From contig CAMZOI010000002.1 in the NCBI GenBank assembly GCA_947331495.1, positions 322,501 to 386,500 of the forward strand: a DNA stretch of 64,000 nt, read 5' to 3'. The number at the start of each line of letters is the position of its first letter. Position 1 is the stretch's first letter. Source of the DNA: Erythrobacteraceae bacterium Alg239-R51 (lineage in GTDB: Bacteria; Pseudomonadota; Alphaproteobacteria; Sphingomonadales; Sphingomonadaceae). Both the position numbers and the translations under genes were made by a program. Shown in pieces: positions 1-64,000 of the stretch. The notes below the pieces were generated by a model that searched no databases, was not told the origin of the DNA, and saw only the letters and a program-made list of their open reading frames with translations.

Positions 1-449
1 GACGGCAAACCGGCACGACTTTCCGCCATCGCTTCGGCGCCCCAGATCTCATCGGCTGCACGGGGCGGGCCGAAGCCGGCAGCGGCGGGTGCCGGACCGT
101 GCGGGATGGGTGTGAGCACAGCATCGCGATCCCTTGAACCATGACCCATGGCCGAGTGATCCATCGTGGAATGATCCATCGCGGGGTGGTCCATTCCCTC
201 ATGGTTCATCGCATCATGATCCATGGTTGAAAGGTCGATCGGTGGTTCGTCTGCATCTCGATACTGTTCGGGTGCGCATTCCCCATCCGATACCGGATGT
301 CCCATAGCGCGGTGACGCGCCGCTTCCTGTTCGCACTGGGTCTTCGCCGCTACCGTGTCGGGCGCAGGGCCATGTCCTGCGTGTTCCTGCGCGAGTGCGG
401 GACCGGCAGTACCGAGCGCCATGGTCGCTATGGCAAGAGTAGCCTTCAT
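1..449 (-). CDS. copB: Copper resistance protein B (outer membrane), N-terminal part, runs off window
   Basis: About 149 codons are visible, read leftwards from an ATG at 449. The start overlaps the copA stop by four bases (ATGA), so the two are probably translationally coupled. The product begins with a signal peptide (MKATLAIATMALGTAGPALA) and then a Met/His-rich stretch with repeated MDH units (about residues 75-105), followed by the segment GFGPPRAADEIWGAEAM, typical of the start of the CopB beta-barrel domain. CopB is a periplasmic/outer-membrane copper-binding partner of CopA. The beta-barrel itself lies beyond the window. Family assignment rests on the conserved junction segment and on the copA-copB order. 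Confidence 0.9.
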   Translation of the reverse strand, partial: MKATLAIATMALGTAGPALAQEHAGHGPAPDTVAAKTQCEQEAARHRAMGHPVSDGECAPEQYRDADEPPIDLSTMDHDAMNHEGMDHPAMDHSTMDHSAMGHGSRDRDAVLTPIPHGPAPAAAGFGPPRAADEIWGAEAMAESRAGLP

Positions 450-2281
450 TTACCCGACCCCACGCGCGGCTCTTCGGTCTCTTGGCCTTTGGGCGCCACG
501 GTCACTATCTGGAACATGCCCGAATGCATGTGATAAAGCAGGTGGCAGTGAAACGCCCAGTCGCCTTCCTCGTTTGCAGTGAGGTCGAAAGTGGCGGTCC
601 CCCCGGGCTGCACGATAACGACATTCTTGAGTGGCTGCCTGTCGGATGGAGCGCCGTTCACCAGTTCGAAGAAGTGACCGTGAAGATGAATGGGATGCGC
701 CATCATCGTATCGTTGACCAGTTTGATACGCACGCGCTCGTTATACGCAAATCGGATCGGAGTGTCGCTGACGGCAGAGAACTTCTTTCCATCGAAGGAC
801 CACATGTACCGTTCCATATTTCCGGTAAGATGGATTTCCATGCGCCGCGTAGGCGTACTGGCGTACCGGTTCGGCTCGAGCGCGACGAGATCATTGTATG
901 TCAGCACGCGGTGCGCGACCTTGTCCAATCCGATGCCGGGATCTCCCATCCGGTCGATCGGGTTCATCGACACCATGTCCACACCGGGACCGGTATCGAC
1001 GTCCGGCGGCAGTAGCGAGGTGTCGCGCATGTTCATCCCCTCCATGGAATGCGCACGGGGTTCCGCCGAGTCTGTCTTGGCGGGCGGGGGACCATGACCC
1101 ATGGCGGAATGATCCATCCCGGAATGCGCCGCACCATGAACCATGTCGGCCATCTCTCCGCCATGCTCCATGCCTCCCATGCCCATGTCCGCCATCGTGA
1201 GCAGCGGTGGCTCGCGCAAGGCTGGAACCGTGGCGCGCGCACCGGGCTGCGTTACCAGATGGGCCAGTGCCATGCCGGAACGGTCCATGCTCTCCGCGAC
1301 GATCGCCATCGCTTCGCCCTTCGGCTCGACAAGGAAGTCGTACGTTTCCGCCGTGCCGATCTGAAATTCCTCAACCTCGACCGGCCGCACCGCGATGCCG
1401 TCTGCTGCAACGACCGTCAGCTTGGCGCCCGGGATGCGGATATTGAAGAAACTCATGGCGCTGCCGTTCATCACCCGGAAGCGAACACGCTCGCCGGGGC
1501 GGAACAGATACTCCAATCCTTCTTCCGGCCCACGCCCGTTGGCAAGGTAGGTGTAGGTTGAGCCCGAGACGTCCGAAATATCGGTCGGCGACATGCGCAT
1601 ATCAGCCCACATGCGACGCTGCTCGCCGGTTAGGCCGTAATCATCCGTCCAGCTGGTCTTTTGGTAATTGAAATACTCCTCGCCTTTCTTGAGCTTCGCC
1701 ATGATGGTGTGCGGATGCATCGGCGTGAACTCGCTGAGCAGAAGTATGTAATCGCGGTCGGCCTCGATCGGATCAGGGCCCGCTGGATCGATCACCAATG
1801 GCCCGTAGTGACCGGCCTGTTCCTGCAGACCCGAATGGCTATGCCACCAATAGGTACCGGATTGTCTGATCGCCGGCAGGTCGTAGACGAACGTCTCGCC
1901 GGGCCGGATCCCGGGAAAACTGACGCCGGGCACTCCGTCATACTGGAACGGCACGAGCAGGCCGTGCCAATGGACGGAGGTATCCTCGTCCAGAGTGTTT
2001 GTGACATGGATACGGACCGGTTCGCCTTCCTTGAGGCGAACCAGTGGACCCGGCACGCTGCCGTTCACGGCGACCGTATGTCCCCGACGACCCTGGACGA
2101 CCCGCATGCCCTCCATCACGTCGAGCCGAATATCACGGCCCGAAACCTCGTCGAATCCTTGCCGGATCAAGCCGCCGTGCTTCAGGTCGCCGCCACGCGC
2201 CCATGCAGGCGCCGCCAGGGCCGCCGCACCCAACGTCCCGGTTTTCATCAGGCTGCGTCGTGAAATGGTCAGATCAGGCAT
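446..2281 (-). CDS. copA: Periplasmic multicopper oxidase CopA (copper resistance)
   Basis: 611-residue multicopper oxidase that oxidises or sequesters copper in the periplasm. The ATG at 2281 is chosen because it places a twin-arginine signal (SRRSLMK) close to the N terminus. An in-frame ATG at 2323 would add 14 residues and overlap a repressor site. All four copper motifs are visible: HWHG, the WHSHSG type, HPIHLHGHFF near the C terminus and HCHLLYHMHSGMF at the end. A Met/His-rich insert in the middle (repeats of MDH, MGM and MEH) is typical of the CopA subfamily rather than of laccases. It is the first gene of copA-copB, divergent from the CsoR-like gene, with a palindrome between them. 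Confidence 0.95.
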   Translation of the reverse strand: MPDLTISRRSLMKTGTLGAAALAAPAWARGGDLKHGGLIRQGFDEVSGRDIRLDVMEGMRVVQGRRGHTVAVNGSVPGPLVRLKEGEPVRIHVTNTLDEDTSVHWHGLLVPFQYDGVPGVSFPGIRPGETFVYDLPAIRQSGTYWWHSHSGLQEQAGHYGPLVIDPAGPDPIEADRDYILLLSEFTPMHPHTIMAKLKKGEEYFNYQKTSWTDDYGLTGEQRRMWADMRMSPTDISDVSGSTYTYLANGRGPEEGLEYLFRPGERVRFRVMNGSAMSFFNIRIPGAKLTVVAADGIAVRPVEVEEFQIGTAETYDFLVEPKGEAMAIVAESMDRSGMALAHLVTQPGARATVPALREPPLLTMADMGMGGMEHGGEMADMVHGAAHSGMDHSAMGHGPPPAKTDSAEPRAHSMEGMNMRDTSLLPPDVDTGPGVDMVSMNPIDRMGDPGIGLDKVAHRVLTYNDLVALEPNRYASTPTRRMEIHLTGNMERYMWSFDGKKFSAVSDTPIRFAYNERVRIKLVNDTMMAHPIHLHGHFFELVNGAPSDRQPLKNVVIVQPGGTATFDLTANEEGDWAFHCHLLYHMHSGMFQIVTVAPKGQETEEPRVGSGK

Positions 2282-2313
2282 CGGTCTTGCAACTCCTTGT
2301 CGGGTCGCGTTAT

Positions 2314-2330
2314 ATACCCCCATGGAGTAT
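2314..2330. promoter_or_regulatory. Candidate CsoR operator in the copA/csoR divergent promoter
   Basis: The sequence ATACCCCCATGGAGTAT has TACCCC/GGAGTA half-sites around a 3-nt centre, the architecture of CsoR-family operators. It lies 33 bp upstream of copA and 45 bp upstream of csoR, so it could control both. A near-identical site occurs at 4228-4244. Confidence 0.65.
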
Positions 2331-2374
2331 TACAAGCCACGCCGTGCAGTATCCGTATCTGAAAGCGTTCGAAC

Positions 2375-2650
2375 ATGAGCAAGTCTGACAGTTCCCCGAT
2401 CGTCAATAGGTTGAAACGCGTGGAAGGGCAGGTTCGCGGTATTACCCAGATGGTCCAGGACGATCGGTATTGCATCGATATCCTGACGCAGGTGCAGGCG
2501 GTAAAGGCGGCGCTGGGCCGTGCGGAAAGCGAAATACTCAAGCGACACGCGGCTTGTTGCGTATCCGAGGCGATCGCCAGTGGCGACGAGGGCGAGCAGA
2601 AACAGAAGTTCAACGAGTTGGTCGATCTGTTCGAGAAAGCGAAGCGTTGA
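2375..2650 (+). CDS. csoR: CsoR-family copper-sensing repressor
   Basis: 91-residue all-helical DUF156/CsoR family protein. Cys33, His58 and Cys62 have the C-x24-H-x3-C spacing of the Cu(I)-binding triad of CsoR, which argues for copper rather than nickel or formaldehyde sensing. The basic N-terminal helix (NRLKRVEGQVRGI) is the family's DNA-contact signature. It is divergent from copAB with a CsoR-type palindrome between them, as expected for an autoregulated repressor released by Cu(I). Its stop overlaps the TTG start of the next gene. FrmR- or RcnR-like sensing is less likely given the Cys-His-Cys set. Confidence 0.9.
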   Translation: MSKSDSSPIVNRLKRVEGQVRGITQMVQDDRYCIDILTQVQAVKAALGRAESEILKRHAACCVSEAIASGDEGEQKQKFNELVDLFEKAKR

Positions 2651-3246
2651 AATCCGTTCTTCGTCTCGTTGCGGTTTTCCTTTTCGCTCTGGGGGCGCAA
2701 CTGGCGCTCGCGCACAGCGGCGAACAGCACGAGGGGCGAGGCGAAGCTACCCCGGCGCTCGCCGAAGAGGCGCAAGCTTCGCCTGCCCAGCAGGAATCGA
2801 CGGTATCAGCTTCGACTTCGGAAGAGGCGGCGGACGAGCACGAAGGCAGTTCGGTCTGGACGCAGCTTCACCCGGCAACCGTCCATTTTCCCATTGCGCT
2901 GTTACTGGCGGCCGCGTTGACCGAACTTGTCCATCTCGTTCGCCCGAACGCGACCCTTGCCAACGCCGTACGTGTCATGGCCATTGGCGGTGCCGCAGGG
3001 GCTATCATCGCGGCGCTGTTCGGGTGGATCCATACCGGCCTATGGTATGGCGGGGATGCCGTGATGCAATGGCACCGCTGGACCGGGTCTGCCCTGGCGC
3101 TGGTAGCCCCGCTGGCGGCGTGGCTTGCCGGCCGCGACAACCGCACACCGTTGCGTATCCTGCTTTTCGCTATTGCCTGCGCCTTGGTGGTGCAGGGCTA
3201 CTTGGGCGGTGAACTCGCCCATGGGCCGCATCATCTCGGTTTCTGA
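2647..3246 (+). CDS. DUF2231-like membrane protein with signal peptide
   Basis: 199 residues from a TTG start that overlaps the csoR stop (TTGA). No better start gives the evident signal peptide (LRLVAVFLFALGAQLALA). A His/Glu/Ala-rich linker follows, then four hydrophobic helices. The first carries LHPATVHFPIALLLA, the signature of the DUF2231 family, whose conserved histidines are thought to face a metal or haem. Further His residues occur in WIHTG, WHRWTG and the C-terminal HGPHH. The function is unknown. The position between a copper repressor and a DUF411 protein suggests a role in copper handling at the membrane, by inference. Confidence 0.75.
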   Translation: MKSVLRLVAVFLFALGAQLALAHSGEQHEGRGEATPALAEEAQASPAQQESTVSASTSEEAADEHEGSSVWTQLHPATVHFPIALLLAAALTELVHLVRPNATLANAVRVMAIGGAAGAIIAALFGWIHTGLWYGGDAVMQWHRWTGSALALVAPLAAWLAGRDNRTPLRILLFAIACALVVQGYLGGELAHGPHHLGF

Positions 3247-3259
3247 AAGGACTTCAATC

Positions 3260-3727
3260 ATGCTGAACACGATCCGATCCGCTATCGCACGCAAAACCCT
3301 CGCGGGGGTGCTGGTCCTGGGAAGTGCCCTGTCGGCCTGCGCTGCTCAGGCCGCGACCTATACCATGTACCGCGACCCGAACTGCGGCTGCTGCCTTGCC
3401 TGGGCCGAACATATGGAACAGGGCGACAGGCACGAGGTCAAAACCGTCGACCATCCCGACATGGCATCGGTCAAGGCGGAACGCGGCGTGCCGGACGATC
3501 TGCGATCCTGCCATACCATGATCGCCGACGGTTATGTCATCGAAGGTCATGTTCCTGCTGCCGATGTCGAGCGTCTTCTCGCCGAGCGGCCGGAAGGGGT
3601 AACCGGGCTTGCGGTCGCCGGCATGCCGATGGGTTCCCCCGGAATGGAACATGGCGACCATCGTCAGCCTTTCGAGGTGATTGCTTTCGGTCCGAAAGGG
3701 ACAAGCGTTTTTGCAAGTCATGATTGA
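3260..3727 (+). CDS. DUF411 periplasmic metal-binding protein
   Basis: 155 residues with a good Shine-Dalgarno (GAAAGGA) 9 nt upstream of the ATG. A signal sequence ends near ACAAQA and the mature protein starts with a thioredoxin-like strand and the motif DPNCGCCLAW. This is the DUF411 signature of small periplasmic proteins repeatedly found in copper and silver resistance operons. Conserved SCHTM and GHVPAADVERLL segments follow. The C terminus is Met/His-rich (GMPMGSPGMEHGDHRQ), consistent with binding Cu. It is probably co-transcribed with csoR and the DUF2231 gene. Confidence 0.85.
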   Translation: MLNTIRSAIARKTLAGVLVLGSALSACAAQAATYTMYRDPNCGCCLAWAEHMEQGDRHEVKTVDHPDMASVKAERGVPDDLRSCHTMIADGYVIEGHVPAADVERLLAERPEGVTGLAVAGMPMGSPGMEHGDHRQPFEVIAFGPKGTSVFASHD

Positions 3728-3779
3728 TCGAGGGCCACGCTTCCTTCCGCTTCGCCCGAAGGTTGTCGGGGGATAGAAG

Positions 3780-4217
3780 GTGTCCAAGCCTGAAGTGCGT
3801 GTCGCAATTTTCGGTTTCCTGACCGCTTTCCTTTGGGAGATGTGGCAGATGCCATTTTACGACCGGGCAGGGCTATCGATAGCGGATGCCGTTCGCGGAT
3901 GTTCGCTTGGGGCCTTCGGAGATGCCGGGTTGATGGTGCTGTCCTACTTCGTGGCGGCACGGGTCGTGGACGATCACGAATGGGTTCACCGATGGACGCC
4001 GCAGGCACTGGCGGCTTATCTGGCGACAGGTTTGACGGTGACAGTCATCGTCGAGCATTTGGCGATCAAGAGCCCATGGGGCTGGCGTTACAGCGAAACC
4101 ATGCCACGCGAACCTTTGACAGGTGTTGGTCTCGTTCCGATCGCCATGTGGGTAGCTGTTCCGCTCGTGGTCCTGGTGCTGGCCCGGAACCAACCCCCCG
4201 GTAATGCCTTGCAGTAA
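3780..4217 (+). CDS. Small integral membrane protein of unknown function
   Basis: 145 residues from a GTG preceded directly by AGAAGG. Four hydrophobic segments are predicted by eye (about residues 7-25, 45-62, 75-95 and 115-138). A Trp/Met-rich first helix (FLWEMWQMPFY) and a charged DDHEWVHRW loop stand out. I recognise no family with certainty. It closes the csoR gene set and is followed by a second CsoR-type palindrome, so it marks the boundary between two copper-linked transcription units. Confidence 0.7.
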   Translation: MSKPEVRVAIFGFLTAFLWEMWQMPFYDRAGLSIADAVRGCSLGAFGDAGLMVLSYFVAARVVDDHEWVHRWTPQALAAYLATGLTVTVIVEHLAIKSPWGWRYSETMPREPLTGVGLVPIAMWVAVPLVVLVLARNQPPGNALQ

Positions 4218-4227
4218 TACAGGACTC

Positions 4228-4244
4228 ATACCCCTAGGGGGTAG
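4228..4244. promoter_or_regulatory. Second candidate CsoR operator
   Basis: The sequence ATACCCCTAGGGGGTAG contains TACCCC-TAG-GGGGTA, a perfect palindrome apart from its central triplet and matching the site at 2314-2330. It lies 14 bp before the ATG at 4258, where it would cover a promoter or ribosome-loading region. This suggests that the five-gene operon downstream belongs to the same repressor's regulon. Confidence 0.65.
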
Positions 4245-4257
4245 TGGAGACATACAG

Positions 4258-5043
4258 ATGAGCAAACAGAAACCAGCGTCTTCGAAATCGCGCACGGCGA
4301 GCGTTTACCGAATGGTCATGCCCGAGCACGTGTGTCCTTACGGGTTGAAGACCGTGGACCTGCTGAAGCGTGAAGGCTTCGCGGTGGATGATCACCATCT
4401 CGAGACTCGCGAGGAAACCGACGCCTTCAAGGAAAAGCACGACGTCGAGACAACGCCGCAGACTTTCATCGATGGCAAGCGCATCGGCGGCTACGACGAC
4501 CTGCGCGAGCATTTCGGCAAGTCGCGCAGCCAGCCCGAGGAAGGCGAGACGAGCTACCAGCCCGTCATCGCCATTTTTTCCGTTGCCTTCCTGCTTGGCC
4601 TCGCGATCAGCTGGTATGTGTTCGATAGCGTCTTCACCGTGCAGGCGATCGAATGGTTCGTTGCGCTCTCCATGTCGTTCCTCGCCGTGCAGAAGCTACA
4701 GGATCTGCGCAGCTTCTCGACCATGTTCCTTAATTACGACCTGCTGGCACAGCGCTGGGTGCGCTATGGCTTTATCTACCCGTTCGGCGAGGCCCTGGCG
4801 GGCATCCTCATGGTGGCGCATGCCTTGCCGATCATATCGGTCCCGGTGGCGCTGTTCATCGGCACGGTCGGCGCGGTCAGCGTCTTCAAGGCGGTCTATG
4901 TCGACAAGCGCGAATTGAAATGCGCCTGCGTGGGCGGCAACAGCAATGTGCCGCTTGGCTTCGTTTCACTGACCGAGAACCTGTTCATGATCGGCATGGG
5001 TCTCTGGATGGGCGGTAAGGCGCTGGGCTGGATCGTTGTCTGA
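4258..5043 (+). CDS. Glutaredoxin domain fused to a MauE/DoxX-like membrane domain
   Basis: 261 residues. The N-terminal part (about 15-95) is a glutaredoxin fold with the active site CPYG (Cys about 28) and the cis-proline segment TTPQTFIDGKRIGGYDD. After a linker come four transmembrane helices of the MauE/methylamine-utilisation type, with a cytoplasmic or periplasmic Cys pair in LKCACVGG. The arrangement suggests that the membrane part relays electrons or thiols with the attached glutaredoxin, for example in maturing metal-binding cysteine proteins. ATG 4258 is chosen over an upstream in-frame ATG at 4204 because the latter lies in the preceding gene and the operator. First gene of a five-gene operon. 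Confidence 0.8.
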   Translation: MSKQKPASSKSRTASVYRMVMPEHVCPYGLKTVDLLKREGFAVDDHHLETREETDAFKEKHDVETTPQTFIDGKRIGGYDDLREHFGKSRSQPEEGETSYQPVIAIFSVAFLLGLAISWYVFDSVFTVQAIEWFVALSMSFLAVQKLQDLRSFSTMFLNYDLLAQRWVRYGFIYPFGEALAGILMVAHALPIISVPVALFIGTVGAVSVFKAVYVDKRELKCACVGGNSNVPLGFVSLTENLFMIGMGLWMGGKALGWIVV

Positions 5044-5749
5044 TCGGGTAGCCCACGAAGACAGGCAGACCGCCAAGGATACTTCTCGATGGCGGGATAC
5101 CTATGATTCTAAAGCCCGGCTTTACACCTTCCTCGCGAAGGGTTTCGAGCTGTTCGGCGTAGCCAGGCAGCGCCGCCGAATGATTGATGCTCTCGGTCTC
5201 AGTCGTGGTGATACCGTGGTCGACCTGTGCTGCGGCTCCGGGCAGAATTTCGCCGACCTGCGGCGCAAGGTGGGTAGCGAGGGTCGCATCGTCGGGTTCG
5301 ACATTTCAAGTCAGATGCTGGCGATCGCTGCCAATCATGCCGAGCGACATGGCTGGCGGAACGTCGAGCTGGTCGAGGCCGACGTGGCAGACGTGGTGCT
5401 TCCCCCCGACATGCGCGCCGCCGTGTCCACCTTCGGGCTCGATATCGTTCCTGACGTCGAAAGGATCGTGACGCAGTTAGCCGCACAGATGCCGACTGGC
5501 ACCCGGCTCGGCCTCCTCGGGTCTCAGGAACCGGGGGGCTGGCCCGACTGGCTGGTGCGGTTCGGCATATGGCTCAATAGCGCATGCGACATTGAACGCG
5601 AGCATCTCTCGATCCGTCCCGACGCAACGGCTGCCCGGATCCTCGATGAGGCGAGGCGGCACGACTTCTGGTGGGGCATTTTCTACTGGTCGGTGTGCCG
5701 GAAGAAGGGCGATGGCCCCGCCATTACGACAAAGGATACCGGCGCATGA
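5036..5749 (+). CDS. Class I SAM-dependent methyltransferase
   Basis: 237 residues, start TTG at 5036 overlapping the previous stop by 8 nt. A Rossmann fold with the SAM-binding glycine motif VVDLCCGSGQNF (about residues 60-71) and the acidic strand-2 end GFDISSQML are clear. The overall form resembles UbiE/PhCMoA-type small-molecule methyltransferases. The substrate is unknown. Translational coupling to its neighbours on both sides (overlap upstream, ATGA downstream) ties it to the copper-linked operon. Confidence 0.8.
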   Translation: MSDRVAHEDRQTAKDTSRWRDTYDSKARLYTFLAKGFELFGVARQRRRMIDALGLSRGDTVVDLCCGSGQNFADLRRKVGSEGRIVGFDISSQMLAIAANHAERHGWRNVELVEADVADVVLPPDMRAAVSTFGLDIVPDVERIVTQLAAQMPTGTRLGLLGSQEPGGWPDWLVRFGIWLNSACDIEREHLSIRPDATAARILDEARRHDFWWGIFYWSVCRKKGDGPAITTKDTGA

Positions 5750-6159
5750 TCGCAGCTATTTCCCTGGCCATGGTCCTGTTTGTCGCCTCGCTCTGGCTAC
5801 ACATATGGTTGATCCGCTGTGCCAGGCTGGTCGCGGGTGAGCCCAAGACACAGCCGACGAGGCTGACAGCCGCATACCTGTTGGTCTTGATGAGCCATCT
5901 CGCCGTCGCTGCACTTTTTGCAGCCGGGTTCGCCTTCGCCATTGAATTGGGCTTGGGTGGTTTTCAACAGCGCGACGCCGTCGATGCGATGGACCTGTTC
6001 TACTATTCTTTGATCAACATCACCACGGTGGGCATCGGGAACATTTATCCGGAAGGCCACTTGCGGGCGATGACCGGGATCGAATCCCTAACCGGCTTCC
6101 TGCTCATCAGCTGCACAGCGCAATTCGTATTTCAGACCATGTCCGGAAAGGAGAACTGA
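5746..6159 (+). CDS. Small ion-channel protein (Ion_trans_2-like) with atypical selectivity filter
   Basis: 137 residues, ATGA overlap with the methyltransferase gene. There are two long hydrophobic helices (about 3-28 and 44-68), a re-entrant pore helix and a final helix. The filter segment reads TTVGIGNIYP, aligned with the TTVGYGD of K+ channels but with Ile for Tyr and Asn for Asp. It has no cytoplasmic gating domain. The family is known for K+ or nonselective cation permeation. What this variant conducts cannot be told from sequence. Confidence 0.7.
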   Translation: MIAAISLAMVLFVASLWLHIWLIRCARLVAGEPKTQPTRLTAAYLLVLMSHLAVAALFAAGFAFAIELGLGGFQQRDAVDAMDLFYYSLINITTVGIGNIYPEGHLRAMTGIESLTGFLLISCTAQFVFQTMSGKEN

Positions 6160-6162
6160 AAA

Positions 6163-6750
6163 ATGGCAAAGTCACATTCCAGCGATGGAGGGGGCGGCAA
6201 TTACTGGCGCTTCATGGCGATGGTTTCGACCTCGACCGTCATCATGTTTTTCCTCATGTATGCCAACACCTATGATGCCGACCATTTCTTCTGGAGCGAG
6301 ACGCGCTTCTGGATGATGTTCGTGATGGGTGCGATGATGATGGTCGTCATGCTGCTTTTCATGTGGGGCATGTACAAGGACATGACCAAGAACTTCATCA
6401 TCCTCGGCGTGGCGGCGGTTGTCTTCGCGCTCGCCCTCTGGCTCGTGCGCAGCCAGACGACGATCGATGACGAGGAATACATGGCGGCGATGATCCCGCA
6501 TCACTCGATTGCCATAATGACTAGCGAGCGGGCCAGCATCAAGGATCCGCGGGTGCGCAAGCTGGCACATGACATCATCCTCGCCCAGCGCCGCGAGATT
6601 GCGCAGATGAAGTATCTAATCGCCGATATCGAGGAGAACGGCGTGCGGACCGAGAGGCGCCTGCCGGTTGGGATCGAAACGCCGGTGGCCGCCATGGCTC
6701 AGCCGGACCCCGCATCCGCCGAAACGCCGGACGAAGGAGCCGTGCAATGA
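6163..6750 (+). CDS. DUF305 membrane protein
   Basis: 195 residues. Three hydrophobic, Met-rich helices (about 17-35, 46-68 and 77-95) precede a DUF305 four-helix domain starting near residue 105, marked by MIPHHSIAIMTSERA, the conserved His-His site of the family. DUF305 (CopM-type) proteins bind copper in the periplasm of cyanobacteria and are common in metal-resistance islands. The copper-locus setting fits that role. The stop overlaps the next gene's start by 4 nt. Confidence 0.85.
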   Translation: MAKSHSSDGGGGNYWRFMAMVSTSTVIMFFLMYANTYDADHFFWSETRFWMMFVMGAMMMVVMLLFMWGMYKDMTKNFIILGVAAVVFALALWLVRSQTTIDDEEYMAAMIPHHSIAIMTSERASIKDPRVRKLAHDIILAQRREIAQMKYLIADIEENGVRTERRLPVGIETPVAAMAQPDPASAETPDEGAVQ

Positions 6751-7238
6751 AGACGAACCTTTTCCTCATCGCCGGCCTGACTGCGACCCTTGCCGCATGC
6801 AACCAGAACACTGCCATCGGCAATGACCGCGAAGCGCATCTTGCGCCGCCCGCCGAAGCTTCCCCGATCGAGCCCGCCTCCAGCGCGCTCCGGAACGTCG
6901 CGACTGCGCTTGTAAAGCCGGAAACCATGAGCGCAGCCGATATTGCGGAAATCGGCGGAACGGACGGAAGGTGCGTCTATAGGCTGACCGAGGTCGGCTT
7001 CCCCACCGTGGTCTACGAGCCCGGCGCACAGGCTTTCGTCAAATTGAACGCCAAGCTGATCCCGATGCAGGCAGAAGGCCCCGATCGCTTCGTAAGTGGC
7101 GAACTGCTGCTGACGATGCGTACGCTCGATGACGAGGGCAACGCTGGATTGCAGGCGCAAGAGATCATCATCGTGCCGCCCGGCGCCGAGGACGAATTGG
7201 GCTATCGCGGCTACGTCGATTGCGACATCGAGGGGTAA
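6747..7238 (+). CDS. Lipoprotein of unknown function, last gene of the copper-linked operon
   Basis: 163 residues, ATGA overlap with the DUF305 gene. A lipobox (LAAC, Cys18) marks it as an outer- or inner-membrane lipoprotein. The rest is a globular periplasmic domain with two Cys (RCVYRLTEVGFP and YVDCDIEG) that may pair. I do not recognise a characterised family. Coupling to the DUF305 gene suggests a periplasmic partner. Confidence 0.75.
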   Translation: MKTNLFLIAGLTATLAACNQNTAIGNDREAHLAPPAEASPIEPASSALRNVATALVKPETMSAADIAEIGGTDGRCVYRLTEVGFPTVVYEPGAQAFVKLNAKLIPMQAEGPDRFVSGELLLTMRTLDDEGNAGLQAQEIIIVPPGAEDELGYRGYVDCDIEG

Positions 7239-7391
7239 GGCCGACGGGCCAGGCCGCGCGATTCCCCATCCGACACAGCACCATCATGGTTTTGGCACTT
7301 GCCAAGAGAAAGCATCTCCATGTAGTTCAAAGCAAATTCCGGGTGACGATCTGACCTGACGCACTCCTTCTGAAAGGCTTTGCCGCTCCCG

Positions 7392-8465
7392 ATGGACGCG
7401 AACGTCATCAAGAATTTCCAGCTTGAAGAGCGGGAAGCGGAGGGAGACCGAGTGCTTCCGCTCGCGCACGAGCATGCGCTTCAATCCGCCGGGGCGGCGT
7501 TTCATGCACTGGCAGACACAATGCCCCAGATGGTGTGGTCTACGCTCCCTGACGGATCCCATGATTATTACAACGCGCGGTGGTACGAATTCACCGGGGT
7601 GCCGGTCGGATCGACCGATGGCGAGGGCTGGGCCGGCATGTTCCATGAGGACGATCAACCTGGTGCCTGGGCGAAATGGAATCACAGCCTTGCCACGGGC
7701 GAACCCTATGAAGTCGAATATCGGCTGCGCCACCGTTCCGGCGAATATCGCTGGATGATCGGGCGCGCACTTCCGATTCTTGACAAACGGGGCGAAATCC
7801 AGCGCTGGATCGGTACCTGCACCGATATCGAGGAGCAGAAGCGGATCGCGCTTCAGAATGAGATTCTCAGTCAGGAACTCAGCCATCGCATCAAGAACAT
7901 CTTCGCGATCGTTTCCGGACTCATCAGCCTGACTGCGCGTGCGAACGCGGCTTTCAGCGAAGCTGCCAAGGACCTGCTGGGCAGAATATCCGCCCTGGGG
8001 CGCGCGCATGAGTTTGTTCGTCCGCATTCGGAAAAATCGCGACCGGAAGCTGAGGAAGTTACCCTCTCGACATTGCTGGCGACGATTTTCGAATCTTATC
8101 CCGCGTTCAGTGAAGGGCGGGTCGTAATCACCGGGCCTGAGATTGCCGTGGACAGCAAGGCGGCAACGCCGGTCGCGCTCGTATTTCACGAACTGGCGAC
8201 GAACGCGATGAAATACGGAGCGCTATCCAACGAGAACGGAAAAATCACGCTCGACCTGTCGCGAGATGACGACACGGTCACGTTCCAATGGACCGAACAT
8301 GGTGCCTCTGTCGAACCCGGAAAGGAACCGACAGGGGGGTTCGGCAGCCGCCTGATCGACCTCGCCGTGAAACAGCAACTCGGGGGAGATTACCGGCGGA
8401 CGTGGAACGCAGACGGAATGGAAATCGTCATGACGGTAAAGCGAAACAGGTTGGAACAGCTTTAA
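7392..8465 (+). CDS. PAS-domain HWE-family sensor histidine kinase
   Basis: 357 residues. A PAS fold with a PAC tail (about 30-145; MVWSTLPDGSHDYYN, RHRSGEYRWMIGR, GTCTDIEEQK) leads into an HWE/HisKA_2 kinase. The phospho-acceptor is in ELSHRIKNIF (His about 165), the N box is FHELATNAMKYGAL (from about 265) and the WTE motif gives the family its name. HWE kinases typically feed the alphaproteobacterial general stress phosphorelay. No membrane segment is present, so it is a cytosolic sensor. The ATG at 7392 is preferred to a TTG at 7380, although the GAAAGG Shine-Dalgarno sits between the two options. Confidence 0.88.
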   Translation: MDANVIKNFQLEEREAEGDRVLPLAHEHALQSAGAAFHALADTMPQMVWSTLPDGSHDYYNARWYEFTGVPVGSTDGEGWAGMFHEDDQPGAWAKWNHSLATGEPYEVEYRLRHRSGEYRWMIGRALPILDKRGEIQRWIGTCTDIEEQKRIALQNEILSQELSHRIKNIFAIVSGLISLTARANAAFSEAAKDLLGRISALGRAHEFVRPHSEKSRPEAEEVTLSTLLATIFESYPAFSEGRVVITGPEIAVDSKAATPVALVFHELATNAMKYGALSNENGKITLDLSRDDDTVTFQWTEHGASVEPGKEPTGGFGSRLIDLAVKQQLGGDYRRTWNADGMEIVMTVKRNRLEQL

Positions 8466-8866
8466 TCGCCGAACAGTTTCAGCCGCTTTGGCGGATCGAC
8501 TTGCTCCCCTTTTCGAATGGCGATGACATAATCGAGCACCTGCTTCAGGATGGTTAGATCGACAGGCTTCTCCAAGGCTCCGACCGTCCCGCTGACCCCC
8601 TGGCCGAGTTGACCGGGATTTGCCGTGACGAAGATCACTTCGATACCGAAGTCGGCGGCCAGTCGTTCGCCGATCAACGGCCCCGTGGCCCCGTCGGCCA
8701 GATTGATATCCACCAGCGCGACATCGATCTGTTCAGAAGCTTTTTCCATCGCCGAGTCCATGTCATCGGCTATGCCAGCCGAATGATGGCCGAGATCGCG
8801 AACCACCTCCTCCATCTCGACGGCAATGAGGAACTCGTCTTCGACGATCAGGATGGTATTGGGCAT
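8462..8866 (-). CDS. Single-domain response regulator
   Basis: 134 residues, a receiver domain only. All catalytic residues are present: Glu9/Asp10 (ILIVEDE), phospho-acceptor Asp53 (VALVDINL), Thr in FVTAN and Lys in LEKPVD. Its 3' end overlaps the kinase gene by 4 nt in convergent orientation, so the two mRNAs are complementary at their ends. It is the likely phosphoryl partner of the neighbouring HWE kinase. An EcfG-like promoter lies 44 nt upstream. Confidence 0.88.
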   Translation of the reverse strand: MPNTILIVEDEFLIAVEMEEVVRDLGHHSAGIADDMDSAMEKASEQIDVALVDINLADGATGPLIGERLAADFGIEVIFVTANPGQLGQGVSGTVGALEKPVDLTILKQVLDYVIAIRKGEQVDPPKRLKLFGD

Positions 8867-8909
8867 TGGCCAATTTCTTGTTTCTGTAGCGCTGGGACTG
8901 TCCTTGCGA

Positions 8910-8934
8910 GACGACGCTACAACAATCGAGTTCC
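8910..8934 (-). promoter_or_regulatory. EcfG-type general stress promoter candidate
   Basis: On the minus strand GGAAC is followed after 16 nt by CGTC, close to the alphaproteobacterial EcfG consensus GGAAC-N16/17-CGTT. It is placed 44 nt upstream of the response regulator start, a sensible distance for a promoter. Confidence 0.5.
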
Positions 8935-8978
8935 AAGGCTAACCGAATTTTTTCGATTTCCACGTGCCTTGGATTGTG

Positions 8979-9003
8979 AATGTTCTGTTTCGATCAGAAC
9001 ATT
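8979..9003. repeat. 25-bp perfect inverted repeat, possible LuxR-type operator
   Basis: AATGTTCTG and CAGAACATT form perfect 9-bp arms around TTTCGAT. It is AT-rich and has no following T-run on either strand, so it looks more like a dimeric regulator site than a terminator. It lies between the response regulator gene and the 3' end of a LuxR-type gene. Confidence 0.45.
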
Positions 9004-9044
9004 GCGTCCTGTGCTAAATAAAGGATCGGCTATGAATTCCGGGA

Positions 9045-9821
9045 TCAATGGATGTCAATTATGCCGAGCTTCACCGCTCGGGTAGCGGCAGCAGACCTGT
9101 CTGAAACGTCGAGCTTATAAAAAACACGCTTGATGTAGGTCGCGACAGTTGGCGGCTTGATGCCGAGGATATTCGCTATTTCTCCGTTGGTCTTGCCCGC
9201 CGCTATCCAATGCAGGATAGAAACTTCACGTTGGGAGAGTAACGGCCTCGGGCTTTGTGTCTGAAAAGCCAGCAAATCAAGTTGGGTATGAGCCGCTTGA
9301 GCTACGGCCTGAAGCAGCGATACGCTTACCTTGTCGAGCACTTCGAGATCCACGACTTGCCCTAAACCGAACAAGCCAAGATGCTGCCTCATCCCAAACG
9401 TAGGGATGAGAAAGCCGTCCGTTACTCCAAACGACCTCGATGTTTCAACAAATTCTCGCTGTTCGGGCGTCAGCGTTGTTTCTTCGGAAATTCTCGAGAG
9501 GCGCAAAGGTCTTCCCGAACGGGCAACGTGCCGAGGAAACGGATCAACGGCATCCAGTTTTCGTTCCAGGTACAGCTTCGCGAAATCAACTGGAAAGCCC
9601 TCGGCCTCGATTTTGACCCGACCTGGTTCATTCGCCGATGGCACCATGTAACCCATTGCATGAAAACCCAAGTCGCGGAAATATTGGCGGAGAAGGCCGA
9701 AAATTTCGTCCTTGTTCGATGCCTTTCCGATATCGTCGAAAATCTCGATCGACAGATCTCCCCCTGATCCTTTGCATCCGACCGGCTGACCCCATTGCAA
9801 CTGTTTAGCCAACCTTGTCAT
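9045..9821 (-). CDS. LuxR-family transcriptional regulator with autoinducer-binding-like domain
   Basis: 258 residues from ATG 9821 (GGAGG 12 nt upstream). An in-frame ATG at 9872 would add 17 residues. Residues about 20-180 resemble the autoinducer-binding domain (FHAMGYMVPSA, DPFPRHVARSG, SFGVTDGFLIPTFGM). Residues about 190-255 form a LuxR/GerE helix-turn-helix (LLSQREVSILHWIAAGKTN, TVATYIKRVFYKLDVSDR). No luxI is nearby, so it would be a LuxR solo if it binds a ligand. It is divergent from a second LuxR-type regulator and lies beside motility genes. Confidence 0.8.
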   Translation of the reverse strand: MTRLAKQLQWGQPVGCKGSGGDLSIEIFDDIGKASNKDEIFGLLRQYFRDLGFHAMGYMVPSANEPGRVKIEAEGFPVDFAKLYLERKLDAVDPFPRHVARSGRPLRLSRISEETTLTPEQREFVETSRSFGVTDGFLIPTFGMRQHLGLFGLGQVVDLEVLDKVSVSLLQAVAQAAHTQLDLLAFQTQSPRPLLSQREVSILHWIAAGKTNGEIANILGIKPPTVATYIKRVFYKLDVSDRSAAATRAVKLGIIDIH

Positions 9822-9946
9822 CCGATAGGATGACCTCCAACGTAATGACATTGTCCTGGATGACTGTTCCACTCCTCGAGATGGTTTACAAGCTCTTAAC
9901 GCTCCGGACTGAACCGGAGGAAAATACGTCTGGCTGGGTCGCTAAG

Positions 9947-10594
9947 ATGCATGAATATAACGCTATTATTATTGATTCCGACTATAAAGTACGGAACCTC
10001 CTGGCTCGAACGCTGGCTGATAGATGTTACGTCGTACAGGTCGACTGTGTTGAGGAGCTCGGCACGCGGGAATTTGGCGAAGCGATTGTTTTCGTTTCGG
10101 ACCGTGACGGAGAAGCCGCGAAACTTTGTCGAGATCTTCACGCAAAGGGCATCTTCCATCCAGCCATAGCGTACAGCGAAGCCCCATCACTCGCGCGCGT
10201 GATCGACAGCGTTCATGGTCTTTTTGCAGGCTATATAGCTTGGCCGTGCCCAGAACCGGAACTTTGGAATACTTTTGATGTGGTGACGCGATCGTCCGCG
10301 GATCAGGTGCGTCGTCGGATCCAGCAGGCCCGCGCCCGGCACAAGCTCGCGCAGTTGACGCGTCGGGAGCGACAGGTTGCCGAGGGGATCGGTGGCGGAT
10401 TTTCAAGCAAGGAGCTAGCCAAGCCTCTCGGCATCAGTTTCCGCACGGTAGAGCTCCATCGCGCAAACATCATGACGAAACTCGGTGCAGGTAACATGGC
10501 GAGCATGATCCGTACAGTGGTGGAGGCTGATGCACCGGCCGACTGCGAACCCGATTTGGTGGCGGTCGGGTCGGAAGACCTAACCGTCAGGTAA
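9947..10594 (+). CDS. LuxR/FixJ-type regulator with degenerate receiver
   Basis: 215 residues from the ATG at 9947, which starts the receiver-like fold (MHEYNAIIIDSDYKVRN). An upstream ATG at 9815 would add 44 low-quality residues. The receiver has lost the usual signature: the beta-5 Lys is replaced in IAWPCPEP and the acceptor region reads VFVSDRDGE. The C-terminal GerE helix-turn-helix (LTRRERQVAEGIGGGFSSKELA, split here for description, then TVELHRANIMTKLGA) is intact. It is probably a phosphorylation-independent regulator; its neighbours suggest motility. Confidence 0.72.
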   Translation: MHEYNAIIIDSDYKVRNLLARTLADRCYVVQVDCVEELGTREFGEAIVFVSDRDGEAAKLCRDLHAKGIFHPAIAYSEAPSLARVIDSVHGLFAGYIAWPCPEPELWNTFDVVTRSSADQVRRRIQQARARHKLAQLTRRERQVAEGIGGGFSSKELAKPLGISFRTVELHRANIMTKLGAGNMASMIRTVVEADAPADCEPDLVAVGSEDLTVR

Positions 10595-10633
10595 CCGCAA
10601 AGAATGTATAGGGCTCTATCAATTCAGACCATT

Positions 10634-11203
10634 TCATTGCCCGGCAAGCATGGTGGCGAATTTCCGCATGGTTTGCACGGATATGTCAAGGGTTTGAAGC
10701 CGAGTCGCGTAACGCGCGATCATTGCAGTATCATCGGACAAGTCGTCAGCGAGCGCTGCCAGTGCATTTGCGATGCTATGGACATCTTCTGCGGATAGCT
10801 TGCTGGCAACCAGTGGTTCGTCGGTTCTCGTCAAAGGTACGCGAACAGCTTCTGTTCGGACGTGCGCGACCACCTTGTCGACTTCAATTTGAGTCTTGCC
10901 ACCCGAAGGCAGCCATCCGTCTATGCTAGTGCGTTCGCGGAATTTGAGCCCTCTTTTGCTTCCAAGCGATCGAATAACGTCTGCTTCGAGCGACAACTCA
11001 CCGCGTATTAACCGACACGGGGTGTTCGGTCGCGGCAGTCCGGTTCCTTCCACCAAGGCGCCGCCGGGCGACATGTTGCGGACCTTGACCGTGTAAGTAC
11101 AGCCGCCGGCGTAGAGCTTGGCCATGACGAACATGTTCGTGCGCGGTTCGCCGCGCGAGCATTCGCTGAAGGTAGTGGGGGCTTCGTACGGCGCAGATAG
11201 CAT
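10634..11203 (-). CDS. PilZ-domain protein
   Basis: 189 residues from ATG 11203, which has GAGGAA 6 nt upstream. The N-terminal part has the PilZ-like core: VKVRNMSPGGALVEGT corresponds to the D/NxSxxG c-di-GMP motif (here N-M-S-P-G-G), and the preceding Arg-rich loop (SRGEPRTNMFVMAKL) is a partial RxxxR. The C-terminal half is helical, with no recognised domain. It lies between LuxR regulators and flagellin, consistent with c-di-GMP control of motility. Confidence 0.65.
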   Translation of the reverse strand: MLSAPYEAPTTFSECSRGEPRTNMFVMAKLYAGGCTYTVKVRNMSPGGALVEGTGLPRPNTPCRLIRGELSLEADVIRSLGSKRGLKFRERTSIDGWLPSGGKTQIEVDKVVAHVRTEAVRVPLTRTDEPLVASKLSAEDVHSIANALAALADDLSDDTAMIARYATRLQTLDISVQTMRKFATMLAGQ

Positions 11204-11318
11204 GACAATTCCTCGCAATGCGGCTGACAGAGCGAAGCGAAGATCTGGTCACAGTTCGGATCCGGGATTCCGCTTAGTGATCAGTCCGGAACCGATCGCC
11301 CCAGGCGGACCGAGGAAA

Positions 11319-11344
11319 GCCCACCGCTTCTGCAAGCGGTGGGC
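11319..11344 (-). terminator. Rho-independent terminator of the flagellin gene
   Basis: A perfect 11-bp stem (GCCCACCGCTT with AAGCGGTGGGC) around a 4-nt loop, followed on the minus strand by CTTTCCT. It lies 32 nt after the flagellin stop. Confidence 0.85.
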
Positions 11345-11375
11345 CCTCTGGTTCGTTGCCGTGGAACTAGGAGGC

Positions 11376-12296
11376 TTAACGGAGCAACGAGAGAACGTTC
11401 TGCTGGCTCTGGTTGGCCTGCGCAAGCATGGCACTCGAAGCCTGACTGAGGATCTGCGATTTGGCGAGCGCGGTCGTTTCAGCCGAGTAATCGGTGTCTT
11501 CGATCCGCGAACGCGCGTCGGTCAGGTTGGTGATGTTGTTGCTGAGACCGTTCATCGCGCTTTCTAGTCGATTTTGCGAAGCGCCAAGGCCGGAGCGTAC
11601 GTTGGAGATGTCAGCGATTGCGTTATCGAAGTCTTCGAGAGACGCACTTGTAACCGAGGATCCTGCGGTAAAGTCGATAACCGTGTTCAAACGTGTCCCC
11701 GTCGCCGCAGTAGCCGCCACTGCAGCGACATCGTCGGCATTACCGGCAATCCCGTCTGGTCCGTCCGTGGCGGGGCTGCCGGGTGTGCCAGCGACATAGT
11801 TCGCCGTGAGGTCGCCGAATTCGAGCGATATAGTGTCATTTGCGTTCGCGCCCGCTTGAATTGCTACAGAACTAGCCTCGGAATTAAAAAGATTCTTGCC
11901 ATTGAACTGCGTGTTGTCAACGACGGACTTAATCTGTGCGGCTAGGGCATCTTGTTCTTTCGTAATAGTTGCTTTGTCGTCAGCGGAATAAGTATCGTTC
12001 TGCGACTGGACTTTAAGTTCGCGCATGCGCTGCAGCATGTTGGTGACTTCATTGAGCGCACCTTCGGCAGTCTGCGCCATCGAGATTCCGTCATTCGCGT
12101 TGCGGATACCTTGGTTCATGCCGCGCACTTGCGACGTCATCGAGGTGGCGATGGCTAGGCCGGCGGCATCGTCCTTGGCCGAGTTGATGCGCTTGCCGGT
12201 CGACAGACGCTCCATGGCGGTCGCGAGCGACTTACCGGCAGCGTTCGAAGCGTTGGAGGCCTTAAGTGCCCCGATGTTGGTGTTGATGACGTTCAT
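11376..12296 (-). CDS. fliC: Flagellin
   Basis: 306 residues. Both conserved flagellin ends are complete: an N-terminal D0/D1 helix ([27 protein letters not shown]) and a C-terminal helix ending [13 protein letters not shown]. The central variable part is short (about residues 145-225), typical of alphaproteobacterial flagellins. Shine-Dalgarno AAAGGGA lies 8 nt before the ATG. Monocistronic, with a strong terminator. It would need an intact export apparatus, and the window shows fliF broken. Confidence 0.95.
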
Positions 12297-12459
12297 GACT
12301 GTTTTCCCTTTGGTCTACGATCACTGCCTCCGTTCAGGATGCGGCAGCCAAGAAGCAGACCGGCCGAACGGCAGCGAGATTAAGACCCAAATTTCGAGAA
12401 CGCCGGTAGCGCGTTAACCATGTACGTAATTCTACTACGACTAAAATTATCCAATCTTT

Positions 12460-12482
12460 GGACGTCTCCCGGCCAAACGTCC
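12460..12482. repeat. Inverted repeat between flagellin and the sigma-54 activator gene
   Basis: GGACGT and ACGTCC arms with an 11-nt spacer lie 35 nt upstream of the activator start, in the shared divergent promoter region. It may be a regulator site. No clear sigma-54 or sigma-28 promoter was recognised in 12297-12516. Confidence 0.3.
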
Positions 12483-12516
12483 GCTTGTCGATAAGACTTG
12501 CCATTTGGGGGCACTA

Positions 12517-13770
12517 ATGGACGGGATTACGAAGACCAGGAATTTTTCGCGCCAACACGGGACGATCGAAGCCCGCTTGGCCGGTATCGCATCTTCTCTT
12601 TTCATGAAGCAGCCAGTTACCTTGGTCGACAAGAGCGACCTGACATCGAGCCGCGGCGCGCGGACGGTCATGCTGTCGCGCAGCGAGAACCCAGGCATCG
12701 AGCGGTCGGGCGCGGGCGGAACTCTAAATTACAGCGATCCAATCGCAGATAGCAGTATCGCCGCGCTGGTTGCTCTTGCCTATGCTGGACAGGGGCCAAT
12801 CGCCGCCGATCCAGCTTCGCTGTCGATAATTGCGCTGGCCGATCGTCTCGCCCGTGCTGAAATTCCCGTCCTGATCAATGGCCCAACCGGAACAGGCAAG
12901 GAAGTGCTTTCGAATTTCATTCATTGCCGCAGCGACAGGGCTGACAAGCCTTTCATCGCGGTCAATTGTGCGGCCATCCCCGAAACCATGCTCGAAGCCA
13001 TGTTGTTCGGGCACGAGAAAGGCTCTTTCACCGGCGCTAGTGCTGCAGGGGAAGGTTTCTTCCGGGCTGCCGATGGCGGAACCTTGTTGTTGGATGAAAT
13101 TGCGGAAATGCCGCTTTCGTTACAGGCAAAGCTTTTGCGCGCGCTCCAAGAGGGTGAAGTGGTTCCGATTGGTGCAACGCGCCCGGTCAAGGTCGATGTC
13201 CGAATCATAGCCTGTGCAAACCGCGATCTTCCTCTAGAAGTGGCGGAGGGCAGATTCCGCGCCGATCTCTATTACCGGCTCAACGTGTTCCCCATAGCAA
13301 TGCCGCCATTGCGTGAACGCCCGGCAGATATTGCGCCGCTCGCGTTTGCAATGCTGTTGCGTCACGCCCCCAAGGGGGAGCGCATCCCCTGGATCAGTGA
13401 CGGAGCGTTGGCGATGTTCGCCAATTACGCATGGCCCGGCAATGTCCGTGAGCTCGAAAATGTTATGCGGCGCGCTATGCTTCTTGCTCAGGCAGGCGAG
13501 CAGATCGAACCCGAACACGTAATTTTCGACATGACTGCACGAGCCGTAGAAGCCCCCTTGGAACCGAGCGCACCCGAAGCAGCGGAAGGGCCGGCGAAAC
13601 TGTCCAAGATCGTCAAGATATCCGAAGCCCGCGCTATCATGGAAGCTCTGGACTCGGTCGGGGGACATCGCGCGAACGCAGCCCGCACCCTCGGCATCAG
13701 CGAACGCACGTTGCGTTATCGCTTGGCATCTTTTCGTGAGGCCGGGATCGCAGTGGGAGCCGGCCGATGA
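12517..13770 (+). CDS. Sigma-54-dependent flagellar activator (FlrC/FlbD-like)
   Basis: 417 residues from ATG 12517 with GGGGG 6 nt upstream. No receiver signature appears in the first about 90 residues. The AAA+ domain follows, with Walker A GPTGTGKE (122-129), the sigma-54-contact loop GSFTGA (169-174; a common variant of GAFTGA), Walker B LLLDEIAEMPL and an arginine-finger region. A Fis-type helix-turn-helix closes the protein (GGHRANAARTLGISERTLRY). It overlaps fliE by ATGA and is divergent from flagellin, so a role in class III flagellar transcription is likely. Confidence 0.85.
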   Translation: MDGITKTRNFSRQHGTIEARLAGIASSLFMKQPVTLVDKSDLTSSRGARTVMLSRSENPGIERSGAGGTLNYSDPIADSSIAALVALAYAGQGPIAADPASLSIIALADRLARAEIPVLINGPTGTGKEVLSNFIHCRSDRADKPFIAVNCAAIPETMLEAMLFGHEKGSFTGASAAGEGFFRAADGGTLLLDEIAEMPLSLQAKLLRALQEGEVVPIGATRPVKVDVRIIACANRDLPLEVAEGRFRADLYYRLNVFPIAMPPLRERPADIAPLAFAMLLRHAPKGERIPWISDGALAMFANYAWPGNVRELENVMRRAMLLAQAGEQIEPEHVIFDMTARAVEAPLEPSAPEAAEGPAKLSKIVKISEARAIMEALDSVGGHRANAARTLGISERTLRYRLASFREAGIAVGAGR

Positions 13771-14129
13771 ACCCCGTGGGCGGAATTGGCGGCGGCGGTT
13801 CGATCGAACAGGTCATTGCCCTGCGCCAGCAGATCATTGAGCGGTCGAAGGTTCTTCAGGACCTGCATCAACCAAAACCGGCGACGCCGACAGAGGCAGC
13901 GACACCTGCCACAAGCTTTGGCGATTCCTTGCGCACCGCGCTCGATAACGTCAACGCGGTTCAAGCCGAATCAAGCCAGATGACTGCCGCCTACGAGCGC
14001 GGCGAGGTGACCGATATCGCCAAGGTCATGCTCGCGCGACAAGAGGCCGGCGTTGCTTTCGAAGCCACCCTCCAAGTGCGCAATAAGCTACTTGCCGCGT
14101 ATCAGGAAACCATGAGAATGGGCGTCTAG
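13767..14129 (+). CDS. fliE: Flagellar hook-basal body protein FliE
   Basis: 120 residues, ATGA-coupled to the activator gene. The C-terminal half matches FliE: SFGDSLRTALDNVNAVQ, a linker, then DIAKVMLARQEAGVAFEAT and VRNKLLAAYQETMRMGV. FliE links the MS ring to the rod. It is followed 3 nt later by fliF, the usual order fliE-fliF, which here is truncated. Confidence 0.9.
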   Translation: MNPVGGIGGGGSIEQVIALRQQIIERSKVLQDLHQPKPATPTEAATPATSFGDSLRTALDNVNAVQAESSQMTAAYERGEVTDIAKVMLARQEAGVAFEATLQVRNKLLAAYQETMRMGV

Positions 14130-14132
14130 GCC

Positions 14133-14411
14133 ATGAGCAATCTAGTTCCCGCCGGTCATGCTGGCAATGGCGTCCTTTCTCCCTTCACCGGTGGCTCAGG
14201 CTCGCTCGGCGAACGGCTGCGAACTTTTTCGTCGCAGCCTTCGGTCAAGAAAATGTTGCCGTGGTTCGTCGGAACGGCCGGGCTCGGACTACTCGCCCTG
14301 ACCTGGGCCACGCTTTCGCCCGCGCCACAGCGCGTGCTGTATTCGACGCTTGGCGATGCCGAACGCGCGAGCGTGGTCGCGACATTGGACCAGGCAGCTT
14401 CCCGTCGGTGA
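14133..14411 (+). pseudogene. fliF: Truncated flagellar MS-ring gene fliF (first about 89 codons)
   Basis: The reading frame begins as normal FliF: a cytosolic N terminus, a transmembrane helix (MLPWFVGTAGLGLLALTW) and then VLYSTLGDAERASVVATLDQA, the start of the first ring-building motif. At about 14391-14402 homology ends and three foreign codons lead to a stop. Full FliF is usually 500-600 residues, so over 80% is missing. The DNA beyond belongs to an acyl-CoA dehydrogenase gene on the opposite strand. The remaining codons show no frameshift or stop, so the break is recent or artificial. Confidence 0.9.
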
Positions 14412-14829
14412 CGCTGGCCTCGATACTCGCTGGATCATGCACCGCGTTCTCATCGGCTGCCAGGGTTGCGATAGCCTCGCCGCTGGCAAGCTTGGGTAGC
14501 CACCTTGCCTTCTGCTCGTTACCACCGCCGAGCATGATCGCGCTCGCCGCGACGGTGTTCATCACCATCGGGCTGGCCGTCAATGTCTTGCCGAGTTCCT
14601 CGATCACGAGTCCAGCGGACATGAAGCCGAAATCGGACCCGCCGTGCTCTTCGGGAATGACGACGCCGGCCCAGCCCATCTCGGCCATGGCGCGATATGC
14701 TTCGCGATCGAAAGCCTCGGGCTCGCCACCGGCCCGGACCTTGCGGAATTCGGTTACCGGGCTTTCATTGGTTGCCCAGTCGCGCGCCATGTCGCGCAGC
14801 ATTTCCTGTTCTTCGTTAAGGACAGCCAT
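14245..14829 (-). pseudogene. Truncated acyl-CoA dehydrogenase (N-terminal domain only)
   Basis: From ATG 14829 about 142 residues match the N-terminal helical domain of an acyl-CoA dehydrogenase (EEQEMLRDMARDWATNESP, GWAGVVIPEEHGGSDFGF, VIEELGKTL). Homology stops near 14400 at the FAD-domain boundary. The open frame then continues to 14245 through the antisense of fliF and is meaningless there. Normal length is about 380 residues, so the FAD-binding and catalytic C-terminal domain is absent. It is 14 nt downstream of an intact paralogue, an arrangement typical of two-subunit acyl-CoA dehydrogenases, so the partner may be crippled too. Confidence 0.88.
14388..14404. other. Rearrangement junction joining fliF to an acyl-CoA dehydrogenase gene
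   Basis: Left of this point the plus strand encodes FliF. Right of it the minus strand encodes an acyl-CoA dehydrogenase whose last recognisable residues are about ASVTDGKL. Both genes lose their 3' parts, as expected from a deletion between two convergent loci, an inversion breakpoint or an assembly join. No insertion sequence, target-site duplication or long repeat is visible at the point. At most a few bases of microhomology could be involved. Confidence 0.85.
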
Positions 14830-14843
14830 TTCGCGGGTTTCCC

Positions 14844-16055
14844 TTACTGGTGGTCCAACATGCCAAGCACGCGCTTGGCGATGATGTTGTTCTGGATTTC
14901 CGTCGATCCGCCGTAGATCGTTGTCGCCTTGCCAAAGAGCCAGCCGCGCACGGCGTCCAATTCGCCTTCCGTGAAGCCTTCGCCCTCCCAGCCAAGGCCC
15001 TGGAGCCCGCGGATCTCGATCAACAGTTCGGCGCGTTCCTGGCCGAGCTTCGTGCCAAGCTTCTTGAGCACCGAACTGATTTCGGAAACGCCACCCTGGG
15101 CCTTGCTTTCCTCCACCGCCCGGCGAGCGGTCAGCAGGAACGAATTCCAGCGAATTTCGAAATCGGCAATCTTGTCACGCAGTACCGCATCAGACAGTTC
15201 GCCGTCATCGGTGGTGCTGCGGTATTTCTTCGCAATGTCACCAAGGCTTTGACCCATCAGGCGAGCCAGGCTGCCACCGCCGGAAAGATTGGTGCGTTCA
15301 TGCTGGAGCAGGCGCTTGCCGATGGTCCAGCCCTGGCCTTCGTCGCCAACCAGATTATCCTTGGGCACTTTCACATCGGTGAAGAACGTCTCGCAGAAGG
15401 GGCTCGTCCCCGAGATCATCGTGATGGGGCGGACCTCCACGCCAGGAGAATCCATGTCGATCAGCATAAAGCTGATGCCCTTGTGCTTGTCCGATTTGTC
15501 GGTGCGCACGATGGCGAAGCACTTGTCCGCCCACTGCCCGCCGCTGGTCCAGGTCTTCTGACCGTTGACAAGATAATGGTCGCCCTTGTCTTCGGCAAAG
15601 GTCTGCAGATTGGCGAGGTCCGATCCGGCATTGGGTTCGGAATATCCCTGGCACCAACGGATTTCTCCCTTGCAGATAGGTGGAAGATGCTCGCGCTTCT
15701 GCTCCTCGCTGCCATATTCCAGCAGGGTCGGACCGAACATCATCACCCCCATCCCGCCGATCGGGTTGTAGGCGCCCGCTTTCGCCATTTCCTCGTCGAG
15801 GATCCTGGCCTGGGACTTGGTCAGTCCGCCGCCGCCATATTCCTTTGGCCAGGTCGGTGTGCCCCAGCCGCGTTCGCCCATGGCTTCGCGCCACTGCTTC
15901 TGCGCGTCACTTTCTTCGGTCGGTCCCTCGACACTGGCAAGGGCATTCGACTTGCCTTTCAGGTCCTCGGGAAAATTCTGTGCAAGGAACTGTTGCACTT
16001 CGGAACGAAACGCATCTTCGTCTGCGTGGATATCGGGTTCAAGCTGGGTCGCCAT
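14844..16055 (-). CDS. Acyl-CoA dehydrogenase family protein
   Basis: 403 residues from ATG 16055 with GAGGAGAGG just upstream. The N-terminal helical domain, FAD-contact segment (WCQGYSEPNAGSDLANLQT and TWTSGGQWADKCF) and C-terminal helices (TIYGGSTEIQNNIIAKRVLG) are all present. Acyl-CoA dehydrogenases oxidise acyl-CoA to the trans-2-enoyl form with FAD. The pairing with the truncated gene downstream suggests that this was one subunit of a heteromeric enzyme of the kind used on branched or cyclic acyl-CoAs. The substrate cannot be told. Confidence 0.88.
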   Translation of the reverse strand: MATQLEPDIHADEDAFRSEVQQFLAQNFPEDLKGKSNALASVEGPTEESDAQKQWREAMGERGWGTPTWPKEYGGGGLTKSQARILDEEMAKAGAYNPIGGMGVMMFGPTLLEYGSEEQKREHLPPICKGEIRWCQGYSEPNAGSDLANLQTFAEDKGDHYLVNGQKTWTSGGQWADKCFAIVRTDKSDKHKGISFMLIDMDSPGVEVRPITMISGTSPFCETFFTDVKVPKDNLVGDEGQGWTIGKRLLQHERTNLSGGGSLARLMGQSLGDIAKKYRSTTDDGELSDAVLRDKIADFEIRWNSFLLTARRAVEESKAQGGVSEISSVLKKLGTKLGQERAELLIEIRGLQGLGWEGEGFTEGELDAVRGWLFGKATTIYGGSTEIQNNIIAKRVLGMLDHQ

Positions 16056-16160
16056 TACGCCTCTCCTCTCTTGGCCTCTCCATACCGCAAAGTGACCGCT
16101 CACGGAAATACGCTAGGGCATGCTTGACGTGAAGGGGGCTTTGCGTGTGATACGGGGGGT

Positions 16161-17054
16161 ATGACCGAACCTGTACGACACGCGCCGAGGATGCGCAGCT
16201 GGCTTTTCGCACCCGGCGACAGCTTGAAAAAGATGACGAAAGCTTGCGAGGGGGAAGCAGACATCGTCATCCTCGATCTCGAAGACGCGGTTACCGAAGA
16301 AAACAAACCGACCGCGCGCGAGGCCATCGCCAGTTTCCTGAACGGACGCAGCGATAGGGTACGGGCGCGGATCTGGGTCCGCGTCAACCCACTGGATGGC
16401 GATTGGACCACTCGGGATCTGGCTGCGATCATGCCTGCCCGGCCCGGGGGTATCATGTTGCCGAAATCGCGCGGCCGGCACGATGTCGAAAAGCTCGATG
16501 AACTTCTGACCGCACGGGAACTGGCTCAGCGGATTGCGCCAGGATCGACGCCGGTGATCGCGCTGGTGACCGAAACCGCGGCGGCGATGTTCACCACCGG
16601 GGACTATGCCGGTGCACCGCGGCTCACGGCAATGACCTGGGGTGCGGAGGATCTTGCGGATTCGATCGGCGCGCAAAGCAACCGCGATGCCGATGGTGAG
16701 TTCGGTTTCACCTACAGGCTCGCGCGGAGCCTGTGTCTGCTGGGCGCAGCGGCGGCGGAAGTGCCTGCCATCGAGACCATAAGCACCGATTTCCGCGATC
16801 TGGACAGGCTAAGAGACCGTGCGGTGCAGGTCCGGCGCGAAGGATATCGCGGCATGCTTGCAATTCATCCGGCGCAGGTTCCGATCATCAACGAGGCTTT
16901 TTCGCCCGGAGCAGATGAAATTGCCGAGGCGCAAGAGATCGTCGCGCTGTTCGAAGCCAATCCGGGTGCCGGCACGATCGGCTGGAAAGGCGGCATGCTG
17001 GACCGCCCGCACCTGTCGCGGGCGCGGCAATTACTCGCCCAGGTTGAAAGCTAG
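16161..17054 (+). CDS. HpcH/HpaI aldolase / citrate lyase beta-like (CitE family) protein
   Basis: 297 residues. Signature segments of the CitE/Mcl TIM barrel are RSWLFAPGDS (CoA/phosphate loop), VILDLEDAV (metal-binding region), RIWVRVNPL and ALVTETAAAM. Such enzymes cleave or hydrolyse 3-hydroxyacyl-CoA thioesters such as (S)-citramalyl- or malyl-CoA using Mg2+. As a stand-alone gene beside acyl-CoA dehydrogenases it probably works in acyl-CoA breakdown. Exact substrate unknown. Confidence 0.85.
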   Translation: MTEPVRHAPRMRSWLFAPGDSLKKMTKACEGEADIVILDLEDAVTEENKPTAREAIASFLNGRSDRVRARIWVRVNPLDGDWTTRDLAAIMPARPGGIMLPKSRGRHDVEKLDELLTARELAQRIAPGSTPVIALVTETAAAMFTTGDYAGAPRLTAMTWGAEDLADSIGAQSNRDADGEFGFTYRLARSLCLLGAAAAEVPAIETISTDFRDLDRLRDRAVQVRREGYRGMLAIHPAQVPIINEAFSPGADEIAEAQEIVALFEANPGAGTIGWKGGMLDRPHLSRARQLLAQVES

Positions 17055-17062
17055 GTCGAGAG

Positions 17063-17797
17063 CTACGTCGAAAGCTTCGCGACCTCTTCCAGAACCCGCT
17101 TGGCATATTCCTGCCGGCAGATGAGCAGGTCGGGCATGTAGGTGTTCTTGTTGTTATAGACGAGCGGACTACCGTCGATCCGGCTGACATGCAGTCCATG
17201 GGCGAGCGCGACGGCGGCGGGCGCGGCACTGTCCCATTCGTATTGCCCTCCGGTGTGGAGATAGATTTCCGCTTCGCCGCGCACGATGGACATGGCCTTC
17301 GCTCCGGCCGAACCCATTCCGACAAGCTCGGCCCCGATGGATTTTGATACCGCGACGGCCTCTGGCGCCGGACGCGTGCGGCTGACGACCATCCGCGGCT
17401 TTGCGGCACCGGCGGGTACCTCGATGGGGGTGTCCGTACGCAGGACCACGCCCAGGCCGGGCAAGGCGACAGCGCCGATTTCGGGATGTCCATCGATACA
17501 CAGGGCGACGTGTACCGCCCAGTCCGTTCGGGATTCCCCATATTCGCGCGTGCCGTCGACCGGATCGACGATCCAGACGCGATTTTTCGAAAGGCGTTCT
17601 TCGGTGTCCTTGCTTTCCTCGCTCAGAAGACCGTCATCGGGACGCTGTTCTCGCAACGCATGGACCAGGAACTGGTTTGCGGTTTCGTCACCCGCATTTC
17701 CCAAGGCCTTGCCTTCGAACATCTTGCTGTCGCGCACCTCGACAAGGATCCTGCCTGCGATGTCGGCAAGGCGAGCGGCGAGTTCTGCGTCGGTCAT
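17063..17797 (-). CDS. Inositol monophosphatase-family phosphatase (CysQ-like)
   Basis: 244 residues from ATG 17797 (an open frame upstream to 17962 looks unrelated). The metal-binding signatures of the family are clear: LLSEESKD (Glu pair), WIVDPVDGTREYG (DPxDGT) and the C-terminal QYEWDSAAPAAVALAHG (WDxAAP). CysQ members hydrolyse 3'-phosphoadenosine 5'-phosphate. IMPase or histidinol-phosphatase activity cannot be excluded. Convergent with the CitE-like gene, with 8 nt between the stops. Confidence 0.82.
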   Translation of the reverse strand: MTDAELAARLADIAGRILVEVRDSKMFEGKALGNAGDETANQFLVHALREQRPDDGLLSEESKDTEERLSKNRVWIVDPVDGTREYGESRTDWAVHVALCIDGHPEIGAVALPGLGVVLRTDTPIEVPAGAAKPRMVVSRTRPAPEAVAVSKSIGAELVGMGSAGAKAMSIVRGEAEIYLHTGGQYEWDSAAPAAVALAHGLHVSRIDGSPLVYNNKNTYMPDLLICRQEYAKRVLEEVAKLST

Positions 17798-17943
17798 CGA
17801 AATTCCATCTGGTTCGAACAATTCGGCGGTCGCATGGCAGAGACAGGCGTGCTTGCGAACCCCGGTAATGATCTGGCGGGTGGCGATGAACGCCGTCACT
17901 GACACCTTGCCCTCCTCACGCCGCCCGACTAGCGCAAGCAAGG

Positions 17944-18534
17944 ATGTTCGACCCCACTGCATTTCGAGACGCGCTTGGCTCCTTCGTCACCGGCGTCACG
18001 ATCGTCACCACGCGTGACGAAAGCGGGCAACCGTTCGGGCTTACTGCCAACAGTTTCAATTCGGTCAGCCTGGATCCGCCAATGGTGCTCTGGAGCCTTT
18101 CGCTGACATCGGGAACCTTGCCGATATTTCGTGACGCCGATCACTGGGCGGTGCACGTTCTCGCCGCGGACCAGCAGGCTTTGTCCGACCACTTCGCACG
18201 TCCGGGCTCGGCCAAGTTCGAAGGCCTCGACCTGCAGGATGGACCGGAAGGAGCGCCCCTTCTCGATGGCTACGCCGCCCGCTTCGGCTGCCGGGCCCGG
18301 TTCGAATACGAGGGCGGAGACCACGCAATTTTCCTGGGCCAAGTCGTGGACTTCGATCGCCGTGACGCCGAACCCCTGATTTATCACGGTGGCCGCTACG
18401 GGCGCGTGATGCGTGCGGCATCGGGAAAAAATCTCGAGCGTGAAGGGTTGGCCGAGCGGATCGGCGATGGGCTGGCCCTGACCGCGAGCGGCGCCGACCT
18501 GCTCAGCGCGCTCGAGGAGGTCGCGAAGCGCTAG
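17944..18534 (+). CDS. Flavin reductase-like (FMN-binding split-barrel) protein
   Basis: 196 residues from ATG 17944. The first about 160 residues are a flavin reductase domain (LGSFVTGVTIVTTRD, GLTANSFNSVSLDPPMVLWS, GHVVDF-type segment GQVVDFDRRDAEPLIYHGGRY). The last about 30 residues are an extra helical tail. Such proteins supply reduced FMN to a monooxygenase or are flavin-dependent oxidoreductases themselves. The next gene is a nitronate monooxygenase-like protein. Confidence 0.85.
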   Translation: MFDPTAFRDALGSFVTGVTIVTTRDESGQPFGLTANSFNSVSLDPPMVLWSLSLTSGTLPIFRDADHWAVHVLAADQQALSDHFARPGSAKFEGLDLQDGPEGAPLLDGYAARFGCRARFEYEGGDHAIFLGQVVDFDRRDAEPLIYHGGRYGRVMRAASGKNLEREGLAERIGDGLALTASGADLLSALEEVAKR

Positions 18535-18590
18535 ACACTGGCACCGCGTGCCGATACCGGTTGCGAAAAGCAACTGTAGAGAGGACGGCA

Positions 18591-19568
18591 ATGAAAACCC
18601 GCATCACCGAAATGTTCGGCATCGAGCACCCGATCATCCAGGGAGGCATGCATTATGTCGGCTTTGCCGAGATGGCAGCGGCGGTGTCCAACGCGGGCGG
18701 GCTGGGCATCATCACCGGTTTGACCCAGGGCACGCCGGAAAAGTTGGCCGATGAAATCGCTCGCTGCAAGGACATGACCGACAAGCCGATCGGCGTGAAC
18801 CTGACCTTTCTGCCGACGGTCAATGCGCCCGACTATCCCGGCCTGGTGCGCGTCATCATCGAAGCCGGGGTGAAGATCGTCGAGACGGCGGGCAACAATC
18901 CGGCACAGGTTCTGCCCTTCTTCAAGGATGCGGGCGTCAAGGTCATCCACAAATGCACCAGCGTGCGCCATAGCCTCAAGGCCCAGTCGATCGGTTGCGA
19001 CGCAGTCAGCGTCGATGGATTCGAATGTGGCGGACATCCGGGCGAAGACGACATTCCCAACATGATCCTGCTGCCGCGCGCGGCGGACGAGCTTGAGATT
19101 CCCTTCGTCGCCAGTGGTGGCATGGCCGATGGTCGCAGTCTTGTCGCCAGCCTGGCGATGGGCGCGGACGGAATGAACATGGGCACGCGGTTCATCGCCA
19201 CCAAGGAAGCTCCGGTACATGAAAACGTGAAGAAAGCGATCGTCGCGGCGAGCGAACTCGATACCCGCCTGGTGATGAGGCCGCTGCGCAATACAGAGCG
19301 CGTGATGACCAACGACGCGGTCGAGGAGCTGCTGCGGATCGAGAAGGAAAAAGGGGCCGACCTCAAATTCGAAGATGTCATCGAACAGGTCGCCGGCGTC
19401 TATCCCCGGATCATGATGGAGGGCGAGATGGACGCAGGCGCATGGTCCTGCGGCATGGTAGCCGGCCTCATCGACGATATCCCCACCTGTCAGGAACTGA
19501 TCGATTCGATCATGGCGGAGGCTGAGGCGATCATCACCCAGCGGCTGGCCGGTTTCCAGAACGCATAA
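18591..19568 (+). CDS. Nitronate monooxygenase / enoyl reductase-like FMN TIM-barrel protein
   Basis: 325 residues from ATG 18591 (GAGAGGA upstream). The fold signature is that of NMO/FabK-type FMN enzymes: EHPIIQGGMHYVGFAEMAAAV, NAGGLGIITG, CDAVSVDGFECGGHPGE (catalytic-loop His-containing motif), VASGGMADGRSLV and GADGMNMGTRF. First gene of a four-gene operon with an acyl-CoA dehydrogenase, an SDR and an aldo/keto reductase. Nitronate oxidation is only one option; several family members act on CoA-linked substrates. Confidence 0.82.
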   Translation: MKTRITEMFGIEHPIIQGGMHYVGFAEMAAAVSNAGGLGIITGLTQGTPEKLADEIARCKDMTDKPIGVNLTFLPTVNAPDYPGLVRVIIEAGVKIVETAGNNPAQVLPFFKDAGVKVIHKCTSVRHSLKAQSIGCDAVSVDGFECGGHPGEDDIPNMILLPRAADELEIPFVASGGMADGRSLVASLAMGADGMNMGTRFIATKEAPVHENVKKAIVAASELDTRLVMRPLRNTERVMTNDAVEELLRIEKEKGADLKFEDVIEQVAGVYPRIMMEGEMDAGAWSCGMVAGLIDDIPTCQELIDSIMAEAEAIITQRLAGFQNA

Positions 19569-19583
19569 CGAAAGAGACCGATC

Positions 19584-20726
19584 ATGCTCGATACATCCAA
19601 GCGCGTCGCTTACACAGAGGATCACGAGGCCTTCCGCGACACGGTGCGCAAGGTTTTTGCCGAACACATGACGCCGTTCCTCGATCAGCACGAAAAAGAA
19701 GGCATCGTCGGGCGCGAGGCATGGAAGGCACTGGGCGACGCCGGCATGCTGTGTCCGACCGTGTCGGAAGAACATGGTGGCCTTGGCCTCGACTTCGGGT
19801 TCAATTGTATCGTTACCGAGGAACTGAGCTATCTCGGCTCGTCGGCGGGTTTCACGTTGCAGAACGATATTACCGTGAATTACTTCGAGCGTCTCGGGAC
19901 GGACGAGCAGAAAGAGAAATACCTTCCCGGCATGATAGGCGGTGACATCATCACCGCGATCGCCATGACCGAACCGGGTGCCGGCAGCGACCTTCAGGGC
20001 GTGCGCACGACAGCAGTGCGTGAAGATGGCGAGTGGGTGGTCAACGGGTCGAAGACCTATATCACCAATGGCCAGAATGCCGACGTGGTGATCGTCGTCG
20101 CCAAGACGGATCCGAGCCAGGGCGCGAAAGGAACGTCGCTCATTCTCGTCGAGGCGGGCACGCCCGGGTTCGAGCGCGGACGCAATCTCGACAAGATCGG
20201 CCAGCATTCGGCCGACACGTCCGAGCTGTTTTTCCATGACTGCCGGGTGCCGGCGGACAATCTGCTCGGCAGCGAAGGGCGCGGGTTCATTCACCTGATG
20301 GAGGAGCTGCCACAGGAACGTCTGTCGATCGCCGTGGGCGCGCAGGCGGGCGCTCAGCGCGCGTTCGACGAGGTCGTCGCGTTCACCAAGGATCGCGACG
20401 CTTTCGGTCGCAAGGTGTTCGAGTTCCAGAACACCAAGTTCACGCTCGCCGATCTCGCGGCAAAGCTGCAGGTCGGCTGGGCTCACCTCGATTGGGCGAT
20501 CCTGCGGCACCTGCGCGGCGAACTGACCACGGACGAGGCAAGCGCGGCCAAGCTGTGGCACACCGAAATGCAATGGCAGGTATGCGATGCGGCCCTGCAA
20601 CTGCACGGGGGAGCGGGCTACATGAACGAATACCCGATCGCCCGCTTGTGGCGCGATGCGCGCGTGCAACGTATTTACGGGGGCACGTCGGAGATCATGA
20701 AGGAAGTGGTCGGCCGCGCGATCTGA
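19584..20726 (+). CDS. Acyl-CoA dehydrogenase
   Basis: 380 residues, full length. FAD-binding segments (IAMTEPGAGSDLQG and KTYITNGQNADVVIVVAKTD), the catalytic Glu region and the C-terminal signature QLHGGAGYMNEYPIARLWRD then YGGTSEIMKEVVGRAI are all present. It closely follows the NMO-like gene (15 nt) and precedes the SDR gene, so it belongs to the operon. Probably a medium- or long-chain beta-oxidation step. Confidence 0.92.
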   Translation: MLDTSKRVAYTEDHEAFRDTVRKVFAEHMTPFLDQHEKEGIVGREAWKALGDAGMLCPTVSEEHGGLGLDFGFNCIVTEELSYLGSSAGFTLQNDITVNYFERLGTDEQKEKYLPGMIGGDIITAIAMTEPGAGSDLQGVRTTAVREDGEWVVNGSKTYITNGQNADVVIVVAKTDPSQGAKGTSLILVEAGTPGFERGRNLDKIGQHSADTSELFFHDCRVPADNLLGSEGRGFIHLMEELPQERLSIAVGAQAGAQRAFDEVVAFTKDRDAFGRKVFEFQNTKFTLADLAAKLQVGWAHLDWAILRHLRGELTTDEASAAKLWHTEMQWQVCDAALQLHGGAGYMNEYPIARLWRDARVQRIYGGTSEIMKEVVGRAI

Positions 20727-20736
20727 GGAGAACGAG

Positions 20737-21462
20737 ATGACCCATGCGCTCGATTATTCCGGCAAGACCGTCCTCGTCATCGGCGGGACGAGCGGGATCG
20801 GCAACGGCATCGCCCAGGGGTTCAACCGTGCCGGGGCGACGGTGCACGTGACCGGCACCCGCTCGAGCAAGGATGATTACGCCGATAGTGATCTTGACGA
20901 ACTGACCTTTCACCGGCTCGACGTCGCGGAGCGAGACAGCGTCGCTTCGCTTGACCTGCCGGAACAACTCGATGTCGTCGTGCTGTGCCAGGGCATCGTC
21001 CGCTATGGCCGCGAAGAGTTCGATCGCGCGGGCTGGGATGCGGTCATGGACGTCAATCTCAATTCCCTGATGGATTGCGCGCGCGCTGTCCGGCCCAAAC
21101 TTGCCGAGGCAGGAGGATCGCTAATCGTGGTCAGTTCCGTCGGCGCGTTTCACGCCATGGTCGGCACGCCGGCCTACGGGGCCAGCAAGGCAGGAGCGGT
21201 GCACCTCGTGACCTCGCTCGCCGCGGCCTGGGCCGGCAAGGGCATTCGCGTCAACGGGATCGCGCCGGGTCTGGTGGAAACGAAGATGACGGCGGTGACC
21301 TTCGATAACGACAAACGCCGCGAGGGCGCGTTGCAAACGATCCCGGCCGGCCGGTTCGGTACTCCAGACGACATGGCGGGCGCGGCAATGTTCCTTGCCT
21401 CCCCACTCGCCGATTACATGCATGGACAGACCTTGCGCGTCGATGGCGGCATGACCCTCTGA
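20737..21462 (+). CDS. Short-chain dehydrogenase/reductase
   Basis: 241 residues. NAD(P)-binding TGxxxGIG appears as GGTSGIGNGIA near residue 17. The catalytic set is Ser in VVSSVGAF, Tyr-x-x-x-Lys in YGASK and the Asn in VMDVNLNSL. It ends with LRVDGGMTL, typical of classical SDRs. It may act on a 3-hydroxyacyl intermediate of the operon's pathway, by inference. Confidence 0.92.
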   Translation: MTHALDYSGKTVLVIGGTSGIGNGIAQGFNRAGATVHVTGTRSSKDDYADSDLDELTFHRLDVAERDSVASLDLPEQLDVVVLCQGIVRYGREEFDRAGWDAVMDVNLNSLMDCARAVRPKLAEAGGSLIVVSSVGAFHAMVGTPAYGASKAGAVHLVTSLAAAWAGKGIRVNGIAPGLVETKMTAVTFDNDKRREGALQTIPAGRFGTPDDMAGAAMFLASPLADYMHGQTLRVDGGMTL

Positions 21463-21475
21463 CAAGGAGTTCGCG

Positions 21476-22501
21476 GTGGAATACGTCAATCTCGGCCCGT
21501 CGGGCCTCAAGATTTCGCGGCTCTGCCTTGGCTGCATGAGCTATGGCGATACCAGCAAGGGCTGGCACGGTGACTGGGTGCTGTCCGAAGACGAAAGCCG
21601 GCCGTTCATTCGTGAGGCGATCGAAGCCGGGATCAATTTCTTCGACACCGCCAACATGTATTCGATGGGCGCATCTGAGGAAGTCGTCGGCCGCCTGCTG
21701 CCGGAGTTCGCCCGGCGTGACGAGATCGTGGTCGCGACCAAGGCGTTCCTGCCGTGGCGACAGGCCCCCAATACCGGAGGTCTCTCGCGCAAGAGCCTGT
21801 TTAAGGCGATCGACGATAGCTTGACCCGGCTGGATATGGATTATGTCGATCTTTATCAGGTCCACCGTTGGGACGAGACCACGCCAATCGCGGAAACGAT
21901 GGAGGCGCTTCACGATATCGTGAAGGCCGGCAAGGTGCGCTACATCGGGGCATCCAGCATGACCGCATGGCAATTCGCCAAGGCCCAGGAAATTGCGCGA
22001 TCGCGCAACTGGACGCCGTTCATCTCAATGCAGAATCACGTGAATTTGCTGTACCGCGAGGAAGAGCGCGAGATGATCCCCCTTTGCCGCGACCAGGGGG
22101 TCGGCATCATTCCCTGGTCACCGCTTGCCCGTGGCAGGCTGGCGCGCGCATGGAACGAAACGACAGTCCGCAGCGAGACGGACGGGTTCGGTCAGATGCT
22201 GTATCGCCAGAATCTCGAGGCCGACCGGGCTATTGTCGATGCTGTGGGCGAAATCGCCGACAAGCGCGGCGTTCCGCGTGCGACCATTGCCTTGGCGTGG
22301 CACTTTGCCAGAGATACAACCGCGCCGATAATCGGCGCGACAAAAACGGACCATATATCAGCCGCCCTTGCGGCAACCCAACTCGAATTGAGCGACGAGG
22401 AGGTCAATCGCCTCGAAGCGCCATATCGGGCGAAAGACCCGGTGGGTGTCGCCAGTACGGCTCCGCGCGACTGGTCGCTTTCGGTTAGGACAGCTGAGTA
22501 A
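21476..22501 (+). CDS. Aldo/keto reductase
   Basis: 341 residues from GTG 21476 with AAGGAG 6 nt upstream. The (beta/alpha)8 signatures are LGLGCMSYGD-like (RLCLGCMSYGD), FFDTANMYSMGASEEVVGR (Asp/Tyr of the tetrad), ATKAFLP (Lys), VDLYQVHRWDETTPIAETM (His) and the NADPH loop GATKTDHI. It closes the catabolic operon that begins at 18591. Confidence 0.9.
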   Translation: MEYVNLGPSGLKISRLCLGCMSYGDTSKGWHGDWVLSEDESRPFIREAIEAGINFFDTANMYSMGASEEVVGRLLPEFARRDEIVVATKAFLPWRQAPNTGGLSRKSLFKAIDDSLTRLDMDYVDLYQVHRWDETTPIAETMEALHDIVKAGKVRYIGASSMTAWQFAKAQEIARSRNWTPFISMQNHVNLLYREEEREMIPLCRDQGVGIIPWSPLARGRLARAWNETTVRSETDGFGQMLYRQNLEADRAIVDAVGEIADKRGVPRATIALAWHFARDTTAPIIGATKTDHISAALAATQLELSDEEVNRLEAPYRAKDPVGVASTAPRDWSLSVRTAE

Positions 22502-22537
22502 CTCTCCCGATCGGCAAATGTTACGAAAGCCGAAACT

Positions 22538-22559
22538 CGGTCACAAACCGGTCACATCG
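22538..22559 (+). promoter_or_regulatory. Pho-box-like direct repeat upstream of the PhoB-like regulator
   Basis: Two 11-bp units, CGGTCACAAAC and CGGTCACATCG, repeat head-to-tail with the spacing of PhoB boxes (consensus CTGTCAT-A/T-rich-4 twice). They end 40 nt before the GTG at 22600, so autoregulation is plausible. Confidence 0.55.
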
Positions 22560-22599
22560 TTGCGCCATTTCCCGTCTCATCGGGTGGAGCGGTGCACAG

Positions 22600-23268
22600 G
22601 TGAACGTCAACATATTCATCACGAGCGAATTTGGCGAAACGCTGAATGATTTCGAGCATGGCGACAGGCGATACGTGTTCGCCAGACTATTTTCCGAAGG
22701 CCCGCGCCGACTGGTCGAGGGCCCGGTCTATGCGTTCGTCGACTGGATCATGGACGACCTGTCTGGCCTGGAGATGTGTCGCCGTTTGCGTGTCGACCCC
22801 CGCACCCGCAATGCCCATATCACGATCGTTCTCGAAGCGGATGATGCCGAGGACAAGCGCCGCGCGCTCAGGGCTGGTGCGGACGACTATGTCTTCGGTC
22901 CGGTCGATCGGACAGTCGTGCTCGACCGGGTCGTGGCCCGGCAGGGTCAAGGCGGATACCGCGCATCTGAACATTTCGAGAAGGGTTTGCTCGCGATCGA
23001 CATGGCTGCCCGCCAGGCGCGCTGGGATGACAAGCCGCTCGACCTCAGGCCGAACGAGTTCAGATTGCTGCATTTTTTCGCGCAGAATCCAGATAGAGTT
23101 CTGACGCGGCGCGATCTGATCGCGGCGCTGGGTAAGCAGGATCCTCCGATAGACGAGCGCACGGTCGATGTCTGGATTGGACGTCTGCGCCGGACGCTTC
23201 GTGCGGCAAAAGCTGGCGAACGCGTGCGTACCGTCCGCTCGCTCGGATACGTTTACGACACGCACTGA
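22600..23268 (+). CDS. OmpR/PhoB-type response regulator with degenerate receiver
   Basis: 222 residues from GTG 22600. The C-terminal winged helix is typical of OmpR/PhoB (LDLRPNEFRLLHFFAQNPDRV; the last helix TVDVWIGRLRRTLRAA and RTVRSLGYVYD). The receiver keeps Asp48 (AFVDWIM) and the LSGLEMCRRLR helix but lacks the acidic pair at strand 1 (NIFITSEF), has Glu where Thr/Ser is expected (TIVLEADDA) and Gly where the conserved Lys is (DYVFGPVD). Standard phosphorylation signalling is therefore doubtful. It has no adjacent kinase and is convergent with a TonB-receptor gene. Confidence 0.82.
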   Translation: MNVNIFITSEFGETLNDFEHGDRRYVFARLFSEGPRRLVEGPVYAFVDWIMDDLSGLEMCRRLRVDPRTRNAHITIVLEADDAEDKRRALRAGADDYVFGPVDRTVVLDRVVARQGQGGYRASEHFEKGLLAIDMAARQARWDDKPLDLRPNEFRLLHFFAQNPDRVLTRRDLIAALGKQDPPIDERTVDVWIGRLRRTLRAAKAGERVRTVRSLGYVYDTH

Positions 23269-23284
23269 CCGCTGCCGGGCTGGA

Positions 23285-23316
23285 AGGAAGGGCCGTCCGG
23301 ATGGACGATCCCTCCT
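23285..23316. terminator. Imperfect hairpin between convergent regulator and TonB-receptor genes
   Basis: CGTCC-GGAT-GGACG with outer GGG/CCC and AGGA/TCCT pairings lies between two converging genes. There is no good T-run on either side, so it is only a weak candidate bidirectional terminator. Confidence 0.35.
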
Positions 23317-23337
23317 GTAGCAGGATCAAGAGGACGC

Positions 23338-26082
23338 TCAGAACTCGGCGGACACCGACAAGCTGAAGCTGCGACCGACATCGTAGCTATTGATCTCGAT
23401 CCGGTTGTTCTCGTTTGCCTGGAATTCGAAGTGGTCGCGCCCGGTCAGGTTGCGCGCCTCGAACTTGAGTTCCAGCTCCGTGCCGGCCAATTTGACGCCC
23501 TGACGGGCGACGAAATCGAGACGAAGCCCTGGATCTTCGACGATGTCAGGCAGCGCCGCCGTGCCGCGGCTGGTGACCCGTTCGCTTGCGTAGTTCAGCA
23601 GGAAGGTGAACTGGCTGAGCCTGTCCAGGTCTTCGAAGCCCAGTTGCAGATTGACCAAGTGATCGGACTGGCCCGTCAAGGGTACGCCGTCGCGGAAGAA
23701 GTTGGTGGCAGGTTGATCCGCGAACGGGAACACCCGCACGATGTCGTCTTCCGTCACTTCGAGTTCGGAGGTCGTGTAAGTGTAGTTCGCGATTGCGACG
23801 ATCCGCTTGCTTTCGAACCATTCGCCCCAGTCGAAAAGGTCGTAGTTCCATTGCGCTTCGACTTCCGCGCCGTAGAGCGTGGCGCTGGGCGCGTTGGCGA
23901 AGCCGCTGATCTGTTCGTTGTCCGAAAAGCTAGAAAAGACCTCGATCGGGTTTTCGATATCCTTGTAGAAGCCGGCGAGGCTGACGCGGCTTCCTAATCC
24001 GAAATAATATTCGAGCCGTGCTTCGTAATTGGTCAGTTCGCTGTCGATGAGTGACGGGTTGCCGTTGAACTGACGGTTCGTTTCCGGATCGAAATAGGTC
24101 TGGAAGATCAGTTCGCGAAATTGCGGCCGCGCGATGGTGCGCGAGCCGTGGATGCGAGCTTGCAGATTGTCGGTTACCGACCAGGTCAGCGTCGCCCCCG
24201 GCAGAAAATAATCATTGTTCAGGGCGGTCGTGTTGGCCGAACCGCTTGGCTGGCCGTCGAGACCGAGCGGAATGACTTGCTGGTCGGCATCCTCGTACCG
24301 CACACCCACGTCGAGCGACAGCGGATCTATGGGCGCAAAACGTGCCTGAACGTAACCGGCCTTGATCTCAAGCCCGGCCTGGAAAGCAGGGTCCGAGCCG
24401 GTCGTATCGAAAATGGTATAGGTAAATGGGCCGATACCCGCGGCGGCCTGGGCAATGGCGTCATAGCCGAGTGCGATGAGCGAATCCCCAAGAAGGTTGT
24501 CAGGACGGAAGGCACCGAACGCGTCGGGATAATCGCCCTGCGCGCGAAGATCGAACTCCCGCCGTTCGGACAGGCGGTCGGTGTCGGTATAGGCGCCACC
24601 GATTGTCACGCCGAGCCAGTCGGCCACCTGGTAGCTGACGTCGAGGCCTCCGTAATAGAGGTCTTCGGTCAGGTCCGAGAAAGCGACGATGGCGCTGCCG
24701 CGCTGCCCATCAAGCGTATTCAGAAAGATATTGCCGAAAGGATCGTTCTCGTTGTTCGTGCGAGTATAGGTAAACTCCCACTCGTACGGTGCTTCACGCT
24801 GGGTCTGGGCATAGCCGGCGCGCAGGTCCACGTTAAGGTCGCCGAAATCGAGTTCGCCCACGAACTGCGTGTCGAATAGCTGCCGTTCGAACCACGCCGT
24901 GTCCTGGATCAGGTCTGTATCGTCGTTCTGGAAATCGGTCCCCTGTTCGAGCGAGCCGCGCTTGAGAGAATCCCGGATAAAGAGGTTGGTAAGGCGGAAC
25001 CGGTGTTCGGCCACCTCCAGACCGAAGCCGAGCAGTGCGTTCGCAAGGATGCGCTGGTCGGTGACGAATTCACGGAAGTCGGTGTCCAGATCGAGTTCCT
25101 GATTCACCGCCGTTTGCGAGATGATATAGCGATTGCGCCACTTGTTGCTGAGCGAAGCGGTGGCGATCACGCCGAGCCGGCCGTCCGAGAAGACATCGAA
25201 ACTCGTGCCCGCCGTGATGCCGGCCGAGAAATTGACCGGAAGGTCATCGATCCGTTGCAAGAGGATCAGGTTCGGGTCGCCCAGTTCGGTGAGAATGCCC
25301 TGCTGGTCGATCGAGGGATCGTTGATCGGCAGGCCACTGTCGAGATAACTTTGCAATTGCGGGCGGATCGTACGGCGGCCATCGTCGAAGCCGAACCAGT
25401 CGTAGCTCGATCCGTAATATGAGTAGCCTGGGCCGAAGGTGGTTTCCGTGTCGCCGCTTATGCCACCGCCGATGGTGACGAAGCTTTCGTCCGGAACCGC
25501 CCGCGTGGTCAGGTTGATCACCCCACCGCCGAACTCGCCTGGATAGTTGGCGGAATAGGTCTTCTGGACCAGGCTCGACGCAACGACGCTGGTGGGAAAA
25601 ATGTCGAGCGGAACGACGCGGCTGAGTGGCTGAGGAGAAGGAAGGGGCAGGCCGTTCAGAAGTGCAAGCGAGTAGCGATCACCCAGACCGCGCACGAAAA
25701 CCAGCCCGTTGCCAGCGGTCGAAAGGCCAGTCACGCGGGTAAGGGCACCGGCAATATCGCCTTCGCCCGTTCGTGCTATACTTTCTGAATCGAGCACCGA
25801 AACGACTTGAGAGGATGCGCGCGTCACGTCTCGCCGCCGCTGGCCGGTCACCACGATAGTCCCTCCCGGAACCGAAATTTCCGTATCCTCGAAGGCGTCT
25901 TCCTGAGGCGTGTCGTCAATACCCTCGACCTGTTCGGCGAGTAGCTCGTCGGTTTCGGAATCCTCTTGCGCCGGGACGCCTTCGGCCCCGGTGTTCGGCG
26001 TCACCTGGCCATAGGCTATACTTGGAACGCTAAGCGCGGTGGAGAGCAGGAGCAGCGCGGAAAGCTGCTTGCCGGTCGACAT
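23338..26082 (-). CDS. TonB-dependent receptor paired with a surface lipoprotein
   Basis: 914 residues from ATG 26082 (AAGGGG 9 nt upstream; an upstream ATG at 26100 has no Shine-Dalgarno). A signal peptide is followed by an acidic linker, the TonB-box/plug start TIVVTGQRRRD, the plug (ALTRVTGLSTAG, VFVRGLGDRYSLALLNGLP, YPGEFGGGVINLTTR) and a large beta-barrel ending in Phe (SFSLSVSAEF). The YSANYPGEFGGG form of the plug is typical of sphingomonad receptors. Gene order lipoprotein then receptor, separated by a strong hairpin, suggests an uptake pair. Substrate unknown. Confidence 0.9.
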   Translation of the reverse strand: MSTGKQLSALLLLSTALSVPSIAYGQVTPNTGAEGVPAQEDSETDELLAEQVEGIDDTPQEDAFEDTEISVPGGTIVVTGQRRRDVTRASSQVVSVLDSESIARTGEGDIAGALTRVTGLSTAGNGLVFVRGLGDRYSLALLNGLPLPSPQPLSRVVPLDIFPTSVVASSLVQKTYSANYPGEFGGGVINLTTRAVPDESFVTIGGGISGDTETTFGPGYSYYGSSYDWFGFDDGRRTIRPQLQSYLDSGLPINDPSIDQQGILTELGDPNLILLQRIDDLPVNFSAGITAGTSFDVFSDGRLGVIATASLSNKWRNRYIISQTAVNQELDLDTDFREFVTDQRILANALLGFGLEVAEHRFRLTNLFIRDSLKRGSLEQGTDFQNDDTDLIQDTAWFERQLFDTQFVGELDFGDLNVDLRAGYAQTQREAPYEWEFTYTRTNNENDPFGNIFLNTLDGQRGSAIVAFSDLTEDLYYGGLDVSYQVADWLGVTIGGAYTDTDRLSERREFDLRAQGDYPDAFGAFRPDNLLGDSLIALGYDAIAQAAAGIGPFTYTIFDTTGSDPAFQAGLEIKAGYVQARFAPIDPLSLDVGVRYEDADQQVIPLGLDGQPSGSANTTALNNDYFLPGATLTWSVTDNLQARIHGSRTIARPQFRELIFQTYFDPETNRQFNGNPSLIDSELTNYEARLEYYFGLGSRVSLAGFYKDIENPIEVFSSFSDNEQISGFANAPSATLYGAEVEAQWNYDLFDWGEWFESKRIVAIANYTYTTSELEVTEDDIVRVFPFADQPATNFFRDGVPLTGQSDHLVNLQLGFEDLDRLSQFTFLLNYASERVTSRGTAALPDIVEDPGLRLDFVARQGVKLAGTELELKFEARNLTGRDHFEFQANENNRIEINSYDVGRSFSLSVSAEF

Positions 26083-26155
26083 GGTACGAGACCCCTTCAT
26101 GTTCAGGTCAAACGTGGTGGAGCCGTGCGCCGGCTCCGGAATGGAATAAAAGGAG

Positions 26156-26187
26156 GCCGCGGGGCGCGGTCTTGCGCGCCCCGCGGC
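26156..26187 (-). terminator. 13-bp perfect hairpin between lipoprotein and receptor genes (attenuator)
   Basis: GCCGCGGGGCGCG pairs perfectly with CGCGCCCCGCGGC around a 6-nt loop and is followed on the minus strand by CTCCTTTTATTCC. The position, 10 nt after the lipoprotein stop and 74 nt before the receptor start, suggests partial termination or mRNA processing that lowers receptor expression relative to the lipoprotein. Confidence 0.65.
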
Positions 26188-26196
26188 TCAGATCGA

Positions 26197-27786
26197 TCAG
26201 CCGTCGCTATCGTCGCTGTTGCCGTACACCGGCAGGCTCGTGCAGTTCGACACGCTCTGGTCGAAGGTCACGGTGCTGGAATTGCAGGTCCAGCCGTTCA
26301 CCCAGACATTGCCAGCGTAGACTGCGCCGATTTCGTCGGGAACGACGAAGAACGGTGTCAGAGTAGTGGGGTCGAACACCGGGACACCGCTCTCGTTAGA
26401 CCCGTTGAGAAAAGTCATTGTCAGCGTGTTGGTGAAGTTGGCGTTGTTGTTCGACCCGCTTTCGTAGATGTTCTGGGCCTGAGCTGCCGTCACGCCGCCG
26501 CTGCCATCGCGAAAGTCGACGGCGCAATCCAGCACGAAGCTTTCGAACACCGGCGGACCGTCTTCGTCGGGACCGGCACCGGCGCCCCGGATGGTTTCGG
26601 GCAGGTCGAGACGCAGGCAAGGTGTGCCGCCGGTCCGGTCGACCAGAACCGAGTTGACGATCGCGAAATCCGCACCGCCGCGGATGCGGATCGCCTGGTC
26701 CTGATCCTGGCCGTTGTGAATGAACGTGGCATTCGAAATTTGGGTGTTCTGGCGCGGGGTCTGCTCCTCGAGGCCGTTGTTGGAATCGGCTTCGATGATC
26801 GTGTCGCCAGTACCCGGACGCTGGATCGCGATGACGAACTGCATGTTCGACTTTACGCCCGTGTCCGTATCGATGCTGTCATCCTCGGCACCGACCACGA
26901 TCAGCCTGCGCACGTTCACGCGACCACCGAAGAATTCAACGCCATCGTCCGAGCTGTTGAAGCTCATGATGTTGTTCAGCACCGTGCCACGACCGACGCC
27001 GCCAGTCGTCAACGACTGGAGCTCGTTGTCGCCCGACAGGACGAAACCCGAATAGCGTATCTGGACGAAGCTCATGCTGCCCGAACTGTCATCGGCATCG
27101 GTACCGCCGAACAACGCCGGCTGAGCCGCGCCTTCGACCTGGCGTTCGCATGCCGCGCTCCCAGGGGTCGCACCAGGGGCGATACAATCGGTGACCGGCG
27201 CTCGGCCGGACAGGACGATGCCACCCCACTGCCCGGATGAAGTGTCGGTATTCAGGCCCTGAACGTTGTCGCGGCTGGTGAAGACAATCGGGCGGCTGGC
27301 GGTGCCGTTCGCATCGATCGTGTTGCCGCGATTGACATTCAGGAAGCTCGAGCCCGAGGCATAGACGATAACTCCCGGCTCGATGGTCAGCTCGACCTCG
27401 CTATCGGCGCCGGTATCGGTCGGGCCACCATCGGCGCCGACATCCACGCGGCCGTCCATGCGGTAAAGCAATCCCCGAATATAAGGCAGGGTGGAACTGG
27501 CCGTGAAACGCGCTGGCATGGTGCAGACGCGGTATTCGCCGGTCGGGCCGGAAATCGTGCCGCTATCGCTCAGGCCGACCGGGTCGGAGATCGTCGGGCA
27601 GCCGGCTGCCGGCGTGACTTGCGACGATACCGGCGGCGGTGTCGGGGTTGGGGTTGGTGCTGGTGCAGCAGGATTGTTGATGGTGATGTTGCCGCCGGTG
27701 CCGGGCGAAACGATCTCGTCGGCACCACAACCGGCCAAGGCCAATGCGCTGCAACCGAGCACGAATGAATTTTGAAAGTTAGTCAC
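26197..27786 (-). CDS. Surface or periplasmic lipoprotein, repeat-rich, probably beta-helical
   Basis: 529 residues from GTG 27786 (GAGGGG upstream; a TTG at 27804 lies over that Shine-Dalgarno). Lipobox LAGC places the lipid-bearing Cys at residue 20. A Pro/Thr-rich tether (APAPTPTPTPPPVS) leads to a long Gly/Asn/Asp-rich domain with segments such as LTIEPGVIVYASGSSFLNVNRG, split in outline, and IVFTSRDNVQG, MSFVQIRYSGFVL and GVEFFGGRVNVRRLIVVGAEDDS, spaced like rungs of a parallel beta-helix. Paired genes of this type precede TonB-dependent receptors in related bacteria. Cys residues are present near the C terminus. The ligand is unknown. Confidence 0.78.
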   Translation of the reverse strand: MTNFQNSFVLGCSALALAGCGADEIVSPGTGGNITINNPAAPAPTPTPTPPPVSSQVTPAAGCPTISDPVGLSDSGTISGPTGEYRVCTMPARFTASSTLPYIRGLLYRMDGRVDVGADGGPTDTGADSEVELTIEPGVIVYASGSSFLNVNRGNTIDANGTASRPIVFTSRDNVQGLNTDTSSGQWGGIVLSGRAPVTDCIAPGATPGSAACERQVEGAAQPALFGGTDADDSSGSMSFVQIRYSGFVLSGDNELQSLTTGGVGRGTVLNNIMSFNSSDDGVEFFGGRVNVRRLIVVGAEDDSIDTDTGVKSNMQFVIAIQRPGTGDTIIEADSNNGLEEQTPRQNTQISNATFIHNGQDQDQAIRIRGGADFAIVNSVLVDRTGGTPCLRLDLPETIRGAGAGPDEDGPPVFESFVLDCAVDFRDGSGGVTAAQAQNIYESGSNNNANFTNTLTMTFLNGSNESGVPVFDPTTLTPFFVVPDEIGAVYAGNVWVNGWTCNSSTVTFDQSVSNCTSLPVYGNSDDSDG

Positions 27787-27860
27787 GAGTAGCGGTCCCC
27801 TCAAAAACCGGGTGAATCGGAAGCGCGAATTCGTTGATCGCGAATCTTCAGCTAGGAGGG

Positions 27861-27891
27861 TTTCGTGACAGTTTTTGTCCGTTCGTGACCG
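27861..27891 (-). promoter_or_regulatory. Triple direct repeat resembling Pho boxes upstream of the lipoprotein gene
   Basis: Read on the minus strand: CGGTCACGAAC, CGGACAAAAAC and CTGTCACGAAA follow each other with a 10-bp period (one shared base). Unit sequence is Pho-box-like, but classical boxes have an 11-bp period, so this is a weaker match than the sites at 22538 and 28104. The nearest end is 75 nt upstream of the GTG at 27786. Confidence 0.45.
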
Positions 27892-28103
27892 TTATGTTGC
27901 AGACCTGTTCTAACCTGCGGGAAGCAGCGAGGATTGCCCCCTTCGCATTCTATCTCGATCTGAAAATCCGACATGGGTTGCTGAGCGCGATGCGCGCCAT
28001 CCACAACACCTGTCGCTCGATCGATGCGCCGCTTGAGCGTTCGGGCTGCGCTTCGGTCCGTTTCCACACCCCGCCAGAGAAGTTTTGCAATCCATTCAGT
28101 TTC

Positions 28104-28125
28104 CTGTCACCCGATTGTCATGTAG
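28104..28125 (+). promoter_or_regulatory. Pho-box-like direct repeat upstream of the virB operon
   Basis: CTGTCACCCGA and TTGTCATGTAG repeat with an 11-bp period; their CTGTCAC/TTGTCAT cores match PhoB box half-sites (CTGTCAT). They end 30 nt before the virB1 ATG, in the position where an activator would replace a -35 element. Confidence 0.5.
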
Positions 28126-28155
28126 TCTCGCCATTGGGGCCGTACGGAGGGTGCA

Positions 28156-28788
28156 ATGATTCTCGCACGCTTGGCGTTATCTGCAGGCTTGTCCTGCGCA
28201 GCGCTGATCGCCTTCCCCGTGAAGGCGGATGTTATGCAGATCGATGATGACGGGGCGCGCTGGGTTGCCGGCGGAAGCTCCGTGATTGCGGCTGTTCCGA
28301 CTGCGCCGGGAACTGTTGCGCACCCACTCGCCGAAGTTCCGGCAGACATCGTGGTGCCTGACGCCGTGCTCGCTGATCCCTATTTGCAAGCGCGACATGT
28401 GCCTGACGGTTACAAAGCGAAGGTCGACGAGCTTGCCGTTCGCTTCGATCTCAGCCCGACCCTGATCGAGGCGCTCGTCTGGCAAGAAAGCCGTTGGCGA
28501 GCGAACGCGATTTCGCCTGTGGGTGCGCGGGGGCTAGCACAGCTTATGCCGGGAACGGCACGGGATCTCGGCGTCAATCCGGACGATCCCTTCGCAAATC
28601 TCGAAGGCGGCGCGCGGTATCTTCGTGAACAGCTCGACCGGTTCGACGGTGACCTGGAGAAAGCTCTCGCCGCCTACAATGCCGGGCCGGGAAGGGTGGA
28701 GCGCGCGGGAGGGATACCGCGCATTCGCGAAACCCAGCATTACGTTGCGGCGATCATGGGTCGCTTGTCCGATCATTCACGGGAGTAA
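28156..28788 (+). CDS. virB1: VirB1-like lytic transglycosylase
   Basis: 210 residues, ATG with GGAGGG upstream. Signal peptide of about 24 residues, then a variable region and an SLT domain (about 95-205): catalytic Glu111 in LVWQESRWRANAISPVG, GLAQLMPGTA, the GGARYLREQLDRF helix and LAAYNAGPGRVERAGGIP. It cuts peptidoglycan to let the type IV secretion channel through the wall. First gene of the virB operon. Confidence 0.88.
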   Translation: MILARLALSAGLSCAALIAFPVKADVMQIDDDGARWVAGGSSVIAAVPTAPGTVAHPLAEVPADIVVPDAVLADPYLQARHVPDGYKAKVDELAVRFDLSPTLIEALVWQESRWRANAISPVGARGLAQLMPGTARDLGVNPDDPFANLEGGARYLREQLDRFDGDLEKALAAYNAGPGRVERAGGIPRIRETQHYVAAIMGRLSDHSRE

Positions 28789-28794
28789 AGTATC

Positions 28795-29094
28795 TTGAAG
28801 CGCATGTTTCCGGCACTTGTTGTCCTGGCCATGTTAATTCATCCGACTGTCGCGTTTGCCCAGGCTGTCGATCCTGCCGGCTCGGGTCCGATCGTTTCGG
28901 CACTCGGCTGGCTGCAGGGTACGCTGCTCGGCAATGTCGCAACTGCGGTTGCGGTAATGGCCGTGGCGGCAGTCGGCTTCATGATGTTGACCGGCAGGCT
29001 GAACTGGCGCTTCGGCGCCACGGTTATCATCGGCGTTTTCATCCTGTTTGGCGCAGCGTCCATCGTCGCCGGCATTCAGGGCGTGGCGGCCTGA
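28795..29094 (+). CDS. virB2: VirB2/TrbC-family pilin
   Basis: 99 residues. TTG 28795 is placed 9 nt after GGGAG; an ATG at 28804 is 18 nt away and less likely. A signal peptide ends near VAFAQA. The mature part has two hydrophobic helices (ALGWLQGTLLGNVATAVAVM and ATVIIGVFILFGAASIVAGI) joined by a short polar turn (TGRLNWRFG), the pattern of VirB2 pilins. Confidence 0.85.
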   Translation: MKRMFPALVVLAMLIHPTVAFAQAVDPAGSGPIVSALGWLQGTLLGNVATAVAVMAVAAVGFMMLTGRLNWRFGATVIIGVFILFGAASIVAGIQGVAA

Positions 29095-29095
29095 C

Positions 29096-29380
29096 ATGAC
29101 CGCGCTCGTTCGCCATCCCGTGCACCGTGCGCTTACCCGGCCACAGATGTTCGCCGGCGTGACCTACAATTATTTCATCATCAACGGTATGGTGACCACC
29201 GAAGCATTCTTGATCACCGGCAGTTGGCTGGCCCTGCTGGTTTTTGCGATCATGCATGGCATCGGTTATTTTGCCTGCCTGCGCGAACCGCGTATCTTCG
29301 ATCTCTGGATCACGAAGGTTTCCAAGTGTCCACGGGTAAAAAACTACAAGCGCTGGGGCTGTAACAGCTACGCCGCTTAA
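29096..29380 (+). CDS. virB3: VirB3-family protein
   Basis: 94 residues, starting 1 nt after the virB2 stop. VirB3 signatures: PVHRALTRPQMFAGV at the N terminus, a hydrophobic hairpin (FLITGSWLALLVFAIMHGIGY) and the C-terminal FDLWITKVSKCPRVKN. It is an inner-membrane component associated with VirB4. Confidence 0.88.
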   Translation: MTALVRHPVHRALTRPQMFAGVTYNYFIINGMVTTEAFLITGSWLALLVFAIMHGIGYFACLREPRIFDLWITKVSKCPRVKNYKRWGCNSYAA

Positions 29381-29398
29381 GCATTCTGGGAGTCGGCT

Positions 29399-31828
29399 AT
29401 GAGCAAGTGGAAAGGAGCAGCAGCCTGGAGCGCGAAGGAAACGCGCGCCGGTGACCGCCTGCCCTACTTGCGAGCCATCGACGAGAGCACACTGCTGTTG
29501 CGCGACGGTTCTGTGATGACCGCGATCCAGGTGCCCGGCCTGCTTTTCGAAACCGAGGACAGCGAAGCGCTGAACGCCCATGCAGCCACCCGCGAAGTCG
29601 TGCTGCGCTCGACCCTTGATGCCAGGTTCGTACTTTACCATCACGTTATCCGTCGCCGGGTCGCGGTAGAGCTTGATGCGCAATTTCCCGATCCCATCAG
29701 TCGCCATATCGATGATCGCTGGCGCGAGCGTCTGGGATCGGGCCAGCTTTTCGTGAATGATCAGTTCATCACTCTTATCCGCCGCCCGGCGCGCGGAAAG
29801 GCCGGGTTGGTCGACCGTATTGGCAGGACCTTCAAGCGGCAAGGCAACGAACGAGCAGAAGCGGACGTGAAGGATTTGCGTGGCTTGCGTGCGGCTGCAA
29901 CTGGCCTCATCGCTTCACTGCAAGCCTACGGAGCCACTCCGCTGACGGAATATGTGGGTCCGCAGGGCAGTCGTAACTCCGAAATGCTCGAACTGCTTTC
30001 AGCGCTCTACAACGGTGAGATGCGACCGGTGCGCAAACCTGCCGAAGACGTCGATCTAGGCCAGATGTTACCCTATCGCCGGGTGAGCTTCGGTCTCGAC
30101 GCGATGGAATTGCGTGGGTCGGGATCACCGGATTTTGCCGCCATTCTTGGGCTGAAAGACTATCCGGAAGCGACCAGCCCCGGCCTGCTCGACGGACTGC
30201 TGCGGCTCCCCTACGAAATGGTCGTGACGGAAAGTTACGCGCCGACGGACCGGCAAACTGCGCGGGAGCGAATGGATCTGGCAATCCGACGGCTCAAGTC
30301 GGCCGACGAGGAAGCTGCTGCCGAGCGTGGCGACATGATGGCAGCCCGCGATGCGCTCGGCAATGGCGCGGTCGGGTTCGGCGATCATCATCTGACAGTG
30401 ATGGTCAAGGAGCGGGATCTGGCCCGGCTCGACGATGCGACTGCCGCCTGTGCTGCGGCGATTGCCGACACCGGCGCGATTGCGGTCCGTGAGGATACCA
30501 ATCTCGAACCTGCGTTCTGGGGCCAGTTCCCCGGAAACGAGGGCTACCTTGTCCGCCGCGCGCTGATTTCATCGGCAAACATGGCAAGCTTCGGCAGCCT
30601 GCATGGCTTCGCTCTCGGCCAGGCGCAGGGCAATCACTGGGGCGACGCGGTAACATTGCTGGAAACCACCAGCGCCACCCCGTTCTTCTTCAATTTCCAC
30701 CACGGAGATCTGGGCAATTTCTCGGTCATCGGACCAAGTGGATCGGGCAAGACCGTGGTGATGAATTTTCTTGCCGCTCAGGCTCAGAAATTCTCCCCTC
30801 GCACCATTCTGTTCGACAAGGATCGCGGTGCCGAATTGTTCGTGCGCGGCATCGGCGGACGCTACGACAGTATCCGTGCCGGTGAGCCGACTGGCTTCAA
30901 CCCGCTTGCTCTACCCGAAACACCCGGAAACAAGGCCTTCTTGCGCGACTGGCTTTCGGTCCTTCTGAAGGCCGACGGGCCTGAAGAAGATCAGACAATT
31001 GCCGCGGCGGTCGAGGCTGCGTACGCCAATGATGCCACCCTGCGTCGCCTCCGGCACTTCAAGGAGTTGCTTTCGGGAAGCCGGCGGCCGCAGCCCGGTG
31101 ATCTGGCGGACCGCCTCGGCACCTGGATCGGGGAGGGGGAAAACTCCTGGCTGTTCGACAATGCCGAAGACAAGCTCGATCTTTCTGCGCGCGTTCTCGG
31201 TTTCGACATGACCGCCTTGCTCGAAAACCCGAAGCTGCGCACGCCGGTGATGATGTACCTCTTCCATCGCATCGAGGAACGTCTCGACGGAAAACCGACG
31301 ATGATCCTGATCGACGAGGGTTGGAAAGCGCTTGACGACGATGTTTTCGCCGCCCGGATTCGCGACTGGTTGAAAACCTTGCGCAAGCGCAATGCCCTAG
31401 TGGGGTTTGCAACGCAGAGCGCTCGCGATGCTCTGGAAAGCCGCATATCCACCGCATTGGTCGAGCAAACTGCGACCATGGTGTTCATGCCCAACAGTCG
31501 CGCGCGACCCGAGGACTATTGCGATGGTTTCGGGCTTAGCGAACACGAACTCGCATTGATCCGCACGCTGCCCGCTCATAGCCGGTGTTTCCTGGTGCGC
31601 CAGCCCGATGCGAGTGTCGTGGTGCGGCTCGACCTTTCGGGAGCGCCGGAAGTGTTGACCTTGCTCTCGGGTCGCGAAAGCTCGGTTCGTCGGCTCGACC
31701 TTCTGCGCGAAGCGATGGGCGATGCCCCGGCCGACTGGTTTCCTGTGCTCACCGGCATGGCATGGCCGGGGGACGCCAATGATGGTGAAGGCATGGACGA
31801 ACTTGCGTTCGACATGGCAGCCGAATGA
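29399..31828 (+). CDS. virB4: VirB4 ATPase of the type IV secretion system
   Basis: 809 residues. The N-terminal CagE/TrbE/VirB domain occupies roughly 30-400. Walker A GPSGSGKT is at about 445-452 and Walker B MILIDEGWKAL at about 635-645, followed by a conserved ATQSARDALESRIS segment. Both nucleotide-binding motifs are intact. VirB4 powers pilus biogenesis and transport. It overlaps virB6 by ATGA. Confidence 0.95.
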   Translation: MSKWKGAAAWSAKETRAGDRLPYLRAIDESTLLLRDGSVMTAIQVPGLLFETEDSEALNAHAATREVVLRSTLDARFVLYHHVIRRRVAVELDAQFPDPISRHIDDRWRERLGSGQLFVNDQFITLIRRPARGKAGLVDRIGRTFKRQGNERAEADVKDLRGLRAAATGLIASLQAYGATPLTEYVGPQGSRNSEMLELLSALYNGEMRPVRKPAEDVDLGQMLPYRRVSFGLDAMELRGSGSPDFAAILGLKDYPEATSPGLLDGLLRLPYEMVVTESYAPTDRQTARERMDLAIRRLKSADEEAAAERGDMMAARDALGNGAVGFGDHHLTVMVKERDLARLDDATAACAAAIADTGAIAVREDTNLEPAFWGQFPGNEGYLVRRALISSANMASFGSLHGFALGQAQGNHWGDAVTLLETTSATPFFFNFHHGDLGNFSVIGPSGSGKTVVMNFLAAQAQKFSPRTILFDKDRGAELFVRGIGGRYDSIRAGEPTGFNPLALPETPGNKAFLRDWLSVLLKADGPEEDQTIAAAVEAAYANDATLRRLRHFKELLSGSRRPQPGDLADRLGTWIGEGENSWLFDNAEDKLDLSARVLGFDMTALLENPKLRTPVMMYLFHRIEERLDGKPTMILIDEGWKALDDDVFAARIRDWLKTLRKRNALVGFATQSARDALESRISTALVEQTATMVFMPNSRARPEDYCDGFGLSEHELALIRTLPAHSRCFLVRQPDASVVVRLDLSGAPEVLTLLSGRESSVRRLDLLREAMGDAPADWFPVLTGMAWPGDANDGEGMDELAFDMAAE

Positions 31829-33006
31829 ACGGCGCGGCATGCCAGCGCGCCGCCGAACAGGTCGGCAATGGTGTCGCCGCTGCGCTTCGCGGCGTCGATT
31901 GCGTGGCGGGCGAAGCAAGTGCTGCTGCCTTCGGACGGTTGTTTGCGCCCGGCGGCTCGCTCGGCACCGTCCTTACCATCGTCCTGACGATTTATGTCGC
32001 AATCTTCGCCATCGCGCTGCTGACAGGCCGGACGAATATCGGCGTCCGCTCGCTTACGCCGCGGTTCATGACGCTCGGCCTCGTGCTGACTTTCGCCACC
32101 AGCTGGGTGGCGTACCAGAGCGTCGTCTGGAATCTGGCAATCGGAACACCGGACTATCTAGCAGGAATCCTGACCGGCACGCGAGGCAGCGCAACCGACG
32201 TCTTTGCCCAGAAGATCGACGTGGTTTTCCTTGCCATCCAGGAGGCCAGCGGCGGAAACGAAGAGTTTTCCGCTTTCTCGCCAGAGGGGATGATGTGGCT
32301 CGGCGCGATGCTGTTCATGCTCGGAACGGTCGGGCTTCTAGTGACGACGAAGATCGCTTTAGGAGTGCTGGTCGCGCTTGGCCCGCTTTTCGTGGTCATG
32401 GCGCTGTTCAACGGCACACGCGGACTTTTCACCGGCTGGGTCAAGGGTCTCGTGATGTGTGCGCTGGCGCCTCTTTTCGCAGTGCTCGGCGGTAGCGTGA
32501 TGCTGGAACTGGCCGTACCGATCCTCGGTGCACTGACAGCCTCGCCCGGACTGGTCAATCCGCAAGCCGCCATGGGTTTCTTCATGATCGGGGCGGTGCA
32601 CGTCGCGCTCATGATCCTGGTCCTCAAGGTTGCCGGGGCAATGGTGGCAGGCTGGACTGTTTTCGGTCTGGCGGCGAGTGGCGAGGAAAAGTCGAGCTCG
32701 TCTTCCTCCGCTCCCGCTCCTTCGGCGGTAACCCCAGCGCAAGCCCGACTGTCTCAGGCCGAACAAGCGTCCCAAGCAAGTTCGCAGGCTCGTCGAATTG
32801 ATATTGCAGCACTTCCGACCGCAATGGCAGCGAACGATGCTGGTGCTGCTGGTGCATCCCGGTCAACAAGAGTCTACGCAACGGCCTCAGGTTCCACTCA
32901 GGTCGCATCGCGCACTGCGGGTCCGTCGCGCGTGCAGGGGATCGGCAGCCGCTTCAAAGCTGCGCCACCCAGGACACTGGACCGTTCATCGGAGAAACGA
33001 TCATGA
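31825..33006 (+). CDS. virB6: VirB6/TrbL inner-membrane channel protein
   Basis: 393 residues, ATGA overlap with virB4 and with virB9. Five or six transmembrane segments lie between about residues 50 and 290 (TVLTIVLTIYVAIFAIALL; FMTLGLVLTFATSWVAYQS; MMWLGAMLFMLGTVGLLVT; others). The family's pore motif region reads ALGPLFVVMALFNGTRGLFTGWVKG. The C-terminal about 100 residues are Ser/Ala/Gln-rich and low in complexity, commonly the variable end of VirB6. Confidence 0.85.
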   Translation: MNGAACQRAAEQVGNGVAAALRGVDCVAGEASAAAFGRLFAPGGSLGTVLTIVLTIYVAIFAIALLTGRTNIGVRSLTPRFMTLGLVLTFATSWVAYQSVVWNLAIGTPDYLAGILTGTRGSATDVFAQKIDVVFLAIQEASGGNEEFSAFSPEGMMWLGAMLFMLGTVGLLVTTKIALGVLVALGPLFVVMALFNGTRGLFTGWVKGLVMCALAPLFAVLGGSVMLELAVPILGALTASPGLVNPQAAMGFFMIGAVHVALMILVLKVAGAMVAGWTVFGLAASGEEKSSSSSSAPAPSAVTPAQARLSQAEQASQASSQARRIDIAALPTAMAANDAGAAGASRSTRVYATASGSTQVASRTAGPSRVQGIGSRFKAAPPRTLDRSSEKRS

Positions 33007-33770
33007 AACGCGCACTTCTTCCGGCTCTTGCCCTTGCGTTCGCCGCGCCGGCGGCGCTTGCCGACAATCGGCTCGTCGAAGTCATGTATGACGAATATTC
33101 GGTCGTCACGGTGCCGGGGCGGGTCAACGTTCAGGCCAGTATCGTTTTCGGCGACGATGAAGTGATCGAAAACGTGGCGATCGGGAATTCGCAGACTTGG
33201 CAGGTCACGCCCAATAAGCGTGCCAACATCTTGTTCGTGAAACCATTGGAAGTGCGCGCGGCGACCAACCTTACCGTCGTGACGAGCAAGCGCACCTATC
33301 TTTTCGATCTCGTTGCAAGCCCGAATGCAAAGCCGTTATATGTGTTGCGCTTCGACTATCCGCCGGAGCTGAAACCCGAGCAGGAAGAGCAACTGGCCGC
33401 TGCTCCACAGCAAACCGAGAAAGCCGATAATCCGTTCGCGACCGTCGACCCTTCCGATCTCAATTTCGCATGGAACGGCTCCGGCGATGTCGAATTGCTT
33501 CCCGAAAACACCTTCGACGATGGCGAGGCAACGTTCCTTTCCTGGCCGACCGGCAAGGATGTTCCGGCAATACTCATCGTCAATTCCAACGGCGTCGAAG
33601 GACCCGTCAATTTCACCGTGCGCGGCGACACCATAGTCGTGGACGGCGTTCCGCGCATGATCGTACTTCGTTCCGGCGAAGAGCGCGCCGAACTTGTCAA
33701 TTCCGGACCGGAACGGTCCGCTGCACCCGCGCGGGGGGATGCCGCGCTCGCCTCTAGAGGAGGTAACTGA
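33003..33770 (+). CDS. virB9: VirB9 outer-membrane core component
   Basis: 255 residues with a signal peptide ending AALA. The N-terminal domain shows the VirB9/CagX pattern (VEVMYDEYSVVTVPGRVNVQ, VAIGNSQTWQVTPNKRANILF, NLTVVTSKRTYLFDLVAS). The C-terminal O-layer domain begins near residue 148 (FAWNGSGDVELLPENTFDDG; TFLSWP; IVNSNGVEGPVNFTVRGDTI). It normally stacks with VirB7 and VirB10. No virB7 lipoprotein gene is seen. Confidence 0.9.
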   Translation: MKRALLPALALAFAAPAALADNRLVEVMYDEYSVVTVPGRVNVQASIVFGDDEVIENVAIGNSQTWQVTPNKRANILFVKPLEVRAATNLTVVTSKRTYLFDLVASPNAKPLYVLRFDYPPELKPEQEEQLAAAPQQTEKADNPFATVDPSDLNFAWNGSGDVELLPENTFDDGEATFLSWPTGKDVPAILIVNSNGVEGPVNFTVRGDTIVVDGVPRMIVLRSGEERAELVNSGPERSAAPARGDAALASRGGN

Positions 33771-34903
33771 TGCGCCTTGCCATGCGACTGCCGGAAACCA
33801 AGCCTGGCGATCACAAAATTGCCAATGATGTCGACCCGCGTGACGAAACGGATGCGGAAATCATCGATCTCGCGCAGCGTAATTCGTTTCCCGCTGTCGC
33901 ACGGCCCGCGGGTAAGTCCGATGCTCTCGGTCTTGTCGCAGGTATCGCAATCGTAGCGGGGCTGGGCGCGGTGACCTTGTGGAGCATGAATGCCACGCGG
34001 GTCGCCGAACCGGAAAGTATCGGGGGCGAGAGCGCCGCGGCGGTCGAGGCAGTTCCCGAGGTTCCGGCGGAAGCTGTTACCAACATTACCGATCCCGAAC
34101 CTTCGCAGCAGGCGCTTGCCGCGGTGCGTTCCGATCCGGCGCCGTCGCCTGTCTATGCCGTTGCTCCGCAAGGCAACCCCGCCGGGAGCCCCTATGCAAG
34201 TCCGACAGTCGTATTCGACGCCGGCGCTTCGATGGGAACGCTTGCCACGGGAAATCCTGCGCCGAGCGAACCCGCCAACGCAGCATCGGGCGAGAATGCA
34301 TCGGACTTCGCCAGCCGGGTTGGCGGTGTTGGCGGTGCGCCGGCCCAAGCGGAAGCGATGACCAACCCGTCGACCACGGTCACGCAGGGTACATTGATCC
34401 CCGCCGTGCTGGAAACGGCGATCGACACGAACGTGCCCGGCTATGTCCGCGCGGTAGTCAGCCAGGATGTGCGCAGCTTTGACGGCACGAAAGTCCTTGT
34501 CCCGCGATCTTCGCGCCTCATCGGACAGTACCAGTCCGGCATGCAGAACGGCCAACGCCGCGCTTACGTCATCTGGACGCGACTGATCCGGCCCGATGGC
34601 GCTTCGGTTAATCTCGCTTCGCCGGCGATTGGTTTCGACGGGACGACGGGCCTTGCTGGCAAGGTATCGGGCGCCGGCTTTTTCCAACGCTTTGGTTCGG
34701 CCATGCTCCTTTCGGTGATTGGCGGTATCGGAACTGTTGCGACGGGTGGCGCGGGAGGCGTGTTGATCGGTGGCGCGAGCCAATCTGCAGCAGGTGCGGC
34801 CGCTCAGCAGGATGGCCAACGCGGGCCGACCGTGCGCGTGCGCATGGGTGAGCCCATCCGTATCTTCACCGCACGCGACCTAGACTTCTCCTCTGTCAGC
34901 TAG
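33770..34903 (+). CDS. virB10: VirB10/TrbI core-complex scaffold
   Basis: 377 residues; start overlaps the virB9 stop by one base (TGATG). A short cytosolic N terminus, one transmembrane helix (about 52-72), an Ala/Pro-rich periplasmic linker and a C-terminal beta-barrel domain (LIPAVLETAIDTNVPGYVRAVV split by description, DVRSFDGTKVLVPRSSRLIGQYQ in outline, and VRVRMGEPIRIFTARDLDF at the end). VirB10 spans both membranes and senses ATPase activity. Confidence 0.9.
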   Translation: MRLAMRLPETKPGDHKIANDVDPRDETDAEIIDLAQRNSFPAVARPAGKSDALGLVAGIAIVAGLGAVTLWSMNATRVAEPESIGGESAAAVEAVPEVPAEAVTNITDPEPSQQALAAVRSDPAPSPVYAVAPQGNPAGSPYASPTVVFDAGASMGTLATGNPAPSEPANAASGENASDFASRVGGVGGAPAQAEAMTNPSTTVTQGTLIPAVLETAIDTNVPGYVRAVVSQDVRSFDGTKVLVPRSSRLIGQYQSGMQNGQRRAYVIWTRLIRPDGASVNLASPAIGFDGTTGLAGKVSGAGFFQRFGSAMLLSVIGGIGTVATGGAGGVLIGGASQSAAGAAAQQDGQRGPTVRVRMGEPIRIFTARDLDFSSVS

Positions 34904-34916
34904 TCGGTAGCGAGAC

Positions 34917-35942
34917 TTGAGCGCCGACATTCATCCCTTCGTGCCTGACGACCGTCCGGACGAGGATACCCCCCAAGTGGACTTACGCGGGGAACGGAGC
35001 GTTTATCTCGACGCCTATCTCAAGCCGTTCGCCGAATGGCTAGAACGCGATACGGTCACCGAAATCCTTGTGAACAAGCCCGGGGAGTTATGGATCGAGG
35101 ATGCCGCACATCCGGGGATGCAAAAAGTCCTGCTCCCCGAAATTGACGACCGGCTGGTCCAGCGTCTGGCCGAACAGGTCGCACGCGTAAGCCATCAAGG
35201 CATCAACCGGGAACATCCCTTACTGGGGGCGACCCTGCCCGATGGCGCGCGGATCCAGTTCTGCGGCCCGCCCGCCGCGCGCAAGCACTGGGCGATGGCG
35301 ATAAGACGGCACCGCAGACTAGATCTGCCACTTGATGCTTACGATTCCGGCCCGTTGACGATATCGGAAACTGTCGACATGCCCGACCCCCAGGCCGAGC
35401 CGGTGCCCTTCCTGCGCGAAGCCGTTCGCCTGCGTCGTACGATACTTGTCTCCGGCGGCACGAGCACTGGCAAGACAACATTTCTGAACGCGATGCTTGG
35501 CGAAATTCCGCATCAGGAGCGCGTGGTGCTGGTCGAGGATACGCCCGAGCTCAAGCTTCCCGGAGAAAACGGTGTCGGACTTGTCGCGGTCAAGGGCGAA
35601 CTGGGCGAGGCAAAGGTCACTGCCAACGAACTTCTACAGGCGGCTCTGCGCCTGCGCCCCGACCGCATTGTCCTGGGGGAATTGCGCGGCGCGGAAAGTG
35701 TGAGTTTCCTGCGCGCAATCAACACCGGACACCCTGGTAGCTTTTCCACCATACATGCGAACAGCCTGCGCGGGGCGTTGGAACAGCTATCGCTGATGGT
35801 CATGCAGACAGGGATCGGGCTGACCAGATCCGATACGATTGAATATGCGGCCAGCGTCATCGACGTGATCGTTCAATTGGGACGCGACTCGTCAGGCAGA
35901 AGAGGCATAACGCAGATCGCCGAAACGCGAACGCTGGTCTGA
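34917..35942 (+). CDS. virB11: VirB11 ATPase
   Basis: 341 residues from TTG 34917, 13 nt after virB10. The N-terminal domain contains LKPFAEWLERDTVTEILVN. The RecA-like C-terminal domain has Walker A GGTSTGKT (about 180-187), the Asp box LVEDTPEL, Walker B RIVLGELRGAE and the His box NTGHPGSFSTIHANS. It is a hexameric traffic ATPase that switches the machine between pilus assembly and transport. Last gene of the operon. VirB5, VirB8 and VirD4 are absent from the cluster. Confidence 0.93.
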   Translation: MSADIHPFVPDDRPDEDTPQVDLRGERSVYLDAYLKPFAEWLERDTVTEILVNKPGELWIEDAAHPGMQKVLLPEIDDRLVQRLAEQVARVSHQGINREHPLLGATLPDGARIQFCGPPAARKHWAMAIRRHRRLDLPLDAYDSGPLTISETVDMPDPQAEPVPFLREAVRLRRTILVSGGTSTGKTTFLNAMLGEIPHQERVVLVEDTPELKLPGENGVGLVAVKGELGEAKVTANELLQAALRLRPDRIVLGELRGAESVSFLRAINTGHPGSFSTIHANSLRGALEQLSLMVMQTGIGLTRSDTIEYAASVIDVIVQLGRDSSGRRGITQIAETRTLV

Positions 35943-36105
35943 CAGCGTGCGAAGTCGGGAATACCAGCCGCGGATGCCGTAGCGTCACAGGTTTTAATAT
36001 TGCGCTTGCGACAACATTAAACGCATTCTCTTGCGCGTATCTCAATCTATGGTAGCTTTCCTTTCCGAGGCTGCATCAGACAGCCAACCGAAAAGGAGAG
36101 GGTTT

Positions 36106-39039
36106 ATGAGGGTGAGGGCTTCCCTGCTTGCAGGTATCTGCGTCAGCGCAATTTCATTTCCGGCATTCGCGCAAGAGGCTACCGAGGACGATCTCGTAGA
36201 TCCGCGCCTCGGTAACATAATCGTTGTTACCGCACAGCGACAGGCGCAAAGTCTGCAAGAGGTGCCGATTGCCGTGAGCGCCTTCGATGCCGAGGCGCTG
36301 GAAGCTCAGCAGATCGAGAATGCCAGCGATCTGCAACTTACTCTGCCGAATGTGTCGTTCACCAAATCTAATTTCACCAGCGCCTCGTTCACTATCCGAG
36401 GCATTGGCGATCTGTGCGTTGGCGTAACGTGCGACAGCGCAACCGCTATTCACATCAATGGATCGCCGCTGTTCGGAACCCGTTTGTTCGAAACCGAGTA
36501 TTTCGATCTGGAGCGGGTTGAAGTGCTGCGTGGACCGCAGGGAACGCTGTTCGGTCGTAACGCCACTTCCGGCGTTGTGAACGTGGTGACCGCGAAACCG
36601 GAGCTTGGCGAGTTTCGCGGTGCCGCTGAGTTTGAATACGGAAACTACGACAGCATCAAGGCGCGTGGCATGATCAACGTGCCGATCGGCGATGCGGTCG
36701 CGGCCCGTTTCGCCGGTTTCTATCTGAATCGTGATGGGTTCACGACGAACCTGTTTGACGACAGCGACATCGATGGTCGCGATATGTATGCCGTTCGCGG
36801 TTCGCTTCGTTTCGAACCGACGGCCTCCACCACGGTTGACCTGATGGGGTTCTACTTCCGCGAAGACGATGACCGTCTCCGGATCCAGAAGCAGACTTGT
36901 CAGCGCGATCCAACCGGCGTGTTGGGTTGCCTGAACACAAGACGCGATTTTGATAGTACAAACGCCAATTCCACCCTGGCCTCGGTCCTGCCATCCGTCG
37001 AACTGTTCCGTATTCAAGGGATACCAGAATCGCTGGCACTGGGCAGCGTGTACGGACCGGACGGGTTTGCCAATTTCGACGAACCCGACGATGTGCGGAC
37101 CGTCAACACGCCGTTCACTCCGGAATATTTCGCAGATGAATTGCAGGTCCAGGCCCGTCTCGATCAGCAGATCGGAATGATGAACCTGTCTTTGACAGGG
37201 CTCTATCAGGAAACCACGGTCGATTCCCGACAGGATTACAATCTGGGGGTAACCGATAGGTCCGGCTTTGCTAACGGGCTGAACACATTGGCGTTCTTTG
37301 CAGAGAATGGGCTGCCAGCGGCCTTCGATCCCGATACCGGTGCTCCGATCGCCTTCGTTCCCGGATCGAGCGCTTATTTCGCTCCTATCGCCAATGCGTT
37401 GATCCCCGGCGGTCCGAACGGGCCGCTTTGCACTTCAGACAATGACAATGGAAATTTGGGCGCTTTTGAAGGGAACTCGATCTGCGCCGATGTTCCTCTC
37501 GCGTTTGATCGATCGGTTCAGGACCAGACGGCATGGTCGGCTGAGGCAATCCTCACGAGCGATTTCGACGGACCGTTCAACTTCCTTGTCGGGGGCATTT
37601 ATGCCGAGACCGAGGTGAGCGAAAACAGCTATTACGTGAATGCTTTTGGCCTCGATTATGCATCAGCAATTCTCGGCACGTTCGCAGCCCTCGGCGCGGG
37701 CGCACCACCATCTTATCTGGCAACGTCGATGTATCGGAGCAATACGACCGATTTCAAACTGGAAAGCTTCGGGATCTTCGCGGAAGTTTATTTCGACATT
37801 ACCGATCGCCTGCAATTCACCGGCGGTTTGCGCTACAATGACGATACTAAGTCGGTCTCGGCCCGGACAACGCTGGCCGATTTCCTCAATCCATTCGGCA
37901 ACGGAGATCCTTTCACTTCCCCGTTCGTCGGCACTTTCGACGCCGATCCCGGTGTCCCTGGAAACCAGTTGCTTCAGCAACGCGACGTTTCTTTCGATGC
38001 GATCACCGGCCGAGCCGTTGTAGATTACGAGATATCCCCGGACAACAACGTCTATTTCTCATACTCGCGTGGCTATAAGTCCGGAGGGATCAATCCGCCG
38101 CTTTCGCCAATCTTTGCCGTTCCGGAAGCCTTTGATTCAGAACAGATCGATGCTTTCGAAATCGGATCGAAGAATATCTTCATGAACGGCGCGGCGCAGA
38201 TAAACCTCACCGGGTTCTACTACAAATACAAGGATCTGCAGCTAAGCCGTATTGTCGCGCGAACGTCCGTCAACGATACGATCGATGCAGATATCTGGGG
38301 TGTAGAACTGGAGACGGTTTTCCGACCGGACGAAAACGTGTTGATCAATATGAACTTCAGTTACCTCAATACCGAGGTCACCGGCGATCAATTCTTCTCC
38401 AATCCGCGCGATCCGGGCGGTGGCGATCCCAATGCCGTCATTATCAAGGATATCTCGAACGGAGCTCTTTGCGCGGTGACCGGTGCTGGAGCCAACGCGT
38501 TCGTTGCTGCGGTGAATGAGGGACTTGGGCTTCGAGGTCCCACGGCGTTTCCCAGCGATGGCGGGATCGCTTCGACCGGAGCATTTTCGATATGCTCGGC
38601 GCTTGACGATCAAGCTGCCGCAATTGGTGGTCTGTTCGGAGGGGTCGATGTCCTGAGTCCCGGCGTCGAGGTGAACCTTCGCGGCAATGATTTGCCGCAA
38701 GCGCCCACGGTCAAGGCGTCGGTCGGCGCGCAATACACCGCGCAGTTTGCGAACGGGATGTCCCTCGTACCGCGGGTGGACGTGGCAATGACCGGTGAGC
38801 AGTTCGGAAACGTCTTCAACGGCAACGTCAACCGCATCGAGCCTTTCGTTCAGGCGAATGCGCAGATTCAGCTCAACGGTCCCGACGATCATTGGTTCGT
38901 GCGAGGATTCATCCAGAATATCTTCGATGCCAACTCGGTCACCGGGCTGTATCTGACGGACGCATCCTCCGGTAATTTCACCAACATCTTCACGCTCGAT
39001 CCGCGGCGCTACGGCATCGCGGTCGGGGCTAAATTCTAA
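36106..39039 (+). CDS. TonB-dependent receptor (second)
   Basis: 977 residues from ATG 36106 (AAAAGGAGAGG upstream; an in-frame ATG at 36031 adds 25 poor residues). Signal peptide ends AFAQ. TonB-box/plug start IIVVTAQRQAQSLQEVPIAV; plug motifs TIRGIGD, VEVLRGPQGTLFGRNATSGVVN split here; barrel ends DPRRYGIAVGAKF. The plug type is the common sphingomonad form. The extracellular loops include several Cys residues (LCVGVTC; QTCQRDPTGVLGC; LCTSDNDN; SICADV), which may form disulfides. Probable own promoter. Substrate unknown. Confidence 0.9.
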   Translation: MRVRASLLAGICVSAISFPAFAQEATEDDLVDPRLGNIIVVTAQRQAQSLQEVPIAVSAFDAEALEAQQIENASDLQLTLPNVSFTKSNFTSASFTIRGIGDLCVGVTCDSATAIHINGSPLFGTRLFETEYFDLERVEVLRGPQGTLFGRNATSGVVNVVTAKPELGEFRGAAEFEYGNYDSIKARGMINVPIGDAVAARFAGFYLNRDGFTTNLFDDSDIDGRDMYAVRGSLRFEPTASTTVDLMGFYFREDDDRLRIQKQTCQRDPTGVLGCLNTRRDFDSTNANSTLASVLPSVELFRIQGIPESLALGSVYGPDGFANFDEPDDVRTVNTPFTPEYFADELQVQARLDQQIGMMNLSLTGLYQETTVDSRQDYNLGVTDRSGFANGLNTLAFFAENGLPAAFDPDTGAPIAFVPGSSAYFAPIANALIPGGPNGPLCTSDNDNGNLGAFEGNSICADVPLAFDRSVQDQTAWSAEAILTSDFDGPFNFLVGGIYAETEVSENSYYVNAFGLDYASAILGTFAALGAGAPPSYLATSMYRSNTTDFKLESFGIFAEVYFDITDRLQFTGGLRYNDDTKSVSARTTLADFLNPFGNGDPFTSPFVGTFDADPGVPGNQLLQQRDVSFDAITGRAVVDYEISPDNNVYFSYSRGYKSGGINPPLSPIFAVPEAFDSEQIDAFEIGSKNIFMNGAAQINLTGFYYKYKDLQLSRIVARTSVNDTIDADIWGVELETVFRPDENVLINMNFSYLNTEVTGDQFFSNPRDPGGGDPNAVIIKDISNGALCAVTGAGANAFVAAVNEGLGLRGPTAFPSDGGIASTGAFSICSALDDQAAAIGGLFGGVDVLSPGVEVNLRGNDLPQAPTVKASVGAQYTAQFANGMSLVPRVDVAMTGEQFGNVFNGNVNRIEPFVQANAQIQLNGPDDHWFVRGFIQNIFDANSVTGLYLTDASSGNFTNIFTLDPRRYGIAVGAKF

Positions 39040-39066
39040 CCGCAACATCGCGAGATTGAGAGGGGA

Positions 39067-39088
39067 GGGGCGGCCTGCGGGTCGCCCC
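39067..39088 (+). terminator. Rho-independent terminator of the second TonB receptor
   Basis: GGGGCG pairs with CGCCCC (with GGCC/GGGT partly extending the stem) and is followed by TTTCT on the plus strand, 27 nt after the receptor stop. Confidence 0.75.
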
Positions 39089-39091
39089 TTT

Positions 39092-39802
39092 CTATTTGCG
39101 GGTCGTCGAGAAGGGCGAAAAATCGGTTTCGATGTCAAAGACTTCGGTTTGTTCCGCCCGTTTAAGGACACCGACGACCGCATAGGTCACCGGCGTCAGC
39201 AACGCTTCCCAGGCAACTTTGAGACCCCAGTTGGTCACCATGACAATCAGCACATCGCGCGTGTCCCAGACGCCCAGGAAGGCGACTGGGTAGAAGATCA
39301 CGCTGTCTATCGCCTGGCCGAAGATGGTCGAACCGATGGTCCGACTCCACAAGGCCTTGCCTTTCGTCCAGATCTTCATCTTGGCCAGAACGAAGGAATT
39401 GACGAACTCGCCGGCCCAGAACGCCAGGATCGATGCAAGCACTATACGCGGCACCTGACCGAACACGCTTTCATACGCGGTCTGCCCGTCCCATGTAGCG
39501 GCGGGCGGCATGGCCACGACTGCCCAACTCATGAACGCCATGAAGATCATCGCGCCGAACCCGACCCATATCGCTCGCCGGGCGCGGCCATACCCGTAAA
39601 CCTCGGTCAGAACGTCGCCGATGACATAGCTGATCGGGAAGAACAGGATGCCGGCACCGAACGTATAGCCGGCGATGTCGGAAAGTTTTGCAGCGCCGAT
39701 CACATTCGAGAGCAACAGCACGGCGACAAAAGCTGCCATGACGATGTCGAAATATCGGAACTGCGGCGGTCCTGACGGTCGATCTGACACAATTTTTTTC
39801 AT
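39092..39802 (-). CDS. yhhQ: Queuosine precursor transporter (YhhQ/VUT family)
   Basis: 236 residues with about six hydrophobic helices. Family signatures: VAVLLLSNVIGAAKL, FPISYVIGDVLTEVYGYGRARRAIW in outline, SILAFWAGEFVNSFVLAKMK and STIFGQAIDSVIFYPVAF. YhhQ proteins import 7-cyano-7-deazaguanine-type precursors for the queuosine modification of tRNA wobble bases. No preQ1 riboswitch was recognised in its short upstream region. Lies next to a tRNA gene by coincidence or loosely by theme. Confidence 0.88.
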   Translation of the reverse strand: MKKIVSDRPSGPPQFRYFDIVMAAFVAVLLLSNVIGAAKLSDIAGYTFGAGILFFPISYVIGDVLTEVYGYGRARRAIWVGFGAMIFMAFMSWAVVAMPPAATWDGQTAYESVFGQVPRIVLASILAFWAGEFVNSFVLAKMKIWTKGKALWSRTIGSTIFGQAIDSVIFYPVAFLGVWDTRDVLIVMVTNWGLKVAWEALLTPVTYAVVGVLKRAEQTEVFDIETDFSPFSTTRK

Positions 39803-39863
39803 TGCCGACAGGGCTACTGCCGATTGGCCACGCGTGAAAGTGGCGCTATGGGCGACGAGGCGC

Positions 39864-39940
39864 GCGCCCGTAGCTCATCTGGATAGAGCGCGAGACTTCT
39901 AATCTTGAGGCAGCAGGTTCGAGTCCTGCCGGGCGCGCCA
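39864..39940 (+). tRNA. tRNA-Arg (anticodon TCT)
   Basis: 77 nt folding as a complete cloverleaf: acceptor stem GCGCCCG/CGGGCGC, D arm GCTC...GAGC, anticodon stem CGAGA/TCTTG with loop CTTCTAA giving TCT, T arm around GGTTCGAGTCC, discriminator G and an encoded CCA. Confidence 0.95.
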
Positions 39941-39959
39941 TTCTTCCCTGCCTATCCGG

Positions 39960-40775
39960 TTACGCATCTCTCTCTGTACGACGGACGTCGGTGATCGGTT
40001 CGGACGTCACCGGATAGCCGAGATCGTCGGGAATACGCAGTTCCGGACCATCCCTGCCGTCTTCTATCTTCGGCGTGATCGCTCGCAAAGGTGTCGCTTC
40101 TGCATGCGCCTTTGCCTGGGCGAAGTCGTCGAACAGAGCCAGGCGCTCCAAATTGCGCCGAGTGGGAAAAATTATCGAAATCTCTTCCCGTTCGGCCATG
40201 GCCAGCGCCTCTTTCGCGCTTACCCAAAACAGTCTCGTGTTCTCGGTTGCGTCGACTTCTATATCGACCGCGCCGGTGCCCAGATCGGCAAGGTAGAACA
40301 GCGTGTCGAATATACGGTTATGCGCAAGCCCCAGCGGCAGCCAGCGAGCAAAGGGAGTCAGCGCTTCAAGGTCCAATTCAAGACCGTGGGCTTCGAGAAC
40401 GGGAGCCAACGCCTGTTTCTCGACAACCATTGCTCGAGCCGCCATGGCGCGGTCTGCGTCCATCCGTCCTTGCAAACCGATGACGAGACCCGTTTCCTCC
40501 AGCGTTTCGCGGATCGCCGCAATCCGGTGTGCGATCTCGTCCGCCTGGTGGGGTTCGGCTATGCGGGCGGCCAGTTCGCGATCGGCGAGATCGACCCGGC
40601 CGCCCGGGAACACAGCCATTCCCCCTGCAAAGCTCATCTTGCGAGAGCGCACGACCATCAGCAGTTCCGGTTCGGGCGCTTCACGCCCGTTGCGGAAAAT
40701 GACCATGGTGGCAGCCGGGATTGCTTCGCCCGATCGGGGTTCGCTTGTACTCATTGAGACTTGATGCCCATCCAT
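39960..40775 (-). CDS. NUDIX-family hydrolase
   Basis: 271 residues; an in-frame ATG at 40754 would remove 7 residues and neither start has a convincing Shine-Dalgarno. The Nudix fold appears in MVIFRNG, SFAGGMAVFPGGRVD and the helix IRETLEETGLVIG, which carries the RExxEE metal-binding part; an insert separates the glycine and Glu parts of the box. The C-terminal half is typical of larger NUDIX proteins that hydrolyse CoA or nucleoside-diphosphate derivatives. Substrate unknown. Confidence 0.82.
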   Translation of the reverse strand: MDGHQVSMSTSEPRSGEAIPAATMVIFRNGREAPEPELLMVVRSRKMSFAGGMAVFPGGRVDLADRELAARIAEPHQADEIAHRIAAIRETLEETGLVIGLQGRMDADRAMAARAMVVEKQALAPVLEAHGLELDLEALTPFARWLPLGLAHNRIFDTLFYLADLGTGAVDIEVDATENTRLFWVSAKEALAMAEREEISIIFPTRRNLERLALFDDFAQAKAHAEATPLRAITPKIEDGRDGPELRIPDDLGYPVTSEPITDVRRTERDA

Positions 40776-40980
40776 TTCCAGCTTGCCAAGACCGCGAGGG
40801 TTAACGCGGTGCGTCGGAATTTCTTACAGGCCAGCGTGTTTGCTGGCGGCGGTTAACCATCGCATTCCGGCAAGACGGCCGTTCAGCGAAGTCTGGCATG
40901 GTGTCTGCATCGGCTGTCGTGTCCCTAATCGGTCTTCGGAAGGCGGACCTGATCTCCTAGTTCGCCTTTCAAACCAAAAA

Positions 40981-41014
40981 AAGGCCCGTCCGGTTGTCGC
41001 ACCGGGCGGGCCTT
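40981..41014 (-). terminator. Strong rho-independent terminator of the grxD operon
   Basis: A 14-bp stem (AAGGCCCGTCCGGT with ACCGGGCGGGCCTT, one wobble pair) around a 6-nt loop, with seven Ts following on the minus strand and TTTCCCTTT on the plus strand. It lies 22 nt after the grxD stop. The rest of 40776-41036 shows no gene. Confidence 0.92.
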
Positions 41015-41036
41015 TCCCTTTAAAACTAGGAGCATT

Positions 41037-41369
41037 TCAGCTGTCGGCCTTGGCCACCTGCTTTTGATCCATCATCTGCTGCAATTCGCCCGCTTCGAAC
41101 ATTTCCATCATGATGTCGCTACCGCCCACGAACTCGCCCTTCACGTAAAGCTGGGGAATCGTCGGCCAGTCCGAATACGCTTTGATACCTTGCCTGATTT
41201 CCATGTCCTGCAGCACGTCCACGCTTTCGTAGGCGACCCCGCAATGGTCCAGAATAGCGATCGCGCGGCTCGAAAATCCGCATTGCGGAAAAAGCGGCGT
41301 GCCCTTCATGAAGAGAACGACGTCGTTCGCACCGACAACGTCGGAAATGCGCTCGTTTGCATCGGACAT
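41037..41369 (-). CDS. grxD: Monothiol glutaredoxin Grx4/GrxD
   Basis: 110 residues. Active site CGFS (Cys30) in PLFPQCGFSSRAIAILD and the conserved DWPTIPQLYVKGEFVGGSDI segment identify the CGFS class, which carries and transfers [2Fe-2S] clusters, often with BolA. The bolA gene is 37 nt upstream in the same operon, which supports such a pair. Confidence 0.95.
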   Translation of the reverse strand: MSDANERISDVVGANDVVLFMKGTPLFPQCGFSSRAIAILDHCGVAYESVDVLQDMEIRQGIKAYSDWPTIPQLYVKGEFVGGSDIMMEMFEAGELQQMMDQKQVAKADS

Positions 41370-41405
41370 AACGGTCCGTCCTTTTTCAACTTGTTGTGTT
41401 GCGTT

Positions 41406-41639
41406 TCAGTTGGGGGCTTGGGTGGTCAGTTGCAAGGCATGCAGTTCGTCGCCCATCCGACCGCCCAGCGCTTCGTATACAAGCTTGTGCTGCTGAACGC
41501 GCGACTTGTTTGCAAATTGCGGTGCTACCACCTTCGCCGCGTAGTGATCGCCATCGCCGGCGAGGTCGCGTATTTCCACCTCGGCGCCGGGCAGACCTTC
41601 CTTGATGAGCCGTTCGATTTCCAAGCCTTGCATCGCCAT
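41406..41639 (-). CDS. bolA: BolA-family protein
   Basis: 77 residues. Compact BolA fold with EIERLIKEGLPGAEVEIRDL, the GDHYAAKVVAPQF strand-loop carrying the conserved His, and the RVQQHKLVYEALGGRMGDELHALQL helix in outline. It partners CGFS glutaredoxins in Fe-S cluster handling. The linkage zeta-bolA-grxD is common in alphaproteobacteria. Confidence 0.93.
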   Translation of the reverse strand: MAMQGLEIERLIKEGLPGAEVEIRDLAGDGDHYAAKVVAPQFANKSRVQQHKLVYEALGGRMGDELHALQLTTQAPN

Positions 41640-41643
41640 GGGA

Positions 41644-41970
41644 TCAGTTGTTCTCGCTCATGAACTGGCGCCGCGCCTCGATGCCACACTCTTCCAGCTT
41701 GGCCCGAATATCTGCCTCCGACACTTCGCAACCGGCCCCGGTCAGGTCGCCCAGAAGCTTGCGGATCACGTCTTCGTCCCCGGCCTCTTCGAAGTCCGCC
41801 TGGACTACGGCTTTCTTGTAGGCGTCGGTTTCTTCCTGCGTCAGTCCCATCTTGCCGGCGGCCCATTCGCCCACGAGGCGGTTTCGGCGCGCGGCAACCT
41901 TGAAAGCGGTTTCCTGGTCGAAGGCGAACTTGGTTTCCTCGCCCCGCTCGCGGTCCTTGAAATCGGTCAT
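41644..41970 (-). CDS. F1-ATPase inhibitor zeta subunit (DUF1476)
   Basis: 108 residues from ATG 41970 (GAGAGGAT upstream; an ATG at 42015 has no support). The sequence starts MTDFKDRERGEETKFAFDQ, the signature of DUF1476, shown in Paracoccus denitrificans to be the zeta subunit that inhibits ATP hydrolysis by the F1Fo synthase, then continues as a four-helix bundle. Stop lies 4 nt before bolA. Confidence 0.9.
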   Translation of the reverse strand: MTDFKDRERGEETKFAFDQETAFKVAARRNRLVGEWAAGKMGLTQEETDAYKKAVVQADFEEAGDEDVIRKLLGDLTGAGCEVSEADIRAKLEECGIEARRQFMSENN

Positions 41971-42034
41971 TGCTATCCTCTCGGAATGAATATCTTCCCT
42001 GGAATAGGCGAGCATGAAAGCGCCGACAAGGCGC

Positions 42035-43033
42035 TTACTCCATCACGATGACGAGTTTGCCGATCGCCCCGCGGTTTTCCAGCTTGGCGATCGCTTCGTG
42101 GGCGCGTTCGATCGGATAGGTTTCGCTGACGAGCGGTTCGATCTTCCCCGCCTTCCACAAATCGAACAATTCGTCGATATTCCGCTGGTTGCGCTCCGGC
42201 TCGCGGGCCGTGAAAGCCCCCCAGAAGACGCCGCGAATGTCGCAGCTCTTTAGCAGCGTCAGATTAAGTGGCATCTTGGCGATCCCGGCTGGAAAACCGA
42301 TTACCAGAAAACGGCCTTCCCAGGCAATCGAACGCAAAGCGGGTTCCGAATAGTCGCCGCCGACAATGTCGTAGACGATGTTCGCACCATCCGGTCCAAC
42401 CGCTTCCTTGAAATCGCTCGCAAGCTTCTTCGAAGTGTCCTTGTCGAATGGCGCGCGAGGATAAATCACGACTTCGTCGGCCCCGTGCTTGCGTGCGACC
42501 TCGCTCTTTTCTTCGGTCGAAACGGCGGCGACCACCCGGCAGCCATAGGCCTTTGCAAGCTCGACAGCGGAAAGGCCGACGCCGCCCGCTGCGCCCAGCA
42601 CCAGGACGGTTTCGCCTTCTGCGATATCGCCGCGATCCTTCAGGGCGTGGATGGTCGTGCCGTAGGTCATCAGCAAGGCGCTGGCCTTGATCAGGTCGAT
42701 GCCGTCGGGAACCTTGAACAGTCGCGCCGCTTCAACGGCGACCTTCTCCTGAAGGCCCCCATTGCCGACACCGCAAATGACCTTGTCACCGACGGCATAT
42801 CCCCGAACGCCTTCACCAAGCGCCTCGATGGTGCCGGAAATTTCGCCGCCGGGGGCAAAGGGACGCGGGGGCTTGAACTGATACATATCCCGAATGATCA
42901 GAGTATCAGGGAAGTTAATCGCACAGGCTGCGACCTTGACAAGCACCTGACCCTTGCCGGGCGTCGGCTCATCGATTTCCTCCACAACAAGCGTTTCGGG
43001 ACCCCCGGTTTCCTTCGACAGGACTGCTTTCAT
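42035..43033 (-). CDS. NADPH:quinone oxidoreductase-type MDR protein
   Basis: 332 residues. Medium-chain dehydrogenase/reductase without the catalytic zinc ligands: [36 protein letters not shown], the NADPH-binding [18 protein letters not shown] and the Ala/Gly-rich second half. Family members reduce quinones or enones. Overlaps the leuD stop by 4 nt (its ATG at 43033 reads into the leuD end), so it is co-transcribed with leu genes. Confidence 0.88.
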
Positions 43034-43635
43034 ACTGCAATTCTCCTTGGATTATCCAGCCATGGCAGGGCATTTGCCCGCTGGCGCTCGTGTTTCGTGA
43101 TGGCACTTTCGCTGCTCAGCGTCAGGTCGATCTCATCCAGCCCTTCGATCAGGCAGCGTTTGCGGAATGGGTCGATTTCGAACTGAAACCGGTCCTGGAA
43201 GTGTGTCGTAACGACCTGGTTTTCGAGATCGATCGTTACCGGATGATCTTGAGCGATACTGAGCAGCCGATCGATCTGGTTTTGCGGCAGTTCGACGGCA
43301 AGAATACCGTTCTTGAAGGCGTTGCCAGCGAAAATATCCGAAAAGCTCGGAGCGATCACGGCCTTCAGTCCCATGTCGAGCATCGCCCAGGCAGCGTGTT
43401 CGCGGCTCGATCCGCAGCCGAAATTATCGCCGGCGATGAGGATCGGAGCGTTGGCAAAATCCTCGACATCGAAAGGATTGCCGGGCGTTTGCCGGATCGT
43501 TTCGAATGCTCCTTCGCCCAACCCTTCGCGCGTTACTGTCTTTAACCAGTGCGCGGGGATGATCACATCGGTATCGACGTTCTTCAGACCGAGCGGGATG
43601 GCGCGCCCTTCGATGATTGACGCTGGCCCCGTCAC
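43030..43635 (-). CDS. leuD: 3-isopropylmalate dehydratase small subunit
   Basis: 201 residues from GTG 43635, overlapping the upstream hydrolase stop. Aconitase swivel-domain motifs [32 protein letters not shown] and [18 protein letters not shown] match LeuD. With LeuC it isomerises 2-isopropylmalate to 3-isopropylmalate in leucine synthesis. Unusually, two other genes separate it from leuC. Confidence 0.95.
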
Positions 43636-44462
43636 TTTGCGCTTTCGGGGAAGGTTGGTAGACGGTCGAGGTGGCGCGGATCATGCTGGATCACGACCGT
43701 CGCGTCCAGATTTTCGGCCATCTGATCGAACCGGTGCATCGAGGCCAGCGTGTCAGCGCGATCGGTGTTGAAAGCCGGTACGCCGCGGTTCGCGATCTGC
43801 TCTTCAAAATGGTAGAGATCACCTGTCAACATGACCGTACCTGTCCGGGGCAGGTGGACGACCAGTGATTTATGGCCGGGCGTATGCCCCTCCATCGCCA
43901 GCATTCTCACCGAGCCGTCGCCAAACACGTCATGGTCGCCAGTCACGCGCGTAATCTCGCCGCTCGCACCTTCGGATAACCAGGGAGCGAGTTGGGCTCG
44001 GGTCGATTCCATTGCACCAGAAGTCACGGCATCGGCATCGTCGCTGCCGATCAGAAGCTGTGCCTGGGGAAACACCATCGCCTGACCGATGTGATCGTCG
44101 TGGTAGTGGCTCAGACCCACAAGGTCGATGTCAGCTGGTGTCAGATCAAGTTCGTCCAGCTGGTCCGCGATCGTTTTTTCGAGGCCGAGCGTAAAGACAT
44201 ACTGTTCCGCGCTCGCTCCCTTCAGCGCGGCAGGCAAGCCTGCATCCCACAACAGATATCGGTCGGCATTCCGGATCAGGTAACAGCTATCGGTCAGAAC
44301 CCGCTCTTCGCCATCGTAGAGTTGGGTGTCGGAGAAGGGCCCGGTGTCGCTCAGTTCGAGCGTTCCGCAGTCCAACCTCCACATTTCGATGTCGGGTGAC
44401 TGCTGCGCGACTGCGGGACCAGCGAGCATAACCGCCGCGGCGCATATTCTTGCGAAATTCAT
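43632..44462 (-). CDS. Exported metallo-beta-lactamase-fold hydrolase, AHL lactonase-like
   Basis: 276 residues. A signal peptide ([20 protein letters not shown]) precedes an MBL fold with the metal motif [10 protein letters not shown] (HxHxDH, His119-His124), the bridging and second-shell residues in [12 protein letters not shown] and [10 protein letters not shown], and a late [12 protein letters not shown]. The form resembles N-acyl-homoserine lactone lactonases and related lactonases. A periplasmic location would be unusual for AiiA-type enzymes. Lies inside the leuC-leuD operon, overlapping leuD by 4 nt. Function by analogy only. Confidence 0.8.
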
Positions 44463-44481
44463 ATGCTCTTATCCTGCATGT

Positions 44482-44637
44482 CTAGTCAGTTTCCGGTTTT
44501 TCGCCAGAAGGTATCGGCCCCGGTTGCTTGGGTTCGTTCTTCCTCGTTCGCTTGCCAGTATACAGCAGGGCGGCGGCGATGGCGGCGGAACCGATCGCCC
44601 CGACGATGGCGGCCTTGCCTGTAAGGTTCTTGGTCAT
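44482..44637 (-). CDS. 51-residue single-span membrane peptide in the leu operon
   Basis: ATG at 44637, TAG at 44482-44484. One hydrophobic helix (AAIVGAIGSAAIAAALLY) is followed by a basic stretch (TGKRTRKNEPK) and a Pro-rich tail. Its place between leuC and the hydrolase and its clean reading frame support it as a real small gene. Function unknown. Confidence 0.65.
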   Translation of the reverse strand: MTKNLTGKAAIVGAIGSAAIAAALLYTGKRTRKNEPKQPGPIPSGEKPETD

Positions 44638-44676
44638 ACAGCCTTCATGTAATGGTGTGTGGTAGAGAGCAAGGCC

Positions 44677-46113
44677 TCAAGTGCTGGTCAGTTTGCGCAC
44701 ATCGGTGAGCCGACCGGTAATGGCCGCGGCCGCCGCCATCGCCGGACTAAGCAAATGGGTGCGTGCACCCGGCCCCTGCCGTCCGACGAAATTGCGGTTG
44801 CTGGTCGAGGCGCAACGTTCGCCCGGAGGGACCTTGTCGGGGTTCATCGCAAGGCACGCCGAACAGCCTGGTTCGCGCCATTCAAACCCCGCGGCGGTAA
44901 AGATCCGGTCCAGCCCCTCTATTTCGGCCTGCCGTTTGACGAGGCCCGATCCAGGGACGACGATCGCCCACCGGACGTTCTTTGCCTTCGTGTGCCCCGA
45001 CAGGACATCGGCCGCAGCGCGCAGATCCTCGATCCGCGAATTGGTGCAAGATCCGATAAACACGTTCTCGACAGCTATGTCTTCCAGTCGCGTACCGGCT
45101 TCGAGCCCCATGTAATCGAGCGATTTGCGCACGGCCTCCTGCTTGGCCGGGTCGGCAAAGCTCTCGGGCGAAGGGACCGTGCCGCCAATCGCAGCCACGT
45201 CCTCGGGACTGGTGCCCCAGCTTACGGTCGGTTCGACTTCGGCGGCGTCGATAATGACGGTCTTGTCGAAATTCGCATCCTTGTCGGTATGGAGCGACCG
45301 CCACCATTCGACTGCCCGGTCCCAGTCGGCACCGGTCGGAGCATAGGGGCGATCCCGCAAATACTCGAAAACCTTGTCGTCCGGGGCAATCAGTCCGGCC
45401 CTTGCACCACCTTCAATGCTCATGTTGCAGACTGTAAGCCGGCCTTCCACGCTCATGCGTTCGAACGCCTCGCCGCGATATTCGATGACGTGACCGGTGC
45501 CGCCCGCCGTGCCGATTGTCCCGATGATGTGAAGAATAAGATCCTTTGAAGTGACGCCGGGGCCCAGTTCTCCCTCGACGCGCACCTCCATCGTCCGACT
45601 CTGCCGTAGCTGAAGCGTCTGTGTCGCCAGCACGTGTTCAACCTCGCTCGTCCCGATACCGAAGGCGAGCGCGCCAACCCCGCCGTGGGCGGCCGTGTGG
45701 CTATCACCACATACGATCGTCGTTCCAGGGAGCGAAAATCCCTGTTCCGGGCCGACGACATGGACAATCCCCTGCTCCGCCGCGACGGCGTCGATATACG
45801 GTATGCCGAATTCCGGTGCATTGCGTTCGAGCGCGGCGAGTTGCGCGGCGCTCTGCGCGTCGGCGATCGGCACACGCGCGCCGTCCCGGGCAAGCCGAGG
45901 CGTGGTTGGCAGATTATGGTCGGGCACCGCCAGTGTAAGGTCGGGCCGCCGGACGCTCCGTCCGGCAATACGCAAACTTTCGAACGCTTGCGGGCTTGTT
46001 ACTTCATGCACCAGGTGCCGGTCGATATAGAGCAAGCAGGTGCCATCCTCTCGCCGCTCGACAACATGGCTGTCCCAGATCTTTTCGTACAAGGTGCGCG
46101 GTTTGCTGGCCAT
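44677..46113 (-). CDS. leuC: 3-isopropylmalate dehydratase large subunit
   Basis: 478 residues from ATG 46113 ([18 protein letters not shown]), the family's usual start; upstream Mets give unlikely extensions. [4Fe-4S] ligands are in [13 protein letters not shown] and [11 protein letters not shown]. Aconitase-fold landmarks [21 protein letters not shown] and EHVLATQTL are clear. Divergent from the thioesterase-crtWZ genes with 92 nt between. Confidence 0.95.
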
Positions 46114-46205
46114 CGTGCGCATCGTGTGCGGCATGATCGTCTTTGGAGCAAAATGGCAAAAGCAGAGTCTTCCAAACTTAACCTTTCTCTGCAATACTTA
46201 CATCC

Positions 46206-46625
46206 ATGTCAGCAAAACCTTTCGCCTTCCCTATCAAAGTCCTGCCCGCGGATATTGATTTCATGGGCCACGTGAACAATGCGCGCTACCTCTCCTGGGT
46301 GCAGGATGCGGTGCTTGCGCACTGGAACAAGGTCGCCCCCGCCGACGAGGTTGCGAGCAAGGCCTGGGTCGCGCTCAAGCACGAGATCACCTACCGCAAG
46401 CCAGCCTTTCTCGAAGACGACGTGGTTGCCCGCACCGTATTGGAAAAAGTGCAGGGGGCGCGCGCTTTTTATACGACGATGATCCAGCGCGGCGAAGAGG
46501 TTCTCGCCGAAGTGAAAAGCGCCTGGTGCTGCATCGATTCAGAGACGCTTCGTCCTGCAAGGTTGCGCAAAGAGGTAACGCGGTTCTTTTTTCCGGACCA
46601 GAACGGGGCCGACGGCAACGTCTGA
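46206..46625 (+). CDS. 4HBT-type acyl-CoA thioesterase
   Basis: 139 residues. Hotdog fold with IDFMGHVNNARYLSWVQDA (catalytic Asp region of the YbgC/4HBT class), then WVALKHEITYRKPAFLEDDV and SAWCCIDSETLRPARL. It hydrolyses acyl-CoA thioesters of unknown chain length. The crtW start follows 41 nt after its stop, so they may share a transcript. Confidence 0.88.
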   Translation: MSAKPFAFPIKVLPADIDFMGHVNNARYLSWVQDAVLAHWNKVAPADEVASKAWVALKHEITYRKPAFLEDDVVARTVLEKVQGARAFYTTMIQRGEEVLAEVKSAWCCIDSETLRPARLRKEVTRFFFPDQNGADGNV

Positions 46626-46666
46626 ATAACTTTCACATGCACCGCTTCGCTGCTACGGAGCGGAAC

Positions 46667-47437
46667 ATGCCGAAGTCGCATGCTTCCCGTGTTTTTCGAA
46701 TGCCGCGTTACAAGCAGACCTTGATCGGGATTTGCTTGGCATGCGCAATCGTTGGCGCCTGGGTTGGAATTCACCTGTTCGCGATGTTCGCGTTCGAACT
46801 GGCTCTTTCCAGCTTGGCAATCGCACTGTTGATGGCTCTGGTTCAGTGCTGGCTATCGGTCGGTCTGTTTATCGTGAGCCACGATGCCATGCATGGGTCG
46901 CTCGCACCGAACTCGCGACGGATCAACAGTCTGGTCGGTGCCAGCTTGCTGTTCATGTATGCCGGTTTCGCCTGGCGACGCATGCGAGATTCGCATTTCG
47001 CCCATCACAAAGCGCCGGGGACGAACAGAGACCCGGATTTTGACAGCGACAATCCGTCGTCTTTCTGGATGTGGTACGCGACCTTTCTGCGCCGGTACTT
47101 CGGATGGCCATCGGTGTTTTTCGTCGGTTCAGTGGTAACGCTCTATTGGCTAGTTTTCGCCGTTCCGATCGAGAACATCGTCTTGTTGTACGGTTTTCCG
47201 GCAATCGCATCCTCGATGCAGCTCTTCTATTTCGGGACGTATCGCCCGCATCATCATTCGGGTGACGAGTTTGCCGACGGCCACCGGGCGCGCAGCGACG
47301 AATTTTCATGGCTTGCATCTCTCCTCAGCTGTTTCCATTTCGGTTGCCATCATCAGCACCATTGTTCGCCCGAAGTGCCCTGGTGGGCGCTTCCAAGCTT
47401 GCATCGATCTAGCGAGAAAAGGAGCACAAACGCATGA
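46667..47437 (+). CDS. crtW: Beta-carotene ketolase (CrtW type)
   Basis: 256 residues from ATG 46667 (GGAG upstream). A multi-span membrane di-iron enzyme with the three His boxes: SHDAMHGSLAP, DSHFAHHKAPG and GCHHQHHCSPE. CrtW adds a 4-keto group to beta-ionone rings. Overlaps crtZ by ATGA; together they can lead from beta-carotene to keto-hydroxy carotenoids such as astaxanthin. Confidence 0.93.
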   Translation: MPKSHASRVFRMPRYKQTLIGICLACAIVGAWVGIHLFAMFAFELALSSLAIALLMALVQCWLSVGLFIVSHDAMHGSLAPNSRRINSLVGASLLFMYAGFAWRRMRDSHFAHHKAPGTNRDPDFDSDNPSSFWMWYATFLRRYFGWPSVFFVGSVVTLYWLVFAVPIENIVLLYGFPAIASSMQLFYFGTYRPHHHSGDEFADGHRARSDEFSWLASLLSCFHFGCHHQHHCSPEVPWWALPSLHRSSEKRSTNA

Positions 47438-47934
47438 ATACGATAGCGATTGTGGCCACGGTCTTGCTGGCCGTGCTGGGAATGGAGCTGTTCGCATGGT
47501 GGGCACACAAATACATCATGCATGGCTGGGGTTGGGGTTGGCACCGCGATCATCACGAACCCCATGATAATACCTTCGAAAAGAATGATCTGTACGCGGT
47601 GACGTTCGGCACGATCGTGTTTTTCCTGTTTCTTTACGGCTATTACCGGTCGGAGTTCGTGTGGTGGCTGGCCTTCGGCATCACACTTTACGGGTTGATC
47701 TACACGATCGTGCACGATGGTCTGGTTCATCAGCGGTATTTCCGTTGGGTCCCGAAGCGCGGTTATGCCAAGCGGCTGGTGCAGGCACACAAACTCCATC
47801 ATGCAACTGTCGGCAAGCAGGGCGGAGTGAGCTTCGGCTTCGTCTTTGCCCGTGATCCGGCAAGACTGAAAGAAGAACTCAAGCGCCAGCGCGAGTCCGG
47901 CGAGGCTATCGTTCGCGAGAGCGCCGGAGCCTGA
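47434..47934 (+). CDS. crtZ: Beta-carotene hydroxylase (CrtZ type)
   Basis: 166 residues, ATGA-coupled to crtW. Membrane fatty-acid-hydroxylase-like di-iron enzyme: HKYIMHGWGWGWHRDHHEPH gives two His boxes at the start, and HDGLVHQRYFRW and QAHKLHHATVGK supply the rest. CrtZ 3-hydroxylates beta-ionone rings. Other carotenoid genes (crtE, crtB, crtI and crtY) are not in the window. Confidence 0.95.
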   Translation: MNTIAIVATVLLAVLGMELFAWWAHKYIMHGWGWGWHRDHHEPHDNTFEKNDLYAVTFGTIVFFLFLYGYYRSEFVWWLAFGITLYGLIYTIVHDGLVHQRYFRWVPKRGYAKRLVQAHKLHHATVGKQGGVSFGFVFARDPARLKEELKRQRESGEAIVRESAGA

Positions 47935-47946
47935 GATCCCGAATCT

Positions 47947-47964
47947 TGCGCGTAACGAACGCGC
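47947..47964. terminator. Short hairpin between convergent crtZ and yqaE-like genes
   Basis: GCGCGT and ACGCGC arms with a 5-nt loop, followed on the plus strand by GACCGCTTATTTT. It sits between converging genes and may serve as a weak terminator. Confidence 0.35.
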
Positions 47965-47970
47965 GACCGC

Positions 47971-48129
47971 TTATTTTGCGTAATTTACATAGAGCCCATG
48001 GATCAGGCCGGGGATGAATCCCAGCAAGGTGAGAACCAGATTTATCAGAGCGGTTTTTCCCAGTCCGTGCTTGGCTGCAACGCCGAGTGGCGGCAGCAGA
48101 ATGGTGGCGATGAGAATGAGAACGGCCAT
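47971..48129 (-). CDS. YqaE/Pmp3-family stress membrane protein
   Basis: 52 residues from ATG 48129 with AGAGGA upstream. Two hydrophobic helices (VLILIATILLPPLGVAA and ALINLVLTLLGFIPGLIHGL) with the family's PPLGV and GFIPGLIHGLYV motifs. Pmp3/YqaE proteins are small stress-induced membrane proteins. Confidence 0.88.
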   Translation of the reverse strand: MAVLILIATILLPPLGVAAKHGLGKTALINLVLTLLGFIPGLIHGLYVNYAK

Positions 48130-48199
48130 CGTAAATTTCCTCTGTTCACCCTCCCATGGTTCGCATTCTCAACGACTTACCCAGTCTGCAGTTCCTCGC

Positions 48200-48550
48200 C
48201 TACTCGTTGCGGGTGGCAATCCAGCTGCCGGCGATGACCAGGATCGCGACTGAAAGCCAGTACCAGGGGTGACCCAGGGTATACCAGGTGAAGACCGCTC
48301 CAGTTGCCATGGCACCGATAGCCATCGTCTTGGCACGGCGGCTGATCGCTCGGCGCTCGCGCCAGTCGCGTACCTGTGGCCCCCACGTGGGATGGTCGAG
48401 GATCTTTCTTTCAAGCTCCGGGCTCGATCGCGCGAAGAAATACACCGCGAGCAAGAGGAACGGGACCGTCGGCACGATCGGCAGCACGGCACCGACCGCA
48501 CCTAGACCGACGGAGAGCAAGCCACACGCGCGATAAATCTGGCGCTTCAC
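48200..48550 (-). CDS. DUF454 (YbaN-like) inner-membrane protein
   Basis: 116 residues from GTG 48550, directly abutting the sufE stop. DUF454 signature: GAVGAVLPIVPTVPFLLLAVYFFARSSPELERKI in outline, with HPTWGPQVRDWRERRAISRRAK, and a C-terminal membrane hairpin. Function unknown. Probably the last gene of the transcript that includes sufE. Confidence 0.85.
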   Translation of the reverse strand: MKRQIYRACGLLSVGLGAVGAVLPIVPTVPFLLLAVYFFARSSPELERKILDHPTWGPQVRDWRERRAISRRAKTMAIGAMATGAVFTWYTLGHPWYWLSVAILVIAGSWIATRNE

Positions 48551-48967
48551 TTACTCGGTCGCGATCCGTGCAGCATGCTCCTTCACCAGCGCGATCATGT
48601 TCGGCACGCCCTGGGTTCGGTTGCTGGACAATTGGTTCTTCAGATCGAAGGGCTCGAGCGCTGCGGTTATATCCATGTCGGCGACTTCACCCGCTGGCTT
48701 GTCCTGCACCGCAGCGATCACCAACGCTACGATCCCCTTAGTGATCGCGGCGTTGCTGTCTGCGAGGAAATGCAGCTCGTCAGTTTCGCCTGTCGGATAT
48801 ACCCAGACAGCGGCAGAACAGCCACGAACCAGCGTGGCATCGGTTTTGAGTGCGTTCGGCATTTCGTCCAGCTCCCGCCCCAGTTCGATCAAGAGCCGGT
48901 AGCGTTCGTCGCCTTCCAGAAATTCGTACTCTTCGGCGATATCGGAAAGGCTGCGCATTCCGGCCAT
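48551..48967 (-). CDS. sufE: SufE-family sulfur acceptor
   Basis: 138 residues. Acceptor Cys50 lies in LVRGCSAAVWV, within the SufE loop; other landmarks are YRLLIELGRELDEMP and DSNAAITKGIVALVIAAV. It takes persulfide from the SufS desulfurase for Fe-S assembly. It starts 14 nt after the last gene of the psp array, on the same strand. Confidence 0.93.
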   Translation of the reverse strand: MAGMRSLSDIAEEYEFLEGDERYRLLIELGRELDEMPNALKTDATLVRGCSAAVWVYPTGETDELHFLADSNAAITKGIVALVIAAVQDKPAGEVADMDITAALEPFDLKNQLSSNRTQGVPNMIALVKEHAARIATE

Positions 48968-48981
48968 GTAGGATACGCAGC

Positions 48982-49218
48982 CTACAAATCCACCCCGTTG
49001 GCGATAGCTTCAAGCTTCCTGATACGTTCCTTGAGGTCGGCCAGTTCTATTCGCGCAGCTCCGATTGGCGACCCTGTATCCCTTGGCGAGGGGGAGCTGT
49101 TTTCAAGTTCTTGGCGCTTCAGAGCCAGCCATCCATGCCAGCCTCGAAGAGCGGCCCCGCATACGATCGCAAGGCCAGTCAGAGCCGCGAGTGCGATGAT
49201 GAAAGTCGGTTCGAACAT
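48982..49218 (-). CDS. Psp-array small membrane protein 6 (most distal)
   Basis: 78 residues from ATG 49218; an ATG at 49227 is only 2 nt from GGAGG and an upstream frame to 49317 overlaps the neighbour. One N-terminal transmembrane helix (TFIIALAALTGLAIVCGAAL), a basic LKRQELENSS stretch and a final helix LADLKERIRKLEAIANG that matches the array's common LERI motif but lacks the terminal EIEALR. Probably the most diverged copy. Role unknown; see the PspA locus. Confidence 0.75.
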   Translation of the reverse strand: MFEPTFIIALAALTGLAIVCGAALRGWHGWLALKRQELENSSPSPRDTGSPIGAARIELADLKERIRKLEAIANGVDL

Positions 49219-49252
49219 TTCCTTCATGTCCTCCTTGAACCAGTCTGCGGAC

Positions 49253-49537
49253 TTATTTGTTTTGCTTGTCGCGCAGAGCCTCGATCTCGGCTGAGATACG
49301 GCGGGTTTCCGTCGCATCGAGAGAATTACCGTCGGTTGCGATGCGTTCGAGCACCGCGATACGCTCGCGCAGGGCTTCTATTTCGCGTTGCGTTTCGGGG
49401 TCGTTCCGTTCCACGAGACTTTCATTGCCTCGCTCGTCGGTCACGATACCCCGGTCGGTGCGGTGGCGTGATTTCGACATCTGTACGATGCCCCAGACCA
49501 CGATTGCCACGATAGCAACGAATGCCCACCCGCTCAC
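49253..49537 (-). CDS. Psp-array small membrane protein 5
   Basis: 94 residues from GTG 49537, GTGA-coupled to the gene before. One transmembrane helix (WAFVAIVAIVVWGIVQM), a polar linker and a coiled-coil ending ERIAVLERIATDGNSLDATETRR then ISAEIEALRDKQNK (shown in two parts). The C-terminal LERIATD...EIEALRD element is the hallmark of the array. Confidence 0.8.
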   Translation of the reverse strand: MSGWAFVAIVAIVVWGIVQMSKSRHRTDRGIVTDERGNESLVERNDPETQREIEALRERIAVLERIATDGNSLDATETRRISAEIEALRDKQNK

Positions 49538-49839
49538 GAGACGGCTCCAGTCCGATCTTCGACGGCGTGGATGTCACGCAGTTCCTCGATCTGCGAGGCC
49601 AGCGCGTGATTGCTGTCGGTAGCAATCCGCTCAAGAACCCGGACACGCTCTTCCATCCTGCTGTAATCGCCGTTGGTAAATCGCGCCTGGTCGGCTTTTG
49701 CCTGTTCGATCTCGCGCTTCAGTTCCAGCTTACGCTCGTCATGGGCCGTCTGCCGGCGGTGGATTGCCATGCCGGACAGAAACCCCAGCGAAGCGACGAT
49801 CAGGATGAAACCGAAAATGATCAGCAGATTGGGGTCCAT
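49534..49839 (-). CDS. Psp-array small membrane protein 4
   Basis: 101 residues, TGATG-coupled start. One transmembrane helix (LLIIFGFILIVASLGFLSGM), a long charged helix (RRQTAHDERKLELKREIEQA) and the common end ERVRVLERIATDSNHALASQ-IEELRD. The overall plan (TM, coiled coil, LERI motif) matches PspB. Confidence 0.8.
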   Translation of the reverse strand: MDPNLLIIFGFILIVASLGFLSGMAIHRRQTAHDERKLELKREIEQAKADQARFTNGDYSRMEERVRVLERIATDSNHALASQIEELRDIHAVEDRTGAVS

Positions 49840-50147
49840 CAGTTCGCCTCCTGCCCTTCACGCAGGCGATCGATCTCGTGCGTCAGGTGATAACCGCTGT
49901 CGGTAACAATACGTTCGACGTTGCCGAGCCGATCCTTGAGCGAGCCGAGTTCGGCGCGAAGCTCGGCATTTTCCTGTGTTAGCAGCCTGACCCGTTCGAC
50001 CGCCTGGTCATTCTTGGGATAGACTGCCTTGCCCCAGCTGTTTTCCAGCGGGTATCCGTTCCGGACGCGAATCCAGGTGTTGGCGACCCAGGCAAGGGAC
50101 ATGGCGATCACTCCGCCGATAATCGTTGTTTCGGTAATGAATTCCAT
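49839..50147 (-). CDS. Psp-array small membrane protein 3
   Basis: About 102 residues from ATG 50147 (TGATG overlap; a GTG one codon earlier is possible). One transmembrane helix (TIIGGVIAMSLAWVANTWI), then RVRNGYPLENSWG, a coiled coil and GNVERIVTDSGYHLTHEIDRL. The segment after the helix resembles member 2 (NWIRAKHGYSLEDEWG), so these two are recent duplicates of one another. Confidence 0.8.
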   Translation of the reverse strand: MEFITETTIIGGVIAMSLAWVANTWIRVRNGYPLENSWGKAVYPKNDQAVERVRLLTQENAELRAELGSLKDRLGNVERIVTDSGYHLTHEIDRLREGQEAN

Positions 50148-50482
50148 CACATGCGCTCCTTGCTTGCGGTGTCGAGTTGAACGCTTTTGTCAGGGGCGCG
50201 ATCGCGCAAAGCTTCGATTTCGGCTGCGACGGAATAGCCCTTGTCGGTAACAATTCGCTCGAGCACCTGCATCCGCTTATCGACCTTGCCGAGCAGTCCG
50301 CGCAGTTCATCGTTCTCGGCGCGCAACTCATTGGTTTCGACCGTGTTGGTGCGTTCGGTTTTCCCTCCCCACTCATCTTCGAGGGAGTAGCCGTGCTTGG
50401 CGCGGATCCAGTTGTTCACCAGCCAGCCGACGGTGCTCAATGCGATGATCGCGACGACGAATTCAGGCCCACCCCAGTCCAT
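50147..50482 (-). CDS. Psp-array small membrane protein 2
   Basis: 111 residues, TGATG-coupled to the previous gene. Transmembrane helix (PEFVVAIIALSTVGWLVNNW), HGYSLEDEWGGK, a coiled coil (ENDELRGLLGKVDKRM) and QVLERIVTDKGYSVAAEIEA-LRDRAP. The motif form LERIVTDKGY is identical to member 1. Confidence 0.8.
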   Translation of the reverse strand: MDWGGPEFVVAIIALSTVGWLVNNWIRAKHGYSLEDEWGGKTERTNTVETNELRAENDELRGLLGKVDKRMQVLERIVTDKGYSVAAEIEALRDRAPDKSVQLDTASKERM

Positions 50483-50790
50483 TATGCTTTTTCTCCATGT
50501 TTCATGTCGAGCGGAACACCCGTTCCGCGGTCCTCGACCGACCGTTGGTCGCGCAGGGCCTCGATCTGTGTGGCGACGTCGTAACCCTTGTCAGTTACGA
50601 TGCGCTCGAGCACGCGGACGCGGTCTTCGAGATCTCCGACCTGGTTGGCATATTGCGCGGCGCGCTCGGCCGTATCGGCGGCGGTGCTCTTGACCTGGAG
50701 TTCGGCCATCTTGTGCTGATGGCGCGTCCAGATCGCTAGCCCGCCGATGATGAACGGCGCGAGCGGTATGAGATAGGCCCATTCGAACAT
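50482..50790 (-). CDS. Psp-array small membrane protein 1
   Basis: 102 residues from ATG 50790, with GGAGG-type Shine-Dalgarno. Transmembrane helix (LIPLAPFIIGGLAIWT), a helical linker and DRVRVLERIVTDKGYDVATQ-IEALRDQRS. First of the six array members after pspC; lies 23 nt downstream of it. Confidence 0.82.
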   Translation of the reverse strand: MFEWAYLIPLAPFIIGGLAIWTRHQHKMAELQVKSTAADTAERAAQYANQVGDLEDRVRVLERIVTDKGYDVATQIEALRDQRSVEDRGTGVPLDMKHGEKA

Positions 50791-50813
50791 CCTGTTTCCT
50801 CCCTCCTACTTCC

Positions 50814-51191
50814 TCAGCGCAGCCGTTCGATTTCGGCGTTCAGCCGCGGATTGTTGCTGACGTAATAGGTTTCGACCTCGGCGAGGCGGCGGTCGACATC
50901 CTTCATCCGACTGCGGATTTCGCGCGCTGTGCGTTTCGGGTTCTGCCGGACACGCTGCCAGTAATTGCTCTCTTCATGATCGACGTAGAGATGCGGTGGC
51001 TTCTTGTTCAGCAACAGTCCGGCGATGAAGTAGATCGGAATGGTCATGCCGCCCGCCACGAAAGTAAGGGCGATCAGTCCCAGTCGGACCCAGAACGCAT
51101 TGACACCGGTATAATCCGCAACGCCCGAGCACACGCCCATCAGCTTTGCATTCTGCTTGTCGCGATAGAGAGTTGTGCGGGGGCTGTTCAC
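50814..51191 (-). CDS. pspC: Phage-shock protein C
   Basis: 125 residues from GTG 51191 (GTGA overlap with pspB). The PspC domain is clear: TLYRDKQNAKLMGVCSGVADYTG, WVRLGLIALTFVAGGMTIPI and an inner-membrane helix pair. The C-terminal soluble tail ends DVDRRLAEVETYYVSNNPRL-NAEIERLR, the same type of helix as in the array proteins. PspC senses membrane stress with PspB and controls PspA release of PspF. Confidence 0.92.
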   Translation of the reverse strand: MNSPRTTLYRDKQNAKLMGVCSGVADYTGVNAFWVRLGLIALTFVAGGMTIPIYFIAGLLLNKKPPHLYVDHEESNYWQRVRQNPKRTAREIRSRMKDVDRRLAEVETYYVSNNPRLNAEIERLR

Positions 51192-51484
51192 TGGGAAATT
51201 CCTTTCTTTTCGGCCATGAGCTGTTCGAGTTCGCGCAGCTGCTGGTTGTCCTGCTCGCTATCATGGACGAGGCGCGCGGGCTTGAAATCGGGATTGTCGC
51301 TGGCGACCAGTCGCTCGACCGTGTCCATCCGATCGTCGAGGCGCTTGGCGAGGTTGTAGAGCTCCTCGAGCAGGGCCTCGTCGTCGGTCGTGATGCTCGC
51401 GGAGGTCTTCCATTTCGTGATGTAGTGGAGCACGATCCAGGGAAGGGCGATGAAGATGGCTACGACTGCAAATACTTCTTCCAT
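51188..51484 (-). CDS. pspB: Phage-shock protein B
   Basis: 98 residues from ATG 51484 (GGAGG 10 nt upstream; an ATG at 51529 would read from the end of pspA). Transmembrane helix (VFAVVAIFIALPWIVLHYI), then TKWK and a coiled coil with LYNLAKRLDDRMDTVERLVA. The order and length match PspB. The extra C-terminal tail (about residues 68-98) is longer than in enterobacterial PspB. Confidence 0.9.
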   Translation of the reverse strand: MEEVFAVVAIFIALPWIVLHYITKWKTSASITTDDEALLEELYNLAKRLDDRMDTVERLVASDNPDFKPARLVHDSEQDNQQLRELEQLMAEKKGISQ

Positions 51485-51488
51485 TTGA

Positions 51489-52187
51489 TCAATCCTCCTT
51501 ATGCGGGCCGTTGCCGGTCTTTTCGCCAAGCACGCGTTTCATTTCCGCCAGTTCGTCATCGATTGCATCGGCCCCTTCGAGGGCGGCAATCTCGTCGGAA
51601 AGGCTCGGCTTGTCTGACGCGTCGGCTATGTTCAGTGCGTCGGCACGACCTTCGGCATAGTCGACCCGGCGTTCGAGCTGGTCGAAACGTGAAAGCGCTT
51701 CATCGGTCCGCTCGTTGGTCATCAGCGTACGCAGCTTTACGCGGTTCTCTGCGCTCTCGAGCCGCGCCGCGATGGCGGTCTGGCGACTGCGGGCTTCGCG
51801 CAACCGGTTCTGCAGTTTCTGGATGTCCTGCTCGTAGGCGCGCAAGGCGTCGTCGAGCACCGAAATTTCCTGCTTCAGCTGGTCGGACATGTCCGCCGCC
51901 TTCTTGCGTTCGACCAATGCGGCCCGGGCCAGGTCTTCGCGGTCCTTCGACAAGGCAAGCTGTGCCTTTTCGCCCCAGTCGCTCTGAAGCTTGTCGAGCT
52001 TGACCGTGTGGCGATGCATTTCCTTCTGGTCTGCAATGGTGCGCGCGGCGGACGCCCGGACCTCCACCAGCGTTTCCTCCATTTCGAGAATGATCATGCG
52101 GATCATCTTCTGGGGATCATCCGCCTTGTCGAGCATGTCGTTGAAATTGGCCGCGATGATATCGCGGGTACGGCTGAAAATTCCCAT
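51489..52187 (-). CDS. pspA: Phage-shock protein A
   Basis: 232 residues from ATG 52187, the canonical MGIFSRTRDIIAANFNDML start of the PspA/IM30 family, with GGAG 9 nt upstream. A long antiparallel coiled coil follows (AARTIADQKEMHRHTVKLDKL and others) with the amphipathic membrane-binding N-terminal helix. An open frame continues upstream without a stop to an ATG at 52409, giving 74 more residues; see findings. PspA stabilises the membrane and inhibits PspF. Confidence 0.93.
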   Translation of the reverse strand: MGIFSRTRDIIAANFNDMLDKADDPQKMIRMIILEMEETLVEVRASAARTIADQKEMHRHTVKLDKLQSDWGEKAQLALSKDREDLARAALVERKKAADMSDQLKQEISVLDDALRAYEQDIQKLQNRLREARSRQTAIAARLESAENRVKLRTLMTNERTDEALSRFDQLERRVDYAEGRADALNIADASDKPSLSDEIAALEGADAIDDELAEMKRVLGEKTGNGPHKED

Positions 52188-52405
52188 TAAAGGTGCTCCA
52201 CTGGAAAAAAAGTCCGATCCCTTCTTGTGCCGTCCGCCGTCGCGGGTCGGGGTGGGCGAACGGCGTAACCGCTCGACCTCCTGCTCGATCCGCGACAGGC
52301 TCGGTCCGGATTTGGAACGGTCCGAAGCGCCGTCGACATCGCTGCCTTGGGGACTGTCAGGGGAGCGACGCTCCGGACCGAGAGGATCGTGGTCGGGGGG
52401 CAGGG

Positions 52406-52558
52406 TCATGCGATCGCGGACTTCTGGTAAACCGCCATCGTCGGCGTGGGGCCGGTCACTGCGATCTGCGAGCTGAGTATGACCAGCGCGCTCGTCGCGG
52501 CAATGCTGGCGAGCGCGGCCTTCCCGAGCCTGGTGCGGAAAAAACTGCGATCGTACAT
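52406..52558 (-). CDS. Small membrane peptide, first gene of the psp operon
   Basis: 50 residues from ATG 52558. A basic start (MYDRSFFRTRLGKAALAS) leads to one hydrophobic helix (ALASIAATSALVILSSQIAV) and a short tail. It is the first coding region after the sigma-54 promoter (about 40 nt from -12) and its stop overlaps by ATGA an in-frame ATG that runs on into pspA. Function unknown; the position suggests a Psp role. Confidence 0.6.
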   Translation of the reverse strand: MYDRSFFRTRLGKAALASIAATSALVILSSQIAVTGPTPTMAVYQKSAIA

Positions 52559-52597
52559 GGCTTGGCTACCTCTCTGGATTGGTGTTGTTAATTTATT

Positions 52598-52614
52598 CGC
52601 AAGGGGCGTGCCAA
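52598..52614 (-). promoter_or_regulatory. Sigma-54 (-24/-12) promoter of the psp operon
   Basis: On the minus strand TTGGCACGCCCCTTGCG matches TGGCACG-N4-TTGC exactly (GG and GC 10 nt apart). It faces the psp operon, 40 nt before the first start. The neighbouring gene encodes PspF, the sigma-54 activator of this operon type. Confidence 0.92.
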
Positions 52615-52663
52615 ACCAACAAAACGGCGGAAAAACAAACGTTAGACGGCTCTCGACGACTGT

Positions 52664-52688
52664 AGGGTTGGTTTTGATTGCCAACCCT
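52664..52688. promoter_or_regulatory. Candidate PspF upstream activating site
   Basis: AGGGTTGG and CCAACCCT form a perfect 8-bp inverted repeat with a 9-nt spacer. It lies 50-74 nt behind the -24 element of the psp promoter and 26-50 nt before the pspF start, so binding PspF there could activate the operon and repress pspF. Confidence 0.6.
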
Positions 52689-52713
52689 TGGTGGTTTTTC
52701 CTATATTGTGGTT

Positions 52714-53733
52714 ATGGAGCGGGAAAACCAGTTCATTGGCCAATCCGGCGCGTTTCTCGACGCGGTCGAACGGGCCAGTCGCGCCGCTCCGATGCGTCGA
52801 CCGGTACTGGTGATTGGCGAGCGGGGTACGGGCAAGGAACTGATCGCCGAACGTCTCCATCGCCTTTCGACGCGGTGGGACGAGCCGCTCGTTGTCATGA
52901 ACTGCGCCGCCCTTCCCGAAACACTGATCGAGGCCGAGCTGTTCGGCCACGAGGCCGGGGCTTTTACCGGCGCTACGAAGACTCGGGCAGGACGTTTCGA
53001 GGAGGCCGACAAGGGCACGTTGTTTCTCGATGAACTGGGTTCGCTGTCGATGGGTGCGCAGGAGCGTTTGTTGCGCGCGGTCGAATATGGAGAGGTAACG
53101 CGGATCGGTTCATCACGCCCGATGCAGGTCGATGTGCGGATCGTTGCCGCGACCAACGAGAACCTGCCAGACAAGGCTGCGTGCGGGAACTTCCGCGCCG
53201 ATTTGCTCGACCGTCTGAGCTTCGAGGTCATCACCCTGCCACCGTTGCGTGTCCGCGAAGGCGACGTCGAGGTTCTTGCCGACTATTTCGGGCGGCGGAT
53301 GGCGGCCGAGCTGGGCTGGGAGGACTGGCCCGGCTTCGCGGGTCATGTCGGTGAGCAGCTTGTCAACCACGATTGGCCCGGCAATGTGCGCGAGTTGCGC
53401 AACGTCGTGGAGCGGGCGATCTATCGCTGGGACAACTGGAGCGAGCCGATCGGTCACGTCCAGTTCGATCCCTTCGACAGCCCGTGGGCACCGATGACGC
53501 CGAAAACCCGCGCTCCGCAACCGGAACAGGGGAAAATGTTTGCGCCCGTTGCCAGCGACTTCGAGTCGATTGACGACTTGCGTGCTGCCGTTGATGAGCA
53601 TGAACGCGCAATTGTCGAGCATGCACTTGGCAAGCATCGCTGGAACCAGCGCCAGACCGCCAAGGCGCTCGGACTGAGCTACGACCAGCTACGCCATTGT
53701 ATCAAGAAGCACGGACTGACCGACGACGATTGA
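52714..53733 (+). CDS. pspF: Psp operon activator PspF
   Basis: 339 residues from ATG 52714. No N-terminal regulatory domain: the AAA+ domain starts almost at once, as in PspF. Walker A GERGTGKE (35-42), sigma-54 contact loop GAFTGA (82-87), Walker B LFLDELGSL and a C-terminal Fis-type helix-turn-helix (HRWNQRQTAKALGLSYDQL). It is divergent from the psp operon and is held inactive by PspA until stress. Confidence 0.93.
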   Translation: MERENQFIGQSGAFLDAVERASRAAPMRRPVLVIGERGTGKELIAERLHRLSTRWDEPLVVMNCAALPETLIEAELFGHEAGAFTGATKTRAGRFEEADKGTLFLDELGSLSMGAQERLLRAVEYGEVTRIGSSRPMQVDVRIVAATNENLPDKAACGNFRADLLDRLSFEVITLPPLRVREGDVEVLADYFGRRMAAELGWEDWPGFAGHVGEQLVNHDWPGNVRELRNVVERAIYRWDNWSEPIGHVQFDPFDSPWAPMTPKTRAPQPEQGKMFAPVASDFESIDDLRAAVDEHERAIVEHALGKHRWNQRQTAKALGLSYDQLRHCIKKHGLTDDD

Positions 53734-53805
53734 ACGCGGGATACGGGTTTTCCCGCACGCCTTGCTACAGGCGATCGTTACCCAGCCAGGTCACAAGCGG
53801 GGGCC

Positions 53806-54189
53806 ATGACCCAAGGCACATCAGCCACGCTTGTTTCCCCAATCGCCCGTCGCCGTTCGCACAGCAGGCTTCGCTTGGGGGTCCCGGCACGCCTGGAACT
53901 GGTGAGCGGCGTGTTTCCCTGCATGCTGGTGGATCTGTCGGTGGTCGGCGCGCGATTGAACCTGGGTTGGCAGCCGAAGGTCGGCGTTCCTGGGGTGTGC
54001 CGGTTCGAAGGGCATGAAGCATTCGGCGAGATCGTATGGGCTTGCGGGGGAGAAATTGGCCTGCGTTTCGACGAACATGTTCCCGGACACATCGTCGTCG
54101 CCATGCGCCATGCGACACGAGAAATCCTGCATCGTCACCGGACCAGCACGGTCCGGTTCGCGCGCTCGTGGGTGACTGGCGAGTACTGA
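53806..54189 (+). CDS. PilZ-domain protein
   Basis: 127 residues. RRRSHSRLRLGVPARLELV contains the RxxxR c-di-GMP switch, and CMLVDLSVVGARL gives the D/NxSxxG motif in DLSVVGA form. The rest fits the PilZ barrel, with the C-terminal helix. Likely a c-di-GMP receiver of unknown output. The 175 nt to rimP hold a GC-rich stem (GCGCCG/CGGCGC near 54305-54330) and the rimP ribosome site; no gene is seen. Confidence 0.8.
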   Translation: MTQGTSATLVSPIARRRSHSRLRLGVPARLELVSGVFPCMLVDLSVVGARLNLGWQPKVGVPGVCRFEGHEAFGEIVWACGGEIGLRFDEHVPGHIVVAMRHATREILHRHRTSTVRFARSWVTGEY

Positions 54190-54364
54190 ATTACTCGGCT
54201 TTTGCCGCGCTATCCGATGCTTTCAGGTAAGGCTCTTGCCAATTCCGGTGGTTGGGCCTAAATGACCCTTCATCCCGACATTGTCGCGACAACGGAGGGG
54301 CTGGCGCCGCAAGGGGCCGGCGCGAAAACCCGTTGCGGCAATACTGCTAGAAACCGGAGAGTGA

Positions 54365-54931
54365 ATGGCCGATCTGACGCGCCTGACAGAAGTGATCGAA
54401 CCCGAAGCGAATGCGCTTGGGTTCGAACTCGTGCGCGTAAAGATGCTCCCTTCCGAAGCCGGTGAGGGCGGACAGGCCTTGCAGGTCATGGCCGAAGATC
54501 CGGCCACAGGCCAATTGGTGATAGATCAGTGTGCCGCGCTTTCGCGTCGCATTTCCGAGAAAATGGATGCTCTCGAAGAGGTTGGAGAGGTTCTGGTTTC
54601 CGGGGCCTACCACCTCGAGGTTTCCAGCCCGGGAATCGATCGCCCGCTCACGCGTGCGAAGGATTTTGCGCAATGGGTGGGACACGAGGCCAAGATCAGC
54701 ATGGAAAAAGGTTGGGGCGGCCAGCGCACCTACAAGGGCGACCTCAAGGGCATCGATGGCGACATCGTGACCATTGACGACAACAAGGCGGGCGAGACTT
54801 CTCTCCCCCGTCAATCAATCCATTCGGCGAAGCTCGTCTTGACCGATGCGCTGATCGCCGCCACCCAGCCGCTCGACACGAGCGGTGCCGACGAAATCGT
54901 CGAACTCGAAGAAGAAAAGGCAGACGACTGA
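54365..54931 (+). CDS. rimP: Ribosome maturation factor RimP
   Basis: 188 residues. N-terminal RimP domain (IEPEANALGFELVRVKML; DQCAALSRRISEKMDALEEV, the second in outline) with YHLEVSSPGIDRPLTRAKDF, the classical signature, and a C-terminal SH3-like domain. RimP assists 30S maturation. First gene of rimP-nusA-ylxR-infB, abutting nusA by one base. Confidence 0.95.
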   Translation: MADLTRLTEVIEPEANALGFELVRVKMLPSEAGEGGQALQVMAEDPATGQLVIDQCAALSRRISEKMDALEEVGEVLVSGAYHLEVSSPGIDRPLTRAKDFAQWVGHEAKISMEKGWGGQRTYKGDLKGIDGDIVTIDDNKAGETSLPRQSIHSAKLVLTDALIAATQPLDTSGADEIVELEEEKADD

Positions 54932-56601
54932 TGGCCAGTGCCATTTCCGCCAACAAGGCTGAACTCCTAGCTATCGCGAACGCGGTCGCGTCCGAAAAAA
55001 TGATCGACAAGGCCATCGTCATCGAGGCGATGGAAGAAGCGATCCAGAAATCGGCTCGTAACCGTTACGGCGCGGAGAACGACATTCGCGCCAAGCTCGA
55101 TCCGCAGACTGGCGATCTTCGCCTCTGGCGCGTCGTCGAGGTCGTCGAAGAAGTCGAAGACTATTTCAAGCAGGTCGACCTCAAGCAGGCTCAGAAACTA
55201 CAGGACGATGCCAGCGTCGGCGATTTCATCGTCGATCCGCTACCGCCGGTCGATCTCGGTCGTATCGACGCGCAGAGCGCCAAGCAGGTGATTTTCCAGA
55301 AGGTCCGCGACGCCGAGCGCGAGCGTCAGTTCGAGGAATTCAAGGACCGCGCGGGCGAAGTCATCACCGGCGTCATCAAGTCGGTGGAATTCGGCCACGT
55401 GATCGTAAATCTTGGCCGCGCCGAGGGCGTTATCCGTCGTGATCAGCAAATCCCGCGCGAGGCCGCCCGGGTAGGCGAGCGTGTTCGCGCGCTGATCAGC
55501 AAGGTCGAGCGCAACAATCGTGGTCCGCAGATATTCCTTACCCGCGCGCATCCCGACTTCATGCGCAAGCTGTTCGCGCAGGAAGTGCCGGAAATCTACG
55601 ACGGGATCATCGAGATCAAGGCTGCTGCGCGTGATCCAGGCAGCCGCGCCAAGATCGGTGTCATCAGCCATGATTCCTCGATCGATCCGGTGGGCGCCTG
55701 TGTCGGCATGAAGGGCAGCCGCGTTCAGGCGGTCGTGCAGGAACTGCAGGGCGAGAAGATCGACATCATTCCCTGGAGCGAGGATGGCGCGACGTTCATT
55801 GTCAACGCCCTTCAGCCTGCCACGGTCAGCCGCGTCGTTCTCGACGAGGAAGCAGAGCGGATCGAAGTGGTCGTGCCCGATGACCAGCTCTCGCTCGCCA
55901 TTGGTCGCCGCGGTCAGAACGTGCGGCTCGCCAGCCAGCTTACTGGCAACCAGATCGACATCATGACCGAGGAAGAGGCCTCGGAAAAACGCAGCAAGGA
56001 ATTTGCCGAGCGTTCCAAGATGTTCGAAGAGGAACTCGACGTCGACGAGACGCTTTCGCAGCTGCTGGTTGCCGAAGGGTTCGCCGAACTCGAGGAAGTC
56101 GCCTACGTGCAACTGGAAGAACTCGCCACGATCGAGGGCTTCGACGAGGATCTGGCCGAAGAGCTTCAGAACCGGGCGCAGGAAGCGATCGAACGGCAGG
56201 AAGCCGCGCACCGCGAAACCCGCCGCGAGCTCGGTGTCGAGGATGATGTGGCCGAACTGCCGCACCTTAGCGAAGCCATGCTTGTCACTCTTGGTCAGGC
56301 CGGTCTCAAGACGCTCGACGATGTGGCCGATCTCGCCACCGACGAACTGATTGCCAAGAAACGCGAAGCCCCTCGCCGCCGCAACAACGCAGATGGACCG
56401 CCGATGCGGCGCGACCGTCCCATGCGCGAACAGGACAAGGGCGGCGTGCTGGGCGAATACGGTCTGACCGAAGAGCAGGGCAACGAGATCATCATGGCTG
56501 CCCGCGCGCACTGGTTTGAAGACGACCAGGACGTTTCGGCAAAGGACAGTGCCGAAGCAGCCGAACCACAGGAGGCCGCCGATGCGGACTCCACCCAATG
56601 A
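54931..56601 (+). CDS. nusA: Transcription termination/antitermination factor NusA
   Basis: 556 residues. N-terminal domain with RNA-polymerase contact (VVEVVEEVEDYFKQVDL), S1 domain around 135-205, two KH domains (RAHPDFMRKLFAQEVPEIYD; VGACVGMKGSRVQAVVQEL; LAIGRRGQNVRLASQLT) and acidic helix-hairpin-helix repeats after about 370. The C-terminal tail is longer than in Bacillus NusA, as usual for proteobacteria. Confidence 0.96.
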   Translation: MASAISANKAELLAIANAVASEKMIDKAIVIEAMEEAIQKSARNRYGAENDIRAKLDPQTGDLRLWRVVEVVEEVEDYFKQVDLKQAQKLQDDASVGDFIVDPLPPVDLGRIDAQSAKQVIFQKVRDAERERQFEEFKDRAGEVITGVIKSVEFGHVIVNLGRAEGVIRRDQQIPREAARVGERVRALISKVERNNRGPQIFLTRAHPDFMRKLFAQEVPEIYDGIIEIKAAARDPGSRAKIGVISHDSSIDPVGACVGMKGSRVQAVVQELQGEKIDIIPWSEDGATFIVNALQPATVSRVVLDEEAERIEVVVPDDQLSLAIGRRGQNVRLASQLTGNQIDIMTEEEASEKRSKEFAERSKMFEEELDVDETLSQLLVAEGFAELEEVAYVQLEELATIEGFDEDLAEELQNRAQEAIERQEAAHRETRRELGVEDDVAELPHLSEAMLVTLGQAGLKTLDDVADLATDELIAKKREAPRRRNNADGPPMRRDRPMREQDKGGVLGEYGLTEEQGNEIIMAARAHWFEDDQDVSAKDSAEAAEPQEAADADSTQ

Positions 56602-57310
56602 GAGCCTGACGTCCGACATCGCTGAAGCGCCCAAGGCACGGAAGACTTCCGAGCCCGAACGGCGCTGCATACTGACAGGCCAGACGGGTCCGCGTGACTC
56701 GCTCGTTCGTCTGGCCGCGTCACCCTCGGGCCTGGTTTTGCCCGATGCACAGGAAAAGGCACCTGGGCGTGGGGCGTGGGTGTGTTCGTCTCGCAGCGCG
56801 GTCGAGGAAGCGCAGGATAGCGGCAAGTTGAGGGCGGGCCTTTCGCGCGCCTTCAAGACAGGTGACATCGAAATACCCGAAAACCTTCCTCAGAAGATCG
56901 AGGATGCGCTGCTGCGGGTCTTTCTCGACCGGTTGGGCCTCGAAATGCGGGTCGGAAGTCTTATCTTGGGCACGCAACGCATTGCCGATGCCGCGCGCAA
57001 AGGCGAAGTGGCGCTGTTGCTGCACGCTTTAGATGCCAGCGAAGACGGACGAAAGAAGCTTGACCAAGCCTGGCGCGTGGGGCGCGATGCCGAAGGGTCT
57101 GGCGAGCGGGGGCTGACACTGCCACTGGACCGCGATGCTTTGTCTGTGGCATTGGGCCGCGACAACGTCGTCCATCTGGCGCTGGCCGATCATGCTTCGG
57201 CTGCCAGGGTTTCGAAGCCCCTGACGCGCCTCATGCATTATCAGGGGCGCGACTTTCCCGGCGATACAGGGCGTGCCCACTCGCGCGCCGATGACGATAC
57301 GAACGATTGA
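56582..57310 (+). CDS. ylxR: YlxR (DUF448) RNA-binding protein with L7Ae-like domain
   Basis: 242 residues from ATG 56582, overlapping the nusA end by 20 nt. The DUF448 part has ERRCILTGQTGPRDSLVRLA and KAPGRGAWVCSSR. After about residue 100 comes an L7Ae/L30e-like domain (GSLILGTQRIADAARKGEVA, LLLHALDAS). Fused forms are common in alphaproteobacteria between nusA and infB. Exact role unproven. Confidence 0.88.
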   Translation: MRTPPNESLTSDIAEAPKARKTSEPERRCILTGQTGPRDSLVRLAASPSGLVLPDAQEKAPGRGAWVCSSRSAVEEAQDSGKLRAGLSRAFKTGDIEIPENLPQKIEDALLRVFLDRLGLEMRVGSLILGTQRIADAARKGEVALLLHALDASEDGRKKLDQAWRVGRDAEGSGERGLTLPLDRDALSVALGRDNVVHLALADHASAARVSKPLTRLMHYQGRDFPGDTGRAHSRADDDTND

Positions 57311-57331
57311 GACTGAGAGAAACGAGCAAGA

Positions 57332-59860
57332 ATGAGCGACGACGAAAAGAAACCCGCCCGCAAGCCGCTGAGCCTCAAGGGTAGCCAGCCGGGCGAGGTC
57401 AAGCAGACCTTCAGCCACGGCCGCACCAACAAGGTGGCGGTCGAGGTGAAGCGCCGTCGCAAGCTCGTGAAACCGGGTGAAGCGCCGCCGCCGCCCCCCG
57501 CTCCCGAGCCAGCCCCGGAACCTGCACCCGCGCCGGCGCCGCCGCCGCCGGTTGCGAAGGAGCCTGCGCGCAAGAAACCCAAGGCTGACAGCGAGACGCC
57601 TCAGGAACGCGTAGCCCGCCTCCAGCGCGAGGCCGAGGAAGACCGTCTGCGCGTCGCCGAAGAAGCCCGTAAGCGTGAGGATACCGAAGCCCAGCAAGCC
57701 GTCGAGGACGAGAAGAAGCGCGCTGAGGACAAGCGGAAGGCCGATGAAGAGGCCAAGAAGCGTGCGACCGAGGAAGCAAAAAAGGCTGCCGAGAACGCGA
57801 TCGAGGAGACTGCTGAAGCACAGCAGCCAGCACCTGAAAGCGAACCGGAAACTGCCGCTACTGCGGCGCCACGCCGGTTTACGCCGGTCGCTCGTCCTGA
57901 GCCCAAGAAACCCGAACGCAAGAAGAAAGACGACAAGCGCGCCGATCGTGCGGCAGAACAACCGGACAAGCGCCGGGCGGGCAAGCTGACGGTAAACAAG
58001 GCTCTCAATGAAGACGAGGGCCGCCGTGCTCGTTCGCTCGCCGCACTCAAGCGTGCGCGCGAGAAGGAGCGCCGCATGCAGGGGGGGCCGTCCAAGCCGC
58101 GCGAAAAGCAGGTCAGGGACGTGGTCGTACCCGAGGCGATCACGGTTGGCGAACTGGCCAAGCGGATGGGCGAAAAAGGTGCCGACCTGGTCAAGGAACT
58201 GTTCAACCTAGACATGATGGTTACCGTCAACCAGACGATCGATCAGGACACGGCAGAGCTGCTCGTCGAACAGTTTGGCCATAATATCCAGAAGGTTTCC
58301 GAGGCAGATGTCGACATCGACAGGACCGAAGATGCCGACCCGGAAGAGACGTTAAAACCGCGTCCGCCGGTGGTGACGATCATGGGGCATGTCGACCACG
58401 GCAAGACCTCGCTGCTTGACGCCCTGCGCGGTGCGAATGTCGTCAAGGGCGAAGCAGGTGGTATCACCCAGCATATTGGCAGTTATCAGGTGAAGACGAA
58501 GAAGGGCGATTCGATCACCTTCCTCGATACGCCTGGCCACGCCGCCTTCACCGAGATGCGTCAGCGAGGTGCGAACGTGACCGATATCGTCGTGCTGGTC
58601 GTTGCCGCCGATGATGGAATCATGCCGCAGACGATCGAGGCGATCAATCACACGAAGGCGGCGGGCGTTCCGATGATCGTGGCGATCAACAAGATCGACA
58701 AGGAGGAAGCCAATCCGGACAACATCCGCAATCGATTGCTCGAACATGAGGTGATCGTGGAGAAGATGTCCGGCGATGTTCAGGATGTGGAGATTTCCGC
58801 GCTCAAGAAAGAAGGCCTCGACAAACTGCTCGAAGCCATCTCCAACCAGGCCGAATTGCTCGAACTGAAGGCGCGGCCCGACCGCGACGCCGATGCGACG
58901 GTGATCGAGGCACAGCTCGACAAGGGTCGTGGACCCGTCGCCAGTGTCCTGATTACGCGCGGAACCTTGAAGCGCGGCGATACATTCGTGGTCGGAACGC
59001 AGAGCGGCCGCGTGCGGGCAATCGTCAATGACCAGGGCAAGCAGATCAAGGAAGCCGGTCCGTCGATGCCGGTCGAAGTCCTCGGTCTCGGCGGCGTACC
59101 CAGTGCGGGCGACCAGCTGACCGTGGTCGAGAACGAGCAGCGCGCGCGCGAAGTCGCCGAGTTCCGTCAGGCCAAGGCAACCGAAAAGCGCACGGCGCTC
59201 GCGCCGACCAGCTTCGATACGATGTTCAACACGTTGTCTTCGAAGGTTATCGAGTTCCCGGTACTGGTAAAGGCCGACGTCCAGGGTTCGGTCGAGGCGA
59301 TCGTCAACGCGTTGCACAACCTCTCGAATGACGACATCAAGGTCCGTGTCCTTCATGCCGGCGTGGGGGCGATCACCGAAAGCGATGTCCAGTTGGCGGC
59401 TGCGTCGGAAGCGCCGATACTGGGCTTCAACGTCCGTCCCAATGCCAAGGCTCGCGATCTGGTGAAGCGCGACAACGTGCGGATGATGTATTACGATGTC
59501 ATCTATCACCTGACCGATGAAATCTCGAAGGAGATGGCTGGCGAGCTTGGTCCGGAGCGGATCGAGAATGTCGTCGGCCGTGCCGCGGTCAAGGAAGTGT
59601 TCCGCTCGGGCAAGCGAGACAAGGCGGCTGGTCTGCTGGTCGAGGAGGGGGTCATCCGCAAGGGTCTGTTCGCGCGCCTGACCCGCGAGGACGTGATCGT
59701 CTCGGCTACCACCATCGCCTCGCTGCGACGGTTCAAGGACGACGTGGACGAGGTACGGGCCGGGCTCGAATGCGGCGTGGTGCTTGCCGACACGAACGAC
59801 ATCAAGGCTGGCGACCAGCTCGAGGTGTTCGAGGTCGAGGAGCGTGAGCGCACTCTGTGA
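57332..59860 (+). CDS. infB: Translation initiation factor IF-2
   Basis: 842 residues. A long low-complexity Lys/Glu/Ala-rich N-terminal region (to about 250) precedes the IF2_N domain and the GTPase: G1 GHVDHGKTS (about 351-359), G3 DTPGHAAF (about 398) and G4 NKID (about 452). The C-terminal IF-2 domains end [12 protein letters not shown]. It delivers initiator tRNA to the ribosome. Overlaps the next start by GTGA. Confidence 0.97.
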
Positions 59861-60282
59861 GCGAAGCGGTTTCCATGCGTCCGCATGACGAGAACGCTGC
59901 CCATGCCGAGTTGCTGGGCGTGGAGTTCGAAAGCTTCGACAAGGAGCGCGAAGAGATAACCCTGCGTTTTCGCGCGCCGGACAGCTTCATCACCCCGCGC
60001 GGCAGCGTGCAGGGCGGGCTCGTCGCGGGGTTTCTCGACGAGGTCATGGGCTGGGCGCATGTCTGGGCAACGGATCACGCCGAGGCGCCGCTCAATCTCG
60101 ATATTGCGATGAGTTTGCTGAAGCCGGTTCTGGCCGGTCCACTTGTCGCAAAAGGCCGGGTGGTGCGTCGCGGACGCAAGGTCATCTTCCTCGAAGGCGA
60201 GCTGTTCGATGAAGGCGGGGCGTTGCTTGCCCGTTCGACCAGCACCGCCATTCCCACCCCGCGACCCACGGGAGATGGCTGA
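59857..60282 (+). CDS. PaaI-like hotdog thioesterase
   Basis: 141 residues from GTG 59857, coupled to infB by GTGA and to rbfA by a one-base TGATG overlap. Hotdog thioesterase features: [42 protein letters not shown] in outline, and [19 protein letters not shown]. It hydrolyses acyl- or aryl-CoA of unknown type. An enzyme gene between infB and rbfA is a small departure from the classic order. Confidence 0.85.
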
Positions 60283-60677
60283 TGGCCCGGAGCGCAACCA
60301 CTTCGGAACAACAATCGGTTCGCGTGCTGAAAGTGGGCGAGCGGGTGCGTCATATCCTGTCGGAATTGCTGGCGCGCGGGGAAGCGCACGACGATGTGCT
60401 GCGCGCGGCCAATATCGCTGTCACCGAAGTGCGGATGACGCCCGATCTGCGAAACGCGAAGGCTTACGTAAAGCCACTTCTGGGCGAGGATGAAGGCAAG
60501 GTCCTGACAGCGTTGCGGACCAACACTGCTTTCTTTCAGAAGGAAGTCGCGCAGCGTCTCGGCTTGAAATTCGCGCCGAAACTTTCCTTTCAGCCCGATG
60601 AAAGCTTCGACGAGGCCGACCGGATCGAGCGCTTGCTCAACGATCCCAAGGTGGTACGCGACCTCGACGAAGAGTGA
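60282..60677 (+). CDS. rbfA: Ribosome-binding factor A
   Basis: 131 residues. RbfA KH-type fold with [40 protein letters not shown] and [20 protein letters not shown] then DRIERLLND. It binds 16S rRNA helix 1 during maturation. Convergent with abgT, 4 nt between the stops. Confidence 0.95.
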
Positions 60678-60681
60678 CGGA

Positions 60682-62331
60682 TCATTCCGTCAGCGTCGCC
60701 TCTGCCGGCACTGACAGCTCGGGCAACGCATAGCCCACCGGCGCATCGGGCCCCAGGGGGATGCCGAGATAGAACCACCCCACAATCAGCGCCGTACCCG
60801 AAATCAGCAGCCATATGGAATAGGGCAACATCATCGCGGTCAGGCTGCCGAGGCCGAAATCCGTCTGCCAGCGCTGGGCGAAGACCAGGATCAGCGGGAA
60901 GTACACCATCAGCGGGGTGATGATGTTGGTCGCGCTGTCGCCGACGCGATAGGCGGCGGTAGCACCTTCAGGGCTGATGCCGAGCAGCATCAGCATCGGC
61001 ACGAGGATCGGCGCGAGCAGGGCCCACTTGGCGCTGGCCGAACCGACGAACAGGTTGAGCAAGGCGGCGAAGATCACCATCAACCCGATCACCAGCGGCA
61101 ACGGCAGGCCGGTGCTTTCGATCATCGCCGCGCCATGCACCGCCGTGATCAGGCCGAGATTCGACCATTCGAACATCGCCACGAAATGCGCTGCGGCGAA
61201 GGCGAGGACCAGGTAATACCCCATGTCCTTCATCGCCTCGGCCATCATGGCCACGAGATCGCGGTGATCCTCGATTGTCCCGGCGGCGCGGCCGTAGGCC
61301 CAGCCGGTGGCCAGGAACAGCACGAAAAAGGCCGCGACCAGCGACTTGTAGAAGGGGTCGAGCTCTGTGTGGATCGAGCATTCGGTAGCCGGGATGCCTT
61401 CGCATGCCGCCTCGTTGATCAGCGGCGTGCCCGGTGCGAAGACCATCAGCGCCCAAAGCGCGACCACCAGCAGAGCGGCGATGCCCGCATTGCGCAGCCC
61501 CTTCGATGCACGCGCGCCTTCATGCGCGGTCGGATCGGGGCTGGTGTCGTCACCAACGCCCGCCTGCGCGCCGCCCCGCCAGGAGCCGAGGCGCGGCTCG
61601 ATCACCTTGTCGGTGACGTACCAGATGATCGGCAGGAAGACGAAAGTCATCACGACGATGAAATACCAGTTGCCAGCGATATTGGCAGACCAGGCCGGGT
61701 CGAGCGCGCTGGCACCCACCGCTTCCTCGGTTATTCCGAACAGCAGCGCATCGAGCTGACCGGGGGAGACATTGGCGGAGAAGCCGCCGGACACGCCGGC
61801 AAAGGCCGCGGCGATGCCTGCCAGCGGATGGCGTCCGGCGGCGGCGAACAGCACGCCCGCCAGCGGAATCAGGACGACATAACCTGCGTCCGCCGCGTGG
61901 TTGCCGATCATCGCGACCAGCGCGACCACCGGCGTGAGCAACGACCTGGGCGCGCCCTTTACCGCCTTGGCCATGCCTGCCGCGAAGAAGCCGGATCGTT
62001 CCGCCACGCCCGCGCCCAACATGACCACCAGGACGTAGCCGAGCGGATGGAAGTGAGTGAATGTCTCGGGCATTTCGACCCAAAGCCGCTGGATATTCTC
62101 CGGCGAGAGCAAGCTGACGGCGGAGATCACCGCGGTACTGCCCGTCTCCTCGTCGATTGCGGTGGGATGGAGCGCGGAAACCCCGCTTAGCGCGGCGATG
62201 ATCGAGATCACCACGAGCGCGATGATCAGATAGAGGAAGATGAACACCGGATCGGGCAACCTGTTGCCTGTCCGCTCGATCCATCCAAGGAAGCCGCCCT
62301 GCTGCACGGTCTCTGCCGTCGCTTCCGCCAT
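60682..62331 (-). CDS. AbgT-family transporter
   Basis: 549 residues with about twelve hydrophobic segments. AbgT landmarks: GWIERTGNRLPDPVFIFLY, GYVLVVMLGAGVAERSGFFA, VALVAMIGNHAADAGYVVLIPLAG (in outline), FAGVSGGFSANVSPGQLDA and VGSASAKWALLAPILVPML. Family members export or import p-aminobenzoyl-glutamate or sulfonamides. It points against the flanking translation genes and separates rbfA from truB. Confidence 0.9.
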   Translation of the reverse strand: MAEATAETVQQGGFLGWIERTGNRLPDPVFIFLYLIIALVVISIIAALSGVSALHPTAIDEETGSTAVISAVSLLSPENIQRLWVEMPETFTHFHPLGYVLVVMLGAGVAERSGFFAAGMAKAVKGAPRSLLTPVVALVAMIGNHAADAGYVVLIPLAGVLFAAAGRHPLAGIAAAFAGVSGGFSANVSPGQLDALLFGITEEAVGASALDPAWSANIAGNWYFIVVMTFVFLPIIWYVTDKVIEPRLGSWRGGAQAGVGDDTSPDPTAHEGARASKGLRNAGIAALLVVALWALMVFAPGTPLINEAACEGIPATECSIHTELDPFYKSLVAAFFVLFLATGWAYGRAAGTIEDHRDLVAMMAEAMKDMGYYLVLAFAAAHFVAMFEWSNLGLITAVHGAAMIESTGLPLPLVIGLMVIFAALLNLFVGSASAKWALLAPILVPMLMLLGISPEGATAAYRVGDSATNIITPLMVYFPLILVFAQRWQTDFGLGSLTAMMLPYSIWLLISGTALIVGWFYLGIPLGPDAPVGYALPELSVPAEATLTE

Positions 62332-62446
62332 ATGTCGTCTCTTCCCGGTCGTTTATGTCGTAATTCCGGCTACCATTCCGAAGCCTGCCTGTCGCGTCGC
62401 TTAACAGTCTATCCCCCGGTTGATCAAAGCGGCTAGAGGCACGAGC

Positions 62447-63016
62447 ATGGCCCGACTCTATTTCTACTATGCGAGCATGAATGCAGGGAAGAGCTCCACA
62501 CTCCTGCAGGCGGATTTCAACTATCGCGAACGGGGCATGCGGACGATGCTTTGGACTGCCAGCCTCGATACCCGCAGCCAAAGCAAGATACGCAGCCGTA
62601 TCGGGCTGGAAGCCGACGCGCATTGCTATACGCCGGAGACGGATCTGTGGTCCGAAGTGACCCGCGCCGATCCGGCACCCGACTGCGTGCTGGTCGACGA
62701 GGCGCAGTTTCTCTCGCGTGAGCAGGCTTGGCAACTTGCGCGGCTGGCCGACGAAGCAGATATTCCGGTTGTCTGCTACGGACTGCGAACCGACTTTCAG
62801 GGCGAGCTGTTTCCCGGTTCCGCCGCGCTGCTGGGAATTGCAGACAAGCTCGTGGAACTGAAAGGCGTGTGCCATTGCGGACGCAAGGCAACGATGAACC
62901 TGCGTGTCGACAAGGCAGGCGACGCGGTCACGACAGGCGCGCAAACCGAAATCGGCGGGAACGACCGTTATGTGGCATTGTGTCGGCGGCATTTCGTCGA
63001 GGCGCTGGAAGCTTAG
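62447..63016 (+). CDS. tdk: Thymidine kinase
   Basis: 189 residues from ATG 62447; an upstream TTG at 62420 is not needed. Walker A SMNAGKSS (residues about 10-17), Walker B region [15 protein letters not shown], and C-terminal [13 protein letters not shown] with LCRRHF providing the structural zinc Cys/His ligands. It phosphorylates thymidine in the salvage pathway. Confidence 0.95.
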
Positions 63017-63040
63017 CTCCGCGCCCCCTATCTGGTCTCG

Positions 63041-63769
63041 ATGACAGAAACCCTGCTCCTCGCGGCGATCCTGATCCCGTGCCTGATCATCGCCATCGTG
63101 TTTCACGAAGTTGCGCATGGGTGGGCCGCGCTGGCGCTGGGAGACACTACCGCGCGCGACATGGGACGCCTGACGCTCAATCCGATCCGCCATGTCGATC
63201 CCATCGGAACGCTGCTGGTGCCCGGCGCGCTGGCGCTGTTCGGCGGGCCGATCTTCGGGTGGGCCAAGCCGGTGCCGGTCAACCAGCGTCGGCTCGACAA
63301 TCCGCGTTTCGGAATGATGGCGGTGGCAGCAGCGGGGCCGGGCACCAATCTCCTGCTGGGTCTTGTCGGAGCAGTTCTGCTGGGCATGTTCGGACCGAAC
63401 GATCCGCAATTCGTGGTCGAAGGCGGAACGGTGCCGTTGCTCGCCGATGGGGCCGGAAATATCAGTGCGATCGGTTCGGGGCTGTTCTATTTCATCGTGA
63501 TCAACGCCTTCCTGGCGTTCTTCAACCTTCTGCCGATCCCGCCTTTCGACGGCTCGCATATCGTGGGTGGTTTGATGCCTCGCAAATGGGCGCGGCATTG
63601 GCAACGCGTCCAGTCGCTCGGCATGTTGCTGATCGTGGTGCTGATCGCGGCGACCTGGATCTTCCCCGACAACAGCCTGATCGCGAGCACGGTTCTTCCG
63701 CCCGTGGAGTGGATCGTCGAGTGGTTTCTGTCGCTTGCAGACCGCGTTTCGGGCGCGCTGGCTTCATGA
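63041..63769 (+). CDS. Site-2-protease-family (M50) membrane metalloprotease
   Basis: 242 residues with several transmembrane helices. Zinc motif HEVAH (His22-His26) in the first helix and the second ligand motif [18 protein letters not shown]. No PDZ domain is present, so it is of the short SREBP-protease-like group rather than RseP. Substrate unknown. Overlaps truB by ATGA. Confidence 0.9.
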
Positions 63770-64000
63770 GCGACAGGTCCGTTCCCCACGGCTGGCTGGT
63801 TCTCGACAAGCCACGCGGGATGGGTTCGACGCAGGCGGTGTCGGCGGTAAAGCGCATCTTGCGGCAAGGCGGCTTCCCGAAAACCAAGGTTGGACACGGC
63901 GGCACGCTCGATTCTCTGGCCGAAGGTGTCCTCCCGATAGCGTTGGGGGAAGCGACGAAACTGGCCGGACGTATGCTGGAGTCCGACAAGGCGTACGAAT
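63766..64000 (+). CDS. truB: tRNA pseudouridine synthase TruB, N-terminal part, runs off window
   Basis: 78 codons visible from ATG 63766. [20 protein letters not shown] is the family start, and the catalytic motif [19 protein letters not shown] holds Asp49, which forms the intermediate with uridine 55 of tRNA. It is coupled to the M50 protease gene by ATGA. Confidence 0.95.

Follow-up and report, generated by a model that had tools for sequence, protein, structure and literature searches.

Conserved array of small membrane proteins with PspB- and PspC-related tails in the psp operon of a family of Sphingomonadales

The psp operon, which safeguards the cell membrane under stress, continues in Erythrobacteraceae bacterium Alg239-R51, directly downstream of pspA-pspB-pspC, into six consecutive same-strand genes (o1 to o6) for small membrane proteins that fill positions 48982 to 50790 of the window (the whole 64,000-nt stretch analyzed, positions 322,501 to 386,500 of contig CAMZOI010000002.1), as a first-pass annotation of this DNA had described. 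Sequence comparisons show that these proteins have homologues in the psp system, that the array is part of the psp operon throughout the family, that its members form old and distinct classes, and that genes of this type co-occur with PspA. The reading that we favor, with slightly more than even confidence, is that the array is an ancient expansion of tails on different membrane anchors, the tails presumably docking onto PspA/PspBC.

On the minus strand, the operon runs from a sigma-54 type −24/−12 promoter (TGGCACGCCCCTTGC, 52599..52613, read from the sequence) through a leader gene (52406..52558), pspA (51489..52409; PF04012 E 3.7e-36 over residues 76-292; TIGR02977 272.4 bits, cut-off 242.95), pspB (51188..51484; TIGR02976 92.3 bits, cut-off 51.7; PF06667 74.6 bits, cut-off 25.6), pspC with its own C-terminal tail (50814..51191; TIGR02978 128.1 bits, cut-off 104), and o1 to o6 to a sufE-type gene (48551..48967; PF02657 E 3.1e-33), which is the usual downstream boundary of the array, followed by a DUF454 gene and a Pmp3 gene. 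The divergent sigma-54 activator gene, pspF, lies on the plus strand (52678..53733; PF00158 E 1.1e-60). Most genes of the array had been described as coupled, and four of the five junctions within it do overlap by 1 or 4 nt: o1-o2 by 1 nt (TAATG), o2-o3 by 4 nt (GTGA), o3-o4 by 1 nt (TGATG), and o4-o5 by 4 nt (GTGA), with gaps of 25 nt between o5 and o6 and of 23 nt between pspC and o1. Lying on the same strand and 3′ of the sigma-54 promoter and pspABC, the array has the placement of a member of a PspF/sigma-54 psp operon, and this layout suggests co-expression with PspA, PspB, and PspC. The −24/−12 pattern is present in the 700 nt preceding the core start of PspA at 109 of 161 loci, versus 27 of 880 random 700-nt stretches from the same loci. 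A mixed profile (A1, from o1 to o6, PspC, and PspB) has eight matches in the window's genome, every one of them in this operon. Elsewhere in that genome is a short second PspC-domain match that falls below the cut-off (G000:C1:2147451-2147624).

All on the minus strand, the array genes encode proteins of 102 aa (o1, class 1; 50482..50790), 111 aa (o2, class 2; 50147..50482), 103 aa (o3, class 3; 49839..50150), 101 aa (o4, class 4; 49534..49839), 94 aa (o5, class 5, with a longer loop after TD; 49253..49537), and 81 aa (o6, the short-tailed terminal class; 48982..49227, or 78 aa from the next ATG, the longest ORF form beginning at 49317, within o5). One N-terminal membrane helix and a coiled coil per protein had been proposed, and both can be read by eye in o1 to o6: each has one N-terminal hydrophobic stretch with K/R residues after it (in o6, a K precedes it as well), so that the proteins are probably oriented N-out/C-in. 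At their C-termini, o1 to o5 share a tail of the form R..VLERI(V/A)TD...EIE.LRD, and its core, E(R/K)(I/L)(V/A/I)T(D/E), is found in 438 of 482 array proteins. The C-terminal motif that had been attributed to all six proteins is thus complete in o1 to o5, whereas o6 ends half-way through it.

Protein o6 (ending ...RIRKLEAIANGVDL) lacks the motif's second half, its sequence terminating after ...LKERIRKLEAIANGVDL, and this short ending is kept in its relatives; it is, therefore, a separate class, and we rejected the possibility that it is a decayed copy. The o6 family is present in 108 of 113 loci (two repeat genomes, L144 and L169, included) and in 72 of the 79 genus representatives described below. 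By hhalign, o6 resembles the array (94.5%) and neither PspB (1.6%) nor PspC (0.2%), such that homology to the PspC-type tail is confined to the other classes.

Specificity of the tail was assessed with an HMM of 183 array genes that contained no PspB or PspC seeds, applied to 3,928 ORFs from 59 loci (E ≤ 1). The HMM matched 184 array genes, including its 183 seeds, along with 36 of 43 PspC-labelled and 34 of 40 PspB-labelled ORFs, and 33 unlabelled ORFs that were assigned to the o6 type by eye; within this set, no ORF of any other type was matched. In profile-profile comparison (hhalign), the array aligned with the orphan profile at 99.6%, with PspC at 94.0% (41 columns), and with PspB at 89.4% (22 columns), and the orphan profile aligned with PspB at 87.4% (63 columns) and with PspC at 84.9%. 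The controls all remained below 5%: PspA reached 0.7% against the array and 4.4% against the orphans, and reversed alignments at most 4.7%. At the sequence level, these comparisons show the o1-to-o5 tail to be homologous to the C-terminus of PspC and to PspB, beyond generic coiled-coil similarity; as such, the suggestion that PspB and PspC end in related helices is upheld.

Curated family models see little of this relationship, in that none of o1 to o6 passes a Pfam or NCBIfam cut-off. The PspB model TIGR02976 (cut-off 51.7) lists o1, o4, and o5 at 15.0, 11.5, and 11.0 bits, respectively, and not o2, o3, or o6; the PspB model PF06667 (cut-off 25.6) lists only o4, at 10.2 bits; and the PspC model TIGR02978 (cut-off 104) lists only o1 to o4, at 14.9 to 20.1 bits and up to the last model position. 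The PspC domain itself (PF04024) has no match in o1 to o6. When o1 is combined with 43 orthologues (alignment A5), the PspC model matches 42 and the PspB model 41 of the 44 rows at E ≤ 0.01 (o1 being below both cut-offs), but an IS1182 transposase model also matches 27 of the 44, so single weak model matches prove nothing. AlphaFold2 predicts one long helix for o1 (pLDDT 65.7) and gives a pLDDT of 60.4 for PspC, a low confidence that makes both models too weak for comparison. Sequence searches of the PDB recognized no relative with PspB as query (best E 1.3); with the A3 alignment, the best match was a potassium channel (E 0.0067), which we do not take as a relative.

Across the window's family, array genes (one to eight) occur in 77 of 79 genus representatives, each contributing one psp locus and together comprising those of the 96 genera with listed coordinates; the array thus belongs to the psp operon throughout the family. 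Six is no fixed number: copy number ranges from 0 to 8, with none in 2 representatives, one in 6, two in 10, three in 27, four in 16, five in 10, six in 5, seven in 2, and eight in 1. The psp and array genes are on one strand in 79 of 79 representatives, of which 78 have a PspF match, 78 a PspB match, and 72 a sufE gene within the fetched stretch. Psp genes without any array gene were seen in two representatives (L097 and L098) and on a contig of genome G117, whose single match to the o1-to-o5 profile is no separate array gene. That profile matches 183 of the family's 199 genomes, a maximum, because the profile picks up PspC tails as well; PspC matches are found in 89 of the 96 genera. The 80 named loci all bear array genes because they were chosen by similarity to array proteins, and they are labelled as Erythrobacteraceae genera, Sphingomonadales, Sphingomonadaceae, or (four of them) only as Alphaproteobacteria bacterium. 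A further 38 in-family psp loci (L081 to L119, without the 100-base stretch L112) were picked by hand; one locus of 207 bases (L276) was of no use, and the two repeat genomes were left out of the best-match and class counts. As in the window (48200-48967, minus strand), the sufE gene that follows the array often has a DUF454 gene behind it.

The array proteins are old paralogues. Among 482 array proteins from 114 loci, the best match lies in the same operon for only 4 of 479 and in another genome for the remaining 475, and we therefore reject recent tandem amplification, to which the divergence of the anchor halves is likewise opposed. Reciprocal best matches are concordant with gene order in 21,019 pairs and discordant in 1,508 (pairs that are not independent of each other), with last genes matching last genes in 4,970 of 5,157 cases and first genes matching first genes in 3,857 of 4,981. 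With class models seeded from the window's o1 to o5, classes 1, 2, 3, 4, and 5 are present in 106, 66, 97, 56, and 110 of 112 loci, respectively (13 proteins remaining without a class), and 336 neighbor pairs follow the window's order against 21 that do not, same-class neighbors being counted as in order. In the genus set, in which 11 proteins have no class, order is kept in 143 of 168 neighbor pairs of different class, so some rearrangement exists, and class 5 is the last array gene in 69 of 77 representatives.

The classes differ chiefly in their membrane-proximal halves. For 471 of the 482 proteins (11 were left out), mean identity over the membrane helix and linker is 0.27 to 0.62 within classes and 0.10 to 0.22 between them (0.35 for class 2 versus class 3), with a shuffled background of 0.10; in the tail, the corresponding values are 0.56 to 0.78, 0.33 to 0.53, and 0.18, the within-class values being higher partly by construction, as classes were seeded from the window. 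At the level of sequence identity, anchor and linker halves are shown to be near the shuffled background between most classes, with the tails in common. The first-pass annotation had spoken of repeated duplication of a PspB-like unit into interchangeable copies: the proteins are indeed paralogues with a PspB-related tail, but they do not form a recent series of copies, and the description "interchangeable" finds no support in the distribution of best matches, the divergence of the membrane and linker halves, and the mostly conserved order.

When the psp system is not in its on state, PspB holds the PspC tail. In the on state, the matching PspC tail binds PspA, as described in passages of the Escherichia coli and Yersinia papers (PMC3068692, PMC6003685): a putative leucine zipper at residues 77-98 of E. 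coli PspC is required for interaction with PspA (PMC3068692), a change at V125 of Yersinia PspC abolishes the PspC/PspA interaction (PMC6003685), and the matching change in E. coli, V105D, abolishes PspC-dependent signalling, according to data that PMC6003685 lists as its authors' own and in preparation. Residue 105 of E. coli PspC lies within ERYVTS, and a gapless alignment with ERIVTD of o1 places V105 at the V/A of the motif; the 77-98 segment stands just ahead of this position. Against E. coli proteins, the array profile scores 24.0 bits with PspB (the best of four test proteins) and a weak 8.6 bits with PspC. The V105 position is readable in 481 of 482 array proteins and is occupied by V in 279, A in 174, I in 15, and T in 13, which supports, as far as residue conservation can, a working tail in the array. 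The 38 family PspC proteins that were read have Y (29), V (7), or I (2) there, a distribution which shows, on the alignment, that PspC itself has changed at this position in much of the lineage; because the window's PspC carries Y, the contact reported for E. coli and Yersinia may be used in another way here.

Relatives of the tail genes are also found outside the family, for the most part away from the psp operon. Elsewhere in the order, the o1-to-o5 profile matches 31 of 46 genomes, and 30 of these have a separate tail gene (the match in the other, G485, is its PspC tail); of the 289 genomes in the class sample, 10 have a match: four belong to the window's own family, one is clear (family f146), and five are marginal. 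The gene encodes about 64 to 90 aa and is single or paired. In 18 of the 20 stretches fetched (one from f146, the other 19 from the order), no psp gene was detected in its neighborhood, nor was any constant neighbor seen by eye in 16 loci with unlinked genes. In other classes of the phylum, in genomes that we take to be those of Gammaproteobacteria, the tail gene lies away from the psp genes in 11 of 11 stretches. Four genomes of family f165 (G496, G528, G506, and G531) have one tail gene within the psp operon, where it follows a second PspC that has no tail, and G532, also from the order outside the family, has a second PspB-like gene directly behind pspC (L301 2171-2395). No array of this kind was present in the 20 genomes examined among the 28 PspC-matching class genomes outside the family; three of the 20 loci (L282, L291, and L292) have one extra tail-bearing small gene beside pspC. 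Two of these (L291 and L292, from the alphaproteobacterial family f51) also have a second PspB-like gene behind pspC, apparently a separate small expansion. The simplest reading of this distribution would be that an ancestral tail gene entered the psp operon and then multiplied.

Whether linked or not, these genes keep company with PspA. PspA is missing from all 12 family genomes that have no PspC match and no array match. In the order outside the family, all 30 genomes that carry a separate tail gene have PspA, versus 9 of the 16 that carry none (Fisher 2.1e-4, not corrected for ancestry), and the phylum sample gives 27 of 27 (14 of 14 with the window's family excluded) versus 77 of 272, likewise not corrected for ancestry; genome G462, whose match has pspA on one side and a weak pspC match on the other and is probably PspB, was counted as lacking a tail gene. 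PspC is found in 29 of the 30 tail-gene genomes of the order, the exception (G518) being 71% complete; since it co-occurs as well as PspA does, the association is with PspABC as a whole and does not distinguish the partner. Genome G040 (locus L099) provides one natural case in which tails are present on array proteins only: it has pspA, a tail-less PspC of 88 aa, and two array genes, one of which is its best match to the PspB model, below the cut-off, and no PspB reaches the cut-off.

Put as a sequence of events, the expansion that we favor would have enlarged a PspF-controlled psp operon across the family. Its ancestor would have been a small protein anchored by a single N-terminal membrane helix and continuing through a coiled coil into a PspB/PspC-type tail; genes of this sort persist, singly or in pairs and mostly unlinked, in the order's other families and in further classes of the phylum. 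Inside the psp operon, this ancestor would have given rise to about five old paralogue classes, each joining a membrane helix and linker of its own to a cytoplasmic tail similar to those of the others, plus the short-tailed partner o6. The array proteins may then serve as extra membrane docking sites for PspA and/or as competitors in the PspB-PspC tail exchange, drawing PspA away from PspF and onto the membrane; different anchors would answer different membrane conditions while acting on one PspA pool, and the short tail of o6 may suit it to a capping or silencing role. If docking holds, one protective protein may take orders from several sensors rather than from one. More tentatively, and with appreciable doubt, we propose a multi-receptor psp system in full, in which at least five old, non-redundant membrane proteins, with separate anchors but a common PspA-docking tail, would feed different membrane conditions into one PspA pool, o6 would be a negative partner, and the unlinked relatives would be psp outposts in other Proteobacteria.

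A different role for the same tails, and one that we regard as unlikely though plausible, is silencing: the array proteins, as partners of the PspB type, would bind to one another or to the tail of PspC and raise the response threshold, with no direct contact to PspA. Similarity over the whole length of PspB, as seen with the orphan profile, and the top rank of E. coli PspB among the test proteins agree with such silencing, as does a title cited in PMC5596341, in which cytoplasmic PspB-PspC interactions silence the Yersinia response; however, the o1-to-o5 tail runs past the point at which PspB diverges and into a PspC-like second half, and G040 keeps two array genes though its PspC has no tail to silence. 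Rather improbable is an action independent of PspA, with the array proteins as membrane effectors or scaffolds that form inner-membrane hetero-oligomers with PspB/PspC. Outside the family, the gene is single or paired and away from the psp genes in 18 of 20 stretches, so a multi-paralogue scaffold is not its basic function, even if tight gene coupling and old, co-maintained, distinct classes would suit a fixed stoichiometry and a parallel exists in Yersinia, where a passage of PMC9239133 has PspBC protecting against secretins without need of PspA. That these are generic single-pass coiled-coil proteins, alike in heptad pattern only and in the operon by chance, is very unlikely as the whole explanation: chance model matches do occur (ZapB with o3, XopP with 2 of 29 A3 rows, and the IS1182 transposase noted above), yet the specificity of the profile, the reversed and PspA controls, the recurrence of the core motif, the family-wide synteny, and the co-occurrence with PspA of unlinked genes all run counter to it.

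Compared with known psp components, o1 to o5 resemble PspB (TIGR02976/PF06667) in size, N-terminal membrane helix, coiled coil, R...LERI, and place in the psp operon, but they add the TD...EIE.LR half, several classes adjoin, and o1 to o6 all score below both PspB cut-offs. With the PspC tail (TIGR02978), which contains V105, the array shares R...(L/V)E..(V/A)T(D/S)...L..E(I/F)..L at the C-terminus, whereas its proteins lack the PspC domain. PspD, PspG, and PspE of enterobacteria are, like the array, accessory genes of the psp regulon; the Pfam and NCBIfam scans of o1 to o6 returned no match to any of them.

In the literature covered, which takes in few subscription papers, the array is described only as a phrase in PMC11237479 (mSystems 2024), whose supplementary tables and web application may list such loci. 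That paper mentions "PspB duplicates" and "PspC fused to a divergent C-terminal PspB", and so, like the array, extra PspB-like genes in the psp operon and a PspC tail related to PspB; each is given one phrase and one accession (AOL22920.1 among them), and the passages covered speak neither of an array, its classes, or their order nor of o6 or genes away from the operon. Passages of PMC9239133 propose that multiple PspC paralogues per genome may integrate different stimuli, but these are PspC domains, whereas the array consists of tail-only membrane proteins within the pspABC operon. A comparison of Qipengyuania reports psp genes in all strains, in the part seen (PMC9241875), and the introduction of PMC6003685 still describes the means by which PspB and PspC detect membrane damage as unknown. 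Nature supplies in the array a collection of tails with differing anchors, kept across a large family, that offers a way to separate sensing (anchor and linker) from output (tail), and its unlinked relatives lead one to expect that other Proteobacteria have psp components encoded away from the operon.

Two further features lie at the promoter-proximal end of the operon, where the leader gene is placed between the sigma-54 promoter and pspA. The leader encodes 50 codons (MYDRSFFRTRLG...) with one hydrophobic stretch, has no match in Pfam, and overlaps the next ORF by ATGA; an ORF of this type recurs in relatives, 82 of 159 loci fitting a loose pattern. The core of PspA starts at an ATG at 52187, and an in-frame N-terminal extension of 74 aa reaches back to an ATG at 52409 (52188-52409, minus strand). 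This extension is open in 81 of the 82 leader-bearing loci, with the 4-nt overlap with the leader in 73, and, if translated, it would stand ahead of the membrane-sensing N-terminal helix of PspA. Within it, upstream of the MGIF start, SRL.EEVERLRRSPTPT and GVPL/GAPL recur in relatives.
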